The notes beneath the pieces are model-generated. The model did no database searches. It saw only the letters and a program-made list of their open reading frames with translations, and was not told the origin of the DNA. Position numbers and translations under genes: made by a program. Shown here piece by piece: positions 1 to 64,000 of a DNA stretch of 64,000 nucleotides (its first letter is position 1; each line of letters opens with the position of its first letter). Source of the DNA: Fragilariopsis cylindrus CCMP1102 (taxonomy: Eukaryota; Bacillariophyta; Bacillariophyceae; Bacillariales; Bacillariaceae); the NCBI GenBank assembly GCA_900095095.1, contig FMBT01000376.1:124001-188000 (forward strand), written 5' to 3'.

Positions 1-832
1 ATCTTTTAAATAGCTTCTTCCCTTCATTGGAAAAATCGAATGTAACAGTCGAAAATTTCGGATTTTCAGAAATGAATGGATCAAAATATTCTCTTGTAAG
101 AAATTTACCATTAGCAGTATAACTTGTACCACCTCCCAACAAACCTTCCAAAGAGCTTTTGATACTTTTCTTATCACCCTGAACCTGTGGCATTTTTTCG
201 GGAGTTGCTGTTTTTTGTTTGATTGGATTCTTCATCGCCTCCTTCTCCTGCAGTTTATATTGATCGTATTGTGAGGCAAGTTCGTAAAGAAAATCCCAAT
301 TCTCTTCTTCCGATTCCACACGCTTCGGTCCAACGATAGTTGTTTTAGCTTTTTCACTCATTTCAGTATGACCTTGTGAAGTATGATCATTATGTGCCAT
401 CGTCATATTGATTTTTGGTGGTGTCTTCCCGGGCTTAGGTTTCATGTTTTCTTTACTACTACCAATTTGTTGGTGTTGCTGTTGAGCACCACCCCGTGGT
501 CCACCACCCATACCAGGAATATTAATCGCGTTGATCTTGCTCATACTGAGTTTCCCCACGGATTTCTTTGCCTCGTTCTTGTTAGTATCATCAGTATTAG
601 CACAACTACTAGACATAGTAGGCATCGTCACTTTACTACCAATATGTTGTTGCTGGTGAGATCGCAGTCCACCACCGAGAGGAATCTTCAGTGCGTTGAT
701 TTTGCTTTTACTGAGTTTACCCACGGACGATTTCATTCCATTTTTGTTAGCATCATCAGTATTGTTGGAATTACTCGATGTCGCTGCCTTTTGAAAGGCA
801 GCCATACGAGAGCTGATTGCTGATTTATTCAT
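1..832 (-). CDS. Unknown low-complexity protein, 3' part outside window
   Basis: An open frame starts at the ATG complementary to 830-832 and runs off the left edge without a stop (277 codons). The product is basic and rich in Asn, Ser, Lys and Gly. It holds two copies of one motif, KSSVGKLSKSKINALKIP and KKSVGKLSMSKINAINIP, each followed by a glycine run and a Gln/His-rich linker, about 60 residues apart. An acidic helical patch (EEENWDFLYELASQYDQY) and a basic linker follow. I do not recognise the family. The repeated motif looks like a short peptide docking site, which is inference. The plus-strand frame over 383-823 is treated as a shadow. Confidence 0.6.
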   Translation of the reverse strand, partial: MNKSAISSRMAAFQKAATSSNSNNTDDANKNGMKSSVGKLSKSKINALKIPLGGGLRSHQQQHIGSKVTMPTMSSSCANTDDTNKNEAKKSVGKLSMSKINAINIPGMGGGPRGGAQQQHQQIGSSKENMKPKPGKTPPKINMTMAHNDHTSQGHTEMSEKAKTTIVGPKRVESEEENWDFLYELASQYDQYKLQEKEAMKNPIKQKTATPEKMPQVQGDKKSIKSSLEGLLGGGTSYTANGKFLTREYFDPFISENPKFSTVTFDFSNEGKKLFKR

Positions 833-1896
833 CTCAGTTCTATCTAAATAATATGTCTGTCTTTGTATTGTAGTAGCTTTGTGTAAGATTATTTCGTATG
901 TATGTTCTTATTCTTTTATGAGCCTCGTGTTGCCGTTCAAGAGAAATAATGTCAACACTGCTTACTTGATCGAGATCTGCAACAAAGCGGCGAATGCTGT
1001 ACAATGCATGCAATGCATGTTCTATTTTCGGATTTTGGTGTGCTTTTCAAATCGTAGATTTTCTGGGCATTAATCGTAGATTTGATTGAAGGGCGTATAT
1101 TGATGCCCCTAATATGCCAGTTAATAATGACTAAAGACATAATAATATTATATTAAGTAGGGTTAAGTGAAAAAGTACTGTATACTATACAAGCGTATTG
1201 ATCCAAACCGGAAACTCAACAATATAATAAGTGTGGGTTTCATTGGCAAAGAAGGGTTGTAACTAATTGCTACTATTATTAGATGGAAATTGTCTATCAT
1301 ATTTGCATGTATTAGTATCAACCACTTACAAGGTAAATATTATAATATACCGTATTGTTGATTGAATGAAAATGATCTATAATAAAGTCTGATGGCATGC
1401 GACAATCAACCAAGGATGAGCATATACACACCTAAGCAGAAATTATCACTGTGTGATACAGCAGGGAAAATTACTGTGACAACTTTAGTCAGAAAATGAC
1501 TGCTAAAAAATTAACTCCATCAATCACAATGACAGTGGGAGAATGTTATATCATCAGCCATAGTCGTATCATCTTCGTTATAGTACTACTTGACCAACAA
1601 TGGTAAAAGTAATACAGTTGAAGTTTGGTACATCCTGGGAGTAGCAAAGGAACAAACAAATTAATAATAGCTAGCTGAGACAAGATACAGCATATTGTCT
1701 CTTAGTATTACTATTATTATCATTATTATCATATCATTAGTGTTAATGTGTAGTAGTTGTTTTTGACATTGGTCTGCTAGAAGGGCTCCCATTGACAGCG
1801 TATGGAACTCTTTGATTTATCTTGTTACAGAGTCGTCCAAAGATTGTATTCGAGTATTATTTGTTGTATCTGTAGACAAGTACTATTCTATTATCG
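833..1896. other. Intergenic, AT-rich
   Basis: About 1.06 kb between a minus-strand gene start and the 3' end of the next minus-strand gene. Short frames at 879-1073 and 952-1140 have no recognisable features. No RNA gene or long repeat was seen. Confidence 0.5.
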
Positions 1897-3487
1897 TCAT
1901 CTGCTATGTTGTTGTTCTTCTTCCTGCAAAAAGATCTGTAATTTTGATATAGCACTAAGAGCATGACCCGTAACATCTAATCTCTGTTCCATAACAACAA
2001 AACCTCCATATCCAAGTCCACCATAACCAACTTTTGAATCTTTAGGAATTCGATCTTGTGACCATTGCAAATAATCAATAGCATTATCGATATTTCTCAT
2101 AAACAATAATCTAGTATAATCATTATTATTTTCTGACGATGGCAATGTCGAGGATGACGACGATACATCATGCTGATTGTGATGTACTTTTGTTACTGCA
2201 ACTGCAACTGCTACCGCTACACGAGTACCCTGTACCAATGCATCAAGACCACATGCAATTTCAATAGTAGATAGATTTGGATAAAAACTCTTTCCACGAG
2301 AAAGCATTTTCCATGACGGTGATCGGATAATATCATTACACATATCCAAACAATAATCGGCAGCATCATTCATTATTATTTCATCATCGTTGTTGTTGTT
2401 GTTTTCGTCGTTACCATAGTATTGCTGTTGCTTCTGCTGTAGCACAAAGAATAGTCTTGAAAATGCTTGTACTTGCCATATAGTATAATTGACATCTACA
2501 CTACCATTGCAACGACCTTCATCGTAATAAGTACGATAAAATCGTAATGCACGTTTCATTGCTGGTAGGATTCGATTGATCGTTGTTGTTTGTTCGACGA
2601 TACCAATTACAGTAGTCACATCAATAGAATAATAAGAATAAACTTCCATAAGTGCCGTCATGGCTTCTCCAGAAAAGAATTCGATACCTTTATATACATC
2701 ATCATCATCATTATCATTATCATTGCCATTATCAGCGTTATCAAAATAATGTGTTCGAAAGGCTCCATCATTTCGCTGCATGAATAATATCCCCCGTGTA
2801 AGTTCATCAATAATGTTGGGGCTGTTATCGAAGAGGTCGTTGTCGCCATCGTTGCCGTCATCGTCATCGTCATCCTTTAAAAATAATCGTTCCGATCCGA
2901 TTAAAGTTAATAAGAGTAAACCATTATGCGCAATATTAGGTATTTCTTTTAGGACGTCACAATGAAGTGCTATCCCATTACTACTATTATTATTATCATT
3001 GTTATTCGAATCTGCGTTTTTTATCGTCATCATCTTCGTCGTGTCGTCAGCGGAAACAAACAATGTACCGTACGTTTCTATAGTTTGAAGGACCACATTT
3101 CGTAATAGCTGTCTTCTTCTTTGAGTAGTAGTAGTAGTTGTGGATTGAATTTGTTGTTGATGTTGCTGTACTTTTAGTACTTGTTCCAATGCTGTTGTTG
3201 CATCCCATGCACAACCTAATTCCCGTAATGGACAATGCTGATAGGCATAGCTGTGATGATGGTCGTCTAAGTCGCCTTGTGATTGTGTTGTTATTTGTGG
3301 ATAAGATAAAAGAAAGAATTGATTCGTTTCAGGATCCACCATTGATTCAAAATATTGAATCATCCGATCAAGAATTATTTGTAATGTTTTTGTTGTTGTT
3401 CTTAACGACGAAATATTTGAGGTGATGATCTCATAATTTGTTTTCTCGGTGCCGCCGCTATCATTGATGATGGCGGATAATCCATCC

Positions 3488-3523
<36 letters not shown>

Positions 3524-3711
3524 CGTCGTCGTGATAGATAATGATGATGGCTATGGCTATGGCAATGGCGATGACGATGATGCTGCTGCTGTTGGCGGTT
3601 CAGTATGTTACAATTAGTGATGGTGGCGACATGATCTACGACCAGAAATGCAGAAACGCCTGGAACTAATACTAGTACCACTTTTAATATTATCAATGAT
3701 GACGACAACAT
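1897..3711 (-). CDS. Secreted protein with alpha/alpha-barrel-like repeats (604 aa)
   Basis: The protein starts with a hydrophobic signal peptide (about residues 1-22, ending VPGVSA), so it enters the secretory route. Residues about 35-75 are His/Gln-rich, with a run of Gln encoded by CAA/CAG repeats. The remainder is made of amphipathic helices with motifs such as ELGCAWDATTALEQV, GILFMQRNDGAFRTHYF, GIEFFSGEAMTALMEVY and GYGGLGYGGFVVMEQRLD. This pattern is reminiscent of (alpha/alpha) toroid folds of glycosidases and cyclases, but no catalytic signature was identified, so the enzyme class is open. Asn, Asp and Thr runs are probably disordered loops. Single exon. Start chosen at the ATG giving the signal peptide. 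Confidence 0.65.
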
Positions 3712-4211
3712 CCTATATCTGTGCTCCTATATGCTATGCAATAATAAGAATAATCACTTCTCTCTCTCTCTCTCTCTCTCCTCTTTCGCTCATTCTATCA
3801 CTGGCAATAACAATGGTTCGATTCAATCGTTCTCAATGACATAGTACTTTGTTGGTTTCTGTCGTCTTCTTGGTTTCTATTGAATGTATCTTGGTATTGT
3901 TGAGTGTTCTAAATTTTGATCTCTTCAAATTTGGAAAATAGGCAGATAAACAAGAAAGCAATCAAAGAAGTGCTGAAGTCGTCAAAGTCCTCATCAAAAA
4001 AACAAAAAAAATGTACGGTATTCATACGTACTTGTACGTACCAGTCGTACGTACGTACTGAAAAAAGATTAAACGGATTTTTCGTGTCCAAATGATTGAT
4101 GATTGATGTTTTGTTCACGATGAACGACGGTATTACATTTTATTAAAAATATTTCTCCTCAGAAAGCTTTATGAAGGCAAGCCAGATGCATAAGAGCAAT
4201 AGAACAACAAT
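3712..4211. other. Shared 5' flank of two divergent genes
   Basis: A 500-base gap between the minus-strand secreted protein and the plus-strand integrase-repeat protein. It holds a (TC)n tract at about 3759-3783 and a short self-complementary GTACGTAC-like patch near 4015-4060. No gene was seen. Confidence 0.5.
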
Positions 4212-4760
4212 ATGCATCATCATACAACGCTACTATTCTACCTGTACCTTGTCGTCGACGGTATAACTTGTATTGCACGGTCGTCGTCGTCGTCATCGTC
4301 GTCGTCAATTTCGATATCTTATGTTGCTGCATTTTCGCCTGCCTTACGACTAATAAACCATAATAATAATCACTGTACATATACTGTTCGTCGTGGAATT
4401 CAACACTGCCAGTTGCGACAGTACAATTATGATCATGAAAATGAAAATAAAGATAAAAATGACCAGGATAATATAAATATAAAGAATGAATTAGCATGGA
4501 GAACATCGAAAGTACGTCTTGAAGAGGAAGAAGATAAACGTTTCTCAAGGATGTTGAAATCGAAACCATATAAGTTACCATATAAGGATGCTAAAATATG
4601 GGTACAAAGAAATCTAGGTGCAAGTACTCAAGAAGAATTTGAAGATTTAGTATTAAATGGAAATTTACGAACACCCTATATACCCAAAGATCCACAACGA
4701 TACTATACTGAAATACGGGGTTCGCCTTGGTTAGGTTGGGATGATTTTTTATTACTATGA
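4212..4760 (+). CDS. Plastid-targeted protein with integrase-repeat-unit domain (182 aa)
   Basis: The N-terminus is hydrophobic and Ser-rich and ends in SYVAAFSPALRL. Phe follows the predicted cleavage site, as in the diatom bipartite plastid signal, so a plastid location is inferred. Residues about 120-180 (KPYKLPYKDAKIWVQRNLG, then EEFEDLV, IPKDPQRYY and WLGWDDFL) match the phage-integrase repeat unit: Y..A..W....G....EEF....G..P..IP..P...Y...W.GW.DFL. That small domain occurs N-terminal of some tyrosine recombinases. Here it stands alone with no recombinase domain. Its role in algae is not known to me. The opposite-strand frame over 4159-4581 is a shadow. Confidence 0.75.
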   Translation: MHHHTTLLFYLYLVVDGITCIARSSSSSSSSSISISYVAAFSPALRLINHNNNHCTYTVRRGIQHCQLRQYNYDHENENKDKNDQDNINIKNELAWRTSKVRLEEEEDKRFSRMLKSKPYKLPYKDAKIWVQRNLGASTQEEFEDLVLNGNLRTPYIPKDPQRYYTEIRGSPWLGWDDFLLL

Positions 4761-4810
4761 AAAAGATTTAAATGATACCACATAACATGTATACATTACT
4801 TTATCTTGAT

Positions 4811-6153
4811 TTAATACTTAGTTATATACCATTGTATCCATTTTTCTGCTAAATCAAATGGCCACGTAACCAAACTAAGTGGAAATGGTATTTCAAATGA
4901 AAAATTGTTTTTATACTGATGTTCAATTTGTGTATAAAATCCGATCCCCCCAACAGTAACACCAATCATATTTTCTACTAATGATGGTCGTTGACGATGA
5001 GAATTTTCATCTTCGCCATCAATATTAATGATATCGTCATCATCATCGGAATAAGAATGATACTCCTTCTTTTTCTTCTTCTTCCTTTTCTTCTTACCAC
5101 TAAATAATCTTTTAAATTTATTACTATTATTAAACATTCGTATTATAGATGACGCAAACATTGCACCACCTGCAATGGCAGACGTCGATGCTGTTAATAT
5201 ACGTTCAATTCGCCATGCAAGTCTCATAGCGATACCTTTTGATATCCAACCAATTATTGCTGGTACCCATTTTTGATAATCTTTTGGTGTTATTATATTT
5301 AATGGTACCTGTAATATAAAATACGAGATACGTTCAATACCTGATGCTAATGTTAATGATAAATTAATAACTCTGGCATATTCTTGTCGTAAGACAGTTG
5401 ATACACCCAACCAGGTTGTATATAATGCACCAGCTGCTTGATTAATTTTCATTGGATCCACTGTCTTTAATACAATATTTGTTTGTTGTAAAATAAATCT
5501 TTACGATTATAAAAAATATCAGACCTTGTTTGTTGTTCATAATCAATTTCATCAATAACTTTAATTGCCTCATTGGTTAAATCTGTTACAGCACTAACCA
5601 TAATCGACCAACCACAATATTTTGCTGCCTGTAACGATGAAAATAATGTTGGATAATATCCACCTAAAAAACAATATACTAATCCAATTTGTGCTGTGAT
5701 TGCATCCATAGGTAATGAATTATAGAATCTAACAATTCTTTTAATTGACACCACAATTGTTGGTAGAACAAGTTTTCCCATTGATATTAATAGTTGTGTT
5801 ATCGTACCAATAATTCGTACCAATGGTGATGATGATGATAATGATGATGATGGGACGTTATTATTTGTTCCGTACGCAGATCCCCCACGAGGAACAAAGA
5901 CTGCAACTTGTCGTTGTCGTGGTTCTTGTACGCGATGTTGGTGTTTCGTGATATCTATGATAGGCGATTTTGTGTCTCGTTGTTGTGATGGTCTTTGAGA
6001 AAAATAACCATGATGACGGCGATAGTGATTCTTATTACATCCCCATAATATCGGCACGTTACCACTATTGCTACCAGCGGAACGACCCATCACTTCCTCC
6101 ACGAGGAACATTAAAGCGAGCAATAACGCAATCAGACGACATGACCTCATCAT
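4811..6153 (-). CDS. Multi-pass membrane protein, two exons with a 44-nt intron (432 aa)
   Basis: Two open frames join if a 44-nt intron is removed at 5461-5504 (minus strand, donor GTAAAG, acceptor ACAG; phase 1 on both sides). The joined gene runs 6153-5505 then 5460-4811. The N-terminus is a signal peptide (MMRSCRLIALLLALMFLVEE). A VFVPRGGSAYG stretch follows, then several hydrophobic helices around YCFLGGYYPTLFSSLQAAKY and later ALYTTWLGVSTV. The C-terminal part has a Lys-rich cytosolic-type loop, an acidic stretch and a final IPFPLSLVTWPFDLAEKW. The family is not recognised. A one-base deletion in the T run near 5490 is the alternative explanation for the frame change. The start is about 280 bases from the divergent pICln-like gene, so the two may share a promoter region. 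Confidence 0.65.
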
Positions 6154-6432
6154 AATCTGTACTAATATCCACTTCAGTTCAGATTTTTTTAGGGACTCTA
6201 ATGAACGATATTAGTATGCTTTATGAATGATGATAGACGAAGCAAGCTACAAAAATGTGCGAAGTTCAACAGAAACAAAAATAGTTTTTAAGATCCAAAA
6301 GATTTTAAATTAACGACTACGCTAGTACTCGTACGATGCTCAGACTTGTGCCCTTTCATTCATGCTTTCAACTTGCTAACAATTGAACATTCAACACAAA
6401 ACCAACAACAACACAAAACGAATCAATCAACC

Positions 6433-7386
6433 ATGGTGATGGAAGATATTATGACGAACGAGAACGAGAACAATGACAATATTTTAGTCATCGAAGCAGG
6501 AGATCGTCCTGAATTATATCCGCATGTTATACTGAAAGGAAATTCAGCGAATCTTTCCGCTTTAAGAGGAACAGATGCTCAAACAAGGTCTATATTTTTT
6601 GATGAACGAAACAACAACAGCAGCAGCAGCAGCAACGACGAAGATGTCACACCATCCACGCCGCCATTATTGATGGAATCTTCTGTTCTTGTTTCGTTGA
6701 TGATGACAACAGATGCAGATGCAGACGACGAAAATGAAGATGAGAACAAGAACAACAACACCTTTATCCAAGGAGAAATGTTCATCACAAATACACAAAT
6801 TTTGTTTGTTGCAATAGAACGTGATCAATCGCAGTATGATCTAGCAATCGGAGCAGCGTGTATCGTTTTACATGCCATGACAGATGAACCAGAATTATCA
6901 GTATATTTACAACTATCTTCTTCTTCATCTTCATGTGTAGGCGAACAGCAACAACAACAGCAGCAACCTCCAACAGAAGTTACTTTAACACCCATTCATA
7001 ACGAGAATGATAATGATTGTCAAAGAATATTTGATGCCTTATGTAAATTAATTTCCCTCAATCCAATTGAACCCGACGATGATGACGATGGTGGTGGTAG
7101 TGGTGGTGGCAACATGATGATGGATGGAATGTTTGGTTTGGGGGGGACAGGAACAGGAGGTTTTGCTGATGACAATGATGGTGATGATGATATCGATGAT
7201 GATGGATTCATTTGGGCTCCTACAACTGCTGCGAGTTCTAATAATAAGACAAGTGATGGTACCGCAACAACGTCGGAAGAAGAAGAACGTGATGCAATGT
7301 TAGAACGTTTAGACAATTTATTAATTGTACCTCCACAATTTGAAGATGGACAATTTGATGATGCTATTGAAGAAAATGATGACTGA
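6433..7386 (+). CDS. CLNS1A: pICln-like methylosome subunit (317 aa)
   Basis: pICln is the chloride-conductance-regulator/methylosome subunit that hands Sm proteins to PRMT5 during snRNP assembly. The protein has a PH-like core: FIQGEMFITNTQILFVA, then AIGAACIVLHAMTDEPELSV, and a helix with RIFDALCKLISLNP. An acidic tail and the typical ending DAMLERLDNLLIVPPQFEDG and FDDAIEENDD follow. This order (PH-like fold, acidic loop, LERL helix, GQFxDA end) is that of pICln. It is longer than animal pICln because of Ser, Asp, Gln and Gly runs. The ATG at 6433 has a good ACCATGG context; an open frame upstream to 6346 lacks an ATG. The 3' end faces the MSH1 gene at 145 bases. Confidence 0.8.
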   Translation: MVMEDIMTNENENNDNILVIEAGDRPELYPHVILKGNSANLSALRGTDAQTRSIFFDERNNNSSSSSNDEDVTPSTPPLLMESSVLVSLMMTTDADADDENEDENKNNNTFIQGEMFITNTQILFVAIERDQSQYDLAIGAACIVLHAMTDEPELSVYLQLSSSSSSCVGEQQQQQQQPPTEVTLTPIHNENDNDCQRIFDALCKLISLNPIEPDDDDDGGGSGGGNMMMDGMFGLGGTGTGGFADDNDGDDDIDDDGFIWAPTTAASSNNKTSDGTATTSEEEERDAMLERLDNLLIVPPQFEDGQFDDAIEENDD

Positions 7387-7530
7387 TGATCAATAACAAC
7401 GAACAAGAAAATTAAGATTAAAATTAAAAGATTGGGGTTAAGAAAAAGAAATGATAAAATAAAGGTTGAATATTGATCGGATCAGATTACAAATCAGATT
7501 ATTAGCTTTATTGTTTGCTTTTTTTCTTAT

Positions 7531-10500
7531 TTAGTCACGAAAATGTCGTAGTGTTCTCCCGTCAGCAATACTTTCTAATGAATAACCCGCACGAGCTAAT
7601 TCACCAATTAATGTACTTTCCAAATACCGAGCTTGTGTTTTATCATCAACTGGGAATACAACAGCCTTTGAATGGCTCCACATACCACTTCCCTTTCGTC
7701 GATGTTGTGATAATCGTTTTGATAATGAATCTGTTTCTCCTACATAATATCGAGAAGTAGAAGTAGAAGTAGACGATGATGATGTTGTCGAGGATGATGA
7801 AGGTGCTGTTAGTTGTAGCACATAGAGACATGATCGATTAGAGAGAGATGCAGGGGGGTGATGCCGAGGAGGGACTTGTACTGGTGTACTAGAAGTCTTA
7901 TCATTTACTATATTCGAGGCTAAGTCAATAACATCTGTAAATTCTTTTCGTCGATGTTTCTTTTCCTGTTCTCGTTTCAATAGTTGACTTTCTGTTGTTG
8001 AAAAACTACTACTAGTTTCTGGAATCGATGAAATGAACACATCTTCAATAATGCCGTCACTTGTAGAAATATTTTCATAATCATCATCCATTGGGTCTAC
8101 TACTAGCGAACCAATACTATCCTCGTCAGTAGTATTGGTTCGTTCTGGGATGAATTGTGTCAATTCTTCTGCACGACGGATGATTTCTGCTGGTAAACCG
8201 AATCGTTTCGCTGTTACAAGGGCCATAGAATCCGTACATATACCGTCTTCCAATTTGTGCGTCCATACATAGGAATCATTCTTTTCATCATGATCTATTT
8301 TTATTCGTTTCGTAACGATCCTTGTTTTTCGCAATGGTAGGTCTAGAACGTCGTGTAGATGCGTTGCAAATATCCCACTCATTCCTAGATCTGCCATCCG
8401 TTCGAGGACCGCACCGGCCAGTCTCGTTCCGTCTCGGGGAGACGTTCCTCGACCGAGTTCATCTACAAAAACGAATGATTTCGGTCCGGAGCATCGGAAT
8501 AGAGCTGCCAGATCTCCCATTTCTGCACCGAAGGCACTTTTGTCTTCAGTCGGAATATCGGCAGATGCACCTCTTAAAAATAAAGTATCAAAACGAGATA
8601 TTCTCGATTCAGAAGAGAGAGGACCGCATAGACCACATACCGTCAATAAAGCAGCAGCGGCTGTAGATCTCATCAACGTAGATTTCCCTGACATGTTAGG
8701 AGCCGTCAAAAGAATCATAGAAGATAAATCAAATGTGTTGGGTACGGCTTTTGATCGATGCATCCAATAGGGGAATACATCCACAAAATGAGCCTCAGCA
8801 GACGATGGCTGATGACCAACAATTTGCTCATTCTTTTCGTTGTTTATTGATGATGTTGGTGGGGAAGAGCTATCCTCAATAGTCTTTGCAAGCTCCCATT
8901 TAGACTTAGTAGCCTTCACAGCATGGTGAAATGCAGTCGAAAGAATCAAGTTCAAATGAGAGGATTGAACAATTGCAGGAATGTGTCCTTCGTCTTGTAA
9001 GTTTTGTGCCAGGGCAGATAGAATGGACGCTACCTCTGCTGTAGCATTTTCGCATTCAGTCACATAGCAAGACACGGCTTGTTTGACCTTTTCAGTTGAC
9101 CATCGATTCATAATAACCTTCCCAAATCGGTCGCTAGGGTGTATGAATGAAATCTCACCTTCGAAGCCTTCACCGGGTATCTTATTTAGTCCAATCTGAT
9201 TGTCGAAGAAGTTATATTTCAACAACGATTTATTACTCGCGCTACTACCAATAAAGTCTTCCTTGACTGCTTGGCGGAGTTTTTGTGCGGCGTCGCGAAC
9301 CCTCCGATAAGCATCTTCTGCAGCATCTTGTTGTACCCGTCTTCGCCAAGTGATTTCGTTCCGTTCCAAAAATTCGATAGGTATGTGTCCGTGGTCACTG
9401 ATAACGTCTAAAGATGGTTCCATTTTTTCATAGTCGTCATTTACATGATACGAAGAACTCACAACAGCCTCGATAGCCGTAACGGCTCCTCGACATCGTT
9501 CCAGCAAAGATTCCCTTGTAGCGGGTAAGCCACTTTCGTGTTGAGCTATATTTAATAGAGCGTCGACAAATAATTGTGTTATCTTGCTGTCCTCTTCATT
9601 GTCATCGCTATCGTACATTTCCAGTATAGAAATAGTTGTATCTAGACTTTGTAGTAGCTCTCCATATATATTTGCGCCCGCTTGACCTATGATTTTGCGC
9701 AGGTTAGTACCATGCAATCGTAAGAAATAAGCAATGAAGCAACGAAAAATGGCGTCGTGTCAGTTCAACAGTTGATTGCTACAGTATACCCTCAAGTTAG
9801 CATATCAAAACAATATGAGGAAAAAACAAACAGACAAACTTACCTGCGCGGATCAATATTAATGCCTTCCCTAAATTAGGGACAGTCAAAGGAGGAAGGG
9901 CATCATCTTTATCGATCAAAAATTTTACCACGCATGCCATCGACTGCGCAACATTGGGAGGTGGTGGGATTAATAAATACCGGCGTAAAAATCGACGGGT
10001 AGCCGCTGGTGCCGCATCGTCCAAGACGTGGTGAATCAGAGATGGAATGGTCTTATCATCCATCAATCCAATTTGCGTCGCAGTTTCAGAATAAAGAGGA
10101 TTCGTAAATGTGGATGCCATAGTTACTGTAAAGTCACTCACCGAGGTACGATTTTCCAGATTACTAGGACTATTTGCCTCGTCGTCGCTAGTTTGTAGTT
10201 CGTTCATACGTAAGAATGTATCCACGACAGCGTGAATGTACCGGTCTGAATCAGATCTATCCGATGAGGCTTCTGGTATTAGATCTGGATCCAAAATATG
10301 TGTTCGTAATCGATGACCACCTGTACCTTTACTACTACCACGTTTTGGTAAAAAGGAAGGTGTCGGCGTTGTCCCACTTCTGCTCCGTTCCTGTTCAGAA
10401 TGCGATTGGATATATACCAGTGGATCAGCCGATGGATACGCTGCTAACCTACAAGCTACTGCTTCACTTGTTAGTCGTTCCGAATACTGAACCGAGCGTT

Positions 10501-11420
10501 CTTCTAACGAAATCTCAATGATGTTGTATCCAGCTGCCGTATGAACTACACCCACACATGGACGAGGAGGTGGCAATGAATCAGTCCTCCCACCACCAAC
10601 AGCATCGTCACCACCACTGAGCAACCAATTGTCGTATAAATACGTCGGTGATGCGGGCGATACAATTTGTGCCAAACTTTTTTTTCATTTTGTCAACATT
10701 TATATCAGGAAATTATGTGAGAAAATATATTTTAAAAATTATAATAATAAGAAAAAGAAGGAAAAGTGAACTTGGAAATACTTACGATCGATCTTTGATT
10801 TTCTTTGTAGTTGCACTTCCACTGCTGGTGCCGACTGGAGCAATTTCTTCATACACAGCAACTGAAAATCCCTGTTGTGTCAAACCATCAAGCGTTGCTT
10901 GTATATTTTGTTTCGGACAACCGGATCTTGCTTTTCCTGCCATCGGATTCAAACCAACGTGTTCGACTAATAACATTGCATCTACACCAAAGGTTTCATA
11001 AAAGTCTCCACAACGAACCAATATCACATATTCTGGAAATGTTATTTTTTGTTCACGACAAAATCCTAAAAATGGAGTGGCGACTCGATTTCCCCGTGCT
11101 GTTGGACCGCCACCTTTTTTGGTCGTATCGGGATCGTATCCCATCGGACAAATTGTTGTATCAAGTTGTTTCGCTAAATCTCTTGCTACGGGTCGAGTTA
11201 GTTCCAATAAAGGTTCTTCCCAATATGAATCTAACTTACATGATTTTTTTGCAAAGAGTCCATCAACGATTTCTTCATGCGTAGTTGGACGTTGTCGTTG
11301 CTTTCTTTTTTGTCGTTGTTGTCGTCGTCCATCTTCTGCTGCTGCTGCTTCTTCTACACCTCCTTCCGACCAAAAATTAACAGTAGGTACTTTGGCAGTT
11401 CTCGTTGTTAATTTCCGGTC
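7531..11420 (-). CDS. MSH1: MSH1-type MutS homologue with C-terminal GIY-YIG domain
   Basis: MSH1 proteins are organelle-directed MutS homologues that suppress illegitimate recombination and mutation in organelle DNA. Exons on the minus strand: 11420-10786, 10676-9844 and 9686-7531. Introns are 10677-10785 (GTAAGT donor, phase 2) and 9687-9843 (GTAAGT donor, TACTAAC branch site, phase 1). Domain order: MutS domain I (FPEYVILVRCGDFYETFGVD, LNPMAGKARSGCP), connector (ATQIGLM, RRFLRRYLLIPPP), core helices, and ATPase with P-loop APNMSGKST, Walker B FVFVDELGRGTSP and FATHLHDVL. A C-terminal GIY-YIG nuclease follows: LYVLQL, a Ser/Thr insert, RYYVGETD, RLSQHRRKG and the ESTLIGEL Glu. The first P-loop Gly is Ala (GCT). 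No in-frame ATG exists between 11420 and the MutS core, so the true N-terminus must lie further upstream, possibly in the frame ending at 11421. Confidence 0.88.
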
Positions 11421-12344
11421 TTAATTTGGGTTAGATATCACGGTGGATGTATCATTTTCCAGAAATTCGTCTTGTTCTACTATTTGTTGCTGTTGTAATT
11501 TCAATAAGTCTAAATATTCTAATATATATTTGGCTAGCAGCCGTTTGTCGTCGGATATGTCATTGAATTCTGTGGATGCGCTCGTCGATAATAATTGTTC
11601 GTCATTATCCTCGTCATCGTCCTCATTATTGGTGACAACGACGACTGATGGTGATGATATTTCTTTCAAGATTTGTTTCGTACACGATCGAACTTCACCG
11701 AAAATAGCCATCGACCTTTGTGCAGGAGAATTCGGATTAAAATCATCTTTCTGACCACTACTACTAATCAACAAACGTTTCATTTCTTCATTCAAGAATA
11801 ATAACCTTGATCGGTAATACCGATCCTTCATTGTTGTTGGAGATTTACTTGCTTGCTTTTTATTGGACGACACCGTCGTCGTTGGCTTTGTCGTCGTCGT
11901 CGGTAGTGATAAGGTGGTGTTTATGCCGTCTATTATTATTTCTTCATCTATTATTCCATCCTCTTCCCAATTCGATTGTTGTGATGACAACGATTCCGTT
12001 TTCATCCATAATGCTGCTGATATTGATGCTGATTGTGGTGAAAAGGTTGACGAGGACGAGGTTAACGATAGCGGAAGTTGTTGTTGCTGCCGTCTTCGTC
12101 GTCGTTGTAATCGAAAATTGAACGTCGACTGTCGACGTACTTGTTCATGCACGGCGGCGGTAAATCGGGGTGTAATAACAGTACGACGAGCAAACGCCGA
12201 TACCATAGCAGGGTAATAAAGTGACGATGACGATAATATGATAAGCGAGGAGATCGCGAGAACGATCGTAATAACCTCACCCACAGATGATGATGACGAT
12301 ACTAGTCTGGGATTATTACAATTTCTGCTAATCATCGACACCAT
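11421..12344 (-). CDS. Preprotein-like ORF directly upstream of MSH1 (307 aa); possibly its N-terminus
   Basis: The frame encodes a hydrophobic segment (residues about 24-45) followed by MVSAFARR, the AF-type motif of diatom plastid precursors. Low-complexity Ser/Thr/Arg stretches and a helical region with NSPAQRSMAIFGEVRSC and YILEYLDLLKLQQQQ follow. It ends at a TAA (11421-11423) that is in the same frame as the MSH1 exon beginning immediately after it. Two readings are possible: an independent small plastid protein, or the targeting N-terminus of MSH1 joined by an intron spanning the TAA. A phase-0 GT at the ACC-GTG codon junction near 11440 could be a donor, but no convincing acceptor was found. 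The family of the 307-residue product is not recognised. Confidence 0.5.
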   Translation of the reverse strand: MVSMISRNCNNPRLVSSSSSVGEVITIVLAISSLIILSSSSLYYPAMVSAFARRTVITPRFTAAVHEQVRRQSTFNFRLQRRRRRQQQQLPLSLTSSSSTFSPQSASISAALWMKTESLSSQQSNWEEDGIIDEEIIIDGINTTLSLPTTTTKPTTTVSSNKKQASKSPTTMKDRYYRSRLLFLNEEMKRLLISSSGQKDDFNPNSPAQRSMAIFGEVRSCTKQILKEISSPSVVVVTNNEDDDEDNDEQLLSTSASTEFNDISDDKRLLAKYILEYLDLLKLQQQQIVEQDEFLENDTSTVISNPN

Positions 12345-12923
12345 GAGAACGAAAACATACGACTACTGCCTGCGGGGTACAACAACATGTTTTCTTTCGG
12401 ATCTAATCTAATAGTCGAACGTTGTTGGGCGAAAGCTTTAATGAATGAATGCGATGTCGGCAGTCCATATGTGTCATTTAATATAGTATATTTGAAAATG
12501 GGTTTAATGTTTGATATGAGATCGATGGTGGGTGTAAGAGGGCGGGTTTTGCGCGCTCGCGCCAGGTGATAATTTCATTAACATACATTTAGTGTACCTC
12601 TTCGATAATATTTGATTTCCTTCACGACTTGTTGAATGATGATGATCATCTAATCAACCTCTTTTACTAGTAGGTACGTCAACGTATACATATTAGCCGT
12701 AACAGAGACAATGATTATATCATTATTGTTCAATAGTTTACTACTAGATAATAGACGTAACGAGCTAGGTTTTTTTTTTTTTAAGGATTATAACAAAAAT
12801 AAATACTGCACACCAAGGTCCAAACATAATAAACTCGAAGCAAAGTGGTTTTTTTGCTTTTATTGTTCTCGGTTAGAGTATTCTTTATATAGGCGATAAT
12901 TTCAATTATTATCAATCATGATT
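12345..12923. other. Intergenic between SNF2-like and MSH1 genes
   Basis: About 580 bases 5' of the minus-strand ORF at 11421-12344 and 3' of the helicase gene. A GC-rich patch with inverted symmetry (GCGCGCTCGCGCC, about 12550-12562) lies about 210 bases upstream of the ORF start. An A/T-rich stretch with a T run near 12770 follows. No gene was recognised. Confidence 0.45.
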
Positions 12924-15900
12924 TTATCGTTGATGATGGTTTGTTTTCAGACGCTTTAACCGCGACTTTTTCAGATTATCAAGATTCTTCTTCTTCTTAT
13001 CTGCAACCTTTTCGGTTACAGTTTTACTATGCTTAGGAATAAGCAGTGGCTTTTTCCGCCAGGATAATGGCGTTAGTTTCGAGCGAGGAAGAACACTAGA
13101 TTGCTGCTGCTGGATCTGCTGCTGAATCTGCTGCTGCAGCTGCAGCTGCAGCTGCTGCTGAGTACTGCTACTACCAGATCCGTTTCTACTTGCAGTGGCG
13201 GGCCCAGGAAGCGGTTGGTTCGTGCTCCGGCAATGATGTTCCAACATCGCTTGGAGGGCGGGTGGCAACTTTTGGGTATCAGCAGAATATTGAATGTGTG
13301 ATTCTGGAGGAGGTGGTTTTCTTTCCCGCTCCTGATTAGCAGTACTACTTGGGACGGCAAGGCTTGCTGGATTATATAATGGATTCCGAAATGATGGAGA
13401 TGGAACCGCCGATCTTTTTGACTTTTGATTAATAAGTCAGTCGCAAATTGTTCAGCATCCTTTACAAAATACTTCGGAAGAAATTGAAGAAACAGAATAA
13501 GAAGCTCGGGTTTTTGTTTCGATGAACGATTATCAAAATTTTCGTAACTAAGAATGATTCGGATTATCCTACGAGCCGCTTCCATGTGTTGCTTTCGATG
13601 TTCCGGCTGTGCATACTTTCTCATAAATTCTGAAATTGATGTAAAGTCACGTCGAGTCATAGTTGACTTGACACGATGAAAGAATTGCTCAGCAGGTGAA
13701 TTACCGGGACTCTTGTTTTGGACAACATTGGGTTTGTGAGCACGACTGACGGAGGAAGGGATCAGAGGCATATGCACTGCATGTGGTTGCGAGTGAGGAT
13801 AGGCTGGAGTTGGTTTTCTTTCTCGCTCCCGATTACTAGCGGTGTATGTACTATATGGATTCCTAAATGATGTAAACGTTGGCTGTATTTTCTGCTCCCG
13901 ACTGCTAGCGATACCACTTGCACCAGTTAGATAACTCGGTAACTTACTGGCGCCAATAACTGCATTTTTTATTGAATCAAATCCAGGATATGCTGCTGTT
14001 GACTGGATCTGTTGATGGACATGTGCAGCCACTGAGTTGTGAAAATTCGTAAGATTCTCTAAATGGTCATTTTTCTTGGTTTCTTCTCTTTTCACTGGTC
14101 CGACATATTTCGAACTGGTCAACATTTCCAGTTTCGTCTCTAGATCAGAATCACTATGAGGTGGTAAAGGTGCATCATAGTCTCCGCTGGTTTCATTATC
14201 GTTGGATGAAGAGCATCTCATTTCTTTAATTGCTCTTAGATTGTTTCCAATCACACCAGAAAGATCCCTGTAGCCAAGACTACCCGCTACCATCCCTAGA
14301 GATGTTCCATCGGCTAATAAGACACTAGCATTTTCTTCTTTGAGAACATTAATTCTCTTCATTACAACGTCAACAGTTTGATTACAATCTAGATAGGCGA
14401 TCTTCACGTCCTTCTTTTGGCCCAGACGATGCACTCTGCTTTCTGCTTGATCATGCACGCATGGATTGAACCAACGATCCAAGAAAAGGACGTGATTAGC
14501 TTCCGTGATATTGAGGCCTGTACCGCCGCTCTGCACAGTAGCCAGTAGTACTCGACACGTCATGGTAGTTTTAAACTTGTCAAGCTCCTTCTCTCTTTCT
14601 TTTTTACCAATGTCTCCATCGTACCGGGCACATTCGATGCCAAGTTCGTCCGTCAAAATACCTTCGATTAGATCGAGGCCACCCTTAAAAAAACTTAGAA
14701 TGATGGCCTTGTCGTTTTTAGGTACAGCTGTCTGGACCCATTTAATAGCTTCCTCGATCTTGGCGGAAGCGATAAATCCTTTGGCGTGACTAGTTGACGT
14801 AGTAGTTTCTTTACAGTATACTGTACGAGATGAACGAGAATGCGCCATATGTATACGTTTCTCTAAATCGATACATCTGGGACATTCGGCAGTGCAATCC
14901 TGTTTTCGATGAGTTTCGATACTGTGGGAAAAAGATGAGAAATTTGAGTGGAACAATGTATCAAGATAGAAACAATGATGTAAACAACAGCCATTTAAGA
15001 TACTCATACTCACCATTTTTCGTGTGCAAAGTGACGACAACCACTTTCACTGGCTCGGCAGATATCAGATTCAAGTGCAACTATCGGCCCCTTGTCGTCG
15101 TCGTCGTCGTCGTCGGAAGACTTTGCCCCCGAATCGTCGTTATCGTCAAGAGCTTCGTCGTCCAAGTCGATATTTGTTCGTACTAGTACACGGCTGTTCA
15201 AACCAAGGAGCGTGTCATCTTTCTCGTCATTTTCATTTTCTTCTTTCTTTTGTTCTTTAATGTCGTGGTTGGCCTTCTTCTCGGCTGCTAACTTTTCTGC
15301 AACGCGGGAAGGATTACTTCCACTGCATAAAACGCAAACTTTAGACTTTTCCTCTCGTTTCAGGAATTGTTTCCGACTTGGACTAAACCGAATGGTCATC
15401 TCTCTCCCACCGGGAATCGCGGGATGTATAAGAGACATCCTCATATTTGCCATGCATGCCATCATTATTTGAAATACTTGCATCATTTGCTTACGTGCCT
15501 CAGGAGAAGGATTATCCATGAACTTCGTCATTTGCTTTAGCGCCTTCAGAAATTTTGTTTCGTACGCTTCATAAATCCATAGTTCAGATGCGTAGCAGGC
15601 TACATCAATATTTATTTTCGTTCGTGGAGGAAGTTCGCCCTTAAGGACGTCCTTGGTCCTCCTTAACATGTACGCGTCTCGCCAATCTCTAACGGCTTCT
15701 TTGATTGCCTGCCCGGAAATCTGTGCAGTAGCATCTTTCCACCAACCAATCCGAGAGGCTTTATGACCTGGGTTTATGTATGTCATCAAGGACGACTGTG
15801 AATAGTTTCAGATAAAGACAATTCCATGCGTATTAGAATACGCATATATATATATAAAGTCGAGTAGTAGTAGTACGAGGCGCACGAGACCATCTATAGA

Positions 15901-17855
15901 CTATAATTTACTTACCATATCGGAGGGACCGTTGTTGTAAGGTGTTCCCGTAAGGAGTGCGATCCGTTTGCTTCGTGTTCCTAATAGAGCTAGACCTAGA
16001 CCCCAGTACGCAAGGACTTCAAATATAAAAGAGAGAGAAACACAGTAATGAGAAAATTGGGAAGTCGGTCGGTTGAACATTGGCTCGAAAGAGAAAAATA
16101 TATATTATTGTATGTAAAGCTTACCATTTTTACAAAAATGGGCTTCATCGACGATTATGGTTTGAAATATAGCTCCACCCAAAGCTTTACCGATACAAGA
16201 AACCAATCGAGCAACAAATCTTGTCCCTTTTCCTCTTTATTCTTGAATTTATTCCTTTCCTTTCCTTTATCGGACAAATATTGATTCCTTAATTGTTCAA
16301 TATATTTCAATGGTACATCCGAAAATAGAACGGATGACGATGCAGATTTTTTTTTGATTTTGATTTGATTTATTTTTCCACCATTATTCTCATCATCATT
16401 GAACTACTTGTACACGCTTGAACAGTTGTTTCAATTGACTTGCGACTTTATGCCTGGTGCAGAGAAGAAAACGACCCGTTTGGTGTTGTTCCTGTTTATG
16501 TTCCCAAGGACGCCCTCGTCGTTTCTTACTACCAATACCCGATGTACTACTACTTGTCCGTTCTTCATTGATGCATTTGGTTCATCAATAATTATATCTG
16601 TGTCGGTTGTACACCTGACTTGATCAAGGTTTCATACCATTGCTTTTGAATCCCATCCTGTGGAGATATAATCAAAGTCGGCAATTGTTTCGGTTGGTGT
16701 TCCATTATAGCATTGCGTAAGCTGCACCGCCTAATGCTTCGATTGTCTTGCCCAACCCATCTCGTCGGCAAGCAACATACCTCGAGTAGATAACATAATA
16801 TTACAATTATTATTATCCTTATCATCTTTACTGCCACTGGAAGCGGAAGCGGGAAGCGGCTGATCGGAGCGCATCCGATCGAGCGGATACACCCATATCG
16901 TTCAACGATAACAACAACTTATATTGTCTATTGCCGTTTGTATTGTCGGTATTGCCACACTGCTGTTGCTGCTGCTGCTAATGTTTGGAAACGTCGATTG
17001 GACACCAGCCACAAAACGTATAGCTTCAAATTGATGTGGTTTGATATTATAATTGAATCCAATCTCCCAAAGTAAAAGTTGTAATGCCTTATCATTGATA
17101 TTATTGTTTATGATTGGAACATTTTTTTTAGATGATGTAATCTTTCTTCACGACGAAGAGTAGTTGCATCAGATGACAATGAACGAAGATGAAGATGAAG
17201 ATGAAGATAACCACCAATAATTTTTGTTCTTTTTGCTTTTCTGATGAAAATTATGGCGTGGATCATTAAGAAAAATTGAATCATCGGAATCATCTGATGA
17301 TAAATCATCGACTACCAATAAGGAAGAACGTGGCCGTGGCGGTGGCGGTGGCTGTATCGACGGTGACGGCGGTACTAGTGGTTTCATCCTCATTGTATCC
17401 TGCTCTCCGTGTTCCAAAAGATTCTTGATTTGATTATATTGTTGGCTTTGTATTGAAGAACGTAGTAGTAATTGTATAGCTTCAATATTTTCGTCGTCCT
17501 CGGTCCCATCGTCGTCGTCTGATGATAAAAATTCTATAGGATTGTTATTATTGTTGTTTTTTGGGGTAAGTGTTATCCTTCTGACACTACTACGAGCCGC
17601 CGTTACTGTTGATGTTGATGTTGATGTCGATGTCGATGATACTTCTATAGGTTGTTCAAGTACAGAAGAGACTTTCTCATCAATGAACAGTTTGTTGTCA
17701 TTGCGATAGTCGTCATCGTTATATTTTAAAGCCGTCATATCGCAATACGAATGCGGACGGGGACGAGGAGGAGAAGGTGTTAAACCCACTTCCAATGCGG
17801 TACCTGCTGTATTGCCTCCAGTGCTACTGCTGCTGCTACTGCTGCTGCTCATCAT
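12924..17855 (-). CDS. SNF2-family DNA-dependent ATPase with RING finger (RAD5/RAD16/SHPRH type), N-lobe frame broken
   Basis: The order is acidic Ser-rich N-terminus, SNF2 N-lobe, RING inserted between lobes, helicase C-lobe, and a low-complexity tail. Motifs: KPHQFEAIRF (Q-like), GMLLADEMG then GKT (motif I), IIVDEAHFCKN (II), LLTGTPYNN (III), LATVQSGGTGLNITEA (V) and ESRVHRLGQ (VI). The RING is CVLC, then GCRHFAHEKC, then CTAECPRC. Introns placed by consensus and phase: 14922-15013, 15796-15915, 16017-16124. Within 16.2-17.2 kb the reading frame changes at about seven places, several at homopolymers; motif I itself lacks one base. Another frame change near 13420 is either a one-base error or a 44-nt intron (GTAAAG to AAAAG). 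Such proteins act in post-replication repair or transcriptional remodelling; which one applies here is not decidable. Confidence 0.8.
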
Positions 17856-18088
17856 ATCGTAGTAGAGTAGTAGAGTATAGATAGATTCAGCACTATCAAC
17901 AGAAAATGGATGACGATTGTAGATACAGTATTAATTCGGTATGATAGAATTGTTAATACAATCGATGTACTAAGTAAGGAGCAACGATAGAGCTAGAACT
18001 TTTTGCTGAAGTATAGTATGTCGTATCATGAAGTTAACGCCATAGCAAAATACAACGTTATTCCAGCTTCATTAAAACTGAAAAAAAT

Positions 18089-18100
18089 GCGCGCCAAATT
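18089..18100 (-). promoter_or_regulatory. Possible E2F-like site
   Basis: On the minus strand the sequence is AATTTGGCGCGC, which fits the E2F consensus (WTTSSCSS). It lies about 235 bases upstream of the SNF2-like gene start on that gene's strand. Regulation by E2F is inference from a short match. Confidence 0.25.
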
Positions 18101-18197
18101 GTTAATAGTTGTTTTGCACTGCTACAGTCGTAGATTTCTACGAGACGCTGCACTTATTATTTTTTTCGAGGAAACATAATATGAATATATAGAAAAA

Positions 18198-18214
18198 GGG
18201 GGGGGGGGGGGGGG
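18198..18214 (+). repeat. Poly-G tract (17 G)
   Basis: Uninterrupted run of 17 G after AGAAAAA. It could form a G-quadruplex with itself or neighbours, or be of uncertain length in the assembly. Confidence 0.9.
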
Positions 18215-18380
18215 CCAAAACTGATCATAGATCAGGTTTTCAATTGTATATCTAACAACAACAACAACAATGAATCAATGTAATGTATTGACGCTAGTGG
18301 ATTTCATAAATGATACATCATAGTAAGTTCGAGAGTTTAGCCACACCCTATAACTAGCTACTAATAGCCCTGATACATGC

Positions 18381-18410
18381 CGCAATAGTCCGCAATAGTC
18401 CGCAATAGTC
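18381..18410 (+). repeat. Three tandem copies of a 10-bp unit
   Basis: CGCAATAGTC occurs three times exactly, followed by a diverged fourth start (CGAATTAG). Confidence 0.95.
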
Positions 18411-18870
18411 CGAATTAGAAGCAAGCTCTTGGGCATTCCGATCCGTTTTTGTCATTTTGTGTCTTCATTTGATAAATCCTATTTGTTTTGGCAAGAGGAT
18501 GAAAGTTCCAATGATGAGTTGGTAGAAATGGATTGAGACAAAGAAATCCATCAAAGATTGCCTCTTGTTTTTATAGTCCAAGATGACGATGACAAAACAT
18601 GGAAATAATAATGGCGCCATATCAGAAACTTTGTCAACAAAGAAAATGGGGACAAACATATGGTCATGTTTGACCTGGCACATCTAGAGAATGGAAGGAA
18701 AAGTATTTGAGTGCTTTGGCTCAGTTTCATACTAAATCACTAATGAAATGTCTGCTTGATACACCAGCTAAAGGGAAAATATATATTATAGACGACATGC
18801 ATTTTTCCTGATATTTTTTGCGCTTCACACTATGATGTCATCACTAACCCATAATAATAGCAACCATTAA

Positions 18871-18872
<2 letters not shown>

Positions 18873-18903
<31 letters not shown>
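18873..18903. repeat. AT dinucleotide microsatellite
   Basis: About 15 AT units. Confidence 0.95.
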
Positions 18904-18905
<2 letters not shown>

Positions 18906-19739
18906 CTACAGACATAAGAACCACTGATAGCAGAGGGAGGGATGCATAAGGTAGATGCCAGTTGAAATGCAAGTAGTGTTAATTATATATCGCATACATC
19001 ATAGTATAAAACTAATCCTTCCACCAACTGCCTCAAAAAAAAGTAGGAGGTCTTCCTGCCCTATCTTCTTTCATGATGGAACTATCATAGGTTGTAAAGA
19101 TTGGGCATTATTTATTAAGTATTCTACTGTACTGGTACATATTGTTGTTCAAACAACAATAATTACAATAGTAGCTAAGAAAAAGAAAAATCACGTACAG
19201 TAAAGTTACCGTATCCGATCCCAACCAAAAATATTTTATCATTCATATTTTATATCTGAGTCGTGCTTATTTAATATTCGGGGCGCGGTTAACAATATCG
19301 AAATCACAATCGTACACAGCAAATTAAAACGAAGGACGAAAAAGCAAATGGGAAATGAGTGGGAATTTACATGGAATATTCCACGTAAATTTCATTTTTT
19401 TATGTCGTTGCTGTGTCACTTCCACCCAACTAACTTCCAATCATCTGTGCACCACTCATATTATGTTTCTTTCCATTGAACCAGTTTAAACAAAAGATTT
19501 CACTGCTCGTACGTATGCGCTTTCCATTGTTGAACTAAAAAGATTTTCCCCGTTGCCAGGGAAACACCAGGATTTTGATGCGTCCCTAATGCGTCCTTGA
19601 GTTATTACGAGTGCATTTTCCATTGTTTAAAAAAAAGTTGTAGTACAATATAATAGCGATCCTAATAATCCACTAAACGTAGCGATACTATAACTTCGGC
19701 AATACCAGTACAAACAAAAGTTGTACAACAAGACGAAAT

Positions 19740-20129
19740 ATGGGTTGGTTCAATTGTTCAGCATGTGATGAGAGAGACTCCTTGCAACCCTGCTGCGAAC
19801 ATAGTAGCGAGGGATCTCTCTGCGACAGCTGTTATGAGGATAGGAAAAGAAAAGAATGTGAAAAGTGTGGCAGCAACTTTTGTGAAAATCACGGGGATTT
19901 TATTTTTTTCCTTTGCGAGATTTGTAACGAAGATAGTGACGAAGATGATGACGAAGATAATGATGATGATGATGATGGAAAAAGAGAGAATATTACTAAG
20001 ACGGTACCCCCTGAGAATAATAGTCGGAAGCGGGATGGTGTTGCTGATGATGATGATGTAGTAGACTCCGGCAAGTCTAATAAAAAGTGTAAAGCAGACG
20101 CAGATGTCGAAGTCATCGTTATCGATTAA
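19740..20129 (+). CDS. Small Cys-rich zinc-binding-type protein (129 aa)
   Basis: The first 62 residues hold paired cysteines and a His (CSAC, CCEH, LCDSC, CEKCGSNFCENHG, LCEIC) that could bind two or three zinc ions in a RING/B-box-like or treble-clef manner. The second half is an Asp/Glu run followed by a basic KSNKKCK patch that may be a nuclear signal, ending EVIVID. A nuclear adaptor role is a guess. No named family fits. ATG at 19740 is the first in frame. Several other frames overlap, but only this one has an ordered cysteine pattern. Confidence 0.65.
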   Translation: MGWFNCSACDERDSLQPCCEHSSEGSLCDSCYEDRKRKECEKCGSNFCENHGDFIFFLCEICNEDSDEDDDEDNDDDDDGKRENITKTVPPENNSRKRDGVADDDDVVDSGKSNKKCKADADVEVIVID

Positions 20130-20325
20130 TTTTGATTGAGTTTGGATATTCAGAAATAAATATCGGCGTCTATTAATTGTCAAAAGTGTGATTATATAGG
20201 AATCATGTTCCGAAAAATTGCCGACTGTCTATAAGTATAACAAGATCTGTAAACAGTAAATAATACACAATAAATTAAACATATTACATATCCCCGCTCA
20301 CTCTCGCATCATCTGGTAATAGTTA

Positions 20326-21621
20326 TTATCTTGTTTGTAGTTCATTAGTACGGAATCCGTATACATCAAATTGCCATAATGAAACTCCCCACGGAGTTCC
20401 TCCTTTCAAGATATGTAATCTTAAATACCTTATTGGTTTATTCTTTAATTCGTTGTCTAATAAACGGATATCATGAACGATGTGTAATGGTCGTTTTTCA
20501 TCTACACCTGGACTTACACCTGATTCCGATACTGATCTACTAGTCTCATTATTTGTATTTGTATTTGTATCTGATGATGATGCTTTCTTCTTCCTTCCAT
20601 CGAATAATGTCCATATCTTTGAATTTGGATTTCTTTTATCTTTAATTTTATTATCGGTACTACTACTACTACTACTACTACTCAAACCATCAACATCAAT
20701 CGGTTCTAATGATCCTTCTATTATATATTCATCTGCATATGCTGTTTCCCAATCTAATACTATTTTATCCACAATAATATTATTGTTGGAATCATCATTA
20801 TAATTAGATGATTCAGAATTAGAATTAGAAAAATCTAATTGTATCCAATGGTCACCGGGTATATTTTTTCCATGCATATTCGATGCTGCTTGCCATCGAT
20901 CATGTATCCAATCCTTACCAGGATTAGATTGGAGTATCACAGAGATTGGACCTAAATTGCCACGTACATCCGACGTCACACTAACTTTATTTGGTAATCG
21001 TGATAGTATATGAGACTGCTGCTGAGACTTATTATTGTACATGCTGTTGTTGTTGGTTTTTATTACTGACTTATTATTATGTCCTTGATTTTCTTGATGT
21101 TGTTGTTCTTGTTGTTGTTGTTTTTCATTTCGAAGGACTACTGATGAACGATATCTATCTACAACATCATGTACGCCCAATATCGATGAAGATAACGATG
21201 ACGTTGTTGTTGTTGTTGTCGTGCCAATGATACCACCGCTACCACCATCACTACCACCACCTCGAATGATCAATAGAAAGAAACAAATGATCCAACAAAT
21301 GATTAATGATACCAGTGCAAACAATACGTAATATTCATTTTTCCCAATACTATTCTTTGAAGGCGTAGTCGTCCATACCATAAATGTCGTCGACGACAAC
21401 GATCGTGATCGTGACGATGTTGTAGTCGTAGTCGTAGTCGCAGTCGTATTATTTTCTCTCCTTGTTATTGTACGTTGTTGTCGCCTTCTCGATGATGGAT
21501 TGTTGATGCTATTGTTGTTGTTGTTGTTGTTGTTGTCATTACTACTACTACTACTTTCATTCACTATTATTACATTCTCATTACTATTGCCGTTGTCGTT
21601 GTCGTTACTGTTATGATCCAT
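20326..21621 (-). CDS. Single-pass membrane protein with F5/8 type C (discoidin) domain (431 aa)
   Basis: Residues 1-90 are disordered (Asn, Ser, Thr runs). A strong membrane helix follows at about 100-122 (YYVLFALVSLIICWIICFFL), with Arg and Gly after it; a type II orientation is likely, placing the C-terminal domain outside or in the lumen. The C-terminal half is a discoidin-like carbohydrate- or lipid-binding domain: DWIHDRWQAASNMHG, GDHWIQLDF, KIVLDWETAYADEYIIEGS, then IRYLRLHILKGG and WGVSLWQFDVYGF. Low-complexity inserts split the domain. Single exon. Cell-surface adhesion or glycan binding is inferred from the domain. Confidence 0.8.
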   Translation of the reverse strand: MDHNSNDNDNGNSNENVIIVNESSSSSNDNNNNNNNNSINNPSSRRRQQRTITRRENNTTATTTTTTTSSRSRSLSSTTFMVWTTTPSKNSIGKNEYYVLFALVSLIICWIICFFLLIIRGGGSDGGSGGIIGTTTTTTTSSLSSSILGVHDVVDRYRSSVVLRNEKQQQQEQQHQENQGHNNKSVIKTNNNSMYNNKSQQQSHILSRLPNKVSVTSDVRGNLGPISVILQSNPGKDWIHDRWQAASNMHGKNIPGDHWIQLDFSNSNSESSNYNDDSNNNIIVDKIVLDWETAYADEYIIEGSLEPIDVDGLSSSSSSSSTDNKIKDKRNPNSKIWTLFDGRKKKASSSDTNTNTNNETSRSVSESGVSPGVDEKRPLHIVHDIRLLDNELKNKPIRYLRLHILKGGTPWGVSLWQFDVYGFRTNELQTR

Positions 21622-21886
21622 TATTGCCCGTTTAATAGGAACGAATCAAGAGTTTAAAAACTCTCCTTGCGGCTGTTCAATTATTGTTTCGTTTCGTTTC
21701 GTTTCGTTTGTAGCTAGCGGTAGAGGTCGTTAGGTCGTTGATCTACTATCACGATATGGATTCAATTCATCATCCATAGATTTGAGCCATTTAACTTAGT
21801 TACCGGTATGTAGTGATAAGCCGTAAGCCAAGTAGGATTGATTGTATGTATGTTGGTTTATATACTCTAAATTTTGTTGAAGGAGA

Positions 21887-22004
21887 GAGAACGACCATAC
21901 CAACATGACAGCACCGCTTCCCGTCTGCTCAGCGAAGTTAAGCATGTTCGGGCCTGGTTAGTACTACGGTGGGGGACCACGTTGGAATCCCAGGTGTTGT
22001 TCTC
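21887..22004 (+). rRNA. 5S rRNA: 5S ribosomal RNA
   Basis: The sequence carries the eukaryotic 5S core: ACGACCATACC near the start, AGTTAAGCATG (box A), GGGCCTGGTTAGTAC (box C) and GGTGTTGTTCTC at the end. The first nine bases (GAGAACGAC) pair with the last nine (GTTGTTCTC) to form helix I, which sets the ends. A TATA-like stretch (TATATACTC) lies at about -27. Only one copy is seen, so it is not in a tandem array here. Confidence 0.93.
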
Positions 22005-22010
22005 TTTTTT
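22005..22010 (+). terminator. RNA polymerase III terminator of 5S gene
   Basis: Six T residues follow helix I directly; a second T run follows at about 22014. Confidence 0.8.
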
Positions 22011-22344
22011 CTCTTTTTTGTCTTTATTTTTATTTTGGAGTGGCATTTATTTTACAGTAGTTCATCATCATCTATATCTTCTTATTCCTCCTCTCTCTTA
22101 TTAGCCACCTCTCACATTCTACTATTCTCTGTCTAACAACTATTTGGTAGGACTTTAATTGGAACAACTACAACAATGATTTATAATTCTCCTCTGCTTT
22201 CAACAAAGCTAATAAGGTAGACTTAGTGTGATGTGACTGAAACATAATATTTTATGTATAAAACAACATTACAGCTATGAATAAATGCAAAAATCACATG
22301 AGATATCTGCTGCATTGTTAATGCATTGCTAATGGATGACTGGG

Positions 22345-22359
22345 TGGATGTACTGTTAT
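22345..22359 (+). repeat. Target-site duplication, left copy
   Basis: TGGATGTACTGTTAT, identical to 23499-23513. Confidence 0.75.
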
Positions 22360-23498
22360 ATATAACTTGTTATTTAAAAGCTGCCGCGCTGCTCCTCACT
22401 GTCTTAGAAAGACAAGTAAGTCAACAATCGACCCGCCTGTGATTAATCTATATTAATAGTACTCGTTTAGGTAGGGACATCACCAAATCTGTCCTCTATG
22501 GACTGGTCCTCTACGTCTAGTACCGGATGAACTCTGCTGGTCGATCTCTTTTTCCCCAAGTTTGTAAACATTCTAGTGAGTATATTGTCGACCTTGTACT
22601 TCTGTTTCAGTATCGGAATGGGCGCCTTGCTTGTCAACCGTTTTGGCTTGGCTCTGGAGAATACATTCGTCAGTGGGTTGTTTAACATATTCTTTGGGAG
22701 GTCATGTTTCCTTGTGGATATATGCCTGCTCACCTTCGTCTTTGCTGGCTTGTCAGCAGTATAGTGCCTCCAGATTGGAATGCTTTTCGATTGTGCCAGT
22801 TCTTTGACTCTCTTCATGCTATGGTCGATTACTGATCTCCACCTGTTTATCCACTTCTTTAGTTGTTGGTTTGTTGCCTCCAGTCTTATTTTCAAAGTTT
22901 TGTTATAGATCTTAGTTTCATCCTCTGGTAATACCATTTCACGCAGTGTATATAAGTGTGTAACTTGCTTTGTGAGCGAATCATATTCTGCCACTATTCT
23001 TCCTCCTTTTACTGGTGTGTTCCCTTCAATGCACCTGTCTTTCCATATCTCTTTTATAGAGGGGATTATTGCCTGGAAGAAGGAGTGGAATGCTTCTGTT
23101 TTGTTTTCCACTTACCCTTGTCTTTGTCTTTGTCTCTCTTCCGATTCAATATTTTCGCTGCATGTACTCTAGGATGCTTCAATCGTACTCTGTTAACATA
23201 AGCTCTCTGGTATATCTTCCATTGTTTTGTGAACTTCCCTCTTAGTAGATTGTCCCATCCTATTAGTAGCTGTTTGTCTATCAGTAGGTGATATCTTTCC
23301 ATACATGGCTTGTTATTTATATCTCGGCGTCCTCGTATTCTAAACATGGTATTGGTCATACATTCCCCCTTGAAATAGGCCGCGATTCCTTCTTGTAGGA
23401 TGTAACATAGGTATGGATCAACTACGTTCCGTAATGTTTTTATCTGGTTGAGTATGTTTCTACGATGAGCCTTCCTTTTCTCACAGGTGAAGATGTGA
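22360..23498 (-). mobile_element. 5'-truncated retroelement fragment with C-terminal coding region
   Basis: About 1.14 kb is bounded by an exact 15-bp direct repeat. On the minus strand an open frame begins right at the boundary (HIFTCEKRKAHRRNIL) and continues through GIAAYFKGECM, ERYHLLIDKQLLIGWDNLL and KRDKDKDKGK. One frame change near 23100 leads into a second frame down to 22467. The HHIFTC start resembles the end of the Cys/His motif at the C-terminus of LINE-type polymerases. That start, the truncation on the protein 5' side and the TSD all fit target-primed reverse transcription of a non-LTR element. No poly-A tail is visible. The assignment to LINE is inference. Confidence 0.6.
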
Positions 23499-23513
23499 TG
23501 GATGTACTGTTAT
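23499..23513 (+). repeat. Target-site duplication, right copy
   Basis: TGGATGTACTGTTAT, identical to 22345-22359. Confidence 0.75.
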
Positions 23514-24725
23514 GTTGTTTGTGTTGAAGAAAAGGAATGCTATAAAATTCTGTTCACTGAATCTTCTCATAAAAAATAGTAGAGATATTTCAGTACAACA
23601 TGCTTTGCAAACAAATCATTCAGAAGGTGGCTGGTGGGTATTACCTTTATGTTTGTATATTATATATTTGTGGTATGTAATGTATCATTATTTGTTGTAG
23701 GGCTTGCACAGTTTAGCCACTAATAATCTTCCTTCCTCACTTCTCACATTATTGGTAAGGTGAATAACATGTTGTACCAATATAAATAGATTTGTATCAA
23801 CCACAGATATTCTCACGGTCTTATCAAGATTTGAGGGCTCTTTTCTATTATTGTCCCCATATGTACACCATATGTACCCCTATATGTACCCCATATGTAC
23901 CCCATATGTAATGTAGGGCAGCCATCAATGTTGTGAAACTAAATCATATGAGCCATGTCATCAGAGAGAGAAAGAACGAGAGATCATCAGGAATATTTGA
24001 ATGATGAGGAACATAACATCCACCTCAGAAATTTCACATAGATATTTGTCTTTGATAGATGACAATGTACTATAGGGGTGAGGCCAGAATAAGAGAGGTG
24101 GCAGACAGACATATGTCATCCTTGGCAATGCATAATGTGTAATGTGTTTATATCACCTATTTTGATTATCACCTTTAACCTCCAACAAAAAGGCACAACA
24201 ACTAATACTGTTGGTGGTACCACAAATAACCTTCTAACACATAGCAGAAGGAGAGGTAGGTGAATGCTCTGGTAAATTTAGCATGTACCAACCAACTAAC
24301 TAACTGCATCAATGATGTCACATCCCTTATGGTTGACCATCAGCAACAACACAAAGCAAAAAATTGCCTACTCTTCAAAACAGGCGGTGGTGATTTCCCA
24401 ATTTTAGGTGGAATGGGATTGTACCTAGGCATTAGTAGTGAGATTGGTATCTTCAGTGAAAGAAGGGGAAGGGATAGAGACGATGAAGGAAGGGTGCTAC
24501 AAAGGGACAGGGAGGATCAAAATATAGACTTCAGAATTAACATTCGTTATGACATCCGTACAAGTATACCAAGAAAAGGAACCATTCTAAAAGAAAGTTA
24601 ATACAGTATTCTATATAGTTCTTTTTCTTCTTTACCATTTACTTCTTATAAGTTCATTCATTCCCATTCGTTTGCGTTGACAAAAAGAATTACGATACCA
24701 TACTGTACTTGCAGTACTGTAAAAC
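23514..24725. other. Intergenic, no convincing gene
   Basis: The stretch holds a short repeat cluster at 23855-23911. A 113-codon frame at 24260-24601 has no domain or targeting feature and is not supported. Confidence 0.45.
23855..23911 (+). repeat. Tandem CCATATGTACC-type units
   Basis: About five imperfect copies of a CATATGTACCC unit; the CATATG core is itself palindromic. Confidence 0.85.
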
Positions 24726-27017
24726 TTAAGATATAATTATTCTGGATTTTGATGCTTTTGGTTCGAATAGATCCAGTAGAAATCGATCGTATTCGATTTG
24801 ACGTAAAATTGATGCCCCCGGTAATAGAAGAAATGGACCTGATATCATAATAATAATAGCAATCCAAAGATCTTCGGGTGGACCATCTACGTCAGCTTCT
24901 AACGCAATACATGCCGAAACGAGATAGCACCATAGTGTAATTAAGCATGCGACGTGCCACTTTAATAAACTCCAGCTATTAGAAATATCTCGATTTAAAA
25001 GGATCGTTGGATAACCCGACAAGGGAAAGTCAGGATGCAAGTGTATAGGAGCTGTTGTTGTTGTTGTGGCGGCGATACTATCAGTAATGGTAGTAGTTGC
25101 TGGCGATGCACGTCCAGTACCGGTAGGACTATTTCTAGTACATTTTTTGTACAGAAATTCACTCTGGATGATTTTGACGACCGTCGTTGAGTTCGTCTTC
25201 GCAACTTTTTTATCGATTCCGGAAGAGGAAAAGGGGAATGATGATGGCGATGGAACAATGTAACTTATTCTTACAGCATTGCGATTATTGTCGGTACCGA
25301 AGAAATTACACCCGGACCACCACAACCAACGTGAAGATCTGTTCTTCTTCATCTTCTTTTTTTCATATTCGCTACTGATGATATCCTTATCATCGTCATC
25401 ATCGATGGTATGATTGTGATTATGATTGTTGTCGATTACTGTCAATGATGCCATTACATTTGTAAGTACACAAGGGTCGCGTTTAAAGCCTTCCAATGTA
25501 TCTTTCTTTATCGGTGACGAGGAGTGAACCCATTGAACCATACAATATACCGCTGTAAGTCCTAGTATTAATGTAATTATATCACATCCCAACAACAAAA
25601 ATAGTATCCCCAAAAAGAAACATGGCACGTACATTATTTCCTTTCTCATGTAGTAGTAGTACCATTCGTGATTCTTATTATTATCTTGACTTTTCTGACC
25701 GAAAAATAAAATAAAACGAAATAAATTCCTTATACGTTCTAATTCATTGTATTTTGAGATATCCAACATGGGATCTGTTTTCCATAGTTTTATACGTTTT
25801 ATTTGTATTGATCTTGCTCATAAATACAATATGGAATCATAGTAATCATACCAAATAGAGCTATAATCATTGTCTTACGTACATGTTCATAACAAATATG
25901 ATCATTATTATTATTATCATCATCAACATCATATATATCAGTTGTAGTACGACCAGAATTATTATTATTATTACTATTATTCATAGTAGGACATGTTACG
26001 AATGCATGCAGGAAAGTACCGAGTAAATAAAAATTAATACCAAAATGAATAATACAGGGTTCATCAATTCTGAATATGTTAGAAGCTCACGTCGTTTTTC
26101 ATTTAAATATCCCATTATTATTCCCTTATGTTGATTATTCAAATTATTTGGATACAATACCATCATACCTGCTGCAGTAGTACAAGAAGATGGTGGTTGT
26201 GATTGGTGATTGGTGACGAATGATAATGACGGTGACGATAACGGTGACGATAACGGTGGCGGTAATGACGTATTCTTACCATATCTTTTCCACCATCGTT
26301 ATCAGTATTATTATCGCTACTACTGCTACTTTATCATCGTCGTCATTGTCACTGACACTATAGTTATCACCCCCACCACTACTGCTGCTGCTGTGCTGCT
26401 ATCATCGGATGATCTTCTTTTGTTTCTGGTTTTCTTTGTTGTTCTATTTCTTGTTTTTCCTTTTGTTCGGATAGTTTTTGTCTTTGAATATATTCCACAA
26501 GTGAACGTACCGTATCTTTGGGATAATATTCATATGCAATTCTAGTTGTTGAAGAGTCACACCACTACTACCACTGCTGTCATAGTTTACAATTTTTTCA
26601 CTATTATTTTACTACCCTCGTTTTTATCTCCCTGTTGGATACTATCAATAACTCGTCGAATTCGAATCATTGTTTGTGGTCGTCTTTTTGTTTTTTGATG
26701 TTGTTGTCGCATCATCGGTGATAATAATTCACGAGGACGATGATGGGATTGATGGTGATGCTGCTGCTGTTTCTACCAATTCCATTGCCATTGCCATTGC
26801 CATTGCCATTCTCACATCGTTCTTACTTTCATCACCCATCTTCGACAGGAACAGAAACAGGACAACAGTACTCATACTCAACTCTATATCCAATAATATT
26901 TCCAGTAAGCGGATGACGTGACGTTGTTGTTTTTATATTATTATAAATTGTTATACAGCTTTTGTTGTTTGTGTTGTTCGTTGTCGAAGGACGAAAGTTA
27001 GATAATTCCTTCTCCTA

Positions 27018-27048
<31 letters not shown>

Positions 27049-27438
27049 CCATGGTTTGTTTGTTATTGATGGCGAGTTTTTGTTTTTGTTTTTCAATAAT
27101 AATGATAAAGAATCCGTTGCACTAGTACTACGACAATAATTCTTTGGAATAATTGCTTCATATTTTAAAAATTGAATCCATTCTTTTCTATATCCACCGA
27201 AAACACGTACAGCAGCTCTTGTACTTTCTAAAGCTAATACTGTTCCAATCGCAAAACAGGAATATCCTGATATGAGTATTCCAATAATAAAAAGTAGTAT
27301 TGTTATTACTTCTATCGACGACGACGACGACGATGATGATGATGATGGCGATGATAATGAGAAGCCATTACTGTTGTTACTGTGGCGGAACGACAACAGT
27401 ACGGAGTATAGAGGACCATCTTTAGATAAGGCGATCAT
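24726..27438 (-). pseudogene. Multi-pass membrane protein gene with many frame breaks
   Basis: Coding signal on the minus strand jumps between frames but gives a coherent order. MIALSKDGPLYSVLL starts it, then a membrane helix (EVITILLFIIGILISGYSC), AVRVFGGYRKEWIQFLKY, a Gln/Ser-rich loop with YEYYPKDTVRSLVEYIQR, then MGYLNEKRRELLTYSEL and a helix before MNNSNNNN. Next come RKTMIIALFGMITMIPYC, KRIKLWKTDPMLDISKYNEL, a helix pair at FLGILFLLLGCDIITLILGL, a low-complexity loop, and two terminal helices around LITLWCYLVSACIALEAD and IAIIIMISGPFLLLPG. At least five frame changes occur, mostly in trinucleotide or homopolymer repeats. Either the assembly has indels or the gene is decaying. The last 347 codons (25769-24726) are intact. 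The family is not recognised. Confidence 0.55.
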
Positions 27439-28134
27439 TGTCCATTATTTGTTCGTTGGATTTAGTTACCGGTACAAGTATCGTAGAGATATTCTATACT
27501 ACCATTGTCGAATGAATTTAAAGAAATTTGAAATTTTTGCTGTCATCGATTCTTTGATTTCTTAGATTTGAGTCGCTAGTTACTAGTGATACAATATTAT
27601 GTGACTAGATTTCAGTTCTAATGTGTCGTGAATGCATCTACTAGAAGTAGAATACTAGTTGCGCACATGTTTTGTTTCTTACCTTTGGCGAGAGCACCTC
27701 ATGTTCATAATTTTTTGCACGTCTTTCAACGGACAAGCGGCATAAGTATATTTGTTTTTATGCGTTGAAATTTAAGGATATTTAGGGCAGTAGTATAATT
27801 GTGTTTTACAATATTTACAGTATTTTTTCAACGAATCATCATATTTTTTTTGAACACTCGCAAATAATTCAATATCTACTACTACACACTTTACTCCAGC
27901 TTTCGAGCACCCGACGACGACACATGTGGTTTCAACGGAAGGAAAGAATAAACACTCAAGAAAGTGTGGGTGTTCTTAGGCATCCCATAACATGCATCAC
28001 GTTCGGATAGAACAAAGGTACCAGAACCCGCTCTATGAGTTCTTTCACAATTCATTCTTTTTGTTGACGAAATCATCATTGTACAATACTCTCCCTAAAA
28101 AAGTAGCAAGCATAATAATATACCCTATATCACA
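27439..28134. other. Shared 5' region of divergent genes
   Basis: About 700 AT-rich bases between the start of a minus-strand and a plus-strand gene. Frames at 27801-28010 and 27891-28079 overlap on opposite strands without features. Nothing else was seen. Confidence 0.45.
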
Positions 28135-28976
28135 ATGAAAGTTTCTACTTCAGCCAGTCTATCTTTCCTATGTTTTCTGTTGGTTGTTACGGAAACATCA
28201 GCATGGAGTATGGGATCTATCTTTGGAAATTTAATGTTTGCTGTTAGCGGTTGTATGAACCAGGAATACACCACAGGCTGTATGCCAATCAAGGGTGGTC
28301 CAGCAAGGAATCATCAGTTTTGGGAAAACGTATGCCCAACCTCCTCTTCCCGCAGAAGATTGAGTGCTGATTATCAATGGACAGTAGTAGCATGTTCCAA
28401 ACAGCATGGTGGTAATTACATTGCGTGTTCGAATAATGCCGTCGAGTATTGCTCCGAAGAATACGCAGAAGAATCCGCAGAATCTTCTGCTTCTGAGTAT
28501 GACGCGAGTGGTACAGGCGAAAATAGTATCTCAGCTGGTACAACATCTTCAAGAAGAATGAGTTTCCTCCCTTATATTATTGCTGCGACCGTTTCAACCA
28601 TGTTTATTGGATTATTTGTTTGGAAGAAGAGAGTAAGTGAAATCATATCTATAATATAAAAATCAGAGGTTTTGAATTTAGACATACGTCGTCGTACCTT
28701 GGATACCAAGATAATGATGAGTAACTAGTAATCAATTCTTCATCTTTCGCTTAGATATATCGTATCTTACTTTTTCCTCTTCTCATCCTTTCCGTTTATT
28801 ATTCTAATCACACACACACACAGCGCGATCAGCAGCATGCACAAGAAGCAGACGAGCTTTTGGCAGATGATAGCTTCCACGGATCCATCGCCAAGCGTAT
28901 CAGTAATAAATTATCCAGAAAGAAAACTGTTAGTAAGACTGAATTTGTCAAAACTACAGGTTACGCTTTGGCTTAA
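28135..28976 (+). CDS. Type I membrane protein, two exons (216 aa)
   Basis: Exon 1 is 28135-28632 and exon 2 is 28824-28976. The intron (191 nt) has a GTAAGT donor and a CAG acceptor after a CA repeat, phase 0 on both sides. The N-terminal signal peptide ends near TETSAWS. The ectodomain has six cysteines (GCMNQEYTTGCMP, ENVCP, VACSKQHGGNYIACSN, EYCSE), likely disulfide-bonded, then an acidic Ser/Glu stalk. One membrane helix (MSFLPYIIAATVSTMFIGLFVW) is followed by a basic cytosolic tail (KKR, then SIAKRISNKLSRKKTVSK). The family is not recognised. Reading through the intron would end after 174 residues. Confidence 0.75.
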
Positions 28977-30097
28977 AACCTTCCACAACCGAGGATGTAA
29001 TGAGGATGGTATGAAACGAAACCAAAACAAGACCTCATCATGGATCCAATTTTTCTCACAAACTACCTCTACTATGTGTCGATAAAACCGACATGGCCTC
29101 TATTCTTTCACTATTTGTGCACCAGTATCTTTACAATCTAATATCTTACGTCCTTAACATAAAAAAACTAATGTTACTATCATTATTTGCTTGGCATTTT
29201 TTCTTCCCGAGGGAGAGATCGAATTCCAGCGATGATTCATTCATTCACCAAACGAATGAAGAACTTCTCATTCGGATTCCGAATTAATTCATTCAGATCA
29301 GTTAAAGACCAATGAATACATTTATAGTAAATTAATTATCATACATTTATATAGACAATCAATCTCTAGAGACAAAATATTTCATATTGCTACTATCAAC
29401 ATGCCCTTAGAATGTGTGAGCCTCTCCCAGTCATATCTTTGCTTTGTGAGTTCGTAAAACTCCGTTTCAAGTGTTCAGACCCATCTAGTATAGATGAGCA
29501 CTGTGTTAGATTTTTTTTATACCAAGTAGAGCCAGATAATTGCTATTAGGATAATTTGAGAGGTTCAGGTTGAACTTTATCTTATATTTTGTGGAAGTTA
29601 TTACTAGTTCAAAACTAAAGCAGCCTTACCTACTATAAATTCTTCTTAAAATTATAATGTTTTTACTACTATTGTTATTGTTTTCAATTTGCTATTGTTG
29701 CTGTTGTCATTATTAATTGTATTTATTACTGTTTTAATGTTGTAGGCTAAAATAAAATATTACTAATAATTTGAATTAGTGATTCAAATTTATTCCGTCT
29801 TTTTGTATCAGAAATTTGAATTTTTATTAGTGATTCAAAATCAATTCAGTCAATGAATATGAGGACTAATAATTTTTATTTGTGATGATTGTTCAAAACT
29901 AATTCAGTCAATGGACACTTTTCAAATAAAGGACAAAGAGTCTCTCATTAGGAGGGGTAAGCACGGCGACAGCATTTGTCTTTTTATTATCTCATACGAT
30001 CCTTCCCACAGCTCGAGCCTTCACACAATCGCTAAAGCAATTAGCAGTTATTTCCTCCCGAAAAGGCTTCTCTTCAGCAGCTTCGACACTTACCACC
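28977..30097. other. Intergenic, AT-rich
   Basis: About 1.1 kb. Near 29770-29910 there are imperfect copies of TTAGTGATTCAAA and AATTCAGTCAATG. No gene was recognised; the frame at 29911-30261 is a shadow of the acetyltransferase start. Confidence 0.45.
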
Positions 30098-31170
30098 ATG
30101 AACGCCACAACCGCATCGAAAGCGACGGTTCGCAAATACCTGGACCGGATCGGGATCCAAACGGAGACGGCCGATGCGATTGTCGGTCGCAAGCCCAACG
30201 AATCCGACCTCGGGTTGCTCCTTCGGGCCCATCTCCTCTCCGTCCCGTTCGAGAATCTTAGCCAGCACGTTCATCCTTCCAACGCGATCGAAATTGACAC
30301 CAAACAAACGGATATGATGCAAATGCAAAGCAACAACCAACACCACCAACATCGTTACCATTACCAATACCAATCGTAGAGATCCCGATATCAAATCTGC
30401 CAACGCTCGATGTCGACGTCACGCTGCAAAAAATTGTGATCGACCACCGGGGCGGCTTTTGCTGGGAGATCAACTTCGCCTTCGCCTGGTTGTTGCGACA
30501 GCTCGGGTACACGGTGAGGCTTGGGAGTGCCAACGTTCTGACGCCGGATGGTCCGATACTCGGTCATCTCTGTTTGTACGTCGACGCCCTACGAGACGAC
30601 GGGGTAGCCCTCCACGTCGATCCGGGATTCGGCGACGCCCCGCGGGCACCCATGCCGGCAATCTTTGGGAACACCATCGCCGACCCAATGATCGGCGACG
30701 AGCATCACTTTGTGCCAAACCACGACGATTCGGACACCAACACCAACACCAAAAAATTCCACCAATCGTCCCACCATTTGGAGCGTTTCGACGCGGTGTT
30801 GATGCGGAGCCGCAACGACGGCGGGATCGGTGGCAGCGCGCTGGATGACGTCGCCGGGATGAACGAAACCCTCCCTCCACCGCTCGATCAGATCCAAGAA
30901 GCGGTCTACCTGTTGAATTTTGACGACGATCTGGAGGGCAACTGCGAAGAATTCCAAGAAGGACTCGCCGCGGTTCTCTCCCCAAACTCCGACACCAATC
31001 TTTTTGCGAAGAAACGAATGTGCATCATCAACCGCGAAACGGGGTTCGATTACGTCGGGAACAAGTACTGGAAGAAGGTTCGGAACGGATCGGAGGTACA
31101 CCGCGAAACACTGGACGACGAGCGTGCCTATCGGGAAGCTCTCGAGAAGGTGGCAGGAATCCGGCTGTGA
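30098..31170 (+). CDS. NAT: Arylamine N-acetyltransferase (one frame break)
   Basis: NATs move an acetyl group from acetyl-CoA to arylamines and hydrazines through a Cys-His-Asp triad. N-terminal part: YLDRIG, then LLRAHLLSVPFENLSQHV. The catalytic Cys lies in DHRGGFCWEINFAF (codon 30460-30462), His in GHLCLYVDAL (30565-30567) and Asp in HVDPGFGDAP (30619-30621). The C-terminal part (MCIINRETGFDYVGNKYW) is typical. The first frame stops at 30379, while the frame with the triad is already open upstream (NLPTLDVDVTLQKIV). One single-base shift in the CAACACCACCAAC repeat near 30340-30360 explains both. The gene is visibly GC-rich with G/C third positions, unlike its neighbours. No intron is needed. 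Confidence 0.88.
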
Positions 31171-32010
31171 CAGAAGAAAAAGAAGATAATAATAATAATA
31201 ATAATAATACTATTAATAGTTAAAATCTAGTCTTTTTACTTTCGGGATAACTGACTATGCTCTGCGGAACAGAGACGTCTTGTTATTCTCACGCACCTCC
31301 GATAGTCCGAAGACAGCACGAGCTGACTAGAATGCTACCAAGAGAGAGAGAGAGAGAGCAAACGAACACGGAGACGGCAATCACACAGAACACCAGTCCA
31401 CGATATCCGAAGGAATCGTGCATCTAAAAGAGGGGACACTAGCGAGGAGAAACCAATCCGAAAAGAACGTGGCGACGACACGACACGACACGCTCGCACA
31501 CAATCAATCGATCGGATTCCACGAGGAGAAACGAAACTGACAAAGGATAATGAATGAATGATGAATCCTCAAACATCATCCATCAATCAATCATCACTCG
31601 TCAGCAGCTATTAGAAAGAGAAAAAGAAACACAGCAGTATGTGCCAACGTCAAGATACTACTTCTTGTTTCGGAAACCATCTTAAGATAGAGGTAGTAAT
31701 TACTATTAATGATGAATCGAAACCAAATTCGACTATTGGCAATTAGCTACCCGTCGTCCGTTCCGTTACAGTTCACATTAGCCTAATTACGATTGTATTC
31801 CCCAAGAAATCTACGCATTCCACTTTTCAACAATATATATATTGACGATTTTTTTCTGTCTTGATATGATTTGTATGTGATTTATATATTATTGCGTCTG
31901 GTACAATTCGTTCGTTCGTTCGTTCTTCCTTCCTTAATTTTTTGTTATTTATACTTTGATTATTGAGATGTATGAATAAAATTTGTTCTGTTATGTTTAT
32001 GCTTCTATAT
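31171..32010. other. Intergenic
   Basis: An AAT trinucleotide tract (31183-31208) follows the acetyltransferase stop; a GA tract lies at about 31340-31358. No gene was recognised. Confidence 0.45.
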
Positions 32011-33038
32011 TTATTTAAATGCACTTGGGTACATCATTTGTCCAATTTGTTCACGTAATAAATCCATAATAAATACAGCACACACCATACGTCCATAACG
32101 GAATGTTGCACCACGATAAAATCCTGTGACTCCCGATTCTCCTCCAATTTTTTTCGCAGTTTCTAAAAAGTTACCAAATTCCTTCCGTTCAATATCACCT
32201 TGCATACATGTTTTAATGGTATCAAATGGTTGCGTCATATAACAACCAAACAAACCACCTAATAATGCCGCGGGGACACGTGCCTTATCATTCGTATCAA
32301 ATATTGTGGGATAATTATCCATTAATGTGCTCCGGACGACAGGAGGGATACTTAAATATCCACAAGTCCATAATGCTTCACGGACCGCCATACCCAGAAA
32401 ACCACGTGTTAGATTCATCGGATTTTGAATAATTTCAGTCACACGAGTAGGAACGCCACCACCTTTCCGTTGTTGTTGGATCATAATTAATTCTAATGGT
32501 GAACCAACAATAGCGGAAATGGATCCAGCAATAATTCCGCATCCCATTTCTTCTTTTAAGGAAAATTGATGTGCATCATTTCCACCACTAATCACATTTT
32601 TCAATTTACCACCAATCACAAATTGAATCATCGTACAGGATCCCATATTAATACAATTAGAGGCCACACCACGATACATCACAGCTGGACTCATGGATAT
32701 TGGACGTTGTTGTTGGACCATATTTTTGGCATAATTGAATGGTTGTAAAATTAATACCTCAATCATTCCGACCTAAGATAATATATATAATAAAACAAAT
32801 GGAAGCAAATGAGATAGAATATAAGAAAAAGAAGGGCGATATCATGAGTTGAAAGAAAGATCATCGTTATCAGCAAGTATCGCCATCGCAAGTAAATCCC
32901 CATTGATAACATCATGTCATTATTATCATGCGATGCGATGCGAAGGTTTCTGTTTTTCTTCTTTGACGACCAAATCTAAATTAAACTTACCGTCATTCCG
33001 ACGGACGCATTTTGCGGTTCATTTAATTCTTTCGACAT
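32011..33038 (-). CDS. Mitochondrial carrier family protein, two exons (269 aa)
   Basis: Exon 1 is 33038-32991 (16 codons, starts MSKELNEPQNASVG) and exon 2 is 32772-32011. The 218-nt intron has a GTAAGT donor and TTAG acceptor, phase 0. The three carrier signatures are present in degenerate form: LQPFNYAKNMVQQQ, GSPLELIMIQQQRKGGG and TQPFDTIKTCMQGD. Each precedes a second helix of its repeat (for example GVTGFYRGATFRYGRM in the third). It is an inner-membrane metabolite exchanger by family. The substrate cannot be told; the first two PX[DE]XX[KR] motifs are altered (PFNYAK, PLELIM). The protein is slightly shorter than the usual 300 residues because its N-terminus is minimal. Confidence 0.82.
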
Positions 33039-33725
33039 GATTACTGAATCTTAAAGCGATTGGTACTGTATATAACACTGCCTACTGTATGCTATTATTG
33101 TATTTGTGTTTCTTGTTATTGTCGTTGTCCTTTTATCTTGTCGAAGCATATAATGTAGGATACTTCAAGTAATGTCGTGCCGAAGATATTTGATGGATTG
33201 TGGCAGACAAATCAGCTTTCAATTGCCATCTCCATCTGCAATTTCAATGACGTCGTTGCTTGTGTACACGAGGTCTCGGAATTCACGTGTTATTTATTAT
33301 GTACAATACACTAGTAGTGTTTGTCATGTGATGTCACAGCCAAAGTCGAAGTTCCGCGGTGGAGAAAGAAGCACTACTACTGTAACAAACGAATGAATCG
33401 AATGAATCGAACATCGAATCAACATAAATATATGTGATTCTATGAAAACAAATTAAGGTTTGAGATAATTATTTTTCGAATAAAAAATATAAAATAGCGC
33501 GGAAATAGCGCGCCAAGAGTTTCTTGTTACTGTACCAAGCTTTCTTCCATCTCTTTCAGCTTTCCACTATGCTAATAATCATCTCAATAGAGATATATAT
33601 GTTTACAGTATTCCTCATACTTGTTATTAGCTAACAGACGAATTGATCATAGTCTCACTTCAGCTCCATCCCCTTCCATTCTGCTGTTTATTGTATATGA
33701 TATATTGATCATCCATTATATTATC
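33039..33725. other. Shared 5' region of divergent genes
   Basis: About 690 bases between the carrier and the nuclear protein starts. A GCGCGCCAAGAG patch lies at about 33508-33519. The 33172-33396 frame has no support. Confidence 0.45.
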
Positions 33726-35548
33726 ATGGCACCAATTCCAAAACAAAAATCCACGTCTAAAAAAGCACCACCAATGACTCCCACGGCCAAAGCCGAAGCA
33801 ACAGCCATGGCGACGGCAAAAGCTACTGCTGCTACGACTACTCCCAAAAGAACCACTACTACCCTGAAGCGACCTCAATCAGCGATCAGTACTACTAGTA
33901 ACACTACTACTAATAGTAACAGTAGTAGCATTGCTGCTGCTGGTGGACTACAAATCAAAAAACGTCCATATCGAAGAACGAAACGTCCAAAGAATTATTG
34001 TGATAAATCCACTGTAACGACTGTCACGACACCCACAGGAGTACAAACAGTTGATGGTCCTGGTTCAAATGGTATGATCGGTGTTGGTGATTGTTCTAAC
34101 GGTTTGAGTATGAATATTAATAGTATGAGTGGTAATCACGGGGGTATTAATCCATATGATGCTGTATTAGGTGAATGTGAAGATTTATTAAAAGCATCCA
34201 CAGAAGCACAACGATTAGGTAGATTAAAAATGGCATCCGCGTATCAACTGTTACTGCATCAAAGATTAATTGGATTAGGGAAACGATTTGATGGATCAGC
34301 AATGAAGGTGGAAATTCAAAAACAACAGCAACACAATCAAAAACAACAAGCGCAAGCGCAAGCGCAAGCACAAGTACAACAGGTGGCGGCGGCGAAACAA
34401 CAATTGCAGCAACAACAATTATTCCAACAGAAGAAAAAACAAAGGGTAGTAGCAGGAGCCGCAGGTTCTTCTTCTACTAATAATAATATGGCGGCAGCGG
34501 CGGCGGCTCGTACAAAAAGAAATAGCCCTCACAACAATAAGAAGAAAGGTAGTGAAAAAGTGCGTCCTCAAAATTATCATCCTCATCATCGCCATCAATA
34601 GAACCAATATCAACATCAACAGCATCATCTGGACAACATCAGCAACAACAACAACAGTCGTCATCGGAAGCAGCAAAAATAATAAAAGCAGAGGCGGCAG
34701 CGTCACTACTACCACCAACGGCATCAGCATCAGCAAAAGCAAAATCATCGTCAGAAGTTGTAGTAGTACAACCTGATGAAGAAGAAGTTCCAACAGCTGC
34801 TGCATTACAACAATTACGTTCTATATTACCAGGGAATTTAGAAATGGATGCTAGTATGATGGAACATTTAGCAAAAGCTGCTGTTGAATTACATCATCAA
34901 CGACGTACAGGATTAAAAAAAGAAGCACCATCGACAACAGTTCAAGCAACAACAACAACAACAACAACAGACGAAACAACGATTGAAGAAGCGAATAACA
35001 ATGGTAATAATAAAAAGTTATCATCTGTTGCATGGACGGCATCAGAAATGATGATTGTTAACCAGGCATTGAATGAGGGGAAAGATCCATATGCTATTGC
35101 TTCTTCTACTTTATTACCTACTAAAACGGTATTACAAATTAAGGCATTCGTTGAGAATGTTACATCAGTAAGAGCTCCAGTGGCAACTACAGCGGATACT
35201 AGTACCAAAGATTCTTCCACTTCAAAAAATAGTCCACATTCAGCAAAAGTGACAGTGTTGGCGGCAGCAGTGTCAGCGCCAGCGCCGGCGACATCAACCG
35301 TCAAACAAGATCCCACCACCACCACCAAGTTGTCCAATACTGATGTTAACAATAGCGTTGTCGATGATACTGCGCCACCTCCTCCTCCTATTACGCCAAA
35401 CAAAAGAGGAGGGCGTGGTCGTAAACCGCCAACTACAGCAATGAATACCGTTCCTAATATTACTATGGATGTCAGGGCCTTATTGAGACGCGCAAACACT
35501 ACCAAAGATACTGCTAAAGATGGTAATGATAATGGTGGGGGAGAATAA
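33726..35548 (+). CDS. Nuclear low-complexity protein with SANT-like and AT-hook motifs (one frame break)
   Basis: The ATG at 33726 (MAPIPKQKS) is preferred; the open frame from 33621 has a hydrophobic leader unlikely for a nuclear protein. Order: Ala/Thr/Lys-rich N-terminus, basic patch KKRPYRRTKRPKNYCDK, a conserved helix pair (NPYDAVLGECEDLLKAS, MASAYQLLLHQRLIGLGKRF), Gln runs, and a second half with SVAWTASEMMIVNQALNEG plus LPTKTVLQIKAFVENV, which reads like a SANT/Myb-type domain. An AT-hook (RGGRGRKPPT) lies near the C-terminus. The first frame stops at 34601. The second frame is open from 34556, and a shift of one base in the A run at 34555-34559 joins them. A chromatin or transcription role is inferred. 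Confidence 0.65.
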
Positions 35549-35689
35549 AGATGATAATGATAATGATGTTGGTAGAGAAGAAGAAGAAATAGCAATGGCA
35601 ACATGAACGTGATATTTCAATAGCTAGAGGAAAACTATATGTTATCTTACATATCATAAATAGTATAATATAATATAATATAATTCTTT

Positions 35690-38092
35690 CTATAAGATTT
35701 TCATCTTCTCTCGTTGTCGTTCGATATCTTCGTCGTTCATAACGATTTGAAAGATGTGGATCAATTTTTTATCTCCAGTTTGTACGGCATAGTCATATGC
35801 TGTTTTTCCGTTGATATCCAACGGTCCATCAGCAGCCCCATCATTACCACAACCTTCCATGGAAATTATATCATCATTATCTCTGTGTTCTCGATCGTAC
35901 CACTGTTTCAATACACGCATTTCAACCAACAACCAATGACATGTAAACAATTGATTATTCATAGCGGCAAGATGTAAAGAAGTTCTACATTGTTCGTCTT
36001 TTGCTTCGACCATGGCCGCACAATAATGATAATGATGATGAGTACTCCCTAAGCTCATTTGGCGTAAACCTTCGGTATCCCCGTTAGATGCTAGCTGTAG
36101 TACGCGTTCTTGGTAGATGCTGGAATTTTTGTTTTCATCGTTGTCGTCCGCGTCTACATCGTCAACATTGGCATCATCGAACCAATCATGCTCTTGAATT
36201 ACTCTACGAATATGGTCATCTAAATCGCCATCGAGATGAGGACCAATCCCTCGTCTTCGTAATGTTTGGACTAACGAAGGAATTGCAGACGGGCGAACTC
36301 CAGCAAAACCATTGTATTCTGCGTGCTCATCACCACTCGATTGTAAGATTAGTTTCGGATTATGCCAAACTTGTGCGGACTTTCTTGACGATTCAACTAT
36401 CGGAACAGTTCGATTCAATGTTTCTCTCCACCAATTGGTAAGTGAGGCATCGATCGATGATTTTAGTAACCATTTCGATAAGAGAGGACCATCAGTTAAC
36501 GCTTGGTTAGCACCCTGTCCCTTGAAAGGAGACATTGAATGCAAAGCATCACCACACACGACCAATCGAGGCTGTCGAAGCTTCGAAGATTGGCTACCAC
36601 CACCAGATTTGTTGCCATTTCTCCCAGCACTATGTCCGACGATCAAATCTTCGTAAACTTGGCGTGGATTACGATCCATTAAATCCGTTCCCCAAATCAT
36701 TTCAATTGGTGTAGAATGAACTAAATCCAAGACAGGAGAATGCCAGGATTTAAATGTTCGAAGAACGTATTCTCGAAGAGACTTAGCATCCAAGGATGAT
36801 GGTGATGCGGTCTTCCTGTCAGTTGAAAAAGACAGTTGCCACATGATCCGATGCTTATTAGTAGTTTTCTTATCCCTTTTTGCATTGTTGTTATTGTGAC
36901 TGCTATTGAAATCAAATCGATCCGAATGATATGGCATAGTAAACAATCGATGACCTTTCGTGTCTATGGTGTAGAAACCACGTTCACTCAGTAACGGATG
37001 ATCAATGCCATCCGCGATACCCAAAATAAGGCGGACTCCCATGGGGCGTAGTCCATACCGTTTGGGCGATTCCCGAATGCTAGGAAGTGGTGGCGGCGAT
37101 GGTGAAGTAAGAGGAATCCCAGTATTCCTATTATCAGATAGTAGTGACGTTAGCGCTAGCGTTGGCGCCGATGATGATTGAGATTCAAGCATCATTTCTT
37201 CCTCCTCTGCAATTTTAGTGTTGTATAATTGTTGCAGGACAGATGAGCGTATGCCATCAGCTGCAACTAACAAGTCAGCTGTAGTATTTAAAATAACGTT
37301 CGAATCTCCAGAATTGGAAAATCGTATATGGTATTGTTGAGTCACTTCATCCCATTTATAATCGACGAGAGAATGATTCCAATGAACAGCAATGATGGGT
37401 TCCTTGTCGATAATGCTGCCAGCGTTGTAACTAAGGTTATCTTTTTCTTGTTGTTCTTGTTGCGTTTGCAGTAATTTTTCGTAAAGAATCCGTCTTAAGA
37501 CTTTGCGAGGGACCCGTAAATTCCCTCTTTGACCATACCCTCGACGACGACGACGACGACAGCTGCCTGCTGAAGACGACGTCGATGAATCGAAAAAAGC
37601 ATTCCCAAAATAACCAATCGGGGTTCCGTAATTTATTTTTGTTTTTGAGCTGTCATTTTCGTCGTCGTGTCGTTCCTCCTGTTCTTCATCGTTTTCTTTA
37701 GATACCAATTCTTCTTGTTCTTCTTCTTGTCGAAATAAATAATGTGATCGACTTGGACAATCATGCTGAGCGACTGTTTCTAATATACCAAGATTCGATA
37801 ATGGACCCTTTGGATTGTATGTTAACGTTAGGCCATATCCTTCCTTTTGATAATCAAGGGAAGGATCGCGTTCGTATACCTCTATGTGACGAAATCCAGC
37901 TCGTCTCAATGATAATGCCACCGACAAACCAGCAAGTCCAGCGCCTACTATCACAACTTTCGACGCCACAGGATCGAGACGTTGACGTTTGCCTGCTCGC
38001 AGTCGTCGCTGTTGATTTCTTGTTTCATCATTGCCTTTTCTACTCCTTCTACTACTGTTTGTGTCTGTGATGTCACTATTGGTGTTGATCAT
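35690..38092 (-). CDS. FAD-dependent monooxygenase fused to ankyrin repeats (800 aa)
   Basis: The enzyme belongs to the aromatic-hydroxylase/PHBH-type flavin monooxygenases. The dinucleotide-binding GXGXXG motif is VVIVGAGLAGLSVAL (about residues 46-60), with the ribose-binding acidic residue in IEVYERD. The mid motif is LLVAADGIRSSV (DG motif), and the second FAD motif is RLVVCGDALHSMSPFKGQG with GD and the P-F-x-G-Q-G end. An Arg-rich RKVLRRILYEKLL helix precedes the insert. The last 150 residues contain ankyrin-type repeats: CRTSLHLAAMNNQLFTCHWL and DINGKTAYDYAVQTGDKKLI. Substrate unknown. No signal peptide, so cytosolic. Single exon. The 3' end is 141 bases from the convergent nuclear-protein gene. 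Confidence 0.85.
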   Translation of the reverse strand: MINTNSDITDTNSSRRSRKGNDETRNQQRRLRAGKRQRLDPVASKVVIVGAGLAGLSVALSLRRAGFRHIEVYERDPSLDYQKEGYGLTLTYNPKGPLSNLGILETVAQHDCPSRSHYLFRQEEEQEELVSKENDEEQEERHDDENDSSKTKINYGTPIGYFGNAFFDSSTSSSAGSCRRRRRRGYGQRGNLRVPRKVLRRILYEKLLQTQQEQQEKDNLSYNAGSIIDKEPIIAVHWNHSLVDYKWDEVTQQYHIRFSNSGDSNVILNTTADLLVAADGIRSSVLQQLYNTKIAEEEEMMLESQSSSAPTLALTSLLSDNRNTGIPLTSPSPPPLPSIRESPKRYGLRPMGVRLILGIADGIDHPLLSERGFYTIDTKGHRLFTMPYHSDRFDFNSSHNNNNAKRDKKTTNKHRIMWQLSFSTDRKTASPSSLDAKSLREYVLRTFKSWHSPVLDLVHSTPIEMIWGTDLMDRNPRQVYEDLIVGHSAGRNGNKSGGGSQSSKLRQPRLVVCGDALHSMSPFKGQGANQALTDGPLLSKWLLKSSIDASLTNWWRETLNRTVPIVESSRKSAQVWHNPKLILQSSGDEHAEYNGFAGVRPSAIPSLVQTLRRRGIGPHLDGDLDDHIRRVIQEHDWFDDANVDDVDADDNDENKNSSIYQERVLQLASNGDTEGLRQMSLGSTHHHYHYCAAMVEAKDEQCRTSLHLAAMNNQLFTCHWLLVEMRVLKQWYDREHRDNDDIISMEGCGNDGAADGPLDINGKTAYDYAVQTGDKKLIHIFQIVMNDEDIERQREKMKIL

Positions 38093-38860
38093 ACTTGTAG
38101 TTATCGTATTTATTGTTAACCTTATATCTTATTTCGAATGCCTTGCACATCCGACAACAAATTGAGTATTGCTCATTTTCAACTTTTTACGTTGTTTGTG
38201 TTTTTTTAGCGTATGATTGCCATCACATAAAGAATTGCTGGACAGCGCAGATCACAAAATTGAGCGAGAATACCTACTTTCTCTAACCCTCCAATCAACG
38301 AAACAATTTTCGGCAACTTCAAGATATGTCTTACTATCCTTTGTTTATTGTACACCCTCCTACCATGCTGCTGTGCACCATCTTGTTTGTCAAACTGGTA
38401 GATAGGTTGGGGCTTCACCTGATTTCTTGTGCCATTCTTTGTTGGTGGTTCTTCCAACATATATTATATACATACAGTTCCATAGTATAGTGTAGTGTAC
38501 AACTCAAGTATGTTGAAGGATATAGACCAAATAAAAGTGGGTCTATTTGAGTTATTCATAATTCTATCCTGAGTAACTATTATATATCATTATCTCTATT
38601 AAACTAGCTACCTGACATTTCTTTCTGCCGGTATGTAGCGCCTACGTTTTGAATAAGCAACACTTTTGATCTCTCTAAACAACAGACAGATAGACAGACA
38701 GACACACACATAGAGAGAGAGAGAGAGAGCAGCAGAGACATAAACTTTTGATCCCATTCATTAATACAAGTAGAGTATTACTGCAATTTCAACATATGCA
38801 GTGGTTATGTATAGTAGTTAAACTTTATCCTTCTGTCTGTTGTGTCCTTATTAACAGCTT
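38093..38860. other. Intergenic
   Basis: About 770 bases with a GA tract (about 38713-38730) preceded by a (CAGA)n tract. Overlapping frames near 38206-38460 are unsupported. Confidence 0.45.
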
Positions 38861-39160
38861 TTAAAATGATGCTCCTATTGTAACTGGCGTAATGACAATG
38901 CGGTCACTTCTTGAGAACGTAATGCCGATGGCGATTATACCAGCAATAACAATTAGAGCCACAAATAGAACCATCCAACTGATGCGTCTTTTTTTCGCAT
39001 CTTCCAAGTCAACAAACTGAGCCTCTGCTCGAGTCTTTTCACTCGTCATTGTCGATCTTACTGTCGGAACTGTGTTCAATTCCTCTTCCAAGAGTGTCGG
39101 ATCTTCCACATCAGAAGCAAGCCGAACCTTTACGTGAGCCTTTGCATTAGTCGCCATCAT
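38861..39160 (-). CDS. Small single-pass membrane protein (99 aa), 5' part duplicated
   Basis: The frame gives an acidic N-terminal half (LASDVEDPTLLEEELNTV), a KKRR patch, one membrane helix (WMVLFVALIVIAGIIAIGI) and a short tail, the layout of a small tail-anchored or type II protein. Just upstream (39157-39229) a diverged copy of the segment encoding ASDVEDPTLLEEEL is present (ASGVEDPTVVEEEF). It is out of frame by one base, so the ancestral protein was probably longer. The family is not recognised. Confidence 0.45.
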   Translation of the reverse strand: MMATNAKAHVKVRLASDVEDPTLLEEELNTVPTVRSTMTSEKTRAEAQFVDLEDAKKRRISWMVLFVALIVIAGIIAIGITFSRSDRIVITPVTIGASF

Positions 39161-39229
39161 CGATCTTACTTTGGAACTGTGCTAAATTCTTCCTCCACGA
39201 CTGTCGGATCTTCCACACCAGAAGCAAGT
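39047..39229 (-). repeat. Tandem duplication of about 75 bp within and upstream of the small membrane protein gene
   Basis: Copies at 39047-39122 and 39157-39229. Both read on the minus strand to similar acidic peptides; the upstream copy has a one-base deletion. Confidence 0.7.
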
Positions 39230-39401
39230 TGGAGATTATATTACACGTCAGATGCAAATCCAGCTACGGTGGTCAGATCTGTTTCGCTATTACCCCTGGA
39301 TGTGTATTCAATTATTCCATAGAAATTGAGGCTCACCTAAGTTAGCGTGGTCCTCCATCCACTAAAAGTACGGAAGCAAAAGCCGCACGATTGATATATA
39401 T

Positions 39402-39692
39402 TATTGGGAATAACTTAGTTTCATACCGATTACGACATTACTACAAGTAACATCCGGGTTACTTGATATAGTCAATCCTCACTGATAGCGTATCGATGAT
39501 CTCTGGCAGTCAAAACAGCCACTGTATCAACCACCACTGTTATCACTCTTAATTCAAACCCTAATTTTATAAGCGTATAAGGAAGTAGTTTATTAAGAAA
39601 TATTCATTGTTGTGGTCCTATAGTAATTGATATCTAATCCAATAGAGTCAATATATTAGCATATACTGTAGCGTAATAATTGAATTCCATCA
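39402..39692 (+). repeat. 5' LTR (291 bp)
   Basis: Base-for-base identical to 45999-46289 by reading. Confidence 0.95.
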
Positions 39693-39707
39693 GTTTGAAT
39701 TAAGAGT
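39693..39707 (+). other. Primer-binding position, complementary to own LTR
   Basis: GTTTGAATTAAGAGT directly after the 5' LTR is the exact reverse complement of 39545-39559 inside the LTR (and its copy in the 3' LTR). It could be primed by folding of the element's own RNA. Alternatively it pairs with a tRNA fragment: ACTCTTAAT resembles the anticodon loop of tRNA-Lys(CUU) as I recall it. Confidence 0.6.
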
Positions 39708-39773
39708 CGGAGTTAGACATCGTAAGGTATACCAACGAAATCTTAACTGTACACATTATAAGGACTATCCATA

Positions 39774-42017
39774 ATGTCTACAACCAGTACAACTGGTACT
39801 ACCGGAGGTACCCCGTCCACAGGTACTGATGGTGGAAGCGCTAAAGCAGCAGCGCGAAAGAAGAAGAACAACAACAAGAAGAAGAATAAAGCAGCGAAAG
39901 GACGTAAATCGTCATTCAATGGTTCACAACCAGAAGGGAGTGTTTTATTCAAATATGTAATAGAAGATAACTCAAATCAAGCAACTCAACTGCGTGACCT
40001 AATTGAAATCCTACCAGTCTTTGCCACGAGCTACCCACTATGGCCATCTTCCATCAGGAACATGGTACGATTAGATCCAGATAAATATCTTACTAAGCGT
40101 CCTAACGCTATCGATGAAGGATATGCCAAGCTGGTTGAAACAATGGGTGCCGATGGTAAAGCTGATGGAGGAAAGAAGGTCATATACACTGACCCACTTA
40201 AGCACGAGAGTGCAATGGACCACTGGAAGTTGAAAGTGAAGACTGAAACTGATACGATGGAAAAATACAAGTTAAATGGCTCCAACTTATTTGAGATTAT
40301 TAGAGGACAACTCGACGACCCAGTACTAGGTAAACTAGCACATGATCCAGAGTATCAGAAGGCACTTGTAAGCCAATGTCCAATCGAACTGTTAACTTTG
40401 TTGAAGTCAGCATGCAGCCTAGGTGACGGCAGTACAGTAAACCCGAAGCTCGCAAGGCTCCAATTATTCCGAAAATCAGTTTCATTCCAACAGAAGCCTA
40501 GGCACAAGAACGTGTCTATGGAAACATCTAAATACAAACGAACCTTTGAAGTGCACATCGACAGTGTCATGGAGAAGGCTGGATTGTTTGCATTTGGGAC
40601 TTCATGGTGGGATCCATTTTTAAAAGCAGATGGCCAATCCCTAGCAACGTTTATTGCTATGGATGTTGCTAATCAAAACAAATATAATGCTTTAGTTAAA
40701 GATGAAATTATTGGTATGTTAATGATAGAAGGATGCGATTCGGAAGGACTCAAGAACCATTTGAAAAATGAGTATAAGATTAATGGAAAGATTGATTGCT
40801 ATCCCACCACGTCTTCGAAAGCAGCAGACCTCATTGATTCGTATATTGAGGTAGGTGGTAACAACAACAACAAGAATCAAAACACAACTAACAATGATAA
40901 TGAAGATGAACAAGTGGCTGGTATTCATGCTACTGATCAATCCGATGAATCGCAAAGCAATGATACAATTATTCCTGAAGAACAACCTGATGAAGCAATG
41001 CATGCAGCCCTCGCGGCTGTACAGGCTGGAGGACCGGAAGACCCCAACTACTACTCTCCACTAGAGATCGATGATATTGACTTTGAATCGGAACAAGTAG
41101 CTGGTATTCATGTTGCAGTGACCACTCGTGACGAATCAGAAGACGAATCAAGTGGCGCTTCAAGTTCATATCACTTATCAGATCATTACTATTGCCCTTC
41201 AGATGATAGTGATGATACCTCAAGTAGTGAAACTAACGATTCAAGCCAAGGCAGTGGTATGCCTGGACTCCGTATTCGGAATGCTGACGACTCATCCTCT
41301 AGTGATGACTCATCAACCGGCGACTTTTACCCTATTCTAGATAGTGGTAGTACCAATCACATAACTCCAAGCGTCCGTTCTGTTCGTGACCATCGTGATC
41401 CCATTGGGTTCGATTTCGATACCTTTGATCAACACATCAAGGCATTGACAACTGATCCTGCTGAATCTTCCATCGTTGATTCGATAGTCGATGATATGGT
41501 TCCAGTCAGGGGAATTGAACGCAGTGTCTTTAAAGTCCCATCAGCATTGAGGTCAGCCATCGGCTCATCCTCTTGCCTTCATCAATCACAACCTTCTACG
41601 ACCATGTTTCCACCGGTGCCAAGCATCGTCATCACTAATGACCAAGATGATATCAATGATCAAGATGATATCAATTCACAATTGGCAGAACCAGTTGTTG
41701 AACGCATCGACCCTGCGGGTCGTGTGCCAGTTAGAGTCCAACAAGAGCAATTTGTACACATGGACGACATTGTTTGTAACAAAACCACGTTGATTGATAT
41801 AGCTGGAGAGCCGACCAACAACTGGGTACAGTTCGTTGAATCTAGACGTTCTTTCCCCATTCAAGTAACTCGAACTCATCGAGTTGTACAGGTTACTAAA
41901 GCTTCATTAACATTGTCGCTAGATATCCCCAACGCTTATCTTAACTACTACCCTAAAAGAGTAGGAGTGACCAAAAGCCGAATTGATCCACCGGATTTTC
42001 GGCAGGGCGAGAACTAA
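39774..42017 (+). CDS. gag: Retrotransposon Gag-like ORF1 with protease-like motif (747 aa)
   Basis: The N-terminus is Thr/Gly-rich, then a Lys run (residues about 28-45), then the helical capsid-type region (PLWPSSIRNMVRLDPDKYL and ATFIAMDVANQNKYNALVKD). Acidic Ser/Asp-rich linkers follow. No CCHC zinc knuckle is visible. At residue 523 there is a DSGSTNH motif (YPILDSGSTNHITP) like the copia protease active site. The final 220 residues are unassigned. The stop is at 42015-42017. The pol frame is open from 41987, overlapping by about 30 bases in the -1 frame. Confidence 0.85.
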   Translation: MSTTSTTGTTGGTPSTGTDGGSAKAAARKKKNNNKKKNKAAKGRKSSFNGSQPEGSVLFKYVIEDNSNQATQLRDLIEILPVFATSYPLWPSSIRNMVRLDPDKYLTKRPNAIDEGYAKLVETMGADGKADGGKKVIYTDPLKHESAMDHWKLKVKTETDTMEKYKLNGSNLFEIIRGQLDDPVLGKLAHDPEYQKALVSQCPIELLTLLKSACSLGDGSTVNPKLARLQLFRKSVSFQQKPRHKNVSMETSKYKRTFEVHIDSVMEKAGLFAFGTSWWDPFLKADGQSLATFIAMDVANQNKYNALVKDEIIGMLMIEGCDSEGLKNHLKNEYKINGKIDCYPTTSSKAADLIDSYIEVGGNNNNKNQNTTNNDNEDEQVAGIHATDQSDESQSNDTIIPEEQPDEAMHAALAAVQAGGPEDPNYYSPLEIDDIDFESEQVAGIHVAVTTRDESEDESSGASSSYHLSDHYYCPSDDSDDTSSSETNDSSQGSGMPGLRIRNADDSSSSDDSSTGDFYPILDSGSTNHITPSVRSVRDHRDPIGFDFDTFDQHIKALTTDPAESSIVDSIVDDMVPVRGIERSVFKVPSALRSAIGSSSCLHQSQPSTTMFPPVPSIVITNDQDDINDQDDINSQLAEPVVERIDPAGRVPVRVQQEQFVHMDDIVCNKTTLIDIAGEPTNNWVQFVESRRSFPIQVTRTHRVVQVTKASLTLSLDIPNAYLNYYPKRVGVTKSRIDPPDFRQGEN

Positions 42018-45000
42018 AACACTCTGTGTTCTCTTCGCCCATACCAACAGATTCGCCGGATAGGCCGTACAGGGAGGATGACAAGTCATCCATTCTTCCA
42101 ATACTAGATGCATCTACAGCTCTAATACGATTAGCATACGCTTTCGGAAATGTCACATTTGATCCTGATGATACAAGCAATACCACTACCCATAGTTTAC
42201 TTCCTCATCTTCAGCTTACAGCCAAAGCTAAGAAAGTAAGGAGTGTGGGCGATACAAAAGTACACAGAGGTAGCATACCTCTTAATACACTTGTACTGGA
42301 TAGTGGAGCTACTGTCAACTTGATGAACAATCCAGATTTCCTTACGAATATTAGATCAACGTCAAAAGCAATAACCATACACTGTGGAGGGGCAACTGTC
42401 TCTAACAACCAAGTCGGAGACATCTGTAACGAGCTTAGGAACCTTCCTTTACCTCACACAGGTTATTTCTTTCATCCAACTGGGGTGGCAAATCTCTTAT
42501 CACTTGCACGTGTATCAAAGGAACATCGAGTCTTCCTTGATACGTCCATAGAAAATGCATTTTATGTTTATGATGATGATGATAACTATATCAAGTTTGA
42601 GTTGAATGACAACAACCTGTACTGCCTACATGTAGACGATGGCACGTCGCCACACGTCTTCCTCACCACAGTAGGGAACAAATCCAAAACCTATTCAGAC
42701 CTTGATGTGCGCAGAGCCACACTCGCAAGAGACATACAGAATCGGCTTGCCTTGCCATCTGATGTCGACCTAGCCAATTCACTTGAGAATGGAACCATAC
42801 CTGAATGTGGTATCAACAGAAGAGACATTCGAATAGCCAAGGATATCTTTGGTCCCAATGGAAACTCACTGGAAGGAAAGACAGTACAGAGGAAAAGCAA
42901 GCTCGCACGTAGCGATGAAGTCATGGATCTACCAAAAAGCATAGTCGATGAGTACACCAAAGTAACTCTAGGCATAGATGTAATGCATGTAAACGGAAAC
43001 AAGTTCCTAATTGCTATATCAGAGCACATTGGCTACATACAGACTATTGCAATAGCAACCAAATCTGAAACTAGCTTCCTCTTTGGAATCAAGAAAATGA
43101 TATCACAATATCAACTACGAGGTTTCAAAGTAGTACACATACTAGGAGACAATGCATTCGAATGTTGCAGATCAACCCTTGAAGCAAATCCGTATAACAT
43201 CAAACTAACGACATGTGACAAGGACGGACACGTACAGATTATTGAGAGAGGAATTAGATTTGTTAAAGATAGAACCCGCGGAATTAGAGCCATGATGAGG
43301 ACCCTCAAGTTTAAACAACTCCCACGTAGATTTCTGATTGAAGTCATATACAAGACTGTTATCTTAATCAACTCCCTTATGAGAAAGGGAGGAGTGAGCC
43401 AATTCTTATCTTCAAGAGAAATAATAACCGGAAAGAAACTAAGACTACCTCCACATGAAATAGGGCAATTTGTACATGCCTCAGTTGGTGAAACTAGCAA
43501 CATGACTGATGAATATCGAACGTTTGAATCACTATATATCGGACGCAATGATAATGGCAGCGGACACTACGTGTTTGATATAAGAACTGGATGCAGGAAA
43601 TCTGTACCTCGAGTTACGCCATTACCTATGCCACAAAGAGTAACTGATCGAATCAATGCTATGGGGTTACATGATAAACAACCTGAAGGCATTGTGATAG
43701 GAGACAGAAATGATCAACAGACAGTGGACGATTTTAACATTGGTCTTGATGAAAATGAAGAAGATATCGATGATGCTACTGACGCGTCATTTGATCCAAT
43801 AGAAGACAATGATATTGAAGAAGCAGGTGATCATAACGTCGTGGACTATGCAGAAGATGATAATCAGTTCGAACACTTCCCTGAAAATGATGAGGAATCA
43901 ACAGTTGAAAGTGAAGAAGCAGGAGTGCCTGTGGACAACGAAGATGATGACGATCCCATGCTTGAAGAATTAGATAATAACAACGAAGATAACGATAACA
44001 ATATAACTGATGATGAGTCTAATGAAGACTATGTTATGGAAGATGTTGATGAATCAGATGATGATAATGACGTTAGCAGTAATGATGATGATACACCACG
44101 CGGACTAGACAACACTCTAGATGGGCCGCACTGGAACAACTGTATACACACACAATACTGCATGTCAGTGATCTCTGGTTATGGCAATTTAGAAGCCACA
44201 TTGTCAACACCACAATACGGATTTCAAAAAGGACTGAAAGTGTTTGATAAAGAAGGCTACAAGGCTACTATTAAAGAATTGGACACTAATCTTATCGGTC
44301 GAAACGTTATTGACATGCTTCCACCGGAAGCAATCACCCAAGATATATTTAAGATGTCATTGGGTTATCTTATGTTCCTGAAGAGGAAACGTTGTGGAAA
44401 GATCAAGGCACGAGGATGCGCTGATGGTCGACCCCAACGCGAGTACATCACTATAGATCGATCGAGTTCACCAACTGTTGCTAATAATGCCCTATTTGCT
44501 TCATGTTTAGTCGATGCTATTGAAAAGAGAGCAGTTGCCATATGTGACATCCCAGGTGCGTTCCTACAGGCTGACTGGCCACAGGATGAACCATGTTACA
44601 TCAGATTTGAAGGAATTATGGTCGATATGATATGCCAAATTGAACCCAAATACCTTGATAATGTTAAGCACAACAAGCACCGCACACGAAAGTGGATGGT
44701 TGGTAAGCTTACCAAGGCAATCTATGGCACGCTGCTTGGAGCCCGACTCTTCTATGATAAACTAAGAGGTCTCTTAGAAAGCTGGGGCTTCATTATTAAT
44801 GACTACGATGAATGTACGTTCAACAAGATGGTAAATGGTAAACAACTCACTGTTCAGTTTCATGTGGATGATTTAAAAATATCACACATGGATGAAATAG
44901 TTATCAAAGATATGGTTAAAGATTTGAATGGAATCTTTGGCACAAATGGTACATTACTTGAAGCAAGTTATGGTAAAATACATGAATATTTAGGTATGAC

Positions 45001-45928
45001 AATTGATTTCTCAGAGGAAGGTCTAGTCAAATTTACTATGTATGACTATCTTGAAGATATACTTGCCGAATCACCCGACGATATGAAAGGCATTGCTGTA
45101 ACCCCTGCTCACTCGAAGTTATTCCAAGTGAATCAGGAGTGTGAGAAGCTTGATATAAAAACCATGGACTGGTTCCACCGTACGGTGGCTAGACTACTGT
45201 TTGCTTCTAAAAGAGCAAGACCAGATCTACAAACTAGTGTTGCGTATCTATGCACAAGAGTGGCATGTCCTGACAAGGATGATTATGGAAAGCTTAAGAA
45301 GCTTATCGAATATCTTCGTGAATCAATCCATCTTCCATTGATATTGGGTTGGGATGAATCCGGCATTCTTACATGGAGTGTGGACGCATCCTTTGCTGTC
45401 CATATGGATATGCGCAGTCACACCGGTATGGCATTAACGCTAGGCCGAGGAGCCCTAATATCAGGCTCATACAAACAAAAGATTAATACCAAGAGCTCCA
45501 CTGAATCTGAATTGGTTGGTGTGGACGACGGTATGCCTTTCATTATGTGGATAAGACTATTTTATATTGAGCAGTTTAAGATGTATCCTGATGACCATCC
45601 TATGAAGGAAGTAGGTCAAAAGAATATCATCCTGCAAGATAATACCAGTACAATCCAACTTGAAAACAATGGAAGAAGATCTAGTGGTAAAAGGACTCGA
45701 CATATTAATATTCGATACTTTTACATTACTGATCAAATCAAAGAAGGCAAGGTGTCAGTAACTTATTGTCCGACTCTAGAGATGGTGTCAGACTACTTTA
45801 CAAAGCCACTGCAAGGTTCTTTGTTCCGAACCCATAGAAATGCAATCATGGGGGTGAGTGAGCAAGAGGCACACAAATTTAAAATTGCATACGAGTCTGC
45901 TAAGAAGCAATCTCGAGAGGAAGGTTGA
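41987..45928 (+). CDS. pol: Retrotransposon Pol ORF2: protease, integrase, RT, RNase H (about 1,300 aa)
   Basis: The frame is open from 41987; there is no early ATG (a GTG stands at 42026), which suggests expression by -1 frameshifting from gag. Domains by residue counted from 42026: protease LVLDSGATVNLM (Asp 92); integrase D-D-E as GIDVMHVN (about 317), ILGDNAFE (about 375) and QIIERGIRF (about 407); acidic linker 560-690; reverse transcriptase CDIPGAFLQADWP and QFHVDDLKISH (about 946); RNase H WSVDASFAVHMD, KSSTESELVG and LQDNTSTIQL, ending TKPLQGSLF. All catalytic residues looked for are present. Confidence 0.93.
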   Translation, partial: STGFSAGRELKHSVFSSPIPTDSPDRPYREDDKSSILPILDASTALIRLAYAFGNVTFDPDDTSNTTTHSLLPHLQLTAKAKKVRSVGDTKVHRGSIPLNTLVLDSGATVNLMNNPDFLTNIRSTSKAITIHCGGATVSNNQVGDICNELRNLPLPHTGYFFHPTGVANLLSLARVSKEHRVFLDTSIENAFYVYDDDDNYIKFELNDNNLYCLHVDDGTSPHVFLTTVGNKSKTYSDLDVRRATLARDIQNRLALPSDVDLANSLENGTIPECGINRRDIRIAKDIFGPNGNSLEGKTVQRKSKLARSDEVMDLPKSIVDEYTKVTLGIDVMHVNGNKFLIAISEHIGYIQTIAIATKSETSFLFGIKKMISQYQLRGFKVVHILGDNAFECCRSTLEANPYNIKLTTCDKDGHVQIIERGIRFVKDRTRGIRAMMRTLKFKQLPRRFLIEVIYKTVILINSLMRKGGVSQFLSSREIITGKKLRLPPHEIGQFVHASVGETSNMTDEYRTFESLYIGRNDNGSGHYVFDIRTGCRKSVPRVTPLPMPQRVTDRINAMGLHDKQPEGIVIGDRNDQQTVDDFNIGLDENEEDIDDATDASFDPIEDNDIEEAGDHNVVDYAEDDNQFEHFPENDEESTVESEEAGVPVDNEDDDDPMLEELDNNNEDNDNNITDDESNEDYVMEDVDESDDDNDVSSNDDDTPRGLDNTLDGPHWNNCIHTQYCMSVISGYGNLEATLSTPQYGFQKGLKVFDKEGYKATIKELDTNLIGRNVIDMLPPEAITQDIFKMSLGYLMFLKRKRCGKIKARGCADGRPQREYITIDRSSSPTVANNALFASCLVDAIEKRAVAICDIPGAFLQADWPQDEPCYIRFEGIMVDMICQIEPKYLDNVKHNKHRTRKWMVGKLTKAIYGTLLGARLFYDKLRGLLESWGFIINDYDECTFNKMVNGKQLTVQFHVDDLKISHMDEIVIKDMVKDLNGIFGTNGTLLEASYGKIHEYLGMTIDFSEEGLVKFTMYDYLEDILAESPDDMKGIAVTPAHSKLFQVNQECEKLDIKTMDWFHRTVARLLFASKRARPDLQTSVAYLCTRVACPDKDDYGKLKKLIEYLRESIHLPLILGWDESGILTWSVDASFAVHMDMRSHTGMALTLGRGALISGSYKQKINTKSSTESELVGVDDGMPFIMWIRLFYIEQFKMYPDDHPMKEVGQKNIILQDNTSTIQLENNGRRSSGKRTRHINIRYFYITDQIKEGKVSVTYCPTLEMVSDYFTKPLQGSLFRTHRNAIMGVSEQEAHKFKIAYESAKKQSREEG

Positions 45929-45987
45929 AACTAGTTAAAAGAGATATATATGTACATCCTAAAGTGATTGCTTTGACAATCAGCATA

Positions 45988-45998
45988 GGATGGGAGTG
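45988..45998 (+). other. Polypurine tract
   Basis: The purine-rich GGATGGGAGTG stretch abuts the 3' LTR and is the expected plus-strand primer site. Confidence 0.7.
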
Positions 45999-46289
45999 TA
46001 TTGGGAATAACTTAGTTTCATACCGATTACGACATTACTACAAGTAACATCCGGGTTACTTGATATAGTCAATCCTCACTGATAGCGTATCGATGATCTC
46101 TGGCAGTCAAAACAGCCACTGTATCAACCACCACTGTTATCACTCTTAATTCAAACCCTAATTTTATAAGCGTATAAGGAAGTAGTTTATTAAGAAATAT
46201 TCATTGTTGTGGTCCTATAGTAATTGATATCTAATCCAATAGAGTCAATATATTAGCATATACTGTAGCGTAATAATTGAATTCCATCA
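45999..46289 (+). repeat. 3' LTR (291 bp)
   Basis: Identical to the 5' LTR by reading. Confidence 0.95.
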
Positions 46290-46427
46290 TATATATATGT
46301 TAAATCAAACAAAAAAACGGCGTGATTAAAAATTGTATTTTTTTAAACGCATGGCTAAATTTTTACTGACGCGTGCGTGCTGATGAAAAAAAAGCGGGAC
46401 TTAAACAAGCGTTGATTATGCGCAGGA

Positions 46428-46551
46428 AGGAAACGTATTTAGACTTAATCACGGACAGACGCTAAGAATTTTTCAGTCGTGTATCTAGTCCCGTAAAAGG
46501 AAACGTATCAAGACTTAATCACGGACAGAAGCTAAGATTTTTCAGTCGTGT
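46428..46551 (+). repeat. Tandem duplication, period 70 bp
   Basis: Copies at 46428-46482 and 46498-46551 (AGGAAACGTAT to CAGTCGTGT) differ at a few bases. Confidence 0.9.
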
Positions 46552-46635
46552 TAAATGTCAACACGACTCAAATATATATTCCGGCGAATTAAATGTTTTT
46601 AAATATAACGGTTATGGCTGAACCATGGCGGAACA

Positions 46636-46679
46636 ATGGCTGAATAATGGCTGAATCGATTCAGCCATTATTCAGCCAT
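46636..46679. repeat. Perfect 44-bp palindrome
   Basis: Begins ATGGCTGAATAATGGC and is its own reverse complement around a central TCGA with no spacer. It lies within a cluster of ATGGCTGAA-type units. Confidence 0.95.
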
Positions 46680-46834
46680 GAAAAATTATACACTTTTTAT
46701 ACACAACTAAATTATGACCGTTAAAATAACTCAATATTTTTAACCGTTACAGTTATATTTATAATAGCCCCAGAAAAAACGTGTTACCGCCGCGTCGCGC
46801 CGTACTGTTTCCCTGTCTCTCGTCTCTCGTTGTA

Positions 46835-46967
46835 GTACATCGCTCATTTTATTGTTCTTCGCTTCTTTCTTTTACTGGTCCTGTACAAGTCGTATGACAA
46901 GAAACTACATCGCTCATGTTATTGTTCTTCTTCTTCTTTCTTTTACTGGTCCTGTACAAGTCGTATG
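46835..46967 (+). repeat. Tandem duplication, period 70 bp, just upstream of a gene
   Basis: Copies at 46835-46896 and 46905-46967 share CATCGCTCAT and TACTGGTCCTGTACAAGTCG. They lie 120-250 bases before the next start codon and may duplicate a promoter. Confidence 0.85.
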
Positions 46968-47088
46968 CTTGAAAATTCATATTTCTTATTTATTTATTTT
47001 CTTACTACGGTAACATATTCTTACTTTTCGTTACGACCTATCCGACAACAAACTTCCTACCATTATCTCGTCTTCTTTCAAAGCCGAC

Positions 47089-48288
47089 ATGACAACTGTG
47101 GAATCGGGACAGCAACAACAGTACGATCCTTCTACCAGCCTCCCCTTTTACCAAGAAAATGATAGAACGTGGCACTGTAAGTTCTGCAGTTACGTGCCGC
47201 AATTTTGTGATCCACCAAATAGCTTTATCGAACAACACTTGAGTATGTGTCGGGTCTACCAGCAGCAGCAGCAGCAGCAACATCAACAAAACTTTTCGAT
47301 GTTTCCGTCAGCACAGGCCTCCTTCAGTAGGGCACATTATGGTAATCACCCATCATCATATGGTATGCAACCGCACGGACCGCCACCCGGAGGCTCATGG
47401 GAAGCAACAACAACTCATAACTCGCAGTATTCTTCGGCAGGGCTATTACCATCGCAGCACCACGAATCCAATTATCTTTACGGGCATTCCCAATCCTTGA
47501 CTCCTGGTATAATGGAGAGAAGCATGGGGGGAAGATTCCTTGGACAAAGTGATCACGGGAGTGGATCTCCGGATGGACCCCAAGGCATCGGCAGCAGTGG
47601 CAGCAGTAGAAATGTTTCGGGAAGGACAGCTTCAGCGCTGGGAAGTGCGAAAATGCCACCATTTGAAAGCTTGCTGAAGCAGCTCGCCGAGAGTAACAAG
47701 ATCCTGACCAAAAAAGTAGAAGCACTCGGTACGTTTGCGGTTAGTACGAGAAAGACAAAGAGCACTGCTAGCTCATCATCGTCTCCATCAGTTGTCGTTA
47801 TTACAACAAAACAGGTACTTCAACATCAGAGGCAGAGTGATGCATGGATGGTAATGTTCAAAAAGCTTCGCGAATACCGGATCATGAATGGTGACAGTAA
47901 CGTCTCGCAGCTCGATAAAGATACTCGAAAGCTAGGACTTTGGGTCAGAAAACAAAGGGTGAATTACAGAAACCTTCAGACTGGGAAGGGACAAAAGATC
48001 ACGCCGGAGCGGATCATCATGCTCGAAAGTCTTGATTTGAGATGGCACTGTCACGCTCCTCAGGCGTCGTGGGATGAAAACTTTGTACAGCTGCAACACT
48101 TTCACCGACAAATGGGAAGTTGCAACGTCCCTTTCAATGCAACCAATCCAAATCAGTTAGCTAAGTGGATGGCTTTTCAGCGCACAGAATACAAACGTTG
48201 GAAGGAAGGCCTTGATACCCTCCTCACGCTTGATCATTTCAAGTCGTTGAATGATATTGGAGTGGATTGGAAAGGTCCGCGCTTGTAA
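47089..48288 (+). CDS. Protein with N-terminal zinc finger and helicase-associated (HA) domains (399 aa)
   Basis: Residues about 25-55 form a C2H2/BED-like finger: WHCKFCSYVPQF, then FIEQHLSMC. A Gln run, a Ser/Gly-rich linker and a helix (LLKQLAESNKILTKKVEALG) follow. The C-terminal third carries two units of the helicase-associated domain type: WMVMFKKLREYRI, LGLWVRKQRVNYRNL and RIIMLESLDLRW; then WDENFVQLQHFHRQMGSCNV, LAKWMAFQRTEYKRW and FKSLNDIGVDW. HA repeats are abundant in diatom genomes and probably bind nucleic acid. No helicase core is present. A nuclear DNA-binding role is inferred. The sequence upstream is tandemly duplicated. Confidence 0.8.
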   Translation: MTTVESGQQQQYDPSTSLPFYQENDRTWHCKFCSYVPQFCDPPNSFIEQHLSMCRVYQQQQQQQHQQNFSMFPSAQASFSRAHYGNHPSSYGMQPHGPPPGGSWEATTTHNSQYSSAGLLPSQHHESNYLYGHSQSLTPGIMERSMGGRFLGQSDHGSGSPDGPQGIGSSGSSRNVSGRTASALGSAKMPPFESLLKQLAESNKILTKKVEALGTFAVSTRKTKSTASSSSSPSVVVITTKQVLQHQRQSDAWMVMFKKLREYRIMNGDSNVSQLDKDTRKLGLWVRKQRVNYRNLQTGKGQKITPERIIMLESLDLRWHCHAPQASWDENFVQLQHFHRQMGSCNVPFNATNPNQLAKWMAFQRTEYKRWKEGLDTLLTLDHFKSLNDIGVDWKGPRL

Positions 48289-48558
48289 GGCAAACTGAGA
48301 ATATGCTCGTAGTATTATAAGTTCAACTGCACAATGTTTTTCCTCTACAAAGAAAAATATAGGCAATGAATGAATGACTTCTACTAGGGGGGAGTGATGA
48401 TTCAATCTGACTCTTCCTTAGTAGTCGACCCTGTAAAAAGTCTCACGGAGACGGGTGCTATTCTTGATGAGCTGGAACAACATATGTGTGAAAAGAAATA
48501 ACGTGGAGCAATTTCGTGTATAGATAAGAAGCAATAATACTACGTAGACTACGTAAAC

Positions 48559-48905
48559 TACTAGTATATATAAGACAGGGAAGAAAGATAGAAGAATGAT
48601 GCGTATGCATCATCTCATTCATGATTAATAATAGAATAAACGCATTGAGCGTTTATCATTAAAATAAATAAATACAAATCAACAACTACAGTACAAAACC
48701 ACGAACACGAATACGAATACGTAGAGAACTACTAGTGTATATAAGAAAGGAAGAAAGGAAGAAAGATAGAAGAAAGATGTGTATGCATCAATCATCTCAT
48801 TCATGATTAATAATAGAATAAACGCATTGAGCGTTTATCATTAAAATAAATAAATACAAATCAGCAACTACAATATAAAAACACGAACACGAACACAAAC
48901 ACGAA
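48559..48905 (+). repeat. Tandem duplication of about 172 bp
   Basis: Each copy contains TATATAAGA, GAAGAAAGATAG, GATG.GTATGCATCA and the inverted repeat AAACGC-ATTGA-GCGTTT. Part of the unit recurs inverted at about 60730-60812. Confidence 0.85.
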
Positions 48906-48958
48906 CACGAATACGAATACGAATACGAATACGAATACGAATACGAACACGAACACTA
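48895..48958 (+). repeat. CGAACA/CGAATA hexanucleotide microsatellite
   Basis: About ten ACGAAC or ACGAAT units in a row. Confidence 0.9.
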
Positions 48959-49291
48959 TAGTAACAGCAATTATACACAGCATGGAGAATAATATAATAT
49001 TACTATTGTTAGGTAATTACGAATCTACTATAATATACTGTTCGTTCGTTCTTGTTCGTGTTGTTTGTTATAATTATTAAATGTATTTGCTCTTTAATTT
49101 TTTGTTTGTTCAATGAATCTTCGTCTTGTTTTTCTTCTTCCTGTCCTCCTTCTATGCTATATTACTACTATTCTGAATATGTCCCGTACCGCGAACGCAA
49201 CAGTAGCATGCCTTGATGTCATAAAAGAAAGATTCTTCGTGTGTGTAATAAGAGGAACAATGCTCGTTAGCCCGCGTCCTTCTTACTATTC

Positions 49292-51514
49292 TTACTCTTC
49301 GGATCCAGTGTACTTCTTACTCTTCGGATTCTGTGTACAGCCTTTTACATGGTTAGTAAATCCTTGGCTTGAGAATGAATCTTCACAAAAGGGACAACGT
49401 AACTTGCCTGTTTCATCTTTCGTTAGTTTATAAGCCCACCATATCCCATCTGTAATAGGTTTTTTTCGTCCATATAACAAAATTGGTTCACTTCTGCGCA
49501 CACCTCCATGATTTCCAGTCCAGTTAATTAATGAACCTGCTTTTTCGTTACCTGTTGCGTTATATTTTAGTTTAATCTTACCTGGGCCCACAAACTTGCT
49601 GGATTTAGATGTAGATGTAGAAGTAGTAGAAGTAGTACTTCCTGTAGGAGATGATATTAAGCTTCCATTCACAGAAGAATTAGAACCACCAGTTGACACA
49701 GAAGTAGGAGTTGGCTTGCTGCGCGTGTTTACCCCCGAAGAATCTGGAGACACTTCGTTTCTCTTACGCTTCTTCCTGATCGTACAGTTTAATGCGTTCC
49801 TCGGATCAAAAAAGTTCGTGCCTATCCATCCGTTGAAGGATAAGAAAATATCATATGTCTCAGGACTCTTGTCGTTGAAGAATATTTTCCAGATAAGATC
49901 ATTGAAGGTACGAAAGAGAATTTGATCAGATTTGATTTCAACAATAGTATCAATTTCTTGTTCCAACTCTAAAAGAACGCCTCCGTTGGCGACTTCCTTG
50001 AGTGGGAATGGAAAGTCTTCATTATCCTTGTTTTTGGGAAGATCTTTTTCTAAAAACTTTTTGTATAACAACTCAGCCAAATCGGTCAGCTCTTGAAGCT
50101 TTGACGCTTTGTAATTACGATTCTTGTCAATCCTAGTCACATATTCAAGATGAGTACCGTCTTTCGCTAAAGCTAGCGCCTTGATTGTTTCTTGTAATTT
50201 CTTGTTAAGGGCAACCTTCGCCTTTTCGGATGTCTTGAGTTTACCATCGGATGTCTTGAGTTTACCATTTGCGTTCATGAGGTCGTTAGTGGTCGATGTA
50301 AGATTATCTTTAAGAGATTTTTTCTCCTTCTCTGTTTGCTCGTATTTGAATTGAAGACCCTTAGCATTCTGTTCTGAAGTTTCTTTTTCTTCAGATCGCT
50401 TTTCGTGTAAATAATCGACCATTTTCGAAGCTTCTTTTTTTAACTTCTTCTCCTCTCCCAGAGACGTCTGTAAACGAACCACATCACTCTCGGCTTTCGC
50501 TTTTAAGTTCGTCTCCTTTTCCAGAAACGTCTGTAAACGAACCACATCACTCTCGGCTTTCGCTTTTAACTTCGTCTCTTCCTGGTTTAAAGCCGCTACA
50601 CGAGTCTGAGCATTTACTTTTTCTTCTTGTAAAGTCGTTACAAGAGTCTGAGCTTCAACTTTTAACTTCTTCTCCTTTTCCAGAGACGACTGTAAACGAG
50701 CCACATTATCCTCAGCTAATACCTTTAACTTCGTCTCTGCTTCGAGAGACTTACCCTGTAAAGTCACATCTTCTTCTAAAGTCGTTACACGATTTTGTAA
50801 ACGAGCCACATTATCCTCAGCTAATACTTTTAACTTCGTCTCTGCTTCGAGAGACTTACCCTGTAAAGTCACATCTTCTTCTAAAGTCGTTACACGATTT
50901 TGTAAACGAGCCACATTATCCTCAGCTAATACTTTTAACTTCGTCTCTGCTTCGAGAGACTTACCCTGTAAAGTCACATCTTCTTCTAAAGTCGTTACAC
51001 GATTTTGTAAACGAGCCACAGTATCCTCAGCTAATACTTTTAACTTCGTCTCTGCTTCGAGAGACTCTATACCATCCTGTAAAGTCGACTGTACACGAAT
51101 CTCAGCCGCCTCTTCCCCTGCTCTGGAAATAGTCAATTGAGTGTCTTTTAACGCCAATTGAGCGTCTGCAGCATTAGTAAGAGCCTTCACTAATTCTTTC
51201 TTCAAAGAAAGCTCTTCCTTTGAATTTTTATCCATATTAACCAACATCGTCTTCGATAATTCGATGCACTTTGTAGCCTTCTTGAGCTTCAATGCAGCTT
51301 CGTCTTTTTCTTCTTTAGCCTTCAGTGCAGCTTTTTCTTTTTCTTCTTTAGCCTTCAATGCAGCTTCTTCTTTTTCTTCTTCAGCCTTCTTGATCTGCTT
51401 GTCAAGGCGTTGTTGTAATAAAAGGTGCCGAAACCTAAGACTTGCCAAGACATCGTCTTTCTTTGGCAATTCCATGTTGACTGTTTTGCCATCGTCGTTG
51501 TTAAAGAGATGCAT
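49292..51514 (-). CDS. Coiled-coil protein with tandem 35-residue units and C-terminal zinc finger (740 aa)
   Basis: After a short N-terminus, residues about 40-470 are an almost unbroken Glu/Lys/Leu coiled coil. It includes KAKEEKEKAALKAKEEKDEA repeats and four tandem units starting SLEAETKLKVLAED, three of them complete (35 residues, with RLQNRVTTLEEDVTLQGK), and a variant fourth. A globular region (about 470-590) and a Ser/Thr linker follow. The C-terminal module is IKLKYNATGNEKAG, TGNHGGVRRSEPILLYGRK, GIWWAYKLT and a C2H2 finger, CPFCEDSFSSQGFTNHVKGC. The same module survives in the decayed gene at 52.6-56.0 kb. Function unknown. The zinc finger and coiled coil suggest an oligomeric nucleic-acid-binding protein, which is inference. 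Confidence 0.8.
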   Translation of the reverse strand: MHLFNNDDGKTVNMELPKKDDVLASLRFRHLLLQQRLDKQIKKAEEEKEEAALKAKEEKEKAALKAKEEKDEAALKLKKATKCIELSKTMLVNMDKNSKEELSLKKELVKALTNAADAQLALKDTQLTISRAGEEAAEIRVQSTLQDGIESLEAETKLKVLAEDTVARLQNRVTTLEEDVTLQGKSLEAETKLKVLAEDNVARLQNRVTTLEEDVTLQGKSLEAETKLKVLAEDNVARLQNRVTTLEEDVTLQGKSLEAETKLKVLAEDNVARLQSSLEKEKKLKVEAQTLVTTLQEEKVNAQTRVAALNQEETKLKAKAESDVVRLQTFLEKETNLKAKAESDVVRLQTSLGEEKKLKKEASKMVDYLHEKRSEEKETSEQNAKGLQFKYEQTEKEKKSLKDNLTSTTNDLMNANGKLKTSDGKLKTSEKAKVALNKKLQETIKALALAKDGTHLEYVTRIDKNRNYKASKLQELTDLAELLYKKFLEKDLPKNKDNEDFPFPLKEVANGGVLLELEQEIDTIVEIKSDQILFRTFNDLIWKIFFNDKSPETYDIFLSFNGWIGTNFFDPRNALNCTIRKKRKRNEVSPDSSGVNTRSKPTPTSVSTGGSNSSVNGSLISSPTGSTTSTTSTSTSKSSKFVGPGKIKLKYNATGNEKAGSLINWTGNHGGVRRSEPILLYGRKKPITDGIWWAYKLTKDETGKLRCPFCEDSFSSQGFTNHVKGCTQNPKSKKYTGSEE
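50690..51064 (-). repeat. Tandem coding repeat, about 105-bp unit
   Basis: Three near-identical copies plus a diverged one encode the SLEAETKLKVLAED units. Near-identity at DNA level suggests recent expansion or gene conversion. Confidence 0.85.
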
Positions 51515-51574
51515 ACTAATGAATGTAGTTAGTTTATTATTGTACTTTTAAACTTATACAATGTATTTATTATG

Positions 51575-51704
51575 AGAAAGTAAAACACAAAACACACACT
51601 CATCTCGTGTAGTAGATACATCGCTACCACTACGAAGAGGAAAGTAGAACACAAAACACACACTCATCGTGTATCATGTAGTAGATACATCGCTGCCACT
51701 ACGA
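51575..51704 (+). repeat. Tandem duplication, period 65 bp
   Basis: Copies at 51575-51635 and 51640-51704 (GAAAGTA.AACACAAAACAC to CACTACGA). Confidence 0.9.
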
Positions 51705-51734
51705 CAGGCCCAGCGTGGACCGCCGAATAGCATA

Positions 51735-51871
51735 GCAGCATAGCAGTGAACGATCTGTTGTGGTAGTAAAGGATAGTATTCTAGCGTGTGTACTAGCGTG
51801 TGCACTAGCGTGGACGTAGCAGCATAGCAGTGAACGATCTGTTGTGGTAGCACATAGCAGCATAGCAGTGA
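51735..51871 (+). repeat. Direct repeats of a 33-bp unit
   Basis: AGCAGCATAGCAGTGAACGA and the following bases are repeated exactly at 51735-51767 and 51818-51850; a shortened third copy lies at 51856-51871. Confidence 0.9.
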
Positions 51872-52612
51872 AGATGTGTCTGTTGCCGTTTTACTAAAGA
51901 GACAATAAGGCAACTGAAAGTAAGCTTGTTGTTTAATACACAAATAGGCGTTTTAGCGATTAGCGTGGTCGTGCTATCAGGTATTGAGTGTGTGTACCTG
52001 CATATAATACTGTAGATGAAACGGTTAAAATTATAGAGACTAATTAAGTCTTTTTGAAAACATTCGCAGTGCAAAACATGTAGTTATTATATCCATGATG
52101 ATTTTTTCGACTCGCGCGATTCAAATAATTCTATATATGAGAATTTTTTTTTTGATTCAACCGACGATTTTTTTTGTCGCAAAAAAAGAATTAGTCTTTT
52201 CTCTCGTAGGTTTCTACAGGACTTTCAGTACTAGAGATCCAATTTAAAGGGGTAGTACACGAAATTTTCATTATTATGTGATTTTCTCACTTATTACTAT
52301 CTCTTCAATATAGGACTGCATCAAAAATAACAATCGACTATTACGACATAGTAGAATGGAGTTCTTGCTTAAAAGTGATACGTTGGACACGCTACGTTTT
52401 TTCTTCTTCACAGGAATGATTTCTGCCAACAGCACGGTCCAACATGGTATATTCACACCTTTACACTAGAGAACAAGTCTTCTCTAGGAATAAAACCAGC
52501 AGTTTTCCGACACGGCTCGTTTTTTATCGAAAGTCACAAAATACAAACAAAATCACAACACAACACAACACAACACAAAAAAATCCTATAGCAAACGGCT
52601 ACCACTTCGACG

Positions 52613-55600
52613 ATGGTGACAAACAACAGCAACATCAACAGCACTATACCTTTTACTCCAAACAGTCGTAGGAAGAAAAATCCCTCGGAAAGAAAGAACA
52701 CTACTAGTCAGAGTAGTCAGAATAGCAGTCCTCTTCTAGATGATATTGGTGCACGATTTCCAGTTGTGAATAATTTTCGAACGGGCATCACAGTATATAC
52801 AGCGACACCTAGTACAAAAGAAAAACGAAAGTAATAAGGACAATGAAAATGTCGGTGCTACGACTAATGGTGGTCCGCCTGGTACCGGTACTCCTCCCAC
52901 TACTACATCTACATCTACATTTACGTCGGGTGCAAACGTAATACACGCACAAGAAAATACTGCTGCTGCTGCACAACTATCTATATCAGCTGGTAATAGT
53001 GGTTCGCCTATTACTACTACTACTGTTGCTGTCGGTGATGCGACTAATGGTGGTATTCAAGAACGTCACAGCAAACGATTTCCACAAACTGATGTCAATC
53101 GACGTACTACTACTACTACTACTACTACATCTAAGTCGGGCACAAACGTAAAGGCTCTTGCTACTGTGCATACATCGACTGTTGATGATGATTATATCAA
53201 TCGTTTCATTAACATGTGGAAACATTATACTGTAACTTTTAAGACACGAGAGGATGCTATTGCAGCTTTATCTCCTTATGTTGATAAACGGGAAGAAATG
53301 TACCTCAATGTGCTTCACATGCTGTTTGAAGGTGTCCCTGATGAGGTCAAAGACATCAACAAGCTTATGCAACAAGGAAATGGGAACTACGTGTTGATGC
53401 TTGAAGACCTTCGAACCCATATTCGTGAAGAAGAAGAGAGAGTTCGAGAGATAGCTGTTGCTGCTCCTGATACTGAAACTACTACACTTGTGGGTCAGCC
53501 ATCTACTAAAATTGCAACAACAACAACTGCTGCTGCTGGCTGCTGATTTAGCGCACGAATCTACTGATATTACAGCAGCATCTGATGGTGGTCCGGCTGG
53601 TGCTGATACTACAATATCTAAGGATACTACTGCTGCACATCCATTATTATCATCTCATAATAGTGATGGAGCTAAGATGTCAACGTCAATCGTACCGATG
53701 TGTTCCCAAGTCGAAGAAAATTTGAAGGCTCATGATCAGGAGCTGGAATTGCCTGCTGATGCTAGACCGGTTGCTATTGTTACTGACGCACATGGTCGTA
53801 AATCATCTTCTCCTACTGGTGCTGGTTCTACAGAACAAGCTGTGGATGGTGGAGATAAATTTGATGGTGCAGTCTCTGGTCATCCCAGCACCATGTATCT
53901 CTCTGCTCACTTTCTAAAACATTTGGATACCCGTCTTGGACTCTATATTGGGGAGTTGATCAGGGATGAATTGAACAGCACATCTAATTCTGAATCTGAT
54001 TTTGAATCTGAATCTTATTCTGATTCCATCATTGCTGCTGCCCTTGAAGAAGCCGCTGCTATTCTTAAAGATGACAATTTAAATAAAAGTGTGGTGGACA
54101 GCCTTAGGCAAGTGATTATGTTGAACCCTTTCATCAAGTCTTTAGAAGAAAATAACGAGGTCAGTCGCCAAGAAGTCGTTTCTTTAAAAAAAGAAATAGC
54201 TGCGCTAAAACTGGAATCCACAAACAACACTGCTAATACACTGTTGAAAATGAAGAACCATTATGTATTGAATCCGTCCACCCAAAGCGACAGCAGCGAT
54301 GATAACCAACAACTTCCTACAGGCCCAGGTGAATATGATGTGATGATGCCTACCACTAGATCATTCATGGTTGATTTAGATACTGATGAAAATGGTTCGG
54401 TAAAGTTTGTTTCGTATAAACGATCTCAAGATGGTAGTGCAGGCCTAGCCGAAAATATGAAGCTCATCAAAGGATTTGGTGATAAAATTGTTGCTGTTGA
54501 CGGTATCCGGACTGAAAACAAATCACCTGAAGAAATTTTCGCCATGATCCGCGGAAAGTGCAAAGAACCAATCTACAACCTGGCGTTTCTTACAATCGTC
54601 ATTCAAGAGCAACAGCAGCGACAGTAGCAGCGACAGTAGCAGCGACAGTAGCAGCAGCAGCGATAGCAGCAGCGATAGCAGCAGCAGCAGCGATTCAAGG
54701 ATGATTCCAGCAAATTTGGCAAAAAAAGGCAGACGAAACCGATGCGAATTTCGATACAGAAGAAATATGCGAGCTCGTGTTTAATTTTGGTGACATTCTG
54801 ACTGATAATTATCGCTTACCAGGAAGAAAGCTACTTCTAGTTCTAGTACTATTTCTAGTTCACGTTCTGTAGCCACCGATGATGTCAATGCATTAATAAT
54901 AGCAAGGGATACTTCTCGACATCCATTAGTAGTTGACGAAATAAGAGAAGCAGAGAATAAACGACAGCCTATTGAAGAGAATAAACGACATAATATTGCA
55001 GCATTCGCTAAAGAAATAATGATAAAGTACACAGCAAAGGAAACGGATCTTTCTAATTGTTTCCCTGTTTCTTCCAAACTCCTCAATGGTATTGAGAAAG
55101 TCCTCAAGTTACAGGATGAGTTAGACACAATCAACAACATTATGAAAAATCCGAGTCTTGGTTGTACTCTGATTAATCTTCTGTGTAAAGAGTTGGCCAA
55201 GAAAGTATCGAAGGAGAAATTATTTCGTTCTTTCTCTCCATGACTAAGTGGCCTCGACGATATGATTTTCAGTAAAATTGATACATTGAAGGAACATATA
55301 AGTAGTATTCCTATTGCTAAGAAACCTGATAACTCCGAAACATTTCAAAACGAAGGCATCTACTTGACATCATCTATTTGGAAAGATCATCACACGTGTA
55401 ATCGTCGCCAGCGCTCTTACGTAAATTCTCATTTTGATTCACTTCCTACTCAAGCAAAGGCTGCAGTGGTTTACTTAGGATATGACAAGACTTCGTGGGA
55501 AAATTTTGGTCCGGCATCTTCAGATGGAATAGAATGGAAAGATTTGACATCTGAACTGAAAGAGGCGGCTGTTCTTCTTGGTTACGATTATAAGGATTGG

Positions 55601-56032
55601 GCCGAACTACAAGCAGGGAAGAAATCCACCATCACCACCACCGAAAACAATAGTAATGATAAGGCGGCGGAGAGGAAACAGTGGTAGTAGCAACGGCGGT
55701 AAAATCGTGCGAACAAAAACGAAGCTCTGCTGGTGTAAGTGAATCCGGTAGTGGAAAGAGGAGCAGGAGAAAAATGACCCAGTATCTAGGGCCTATGGAA
55801 AACGACGACTCAATGAAGCAAATACTTTTGTCATGCTTCCTGATGTGACAACGATGTTATTAAGCCATTTCTACTCGTAAAAAAAAGAAGAAAATTGCTG
55901 GTTCGGTTATATGTTGGAGGAGGATAAGCAAGAACAAAAGTACAAGTGCCCTTACTGTTACTTTACTATCGAACGCAGGGCATTACCAACCACATTAAGT
56001 ATTGCCAGGAAAAACCCCATAAGTTCGAATGA
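52613..56032 (+). pseudogene. Decayed large gene with PDZ-like region and C-terminal zinc-finger module
   Basis: Coding signal is continuous but changes frame at about 52830, 53540, 54610-54660, 54730 and 54825, with further breaks after 55690. An in-frame TGA stands at 55241-55243. Segments in order: Asn/Ser/Thr-rich N-terminus (STIPFTPNSRRKKNPS); helical domain (YINRFINMWKHYTVTF, EMYLNVLHMLFEGVPDEV); acidic linker; helical YLSAHFLKHLDTRLGLYIGE; a PDZ-like stretch (FMVDLDTDENGSVKF, KLIKGFGDKIVAVDGI); a Ser-Asp tract; helical ELDTINNIMKNPSLGCTLIN; two LGYD..SW-type units (AAVVYLGYDKTSWENFG and AAVLLGYDYKDWAEL). The end is ENCWFGYMLEEDKQ, KYKCPYCYF and ITNHIKYCQEKPHKFE, paralogous to the C-terminus of the coiled-coil protein at 49292-51514. 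Function unknown. Confidence 0.6.
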
Positions 56033-56536
56033 CAACACGACGATCGAGCACTTTTTCAACTATTTTGGGATCAGATAGAGTGCTTTCTTAAGTATCATTT
56101 ACACACGACTTACCTCTGTGGACTAATATTCTGAAACTCTGAATATTATTGTAACATATTTACTGAATTTGTGTAACAGTATGTATGGACCAAGTAGTCT
56201 AATATCGCAAAAGTACATAATAAAACTAATTTTTAATTACACTATACATCTTATGTGTACTATATTTGGCTACCTTTTTTGGCTAGAAAGTTTCCTTTCT
56301 TCTACGATCGACCGACTTTCCATTTTGCTGCTGATATATTAGTACTGAATGCATACCGTTGAAGAATTAAAAGCTACTTTTTACTTGCACTATACTTCTG
56401 TTGTTGTTTCTCTTTGGCTTTCTTCTTGCTTCTTGTTTCAATTTCTTTCTATGCATCTAGTACGACCTTTCTTCTACGATCGACCGACTTTATTTTGCTA
56501 CTGATTTATTAGTATTGAATGCATACCGTTGAAGAA
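56033..56536. other. Intergenic, includes duplicated 3' flank
   Basis: Most of this gap is the first copy of the 172-bp tandem duplication described next; no gene was seen. Confidence 0.5.
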
Positions 56537-56637
56537 TTAAAAGCTATCTTTTACTTGCACTATACTTCTGATGTTGTTTCTCTTTGGCTTTCTTCTGGCT
56601 TCTTGTTTCAATTTCTTTCTGTGCATCCAGTACGACC
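56296..56637 (-). repeat. Tandem duplication of 172 bp covering a gene's 3' end
   Basis: Copies at 56296-56467 and 56468-56637 begin TTTCTTCTACGATCGACCGA. The second copy includes the last about 100 coding bases of the 67-residue-repeat gene; the first is a non-coding relic of them. Confidence 0.9.
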
Positions 56638-57697
56638 GTTGTCCTTGACTAAGTTCCTCCTGATAAATATGCTTACCAAAAACTTTTCCAGTGAACATCA
56701 TATACTCCGGTCGTGTTTCCCTCAGTTGTTTTGGTTTGATATGTTCGTGTTTCTTGTCCTGGACATCCTTCCTCAAGAGCCTCTTTGCTTCAGACTTCTC
56801 CCAGGGAGGATAGTACATTTCCTTCGATTCCACAATCACTTTGTCGCGAAGTAGAAACTCTTCATCGCTTTTCACAGCCGCTTTCTCAGTCCTAATACTT
56901 TCCTTCAAATTCTTTAAATTTGTCTTGAAATTTGTCTGGCTGTAGTCCTCGAAGAACGACGAAAGCATTTGAACAGCTGCTGCATCCATTGAATGAATTT
57001 CCCTATCTGTATCGCTTTCCAGCAAGAGTTTTAATGTCTGCTTCGCTATGCTCGTCCCCCACGGAGGGGGTTTGGGCAGATTTGCATTTGCAATACTAAT
57101 TTTCAGAGTTTTCAAATAGCCTGTAAATTTCTTAATGTCGTATGGTTGGAATAACGTCGAGAGGTTGTGTATATCCTTCACAGCCATATCCGCAATACCA
57201 CCAGTGTTGTTCACTAACAATTTATGTAAGTGCTTCCTTGCATCACTTTTCCCCCAGGCGGGTGGTTTTTCGGTTGGTGCCTTCTTCTTTGCGATACTAT
57301 TCTTTAGAGTCGTCAAATAGCCTCTAAATTTCTTAATGTCGTATGGTTGGAATAACGGCGAGAGGTTGTGTACATCCTCCACAGCCATAGCCGCAATACC
57401 ACCAGTGTCGTTCTCTAACAGTACATTTAAGTGCTTCTTTGCCTCACTTTTCCCCCAGGCGGGTGGTTTTTCGGTTGGTGCCTTCTTCTTTGCGATACTA
57501 TTCTTTAGAGTCGTCAAATAGCCTCTAAATTTCTTAATGTCGTATGGTTGGAATAACGACGAGAGGTTGTGTACATCCTCCACAGCCATAGCCGCAATAC
57601 CACCAGTGTCGTCCTTTAACAATAAACTTAGGTGCTTCTTTGCCTCACTTTGCCCCCAGGGCTCCGGTGTTTTGGTAGATGCCTTCTTGGATACCAT
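56537..57697 (-). CDS. Protein of tandem 67-residue units (386 aa)
   Basis: Three close copies and one diverged copy of a 67-residue unit fill residues 1-265. Consensus features are PWGKSEAKKHL, DDTGGIAAMAVEDVHNLS, LFQPYDIKKFRGYL and TLKNSIAKKK. The second and third units share long identical peptides, so the array expanded recently. A last half-unit (YYPPWEKSEAKRLLRKDVQD) leads into a basic C-terminus (RPEYMMFTGKVFG, then RSYWMHRKKLKQEARRK). This P-W..S.AK..L start and RPEY end resemble a repeat common in stramenopile proteins of unknown role, as far as I recall. No targeting signal. Each unit is predicted helical. A scaffold or peptide-binding role is possible but unproven. Confidence 0.75.
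   Translation of the reverse strand: MVSKKASTKTPEPWGQSEAKKHLSLLLKDDTGGIAAMAVEDVHNLSSLFQPYDIKKFRGYLTTLKNSIAKKKAPTEKPPAWGKSEAKKHLNVLLENDTGGIAAMAVEDVHNLSPLFQPYDIKKFRGYLTTLKNSIAKKKAPTEKPPAWGKSDARKHLHKLLVNNTGGIADMAVKDIHNLSTLFQPYDIKKFTGYLKTLKISIANANLPKPPPWGTSIAKQTLKLLLESDTDREIHSMDAAAVQMLSSFFEDYSQTNFKTNLKNLKESIRTEKAAVKSDEEFLLRDKVIVESKEMYYPPWEKSEAKRLLRKDVQDKKHEHIKPKQLRETRPEYMMFTGKVFGKHIYQEELSQGQRSYWMHRKKLKQEARRKPKRNNIRSIVQVKDSF
57055..57690 (-). repeat. Coding tandem repeat, 201-bp unit
   Basis: Three units start near 57690, 57489 and 57288. The first and second differ at only a few bases, including identical 5' GTCGTATGGTTGGAATAACG tracts on the plus strand. Confidence 0.9.
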
Positions 57698-58206
57698 TGT
57701 TACTCGTCACAGAGTTTACGTAAGAAATTTGACTAGCGAACGAATTGTGTGGAGATCTTAGTTATCAGAGTACACGTAGTTTTTTCTTCTTGTAGGAAGA
57801 ATTGCAACGCATTGTGTGAAGATTTTTGTTATCAGTGTACACGTAGTTTTTTTTTCTTGTAAGAAGAATTGCACCGTTAACGCGCCAATCTCTTCATAAG
57901 AATCATATAGCGTACAACTGCTCGTACACGTACAGGTTTTCCTTGGTACCTTTGTTATCCACTCGCCAAACTCTCGCTAAAAACGCTCGTGACGTCGTGT
58001 GACAAGAATATACACTCTACTTAATGATATATTGCGAACATTGCACACCTAGCCGCCACACACATACGCACACACGAAAAAATACCTACATGCCATCCAT
58101 CGCTCACTAATCATAAAAGGAGGAAATATAACCCAATAAAAAAAATGATCGCTATACCATAGAAAAGCACCTCATAGTTAATAAACAACACAAACATAAA
58201 GTCAGC
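57698..58206. other. 5' flank of the 67-residue-repeat gene
   Basis: Contains a 67-bp tandem duplication (next entry) and no supported gene. Confidence 0.5.
57744..57876 (+). repeat. Tandem duplication, period 67 bp
   Basis: Copies at 57744-57809 and 57811-57876 (ATTGTGTG.AGAT to AAGAATTGCA). Confidence 0.9.
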
Positions 58207-58530
58207 ATGTCGAATATTCTTAATTGTCTCGTTAACTTTGGATTCAGCCTCCTTGGATGCAATGTATGGCAGCGTGAGAAAACCACGGTATGCGTGAAAG
58301 GAATCCTTACTACTGGTATACTGAAATATGGTGCTAAATTTAATGAAGACAGTCAGCCTATTCTTATTGAATTGGCTGATATGTCTATTGCTTTGAAAGG
58401 AGGGGACCGTCGCAAGCTGGAAAAAGAAAAGGAAGGTTTTGACACAGATGCGTATTCTGAAGACGGTTGGGAATTTACTCATTCGCCTAGTTCTGTTCTT
58501 ATGTATCCATACCGTCCAACAGGATCATAA
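58207..58530 (+). CDS. Possible small protein (107 aa)
   Basis: Starts MSNILNCLVNFGFSLLGC. It has a plausible mixed composition (TTVCVKGILTTGILKYGAKF, IELADMSIALKGG) and an acidic tail, with a Tyr/Pro-rich end. No family is recognised. A minus-strand frame of similar length (58111-58482) overlaps it with one C-terminal hydrophobic helix; composition favours the plus frame. Weak call. Confidence 0.35.
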   Translation: MSNILNCLVNFGFSLLGCNVWQREKTTVCVKGILTTGILKYGAKFNEDSQPILIELADMSIALKGGDRRKLEKEKEGFDTDAYSEDGWEFTHSPSSVLMYPYRPTGS

Positions 58531-58730
58531 ATGGGACCTGTTCCAATGGATATTATTAGGGATTGATTCAGATTAAATAATTCGAAAATACAACCGAAAC
58601 ATCCAAGTTACTTACGTGTGTTGGTGGGATACATCCACTTATAACAAACCAAAGGGTTTAACAATAAAGTTGGTCGAGCAAGTGATTCGAACAACTAATA
58701 CTAGAGATATGTATACACAAATCTCATCAC

Positions 58731-58768
<38 letters not shown>

Positions 58769-59136
58769 CATACATACATATATATACCACTACCGTATAA
58801 TTGAATAAATATAACACACATTTATTTCTATGTGCTATATCAACACATCAGTTGTCCTACTCGCAATATTACACTAGTAGTAGTAGTTATAGTTTTACAA
58901 CTTTTCATAAATATTTGTATATCTAAGATAATTAATTCCATTTCTACATAGTAGTGCTTGTATATTGTGGTTAACTCCATTCGTTATATTTACGGAAACT
59001 ATGTATCATCTTTAGAAGAACTAGTTAGGACAGGTCTAGAAAACTCAGATAGATTAGATCTTAAGAAAATGTCAATGGGTTTCGTGTGCGAGAGGCACAT
59101 GACAATTGATGAAGCATGATTGAGTGGCACTCCCAT
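58531..59136. other. Intergenic with TA/CATA microsatellite
   Basis: A (TA)n then (CATA)n tract occupies about 58732-58785. Nothing else is supported. Confidence 0.6.
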
Positions 59137-59838
59137 TTAATTTGCCTCATCATCGGAACTTTCAACCAAGTCAGCAGCATTAACAACGAAGCGAGGCGTG
59201 AGAGCTAAGGTGTTACCAAACTCAGGATCTAGTCCTGAAACGCGGTTGTTACCATTACCCTCGATTGAAATGAAACCATTATCTCTTAATCGGGTAACGA
59301 TAGGACCGACACGATGATTACCATTGTGGAGTCCGACACGACCAGCTCGGACGCTGCGGGTACATGGATCGGGATACTTAATATAGTCGACCAGAAATTG
59401 CTGGGAAGAACTATACAACTCAAGGGGACCAGCAGTATTTGTATGATGGACCCAGTTCGCAGCATCAGCATGCTGAAGGGCAAGATCCGTTTGAGCAATG
59501 GTGTAATTATGAGCCAATGCAAAAACCTCTTGTGCTGGACCTAATGCAGCTTCGGCCTCTTCATTTGCTCCTCGCATGGCGAAGTCCAAGAAAGCTGTGT
59601 TCGTAACCTCCTCTCTCAAGAGAACCACTTTAGCTTGCAAGTCCACAAGTTCATCTTGAGCAACGTCAAGATTAGTCGTCGCCTCGAGGAAATCTTCGTT
59701 TGCACCAAGGGTATCGGTACGAGACTCAACAGCTCGTTGTGTCAAAGCGAGTAACTCTTGGTGCTTGAGGGAAGTGGGGACAGTCAAGCCGCCAAGGTGT
59801 TCTGCAACAATAGGGTAGGGAGGTCCGTTGTTAGCCAT
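59137..59838 (-). CDS. Unknown helical protein (233 aa)
   Basis: Start taken at the ATG of MANNGPPYPIVAEHLGG (59838); the open frame upstream to 59967 adds an unlikely hydrophobic leader. Residues about 30-130 are amphipathic helices rich in Ala, Glu and Leu (ELVDLQAKVVLLREEV, ANEEAEAALGPAQEV). A more globular C-terminus follows (LYSSSQQFLVDYIKYPDP, HRVGPIVTRLRDNGFISIEG) and an acidic end. The family is not recognised; no membrane segment or targeting signal. GC content is higher than its flanks, which supports coding. Confidence 0.6.
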   Translation of the reverse strand: MANNGPPYPIVAEHLGGLTVPTSLKHQELLALTQRAVESRTDTLGANEDFLEATTNLDVAQDELVDLQAKVVLLREEVTNTAFLDFAMRGANEEAEAALGPAQEVFALAHNYTIAQTDLALQHADAANWVHHTNTAGPLELYSSSQQFLVDYIKYPDPCTRSVRAGRVGLHNGNHRVGPIVTRLRDNGFISIEGNGNNRVSGLDPEFGNTLALTPRFVVNAADLVESSDDEAN

Positions 59839-61016
59839 GATTGCAAGTAAAATACGAGAAAAAGTAAGACGAAGGATTACCTGTAAGACTTTAGTTTTAA
59901 AGTCAATGAATATAATTTTATGGACCATATGAAAGGCTAAGGAAATAAATAATGAATGAATCTGCAAGCGTTCAGAAACTCACTGAGGAGGACACGTTAT
60001 ATTCATTAAACCAGTACATCCACGTTGGTTACGGTGGTTTGCAAAGTCAACATGTAGATGGAAAACATACCGCGAAACTAACGACGAAACGCACAAGAAA
60101 AACGGAAAGATTATCTATTTCGAAACGTAAAACATCAACACGTTTTAAAAAGATAATTAACTTATGTTGTTTAGTTTTGTACTCGTTGTTACGAGTTCTA
60201 TTTTTCTTCTTCTTCTTCTTCTTCTTCTTCTTCTTCTTCTCTTCTCGTTTTACCGTGTTAACTCGTTTAGTTTCCTGTTTCTTATAACAACGTGTTACCG
60301 CGCCGCGCCGCGTCGCGCCGTTTCGTTGTAGTTTTACGTTTCGTATTTGTTTTTCTTGCATGGTGTGATAATAAGCAACTGTAATAAATTCTGTGACTAA
60401 AAAATTCCAGTCCTTAATAATTAGTCGTCTATTCTTTGGGTCAATGACATGCAAGAAGCCTGATATTAATAATATCTGTCTATATTAGTAGTTGATTTCG
60501 CCGATAGTTTCCTCCTCCTCCGCCTTTCTTTATTCCTCCCGTCGCTGATCAGTCTATCTCGTCGTATCTATTGTACGAATCTAGTTAGCTTTGATGGAGA
60601 GAAGTAGTCTAACCGATTTAGATTTAAAATTTATCTATTATATGATGATATACGCAAAACACAAGTAGTGCTGTTATTCTAATCTATACTGTATTCTTTT
60701 TATTTGTTTACTTATTTGGATGACAAACACACAATGCGTTTATTCTATTATACTGGATCCTGCTTTGTTTTATTATCATGAATGAGATGATGCATACACA
60801 TCATTCTTCTGATATATTTATGTTGTTGTTGTTGTTGTTGTTGATTATTATCTCGTCGGAAGTTTCTCTAAATTCTTTTAACATACTCTCAAATAGCATC
60901 AATGACTTTCAGAGAATTGTAGGTTGTTGATGATTGGTTATCGAACGATGATAGTTGTTCATTCTAGAGAGCGAGGTAGATGCTTCGTTGATTTTTGTCA
61001 GGAAACAAAACGGCTG
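59839..61016. other. Intergenic with simple repeats and shared modules
   Basis: A CTT tract lies at about 60205-60242. A GC-rich module at 60288-60330 (ACGTGTTACCGCGCC and following) resembles 46782-46835. An inverted copy of the 48.6-kb module lies at about 60730-60812. A TTG tract lies near 60820-60843. No gene was recognised. Confidence 0.55.
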
Positions 61017-62016
61017 TCAATGTATGTGATTATCAGTGGCGGCGATAATATCGGCAATGCCACGAAACAGAGTGGACATTCGAATAGACTTCGTAGCACG
61101 AAGGTCCTTCATTAAGGCAACAAAATCTTCTTCTTCAGACAAATCAGAGAAGCAATCGACCTTCTCTTCCTCCTTGGAGCTGGTTAATCGACGAGCAGCG
61201 CAGTTTTCCTTGCGTTCTGCATCGAGCTGAGCTTTATGACGTATCCATTGCTGCGCATTCCTTCTGGCTGCCTCTCTCCGTTCTTTCTTGGTGAGCTTTG
61301 GTTCCGGTGCCGGAGCATCCGACTCAGCATATTGTCGTGTTTCAACTGGACTCAAATTGGTATCGTAGTACTTTTCCTTGTTAGAAGCGATGCCTCGCCA
61401 GTGCTTTCCATAAACTGGTTTAAAATCGCGGTCAAATCTAGCTCTAATCTGACGGCTTTTAACCACTTCTTGTACTTTACCCTTCGATAAGTATCGTCGT
61501 ACAACACTCTGAACCAAAGTAATATAAACCAAAGAATGTAGAAAACTTGTCTGCGCTTGTTTTCTTCTCCAAGCACTTTGTAGGACGATTGCAGCTCTTT
61601 CACTGGTTTCGACTTGTTTCAAACAACTGAGAGTCCGCACTTTTGAAGTTGAACATCGCAATACCAATATTCTTTGCGACCCCCACAAGAGCTCTCGAGA
61701 AGAGTACCAACAACACAACGGTTCCAAAGATGATGACAAGGATTCCATTATGGTAGATGAAAGGTTCTCCAAGAGTGTGCTCGATGTAGAGAGGAACTTT
61801 ACGAAAGATAGCCAAATGGAGCACCAAATGGTTGTAATGATTGTCGACAATCACTTGGACACGTTCCCAGAGAGATAGCAAATGTGTATAAACATTATCA
61901 ACAGTGAAGTGAAGGCGTTCACAAACGAGCAGTAACTGGTGGTGAAGTAATCCGCCGATCACACGGAGGAACACCCAAATGGTATTAGTATATGCATGAA
62001 AAATCAAGTCCAACAT
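61017..62016 (-). CDS. Membrane protein with IQ-like motifs (one frame break)
   Basis: Start at MLDLIFHAYTN (62016). The N-terminal half has amphipathic and hydrophobic helices (TIWVFLRVIGGLLHHQLLL) and a clear membrane segment (GILVIIFGTVVLLVLFSRAL). The second half, in another frame, has two IQ-type helices (AAIVLQSAWRRKQAQ and LVQSVVRRYLSKG) that may bind calmodulin. Next comes a basic stretch and a coiled, acidic C-terminus (KLTKKERREAARRNAQQW, DLSEEEDFVALMKDLRA). The first frame ends at 61600 and the second is open from above it. A one-base shift near 61610-61640 joins them. The family is not recognised. Confidence 0.6.
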
Positions 62017-62394
62017 TGTATCGTTTCTTTCTAGGCGTAGTAACAAATAATTAACTTTTTGAGAAGATCGACACGAGATTTATGACTGTGAGATGCGAAT
62101 CTGAGATTGGTTGCAGTAAATTTTACGATGTTCGCCGTTATTATAAGAAATCGCTTTAATTTTCCTCGTACAATTACGTCTATGCGCAATTTCCGGCAAG
62201 TTACCGTAGGACTATTCTTCCTGTACACGTATACTAATAGTACAAGTAGAAGTACACTTGAAAACTTGATAATTCGCGGCGTTGAGCTCGCTGAATTTTA
62301 CGGTCCGGTATAAAATTCGTTTATGTTACTGATGTTTGCACACACAAACATGCTCGATTCTATTCAAAAATCATTAACACTTACAGCAAGCATA

Positions 62395-62620
62395 CCGTTT
62401 GAAATTTGAAAACGGCAAAAAACGATGATGAGCCCGCCAAAGCGATTAACACCATCAGTAAGCATGTATGTAAAGAACAAACCAAACGACAACAACTTGC
62501 CGGCGGACTACAAAACTGTTTGAAATTTATAAACGGCGAAGCATGTATGTAAGAACAAACCAAACGACAACGACTTGCCGGCGGACTAACTGCTTGAAAT
62601 TTATAAACGGCGAAGAACGA
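62395..62620 (+). repeat. Imperfect tandem repeats overlapping a gene start
   Basis: GTTTGAAATTT..AAACGGC occurs three times, and AACCAAACGACAAC.ACTTGC with GCCGGCGGACTA twice. The start codon of the next gene lies inside the array. Confidence 0.8.
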
Positions 62621-64000
62621 TATAGCATTTGTCTTTGGAAAGCGATAAATATACACCACCACCAACGTAAGGTGGAGATAATTTATTCTGCTTTCCGCAA
62701 AGTCTCGACACAAATCAAGAAACATGTCGAAAGGGACAAAAAAAACGTACCTTTAGAAGAAAGCGTAGAAATTACTATCCTAACTTATTTTGCTAAACAC
62801 CATCCAAAGAAATATACATTCAAAGACTACGCAAAGCATAAGGAAGCTATTCTTGGGTCCCGATCACGACACGCAACAAAGGCTCAACAAGCACTGGGTT
62901 TAAGGGTCAAAAATCGACTAGATTACCTCAAAAGTAATCAAGATACAAGATTGTTCCCTCTTCTACGCGAAAGAGGTCTGAATACATTTCAAGGTCGTGA
63001 TATTCCTGATAGAGTCCACGTAAACACTGATCAAGAGGAAGACGACATAAATCCCAAATCTTTGTAAGTTTTCCGTTAGATTTTATTCTACCTTACGGCT
63101 AGGTAACGTAAAAGCGAGCAACCGTCACCGTATTATTGGTTTCCATTTTTCTTACAAGAAACTCCACTATCACAACTCACTAGTGCTATTTTCTACCAAT
63201 TTTTTGTTATTTCCATATTCCAATTCTGCTCAGTGCACAATCAACAAAAAGCGGAAGATAAAGAAGACATCCAACCAAAAGAAACACCACCACCACCACG
63301 ACACGCAGTAAGATCTGAAAAAGAAGAACCACCATGTTTCCTAATGACCATCAAGATACTTCCTGACCCAGTTGAGACTCAGGATATTAACCTCGACCTA
63401 GAACCTGAATCGACGAATCTCGCTGGTGTCCAACCGTGTGTGTGTCCCGATGTGGTCCTTAATCCAGCAGACTATAGAGCAGGTAGTGGTACGACTTGTA
63501 CCAAGATGACCTTTTACACGCATGTGGCAGATATGCGAGATTATTTCGAAAACAAAATAAGCGCTTACATCGTATCAGAAGGAGCATCCATTATCTTCAA
63601 TACTGTGGACAGATCTGTTCCTCGTAAATTTATTGATCATTCCGCCAATTTCTTGCAGAAAGTGAACCCACATGCACAGGATGCAGAATTTAAGGCGCAC
63701 GGCTATATGGCCAAAAAATTGAGCAAGAGCAATGCGACGCAAAAGAGGTTTCGTTTGAACTTTCCTATGGGCATGACAGTGAACAACGATAACTTCAACG
63801 AAGGACATGAAGCACAAGGTGATTGTCAATTAACGATCAATGTAACGAAGACTAGTGAAACTGTAGAAAGACAAGGTGTTGATAAATCTGGTTGTAACCA
63901 GCTATTGAAAACGAAACAGGATACAATTACTGGATCTTTCAGTGTAGTAGTCAATGGTACTTATAAAACGATGAACCTTGCTAAGGATACGAGACGGTCA
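62543..64000 (+). CDS. Unknown protein, at least two exons, 3' end outside window
   Basis: Exon 1 is 62543-63063 and the intron is 63064-63233 (GTAAGT donor, TTCTGCTCAG acceptor). The downstream frame is open from 63236 to the window end. The phases do not match by one base; an extra A in the A run at 63246-63250 would reconcile them. Exon 1 encodes a Lys-rich helical region (SAFRKVSTQIKKHVERDKK, VEITILTYFAKHHPKKYTF, RVKNRLDYLKSNQD). The second part has a Pro run and a globular, Cys-containing region (VCPDVVLNPADYRAG, FYTHVADMRDYFENK, RFRLNFPMGMTVNNDN). Translation may start in the repeat array at 62543 or later. The family is not recognised. A minus-strand frame at 63575-63829 is a shadow. 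Confidence 0.55.

Follow-up and report, generated by a model that had tools for sequence, protein, structure and literature searches.

Analysis of the window, the whole stretch of 64,000 nucleotides studied here, revealed a copia-type LTR retrotransposon at positions 39402–46289 whose primer-binding site (PBS) is the exact reverse complement of a segment inside its own LTR. With high probability, judging from the comparison of related copies, the element is a self-primed retrotransposon of the Tf1 type that uses the first 13–16 nt of its own RNA as primer. The original prediction, that a copia element is primed by its own LTR, gained support from joint differences between the two sites, and no full-length match was found among tRNA genes for 14 amino acids.

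The steps of self-priming, from the start of the RNA through cleavage and priming to the copying into the PBS, are ones that we infer, and they would proceed as follows. Transcription would start at the A that opens the LTR segment (39545 in the window), and the first 13–16 nt of the RNA (15 in the window) would fold back onto the PBS, about 100–160 nt downstream. The RNase H of the element would cleave the RNA where the duplex ends and free a 3' end, from which minus-strand DNA would be primed into U5. Since target duplications mark the LTR end exactly in four family A copies, the 3' end of the primer should lie at the 3' end of the segment. The plus strand would then copy the primer and write the sequence of the LTR segment into the new PBS; a change in the LTR would thus be carried to the PBS, which predicts joint differences between copies.

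Table 1 Features of the retrotransposon in the window
Feature	Position	Strand	Remarks
Target-site duplication, 5' copy, TATAT	39397..39401	+	TA-repeat run blurs extent
5' LTR, 291 bp, TATTGGGA...CCATCA	39402..39692	+	direct repeat
Putative priming segment ACTCTTAATTCAAAC	39545..39559	+	exact complement of PBS; A at 39545 preceded by TC; predicted 5' end and first 15 nt of element RNA
Primer-binding site GTTTGAATTAAGAGT	39693..39707	+	directly abuts 5' LTR end at 39692
gag ORF, stop to stop	39762..42017	+	first ATG 39774
pol ORF, 1313 aa	41987..45928	+	copia-type RT, residues 802–1028, Pfam RVT_2 E 1.7e-11
Polypurine-tract-like stretch AGGATGGGAGTG	45987..45998	+	immediately 5' of 3' LTR; identical letters in other three A copies
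3' LTR, 291 bp	45999..46289	+	identical to 5' LTR (100% over 291 nt)
Copy of the segment in 3' LTR, ACTCTTAATTCAAAC	46142..46156	+	same sequence
Target-site duplication, 3' copy, TATAT	46290..46294	+	flank of 3' LTR

The element combines a copia-type RT, paired LTRs and a 5-bp target duplication, as in Ty1/copia elements (Pseudoviridae), and the duplications were clear in the other three A copies (ATACT, ATAAA and CTTGA). No Pfam family matched the gag ORF at E 0.001 or better, and no Pfam match to an integrase was found in pol; inspection of pol by eye revealed a protease-like DSGA motif before the RT and a TKSSTESEL stretch after it, which we take to be RNase H-like. A second protease-like motif, DSGS, lies in gag (41340–41351, residues 527–530) and also in the gag of the copy on C350; inspection of gag in two B elements, one C element and one F element revealed none. 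The gag and pol ORFs overlap at 41987–42017, pol being read in frame −1 (or +2) relative to gag, and GGATTTTC occurs at 41993–42000 and near the gag end in the A2, B, C and F elements inspected, which suggests a conserved frameshift site, presumably unlike that of Ty1; gag and pol of the L054 element are ORFs without overlap. TATTGG opens the LTRs in family A and in one D copy with a visible LTR pair, and TGTTGG those of the others; the LTR start of the F element, placed by motif only, is TATTGG too.

The exactness of the complementarity, with the PBS directly abutting the LTR, and its low probability of arising at this position by chance had both been noted from the sequence, and both held. 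In 2000 Markov resamplings of the window LTR, the longest run at the junction was 13 nt, compared with 15 observed, so that none reached the 15-nt run. A search of the window for the segment/PBS sequence with up to two mismatches revealed three sites only (39545–39559, 39693–39707 and 46142–46156), compared with a mean of 0.32 and a maximum of 2 in shuffles, and no inverted repeat in the 64-kb window other than the segment/PBS pair is 13 nt or longer and spaced by 95–170 nt. Among 109,787 bases of other stretches of the same genome, one other such repeat was present, a GC-rich hairpin not following CA. A perfect 22-nt GC-rich inverted repeat, its arms 171 nt apart, lies at 1054–1246 of the C83 stretch, upstream of an RVT_1 match; no LTR end was seen at this site, which is possibly a small hairpin transposon. 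Across the assembly (67.9 Mb, 818 contigs), the 15-mer with up to one mismatch occurred at 10 sites, of which three are the exact sites of the window element and two lie in the LTRs of the close copy on C638; the same search with the 15-mer read backwards gave 12 sites, which puts stray near-matches at chance level.

A DNA search with the LTR and leader identified three more two-LTR copies, on C638 (99%) and on C271 and C350 (85–86%; pol contains stops in both), and one further fragment of 67 nt. A search with pol gave at least 56 matches (35 of 922 candidates scored), grouped into about 35 elements, 24 of which, the window element included, were tried, and 20 leaders were located; all these counts refer to related elements of one genome. 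No 5' LTR was found within the stretches taken for C324:605k, C83 and C578; in an exact-pattern search, C324 and C578, though not C83, proved to have a concordant pair at a greater distance. For C41, the leader was absent from its expected place in the stretch examined. At C324:605591–619705, the positions of LTR segments, PBSs and pol matches suggest a family D element nested in a family B element.

Every one of the 20 located leaders contained an LTR segment of 13–16 nt complementary to a site adjacent to the LTR, and the complementarity was perfect over 13–16 nt in 17 of them, with one mismatch each in C638, C803 and C431. The pairing reached the LTR end in 18 leaders and stopped 1–2 nt short in the other two. 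Twelve of the 20 showed paired LTRs, and the other eight LTR ends were read from the ...CA junction and from likeness to relatives; the stretch around the F element yielded no LTR pair. The distance from the segment start to the LTR end varied from 101 to 161 nt (19 leaders), and the pairing is therefore no by-product of a fixed spacing. In 19 of the 20 leaders, TC precedes the A of the segment, at which the complementarity stops, and this context is initiator-like. Among 19 leaders there were 11 distinct segment strings, grouped into eight main types (ACTCTTAATTCAAAC, ATTGTTAATTCAAAA, ATTATTTATTATAGAA, ATTATTTATTATAAAA, ATTATTTATTAATTA, ATTGTTATTTATAAA, ATTGTTATTTGATAA and ACTTATTTATAAA), each with its own partner site. 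When the resampling was applied to each of 19 leaders, the observed run was reached in 0 of 2000 resamplings for 18 leaders and in 2 of 2000 for the nineteenth, which has a mismatch; certain LTR starts used in this test, those of C437, C42 and the D, E and F leaders, were placed by motif or only roughly, which leaves the junction side unaffected.

Genome-wide, at least 150 RVT_2 matches were present, and those listed included members of this clade and several stronger-scoring copia lineages. Scans for relatives elsewhere gave 17 and 55 peptide-pattern matches in viral contigs (with the pol protein and the pol alignment, respectively) and 44 in contigs of other genomes (with the pol alignment), none of which was confirmed. 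A tRNA-primed Ty3/gypsy control was sought in 5 kb around one RVT_1 match, where no LTR pair was found.

Comparison of close copies revealed that the two sites differ together, as the original prediction had asked of copies of one family, and independent divergence was not seen beyond the single mismatches of three of the 20 leaders. In a re-pairing test on 12 distinct rows over the first 13 nt, 155 of 156 positions matched in the observed pairing, compared with a mean of 111.9 and a maximum of 142 in 20,000 random re-pairings. Of 381 positions compared between the window element and C638, four differ: U3 has one difference, the final letter of the segment another, and the opening letters of the PBS two. 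Three of the four lie inside the two sites, where they form one compensating pair and one mismatch, a clustering with P of about 0.002 if differences spread evenly. A1 and A2 differ by two further compensating pairs. Three pairs change on both sides in the four-copy A alignment, a number reached by 111 of 500 shuffles (low power), and the covariation score of this alignment was reached by 7 of 500; in the six D leaders, three pairs change on both sides, as in 0 of 500 shuffles. Between C66 and C198, 3 of 107 R-U5 positions differ, all of them inside the segment, and the 15-nt PBSs differ at exactly the three complementary positions. BLAST aligned only 160 nt of these two, with 8 mismatches, 6 of which are in the two sites. 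The U3 of C66 does not align with that of C198, and past the PBS their leaders are different as well; C66 may therefore have a mosaic LTR and have taken a ready-matched segment/PBS pair from another element.

Families B and E differ at one pair, G-C versus A-T, and genome-wide searches with the exact B/E patterns gave 63 segment sites and 28 PBS sites. All 28 PBS sites have an upstream segment and agree with it (15 G-C, 13 A-T), though these pairs are exact-pattern picks with one informative position, and five are also among the 20 leaders. As they fall into two subfamilies, the 28 pairs come close to one event seen many times. Because the elements are related, neither the 20 leaders nor the 28 pairs are independent, and we count seven joint nucleotide differences in four comparisons. 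In one apparent element, the LTR segments at C112:4038 and C112:11430 differ (G and A) and the 5' one matches the PBS (T); this element is perhaps a recombinant.

Chance, or plain shared ancestry of an inverted repeat, would have in its favour that the families are AT-rich and related. Resampled sequences almost never attain the observed run, however, and joint differences disfavour both versions; chance origin was rejected on the resampling, the re-pairing test and the uniqueness of the inverted repeat, and we regard the probability of either version as next to nil. A tRNA primer demands closer attention. In the stretches taken from a tRNA search, ARAGORN identified 63 tRNA genes (42 distinct) for 14 amino acids, without Leu, Pro, Tyr, Cys, Gln and Asp, a set against which the absence of a fitting tRNA is established in part. 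The original prediction had set self-priming against a host tRNA with the full 15 nt; none was found among these genes, the best match being 11 nt, and none of the 10 genome sites within one mismatch lies in an ARAGORN tRNA gene. Nine of the 11 distinct PBS sites match tRNAs of this set over at most 7 nt, as is the case throughout families B to F, and the two A1 sites have an 11-nt match that is displaced by 6 nt from the LTR end. In the window, ATTAAGAGTCG of the PBS is complementary to nt 29–39 of tRNA-Lys(CTT) at 11 of 11 positions, and the A2 PBS to nt 29–39 of tRNA-Asn(GTT) at 10 of 11, likewise starting 6 nt from the LTR end. This part of the tRNA is presumably the region used by half-tRNA primers, with an end point as in Drosophila copia. 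The tRNA-Lys alternative named in the original prediction has the 11-nt match in its favour but was rejected as the main reading, given the 6-nt displacement and the short matches (7 nt or less) of families B to F to the tRNAs of this set. A narrower version, in which the 5' half of tRNA-Lys(CTT) cut at nt 39 (of tRNA-Asn in A2) primes and the LTR segment is secondary, can draw on these two matches and on FunCo1, whose PBS ATTAAGAGTCT, assigned to an internal tRNA-Lys region in the available passages of PMC5445492, resembles part of the window PBS. A half-tRNA copia PBS is complementary to the anticodon region of a tRNA and abuts the LTR, whereas the family A matches begin 6 nt inside an LTR end that the target duplications fix, and families B to F lack the match with the tRNAs of this set. 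Both features set the elements apart from FunCo1 and other copia elements primed by half or internal tRNAs. Half-tRNA priming would also leave the matching differences of the LTR segment and the 15-nt pairing up to the LTR unexplained, and we judge it distinctly improbable.

It is about equally improbable that the pairing serves something else (packaging, masking of the PBS, or dimer or circle formation) and that another RNA primes. The joint differences show pairing or copying and not priming as such, and the tRNA set without six amino-acid families leaves room for this reading. The helix between the two sites, which it shares with self-priming, was present in the predicted folds of all 19 leaders tested and also in leaders with a shuffled interior (the window leader had a z of −3.18, with 1 of 200 shuffles as stable); since the helix follows trivially from the complementarity, folding adds little. 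Against pairing for another purpose stands the place where the pairing ends: in 18 of the 20 leaders it runs up to the LTR end, where a primer must end, and in two it comes within 1–2 nt. Priming in trans, in which a short RNA derived from the LTR, or another packaged RNA through its 5' end, anneals to the PBS, is better regarded as a variant of self-priming that makes the same sequence predictions, as identical letters serve cis and trans. Nothing speaks directly against it; self-priming of Tf1 is usually drawn in cis. We consider the trans variant rather unlikely, and the small probability we allow it lies within that given to self-priming as a whole.

With self-priming as the preferred reading, we lean, with some reserve, towards the broader view that a whole diatom copia lineage dropped tRNA primers in favour of self-priming, probably as a development separate from that in Tf1/sushi and in plant TAR elements, and that the primer sequence is free to change as the primer rewrites the PBS in each cycle, leaving natural records of LTR-to-PBS copying. 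If this is true, self-priming arose or was kept in distant LTR elements, here diatom copia elements with at least eight self-primer types, and primer-to-PBS copying could be studied from the genome sequence of close copies. One diatom genome paper, in its available passages, discarded LTR candidates for which LTRdigest detected no PBS (PMC7466962), and self-priming is unmentioned in those passages and in those of PMC4247016. If the PBS step of LTRdigest matches tRNAs, self-primed elements would drop out of such an annotation. The self-priming experiments cited in the accessible parts of the literature concern the Ty3/gypsy element Tf1.

The genome contains 27 matches to the silicon transporter family PF03842 (best 757 bits), a family that we take to mark diatoms. 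Like CoDi elements, the elements described here are copia-type elements of a diatom genome, and CoDi is probably the wider group to which they belong; we assume here a resemblance of the window RT to CoDi references. The main text of PMC2806351 mentions neither priming nor tRNA, and PBS once only, as a buffer; the available passages of PMC2774666 and PMC8147415 mention neither a primer-binding site nor self-priming. Our literature search, with subscription papers and supplements outside its scope, found no report of self-priming in diatom copia elements. The original prediction called copia self-priming unusual, which needs correcting: for plant elements of the TAR lineage of Ty1/copia (Houba, Osr-1) it has already been predicted, from complementarity between the PBS and the 5' LTR that had to span at least 10 bp and begin 0–5 bp past the LTR (passages of PMC6317226). 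The diatom elements share the copia type and this complementarity with TAR elements, but occur in a diatom and not in land plants, and show joint differences, whereas joint change is not reported in those passages. A part of the discussion in PMC3601003 raises the possibility of self-priming in an early LTR element. For Tf1, a Ty3/gypsy element like Tf2 (passages of PMC7175516), self-priming is established: its RNA anneals to the PBS through its first 11 bases and is cut by RNase H between bases 11 and 12 (passages of PMC7175516 and PMC4600332). The Tf1/sushi elements (Tf1, Tf2, Tj1) described in such passages share with the diatom elements an LTR-adjacent PBS complementary to an LTR segment, whereas the diatom RT matches RVT_2 and is copia-type instead of Ty3/gypsy-type, the segment is 13–16 nt long instead of 11 bases, and the RNA start and cut are predicted. 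By these comparisons, the diatom lineage would share the priming scheme of Tf1 while standing outside the Tf1 lineage.
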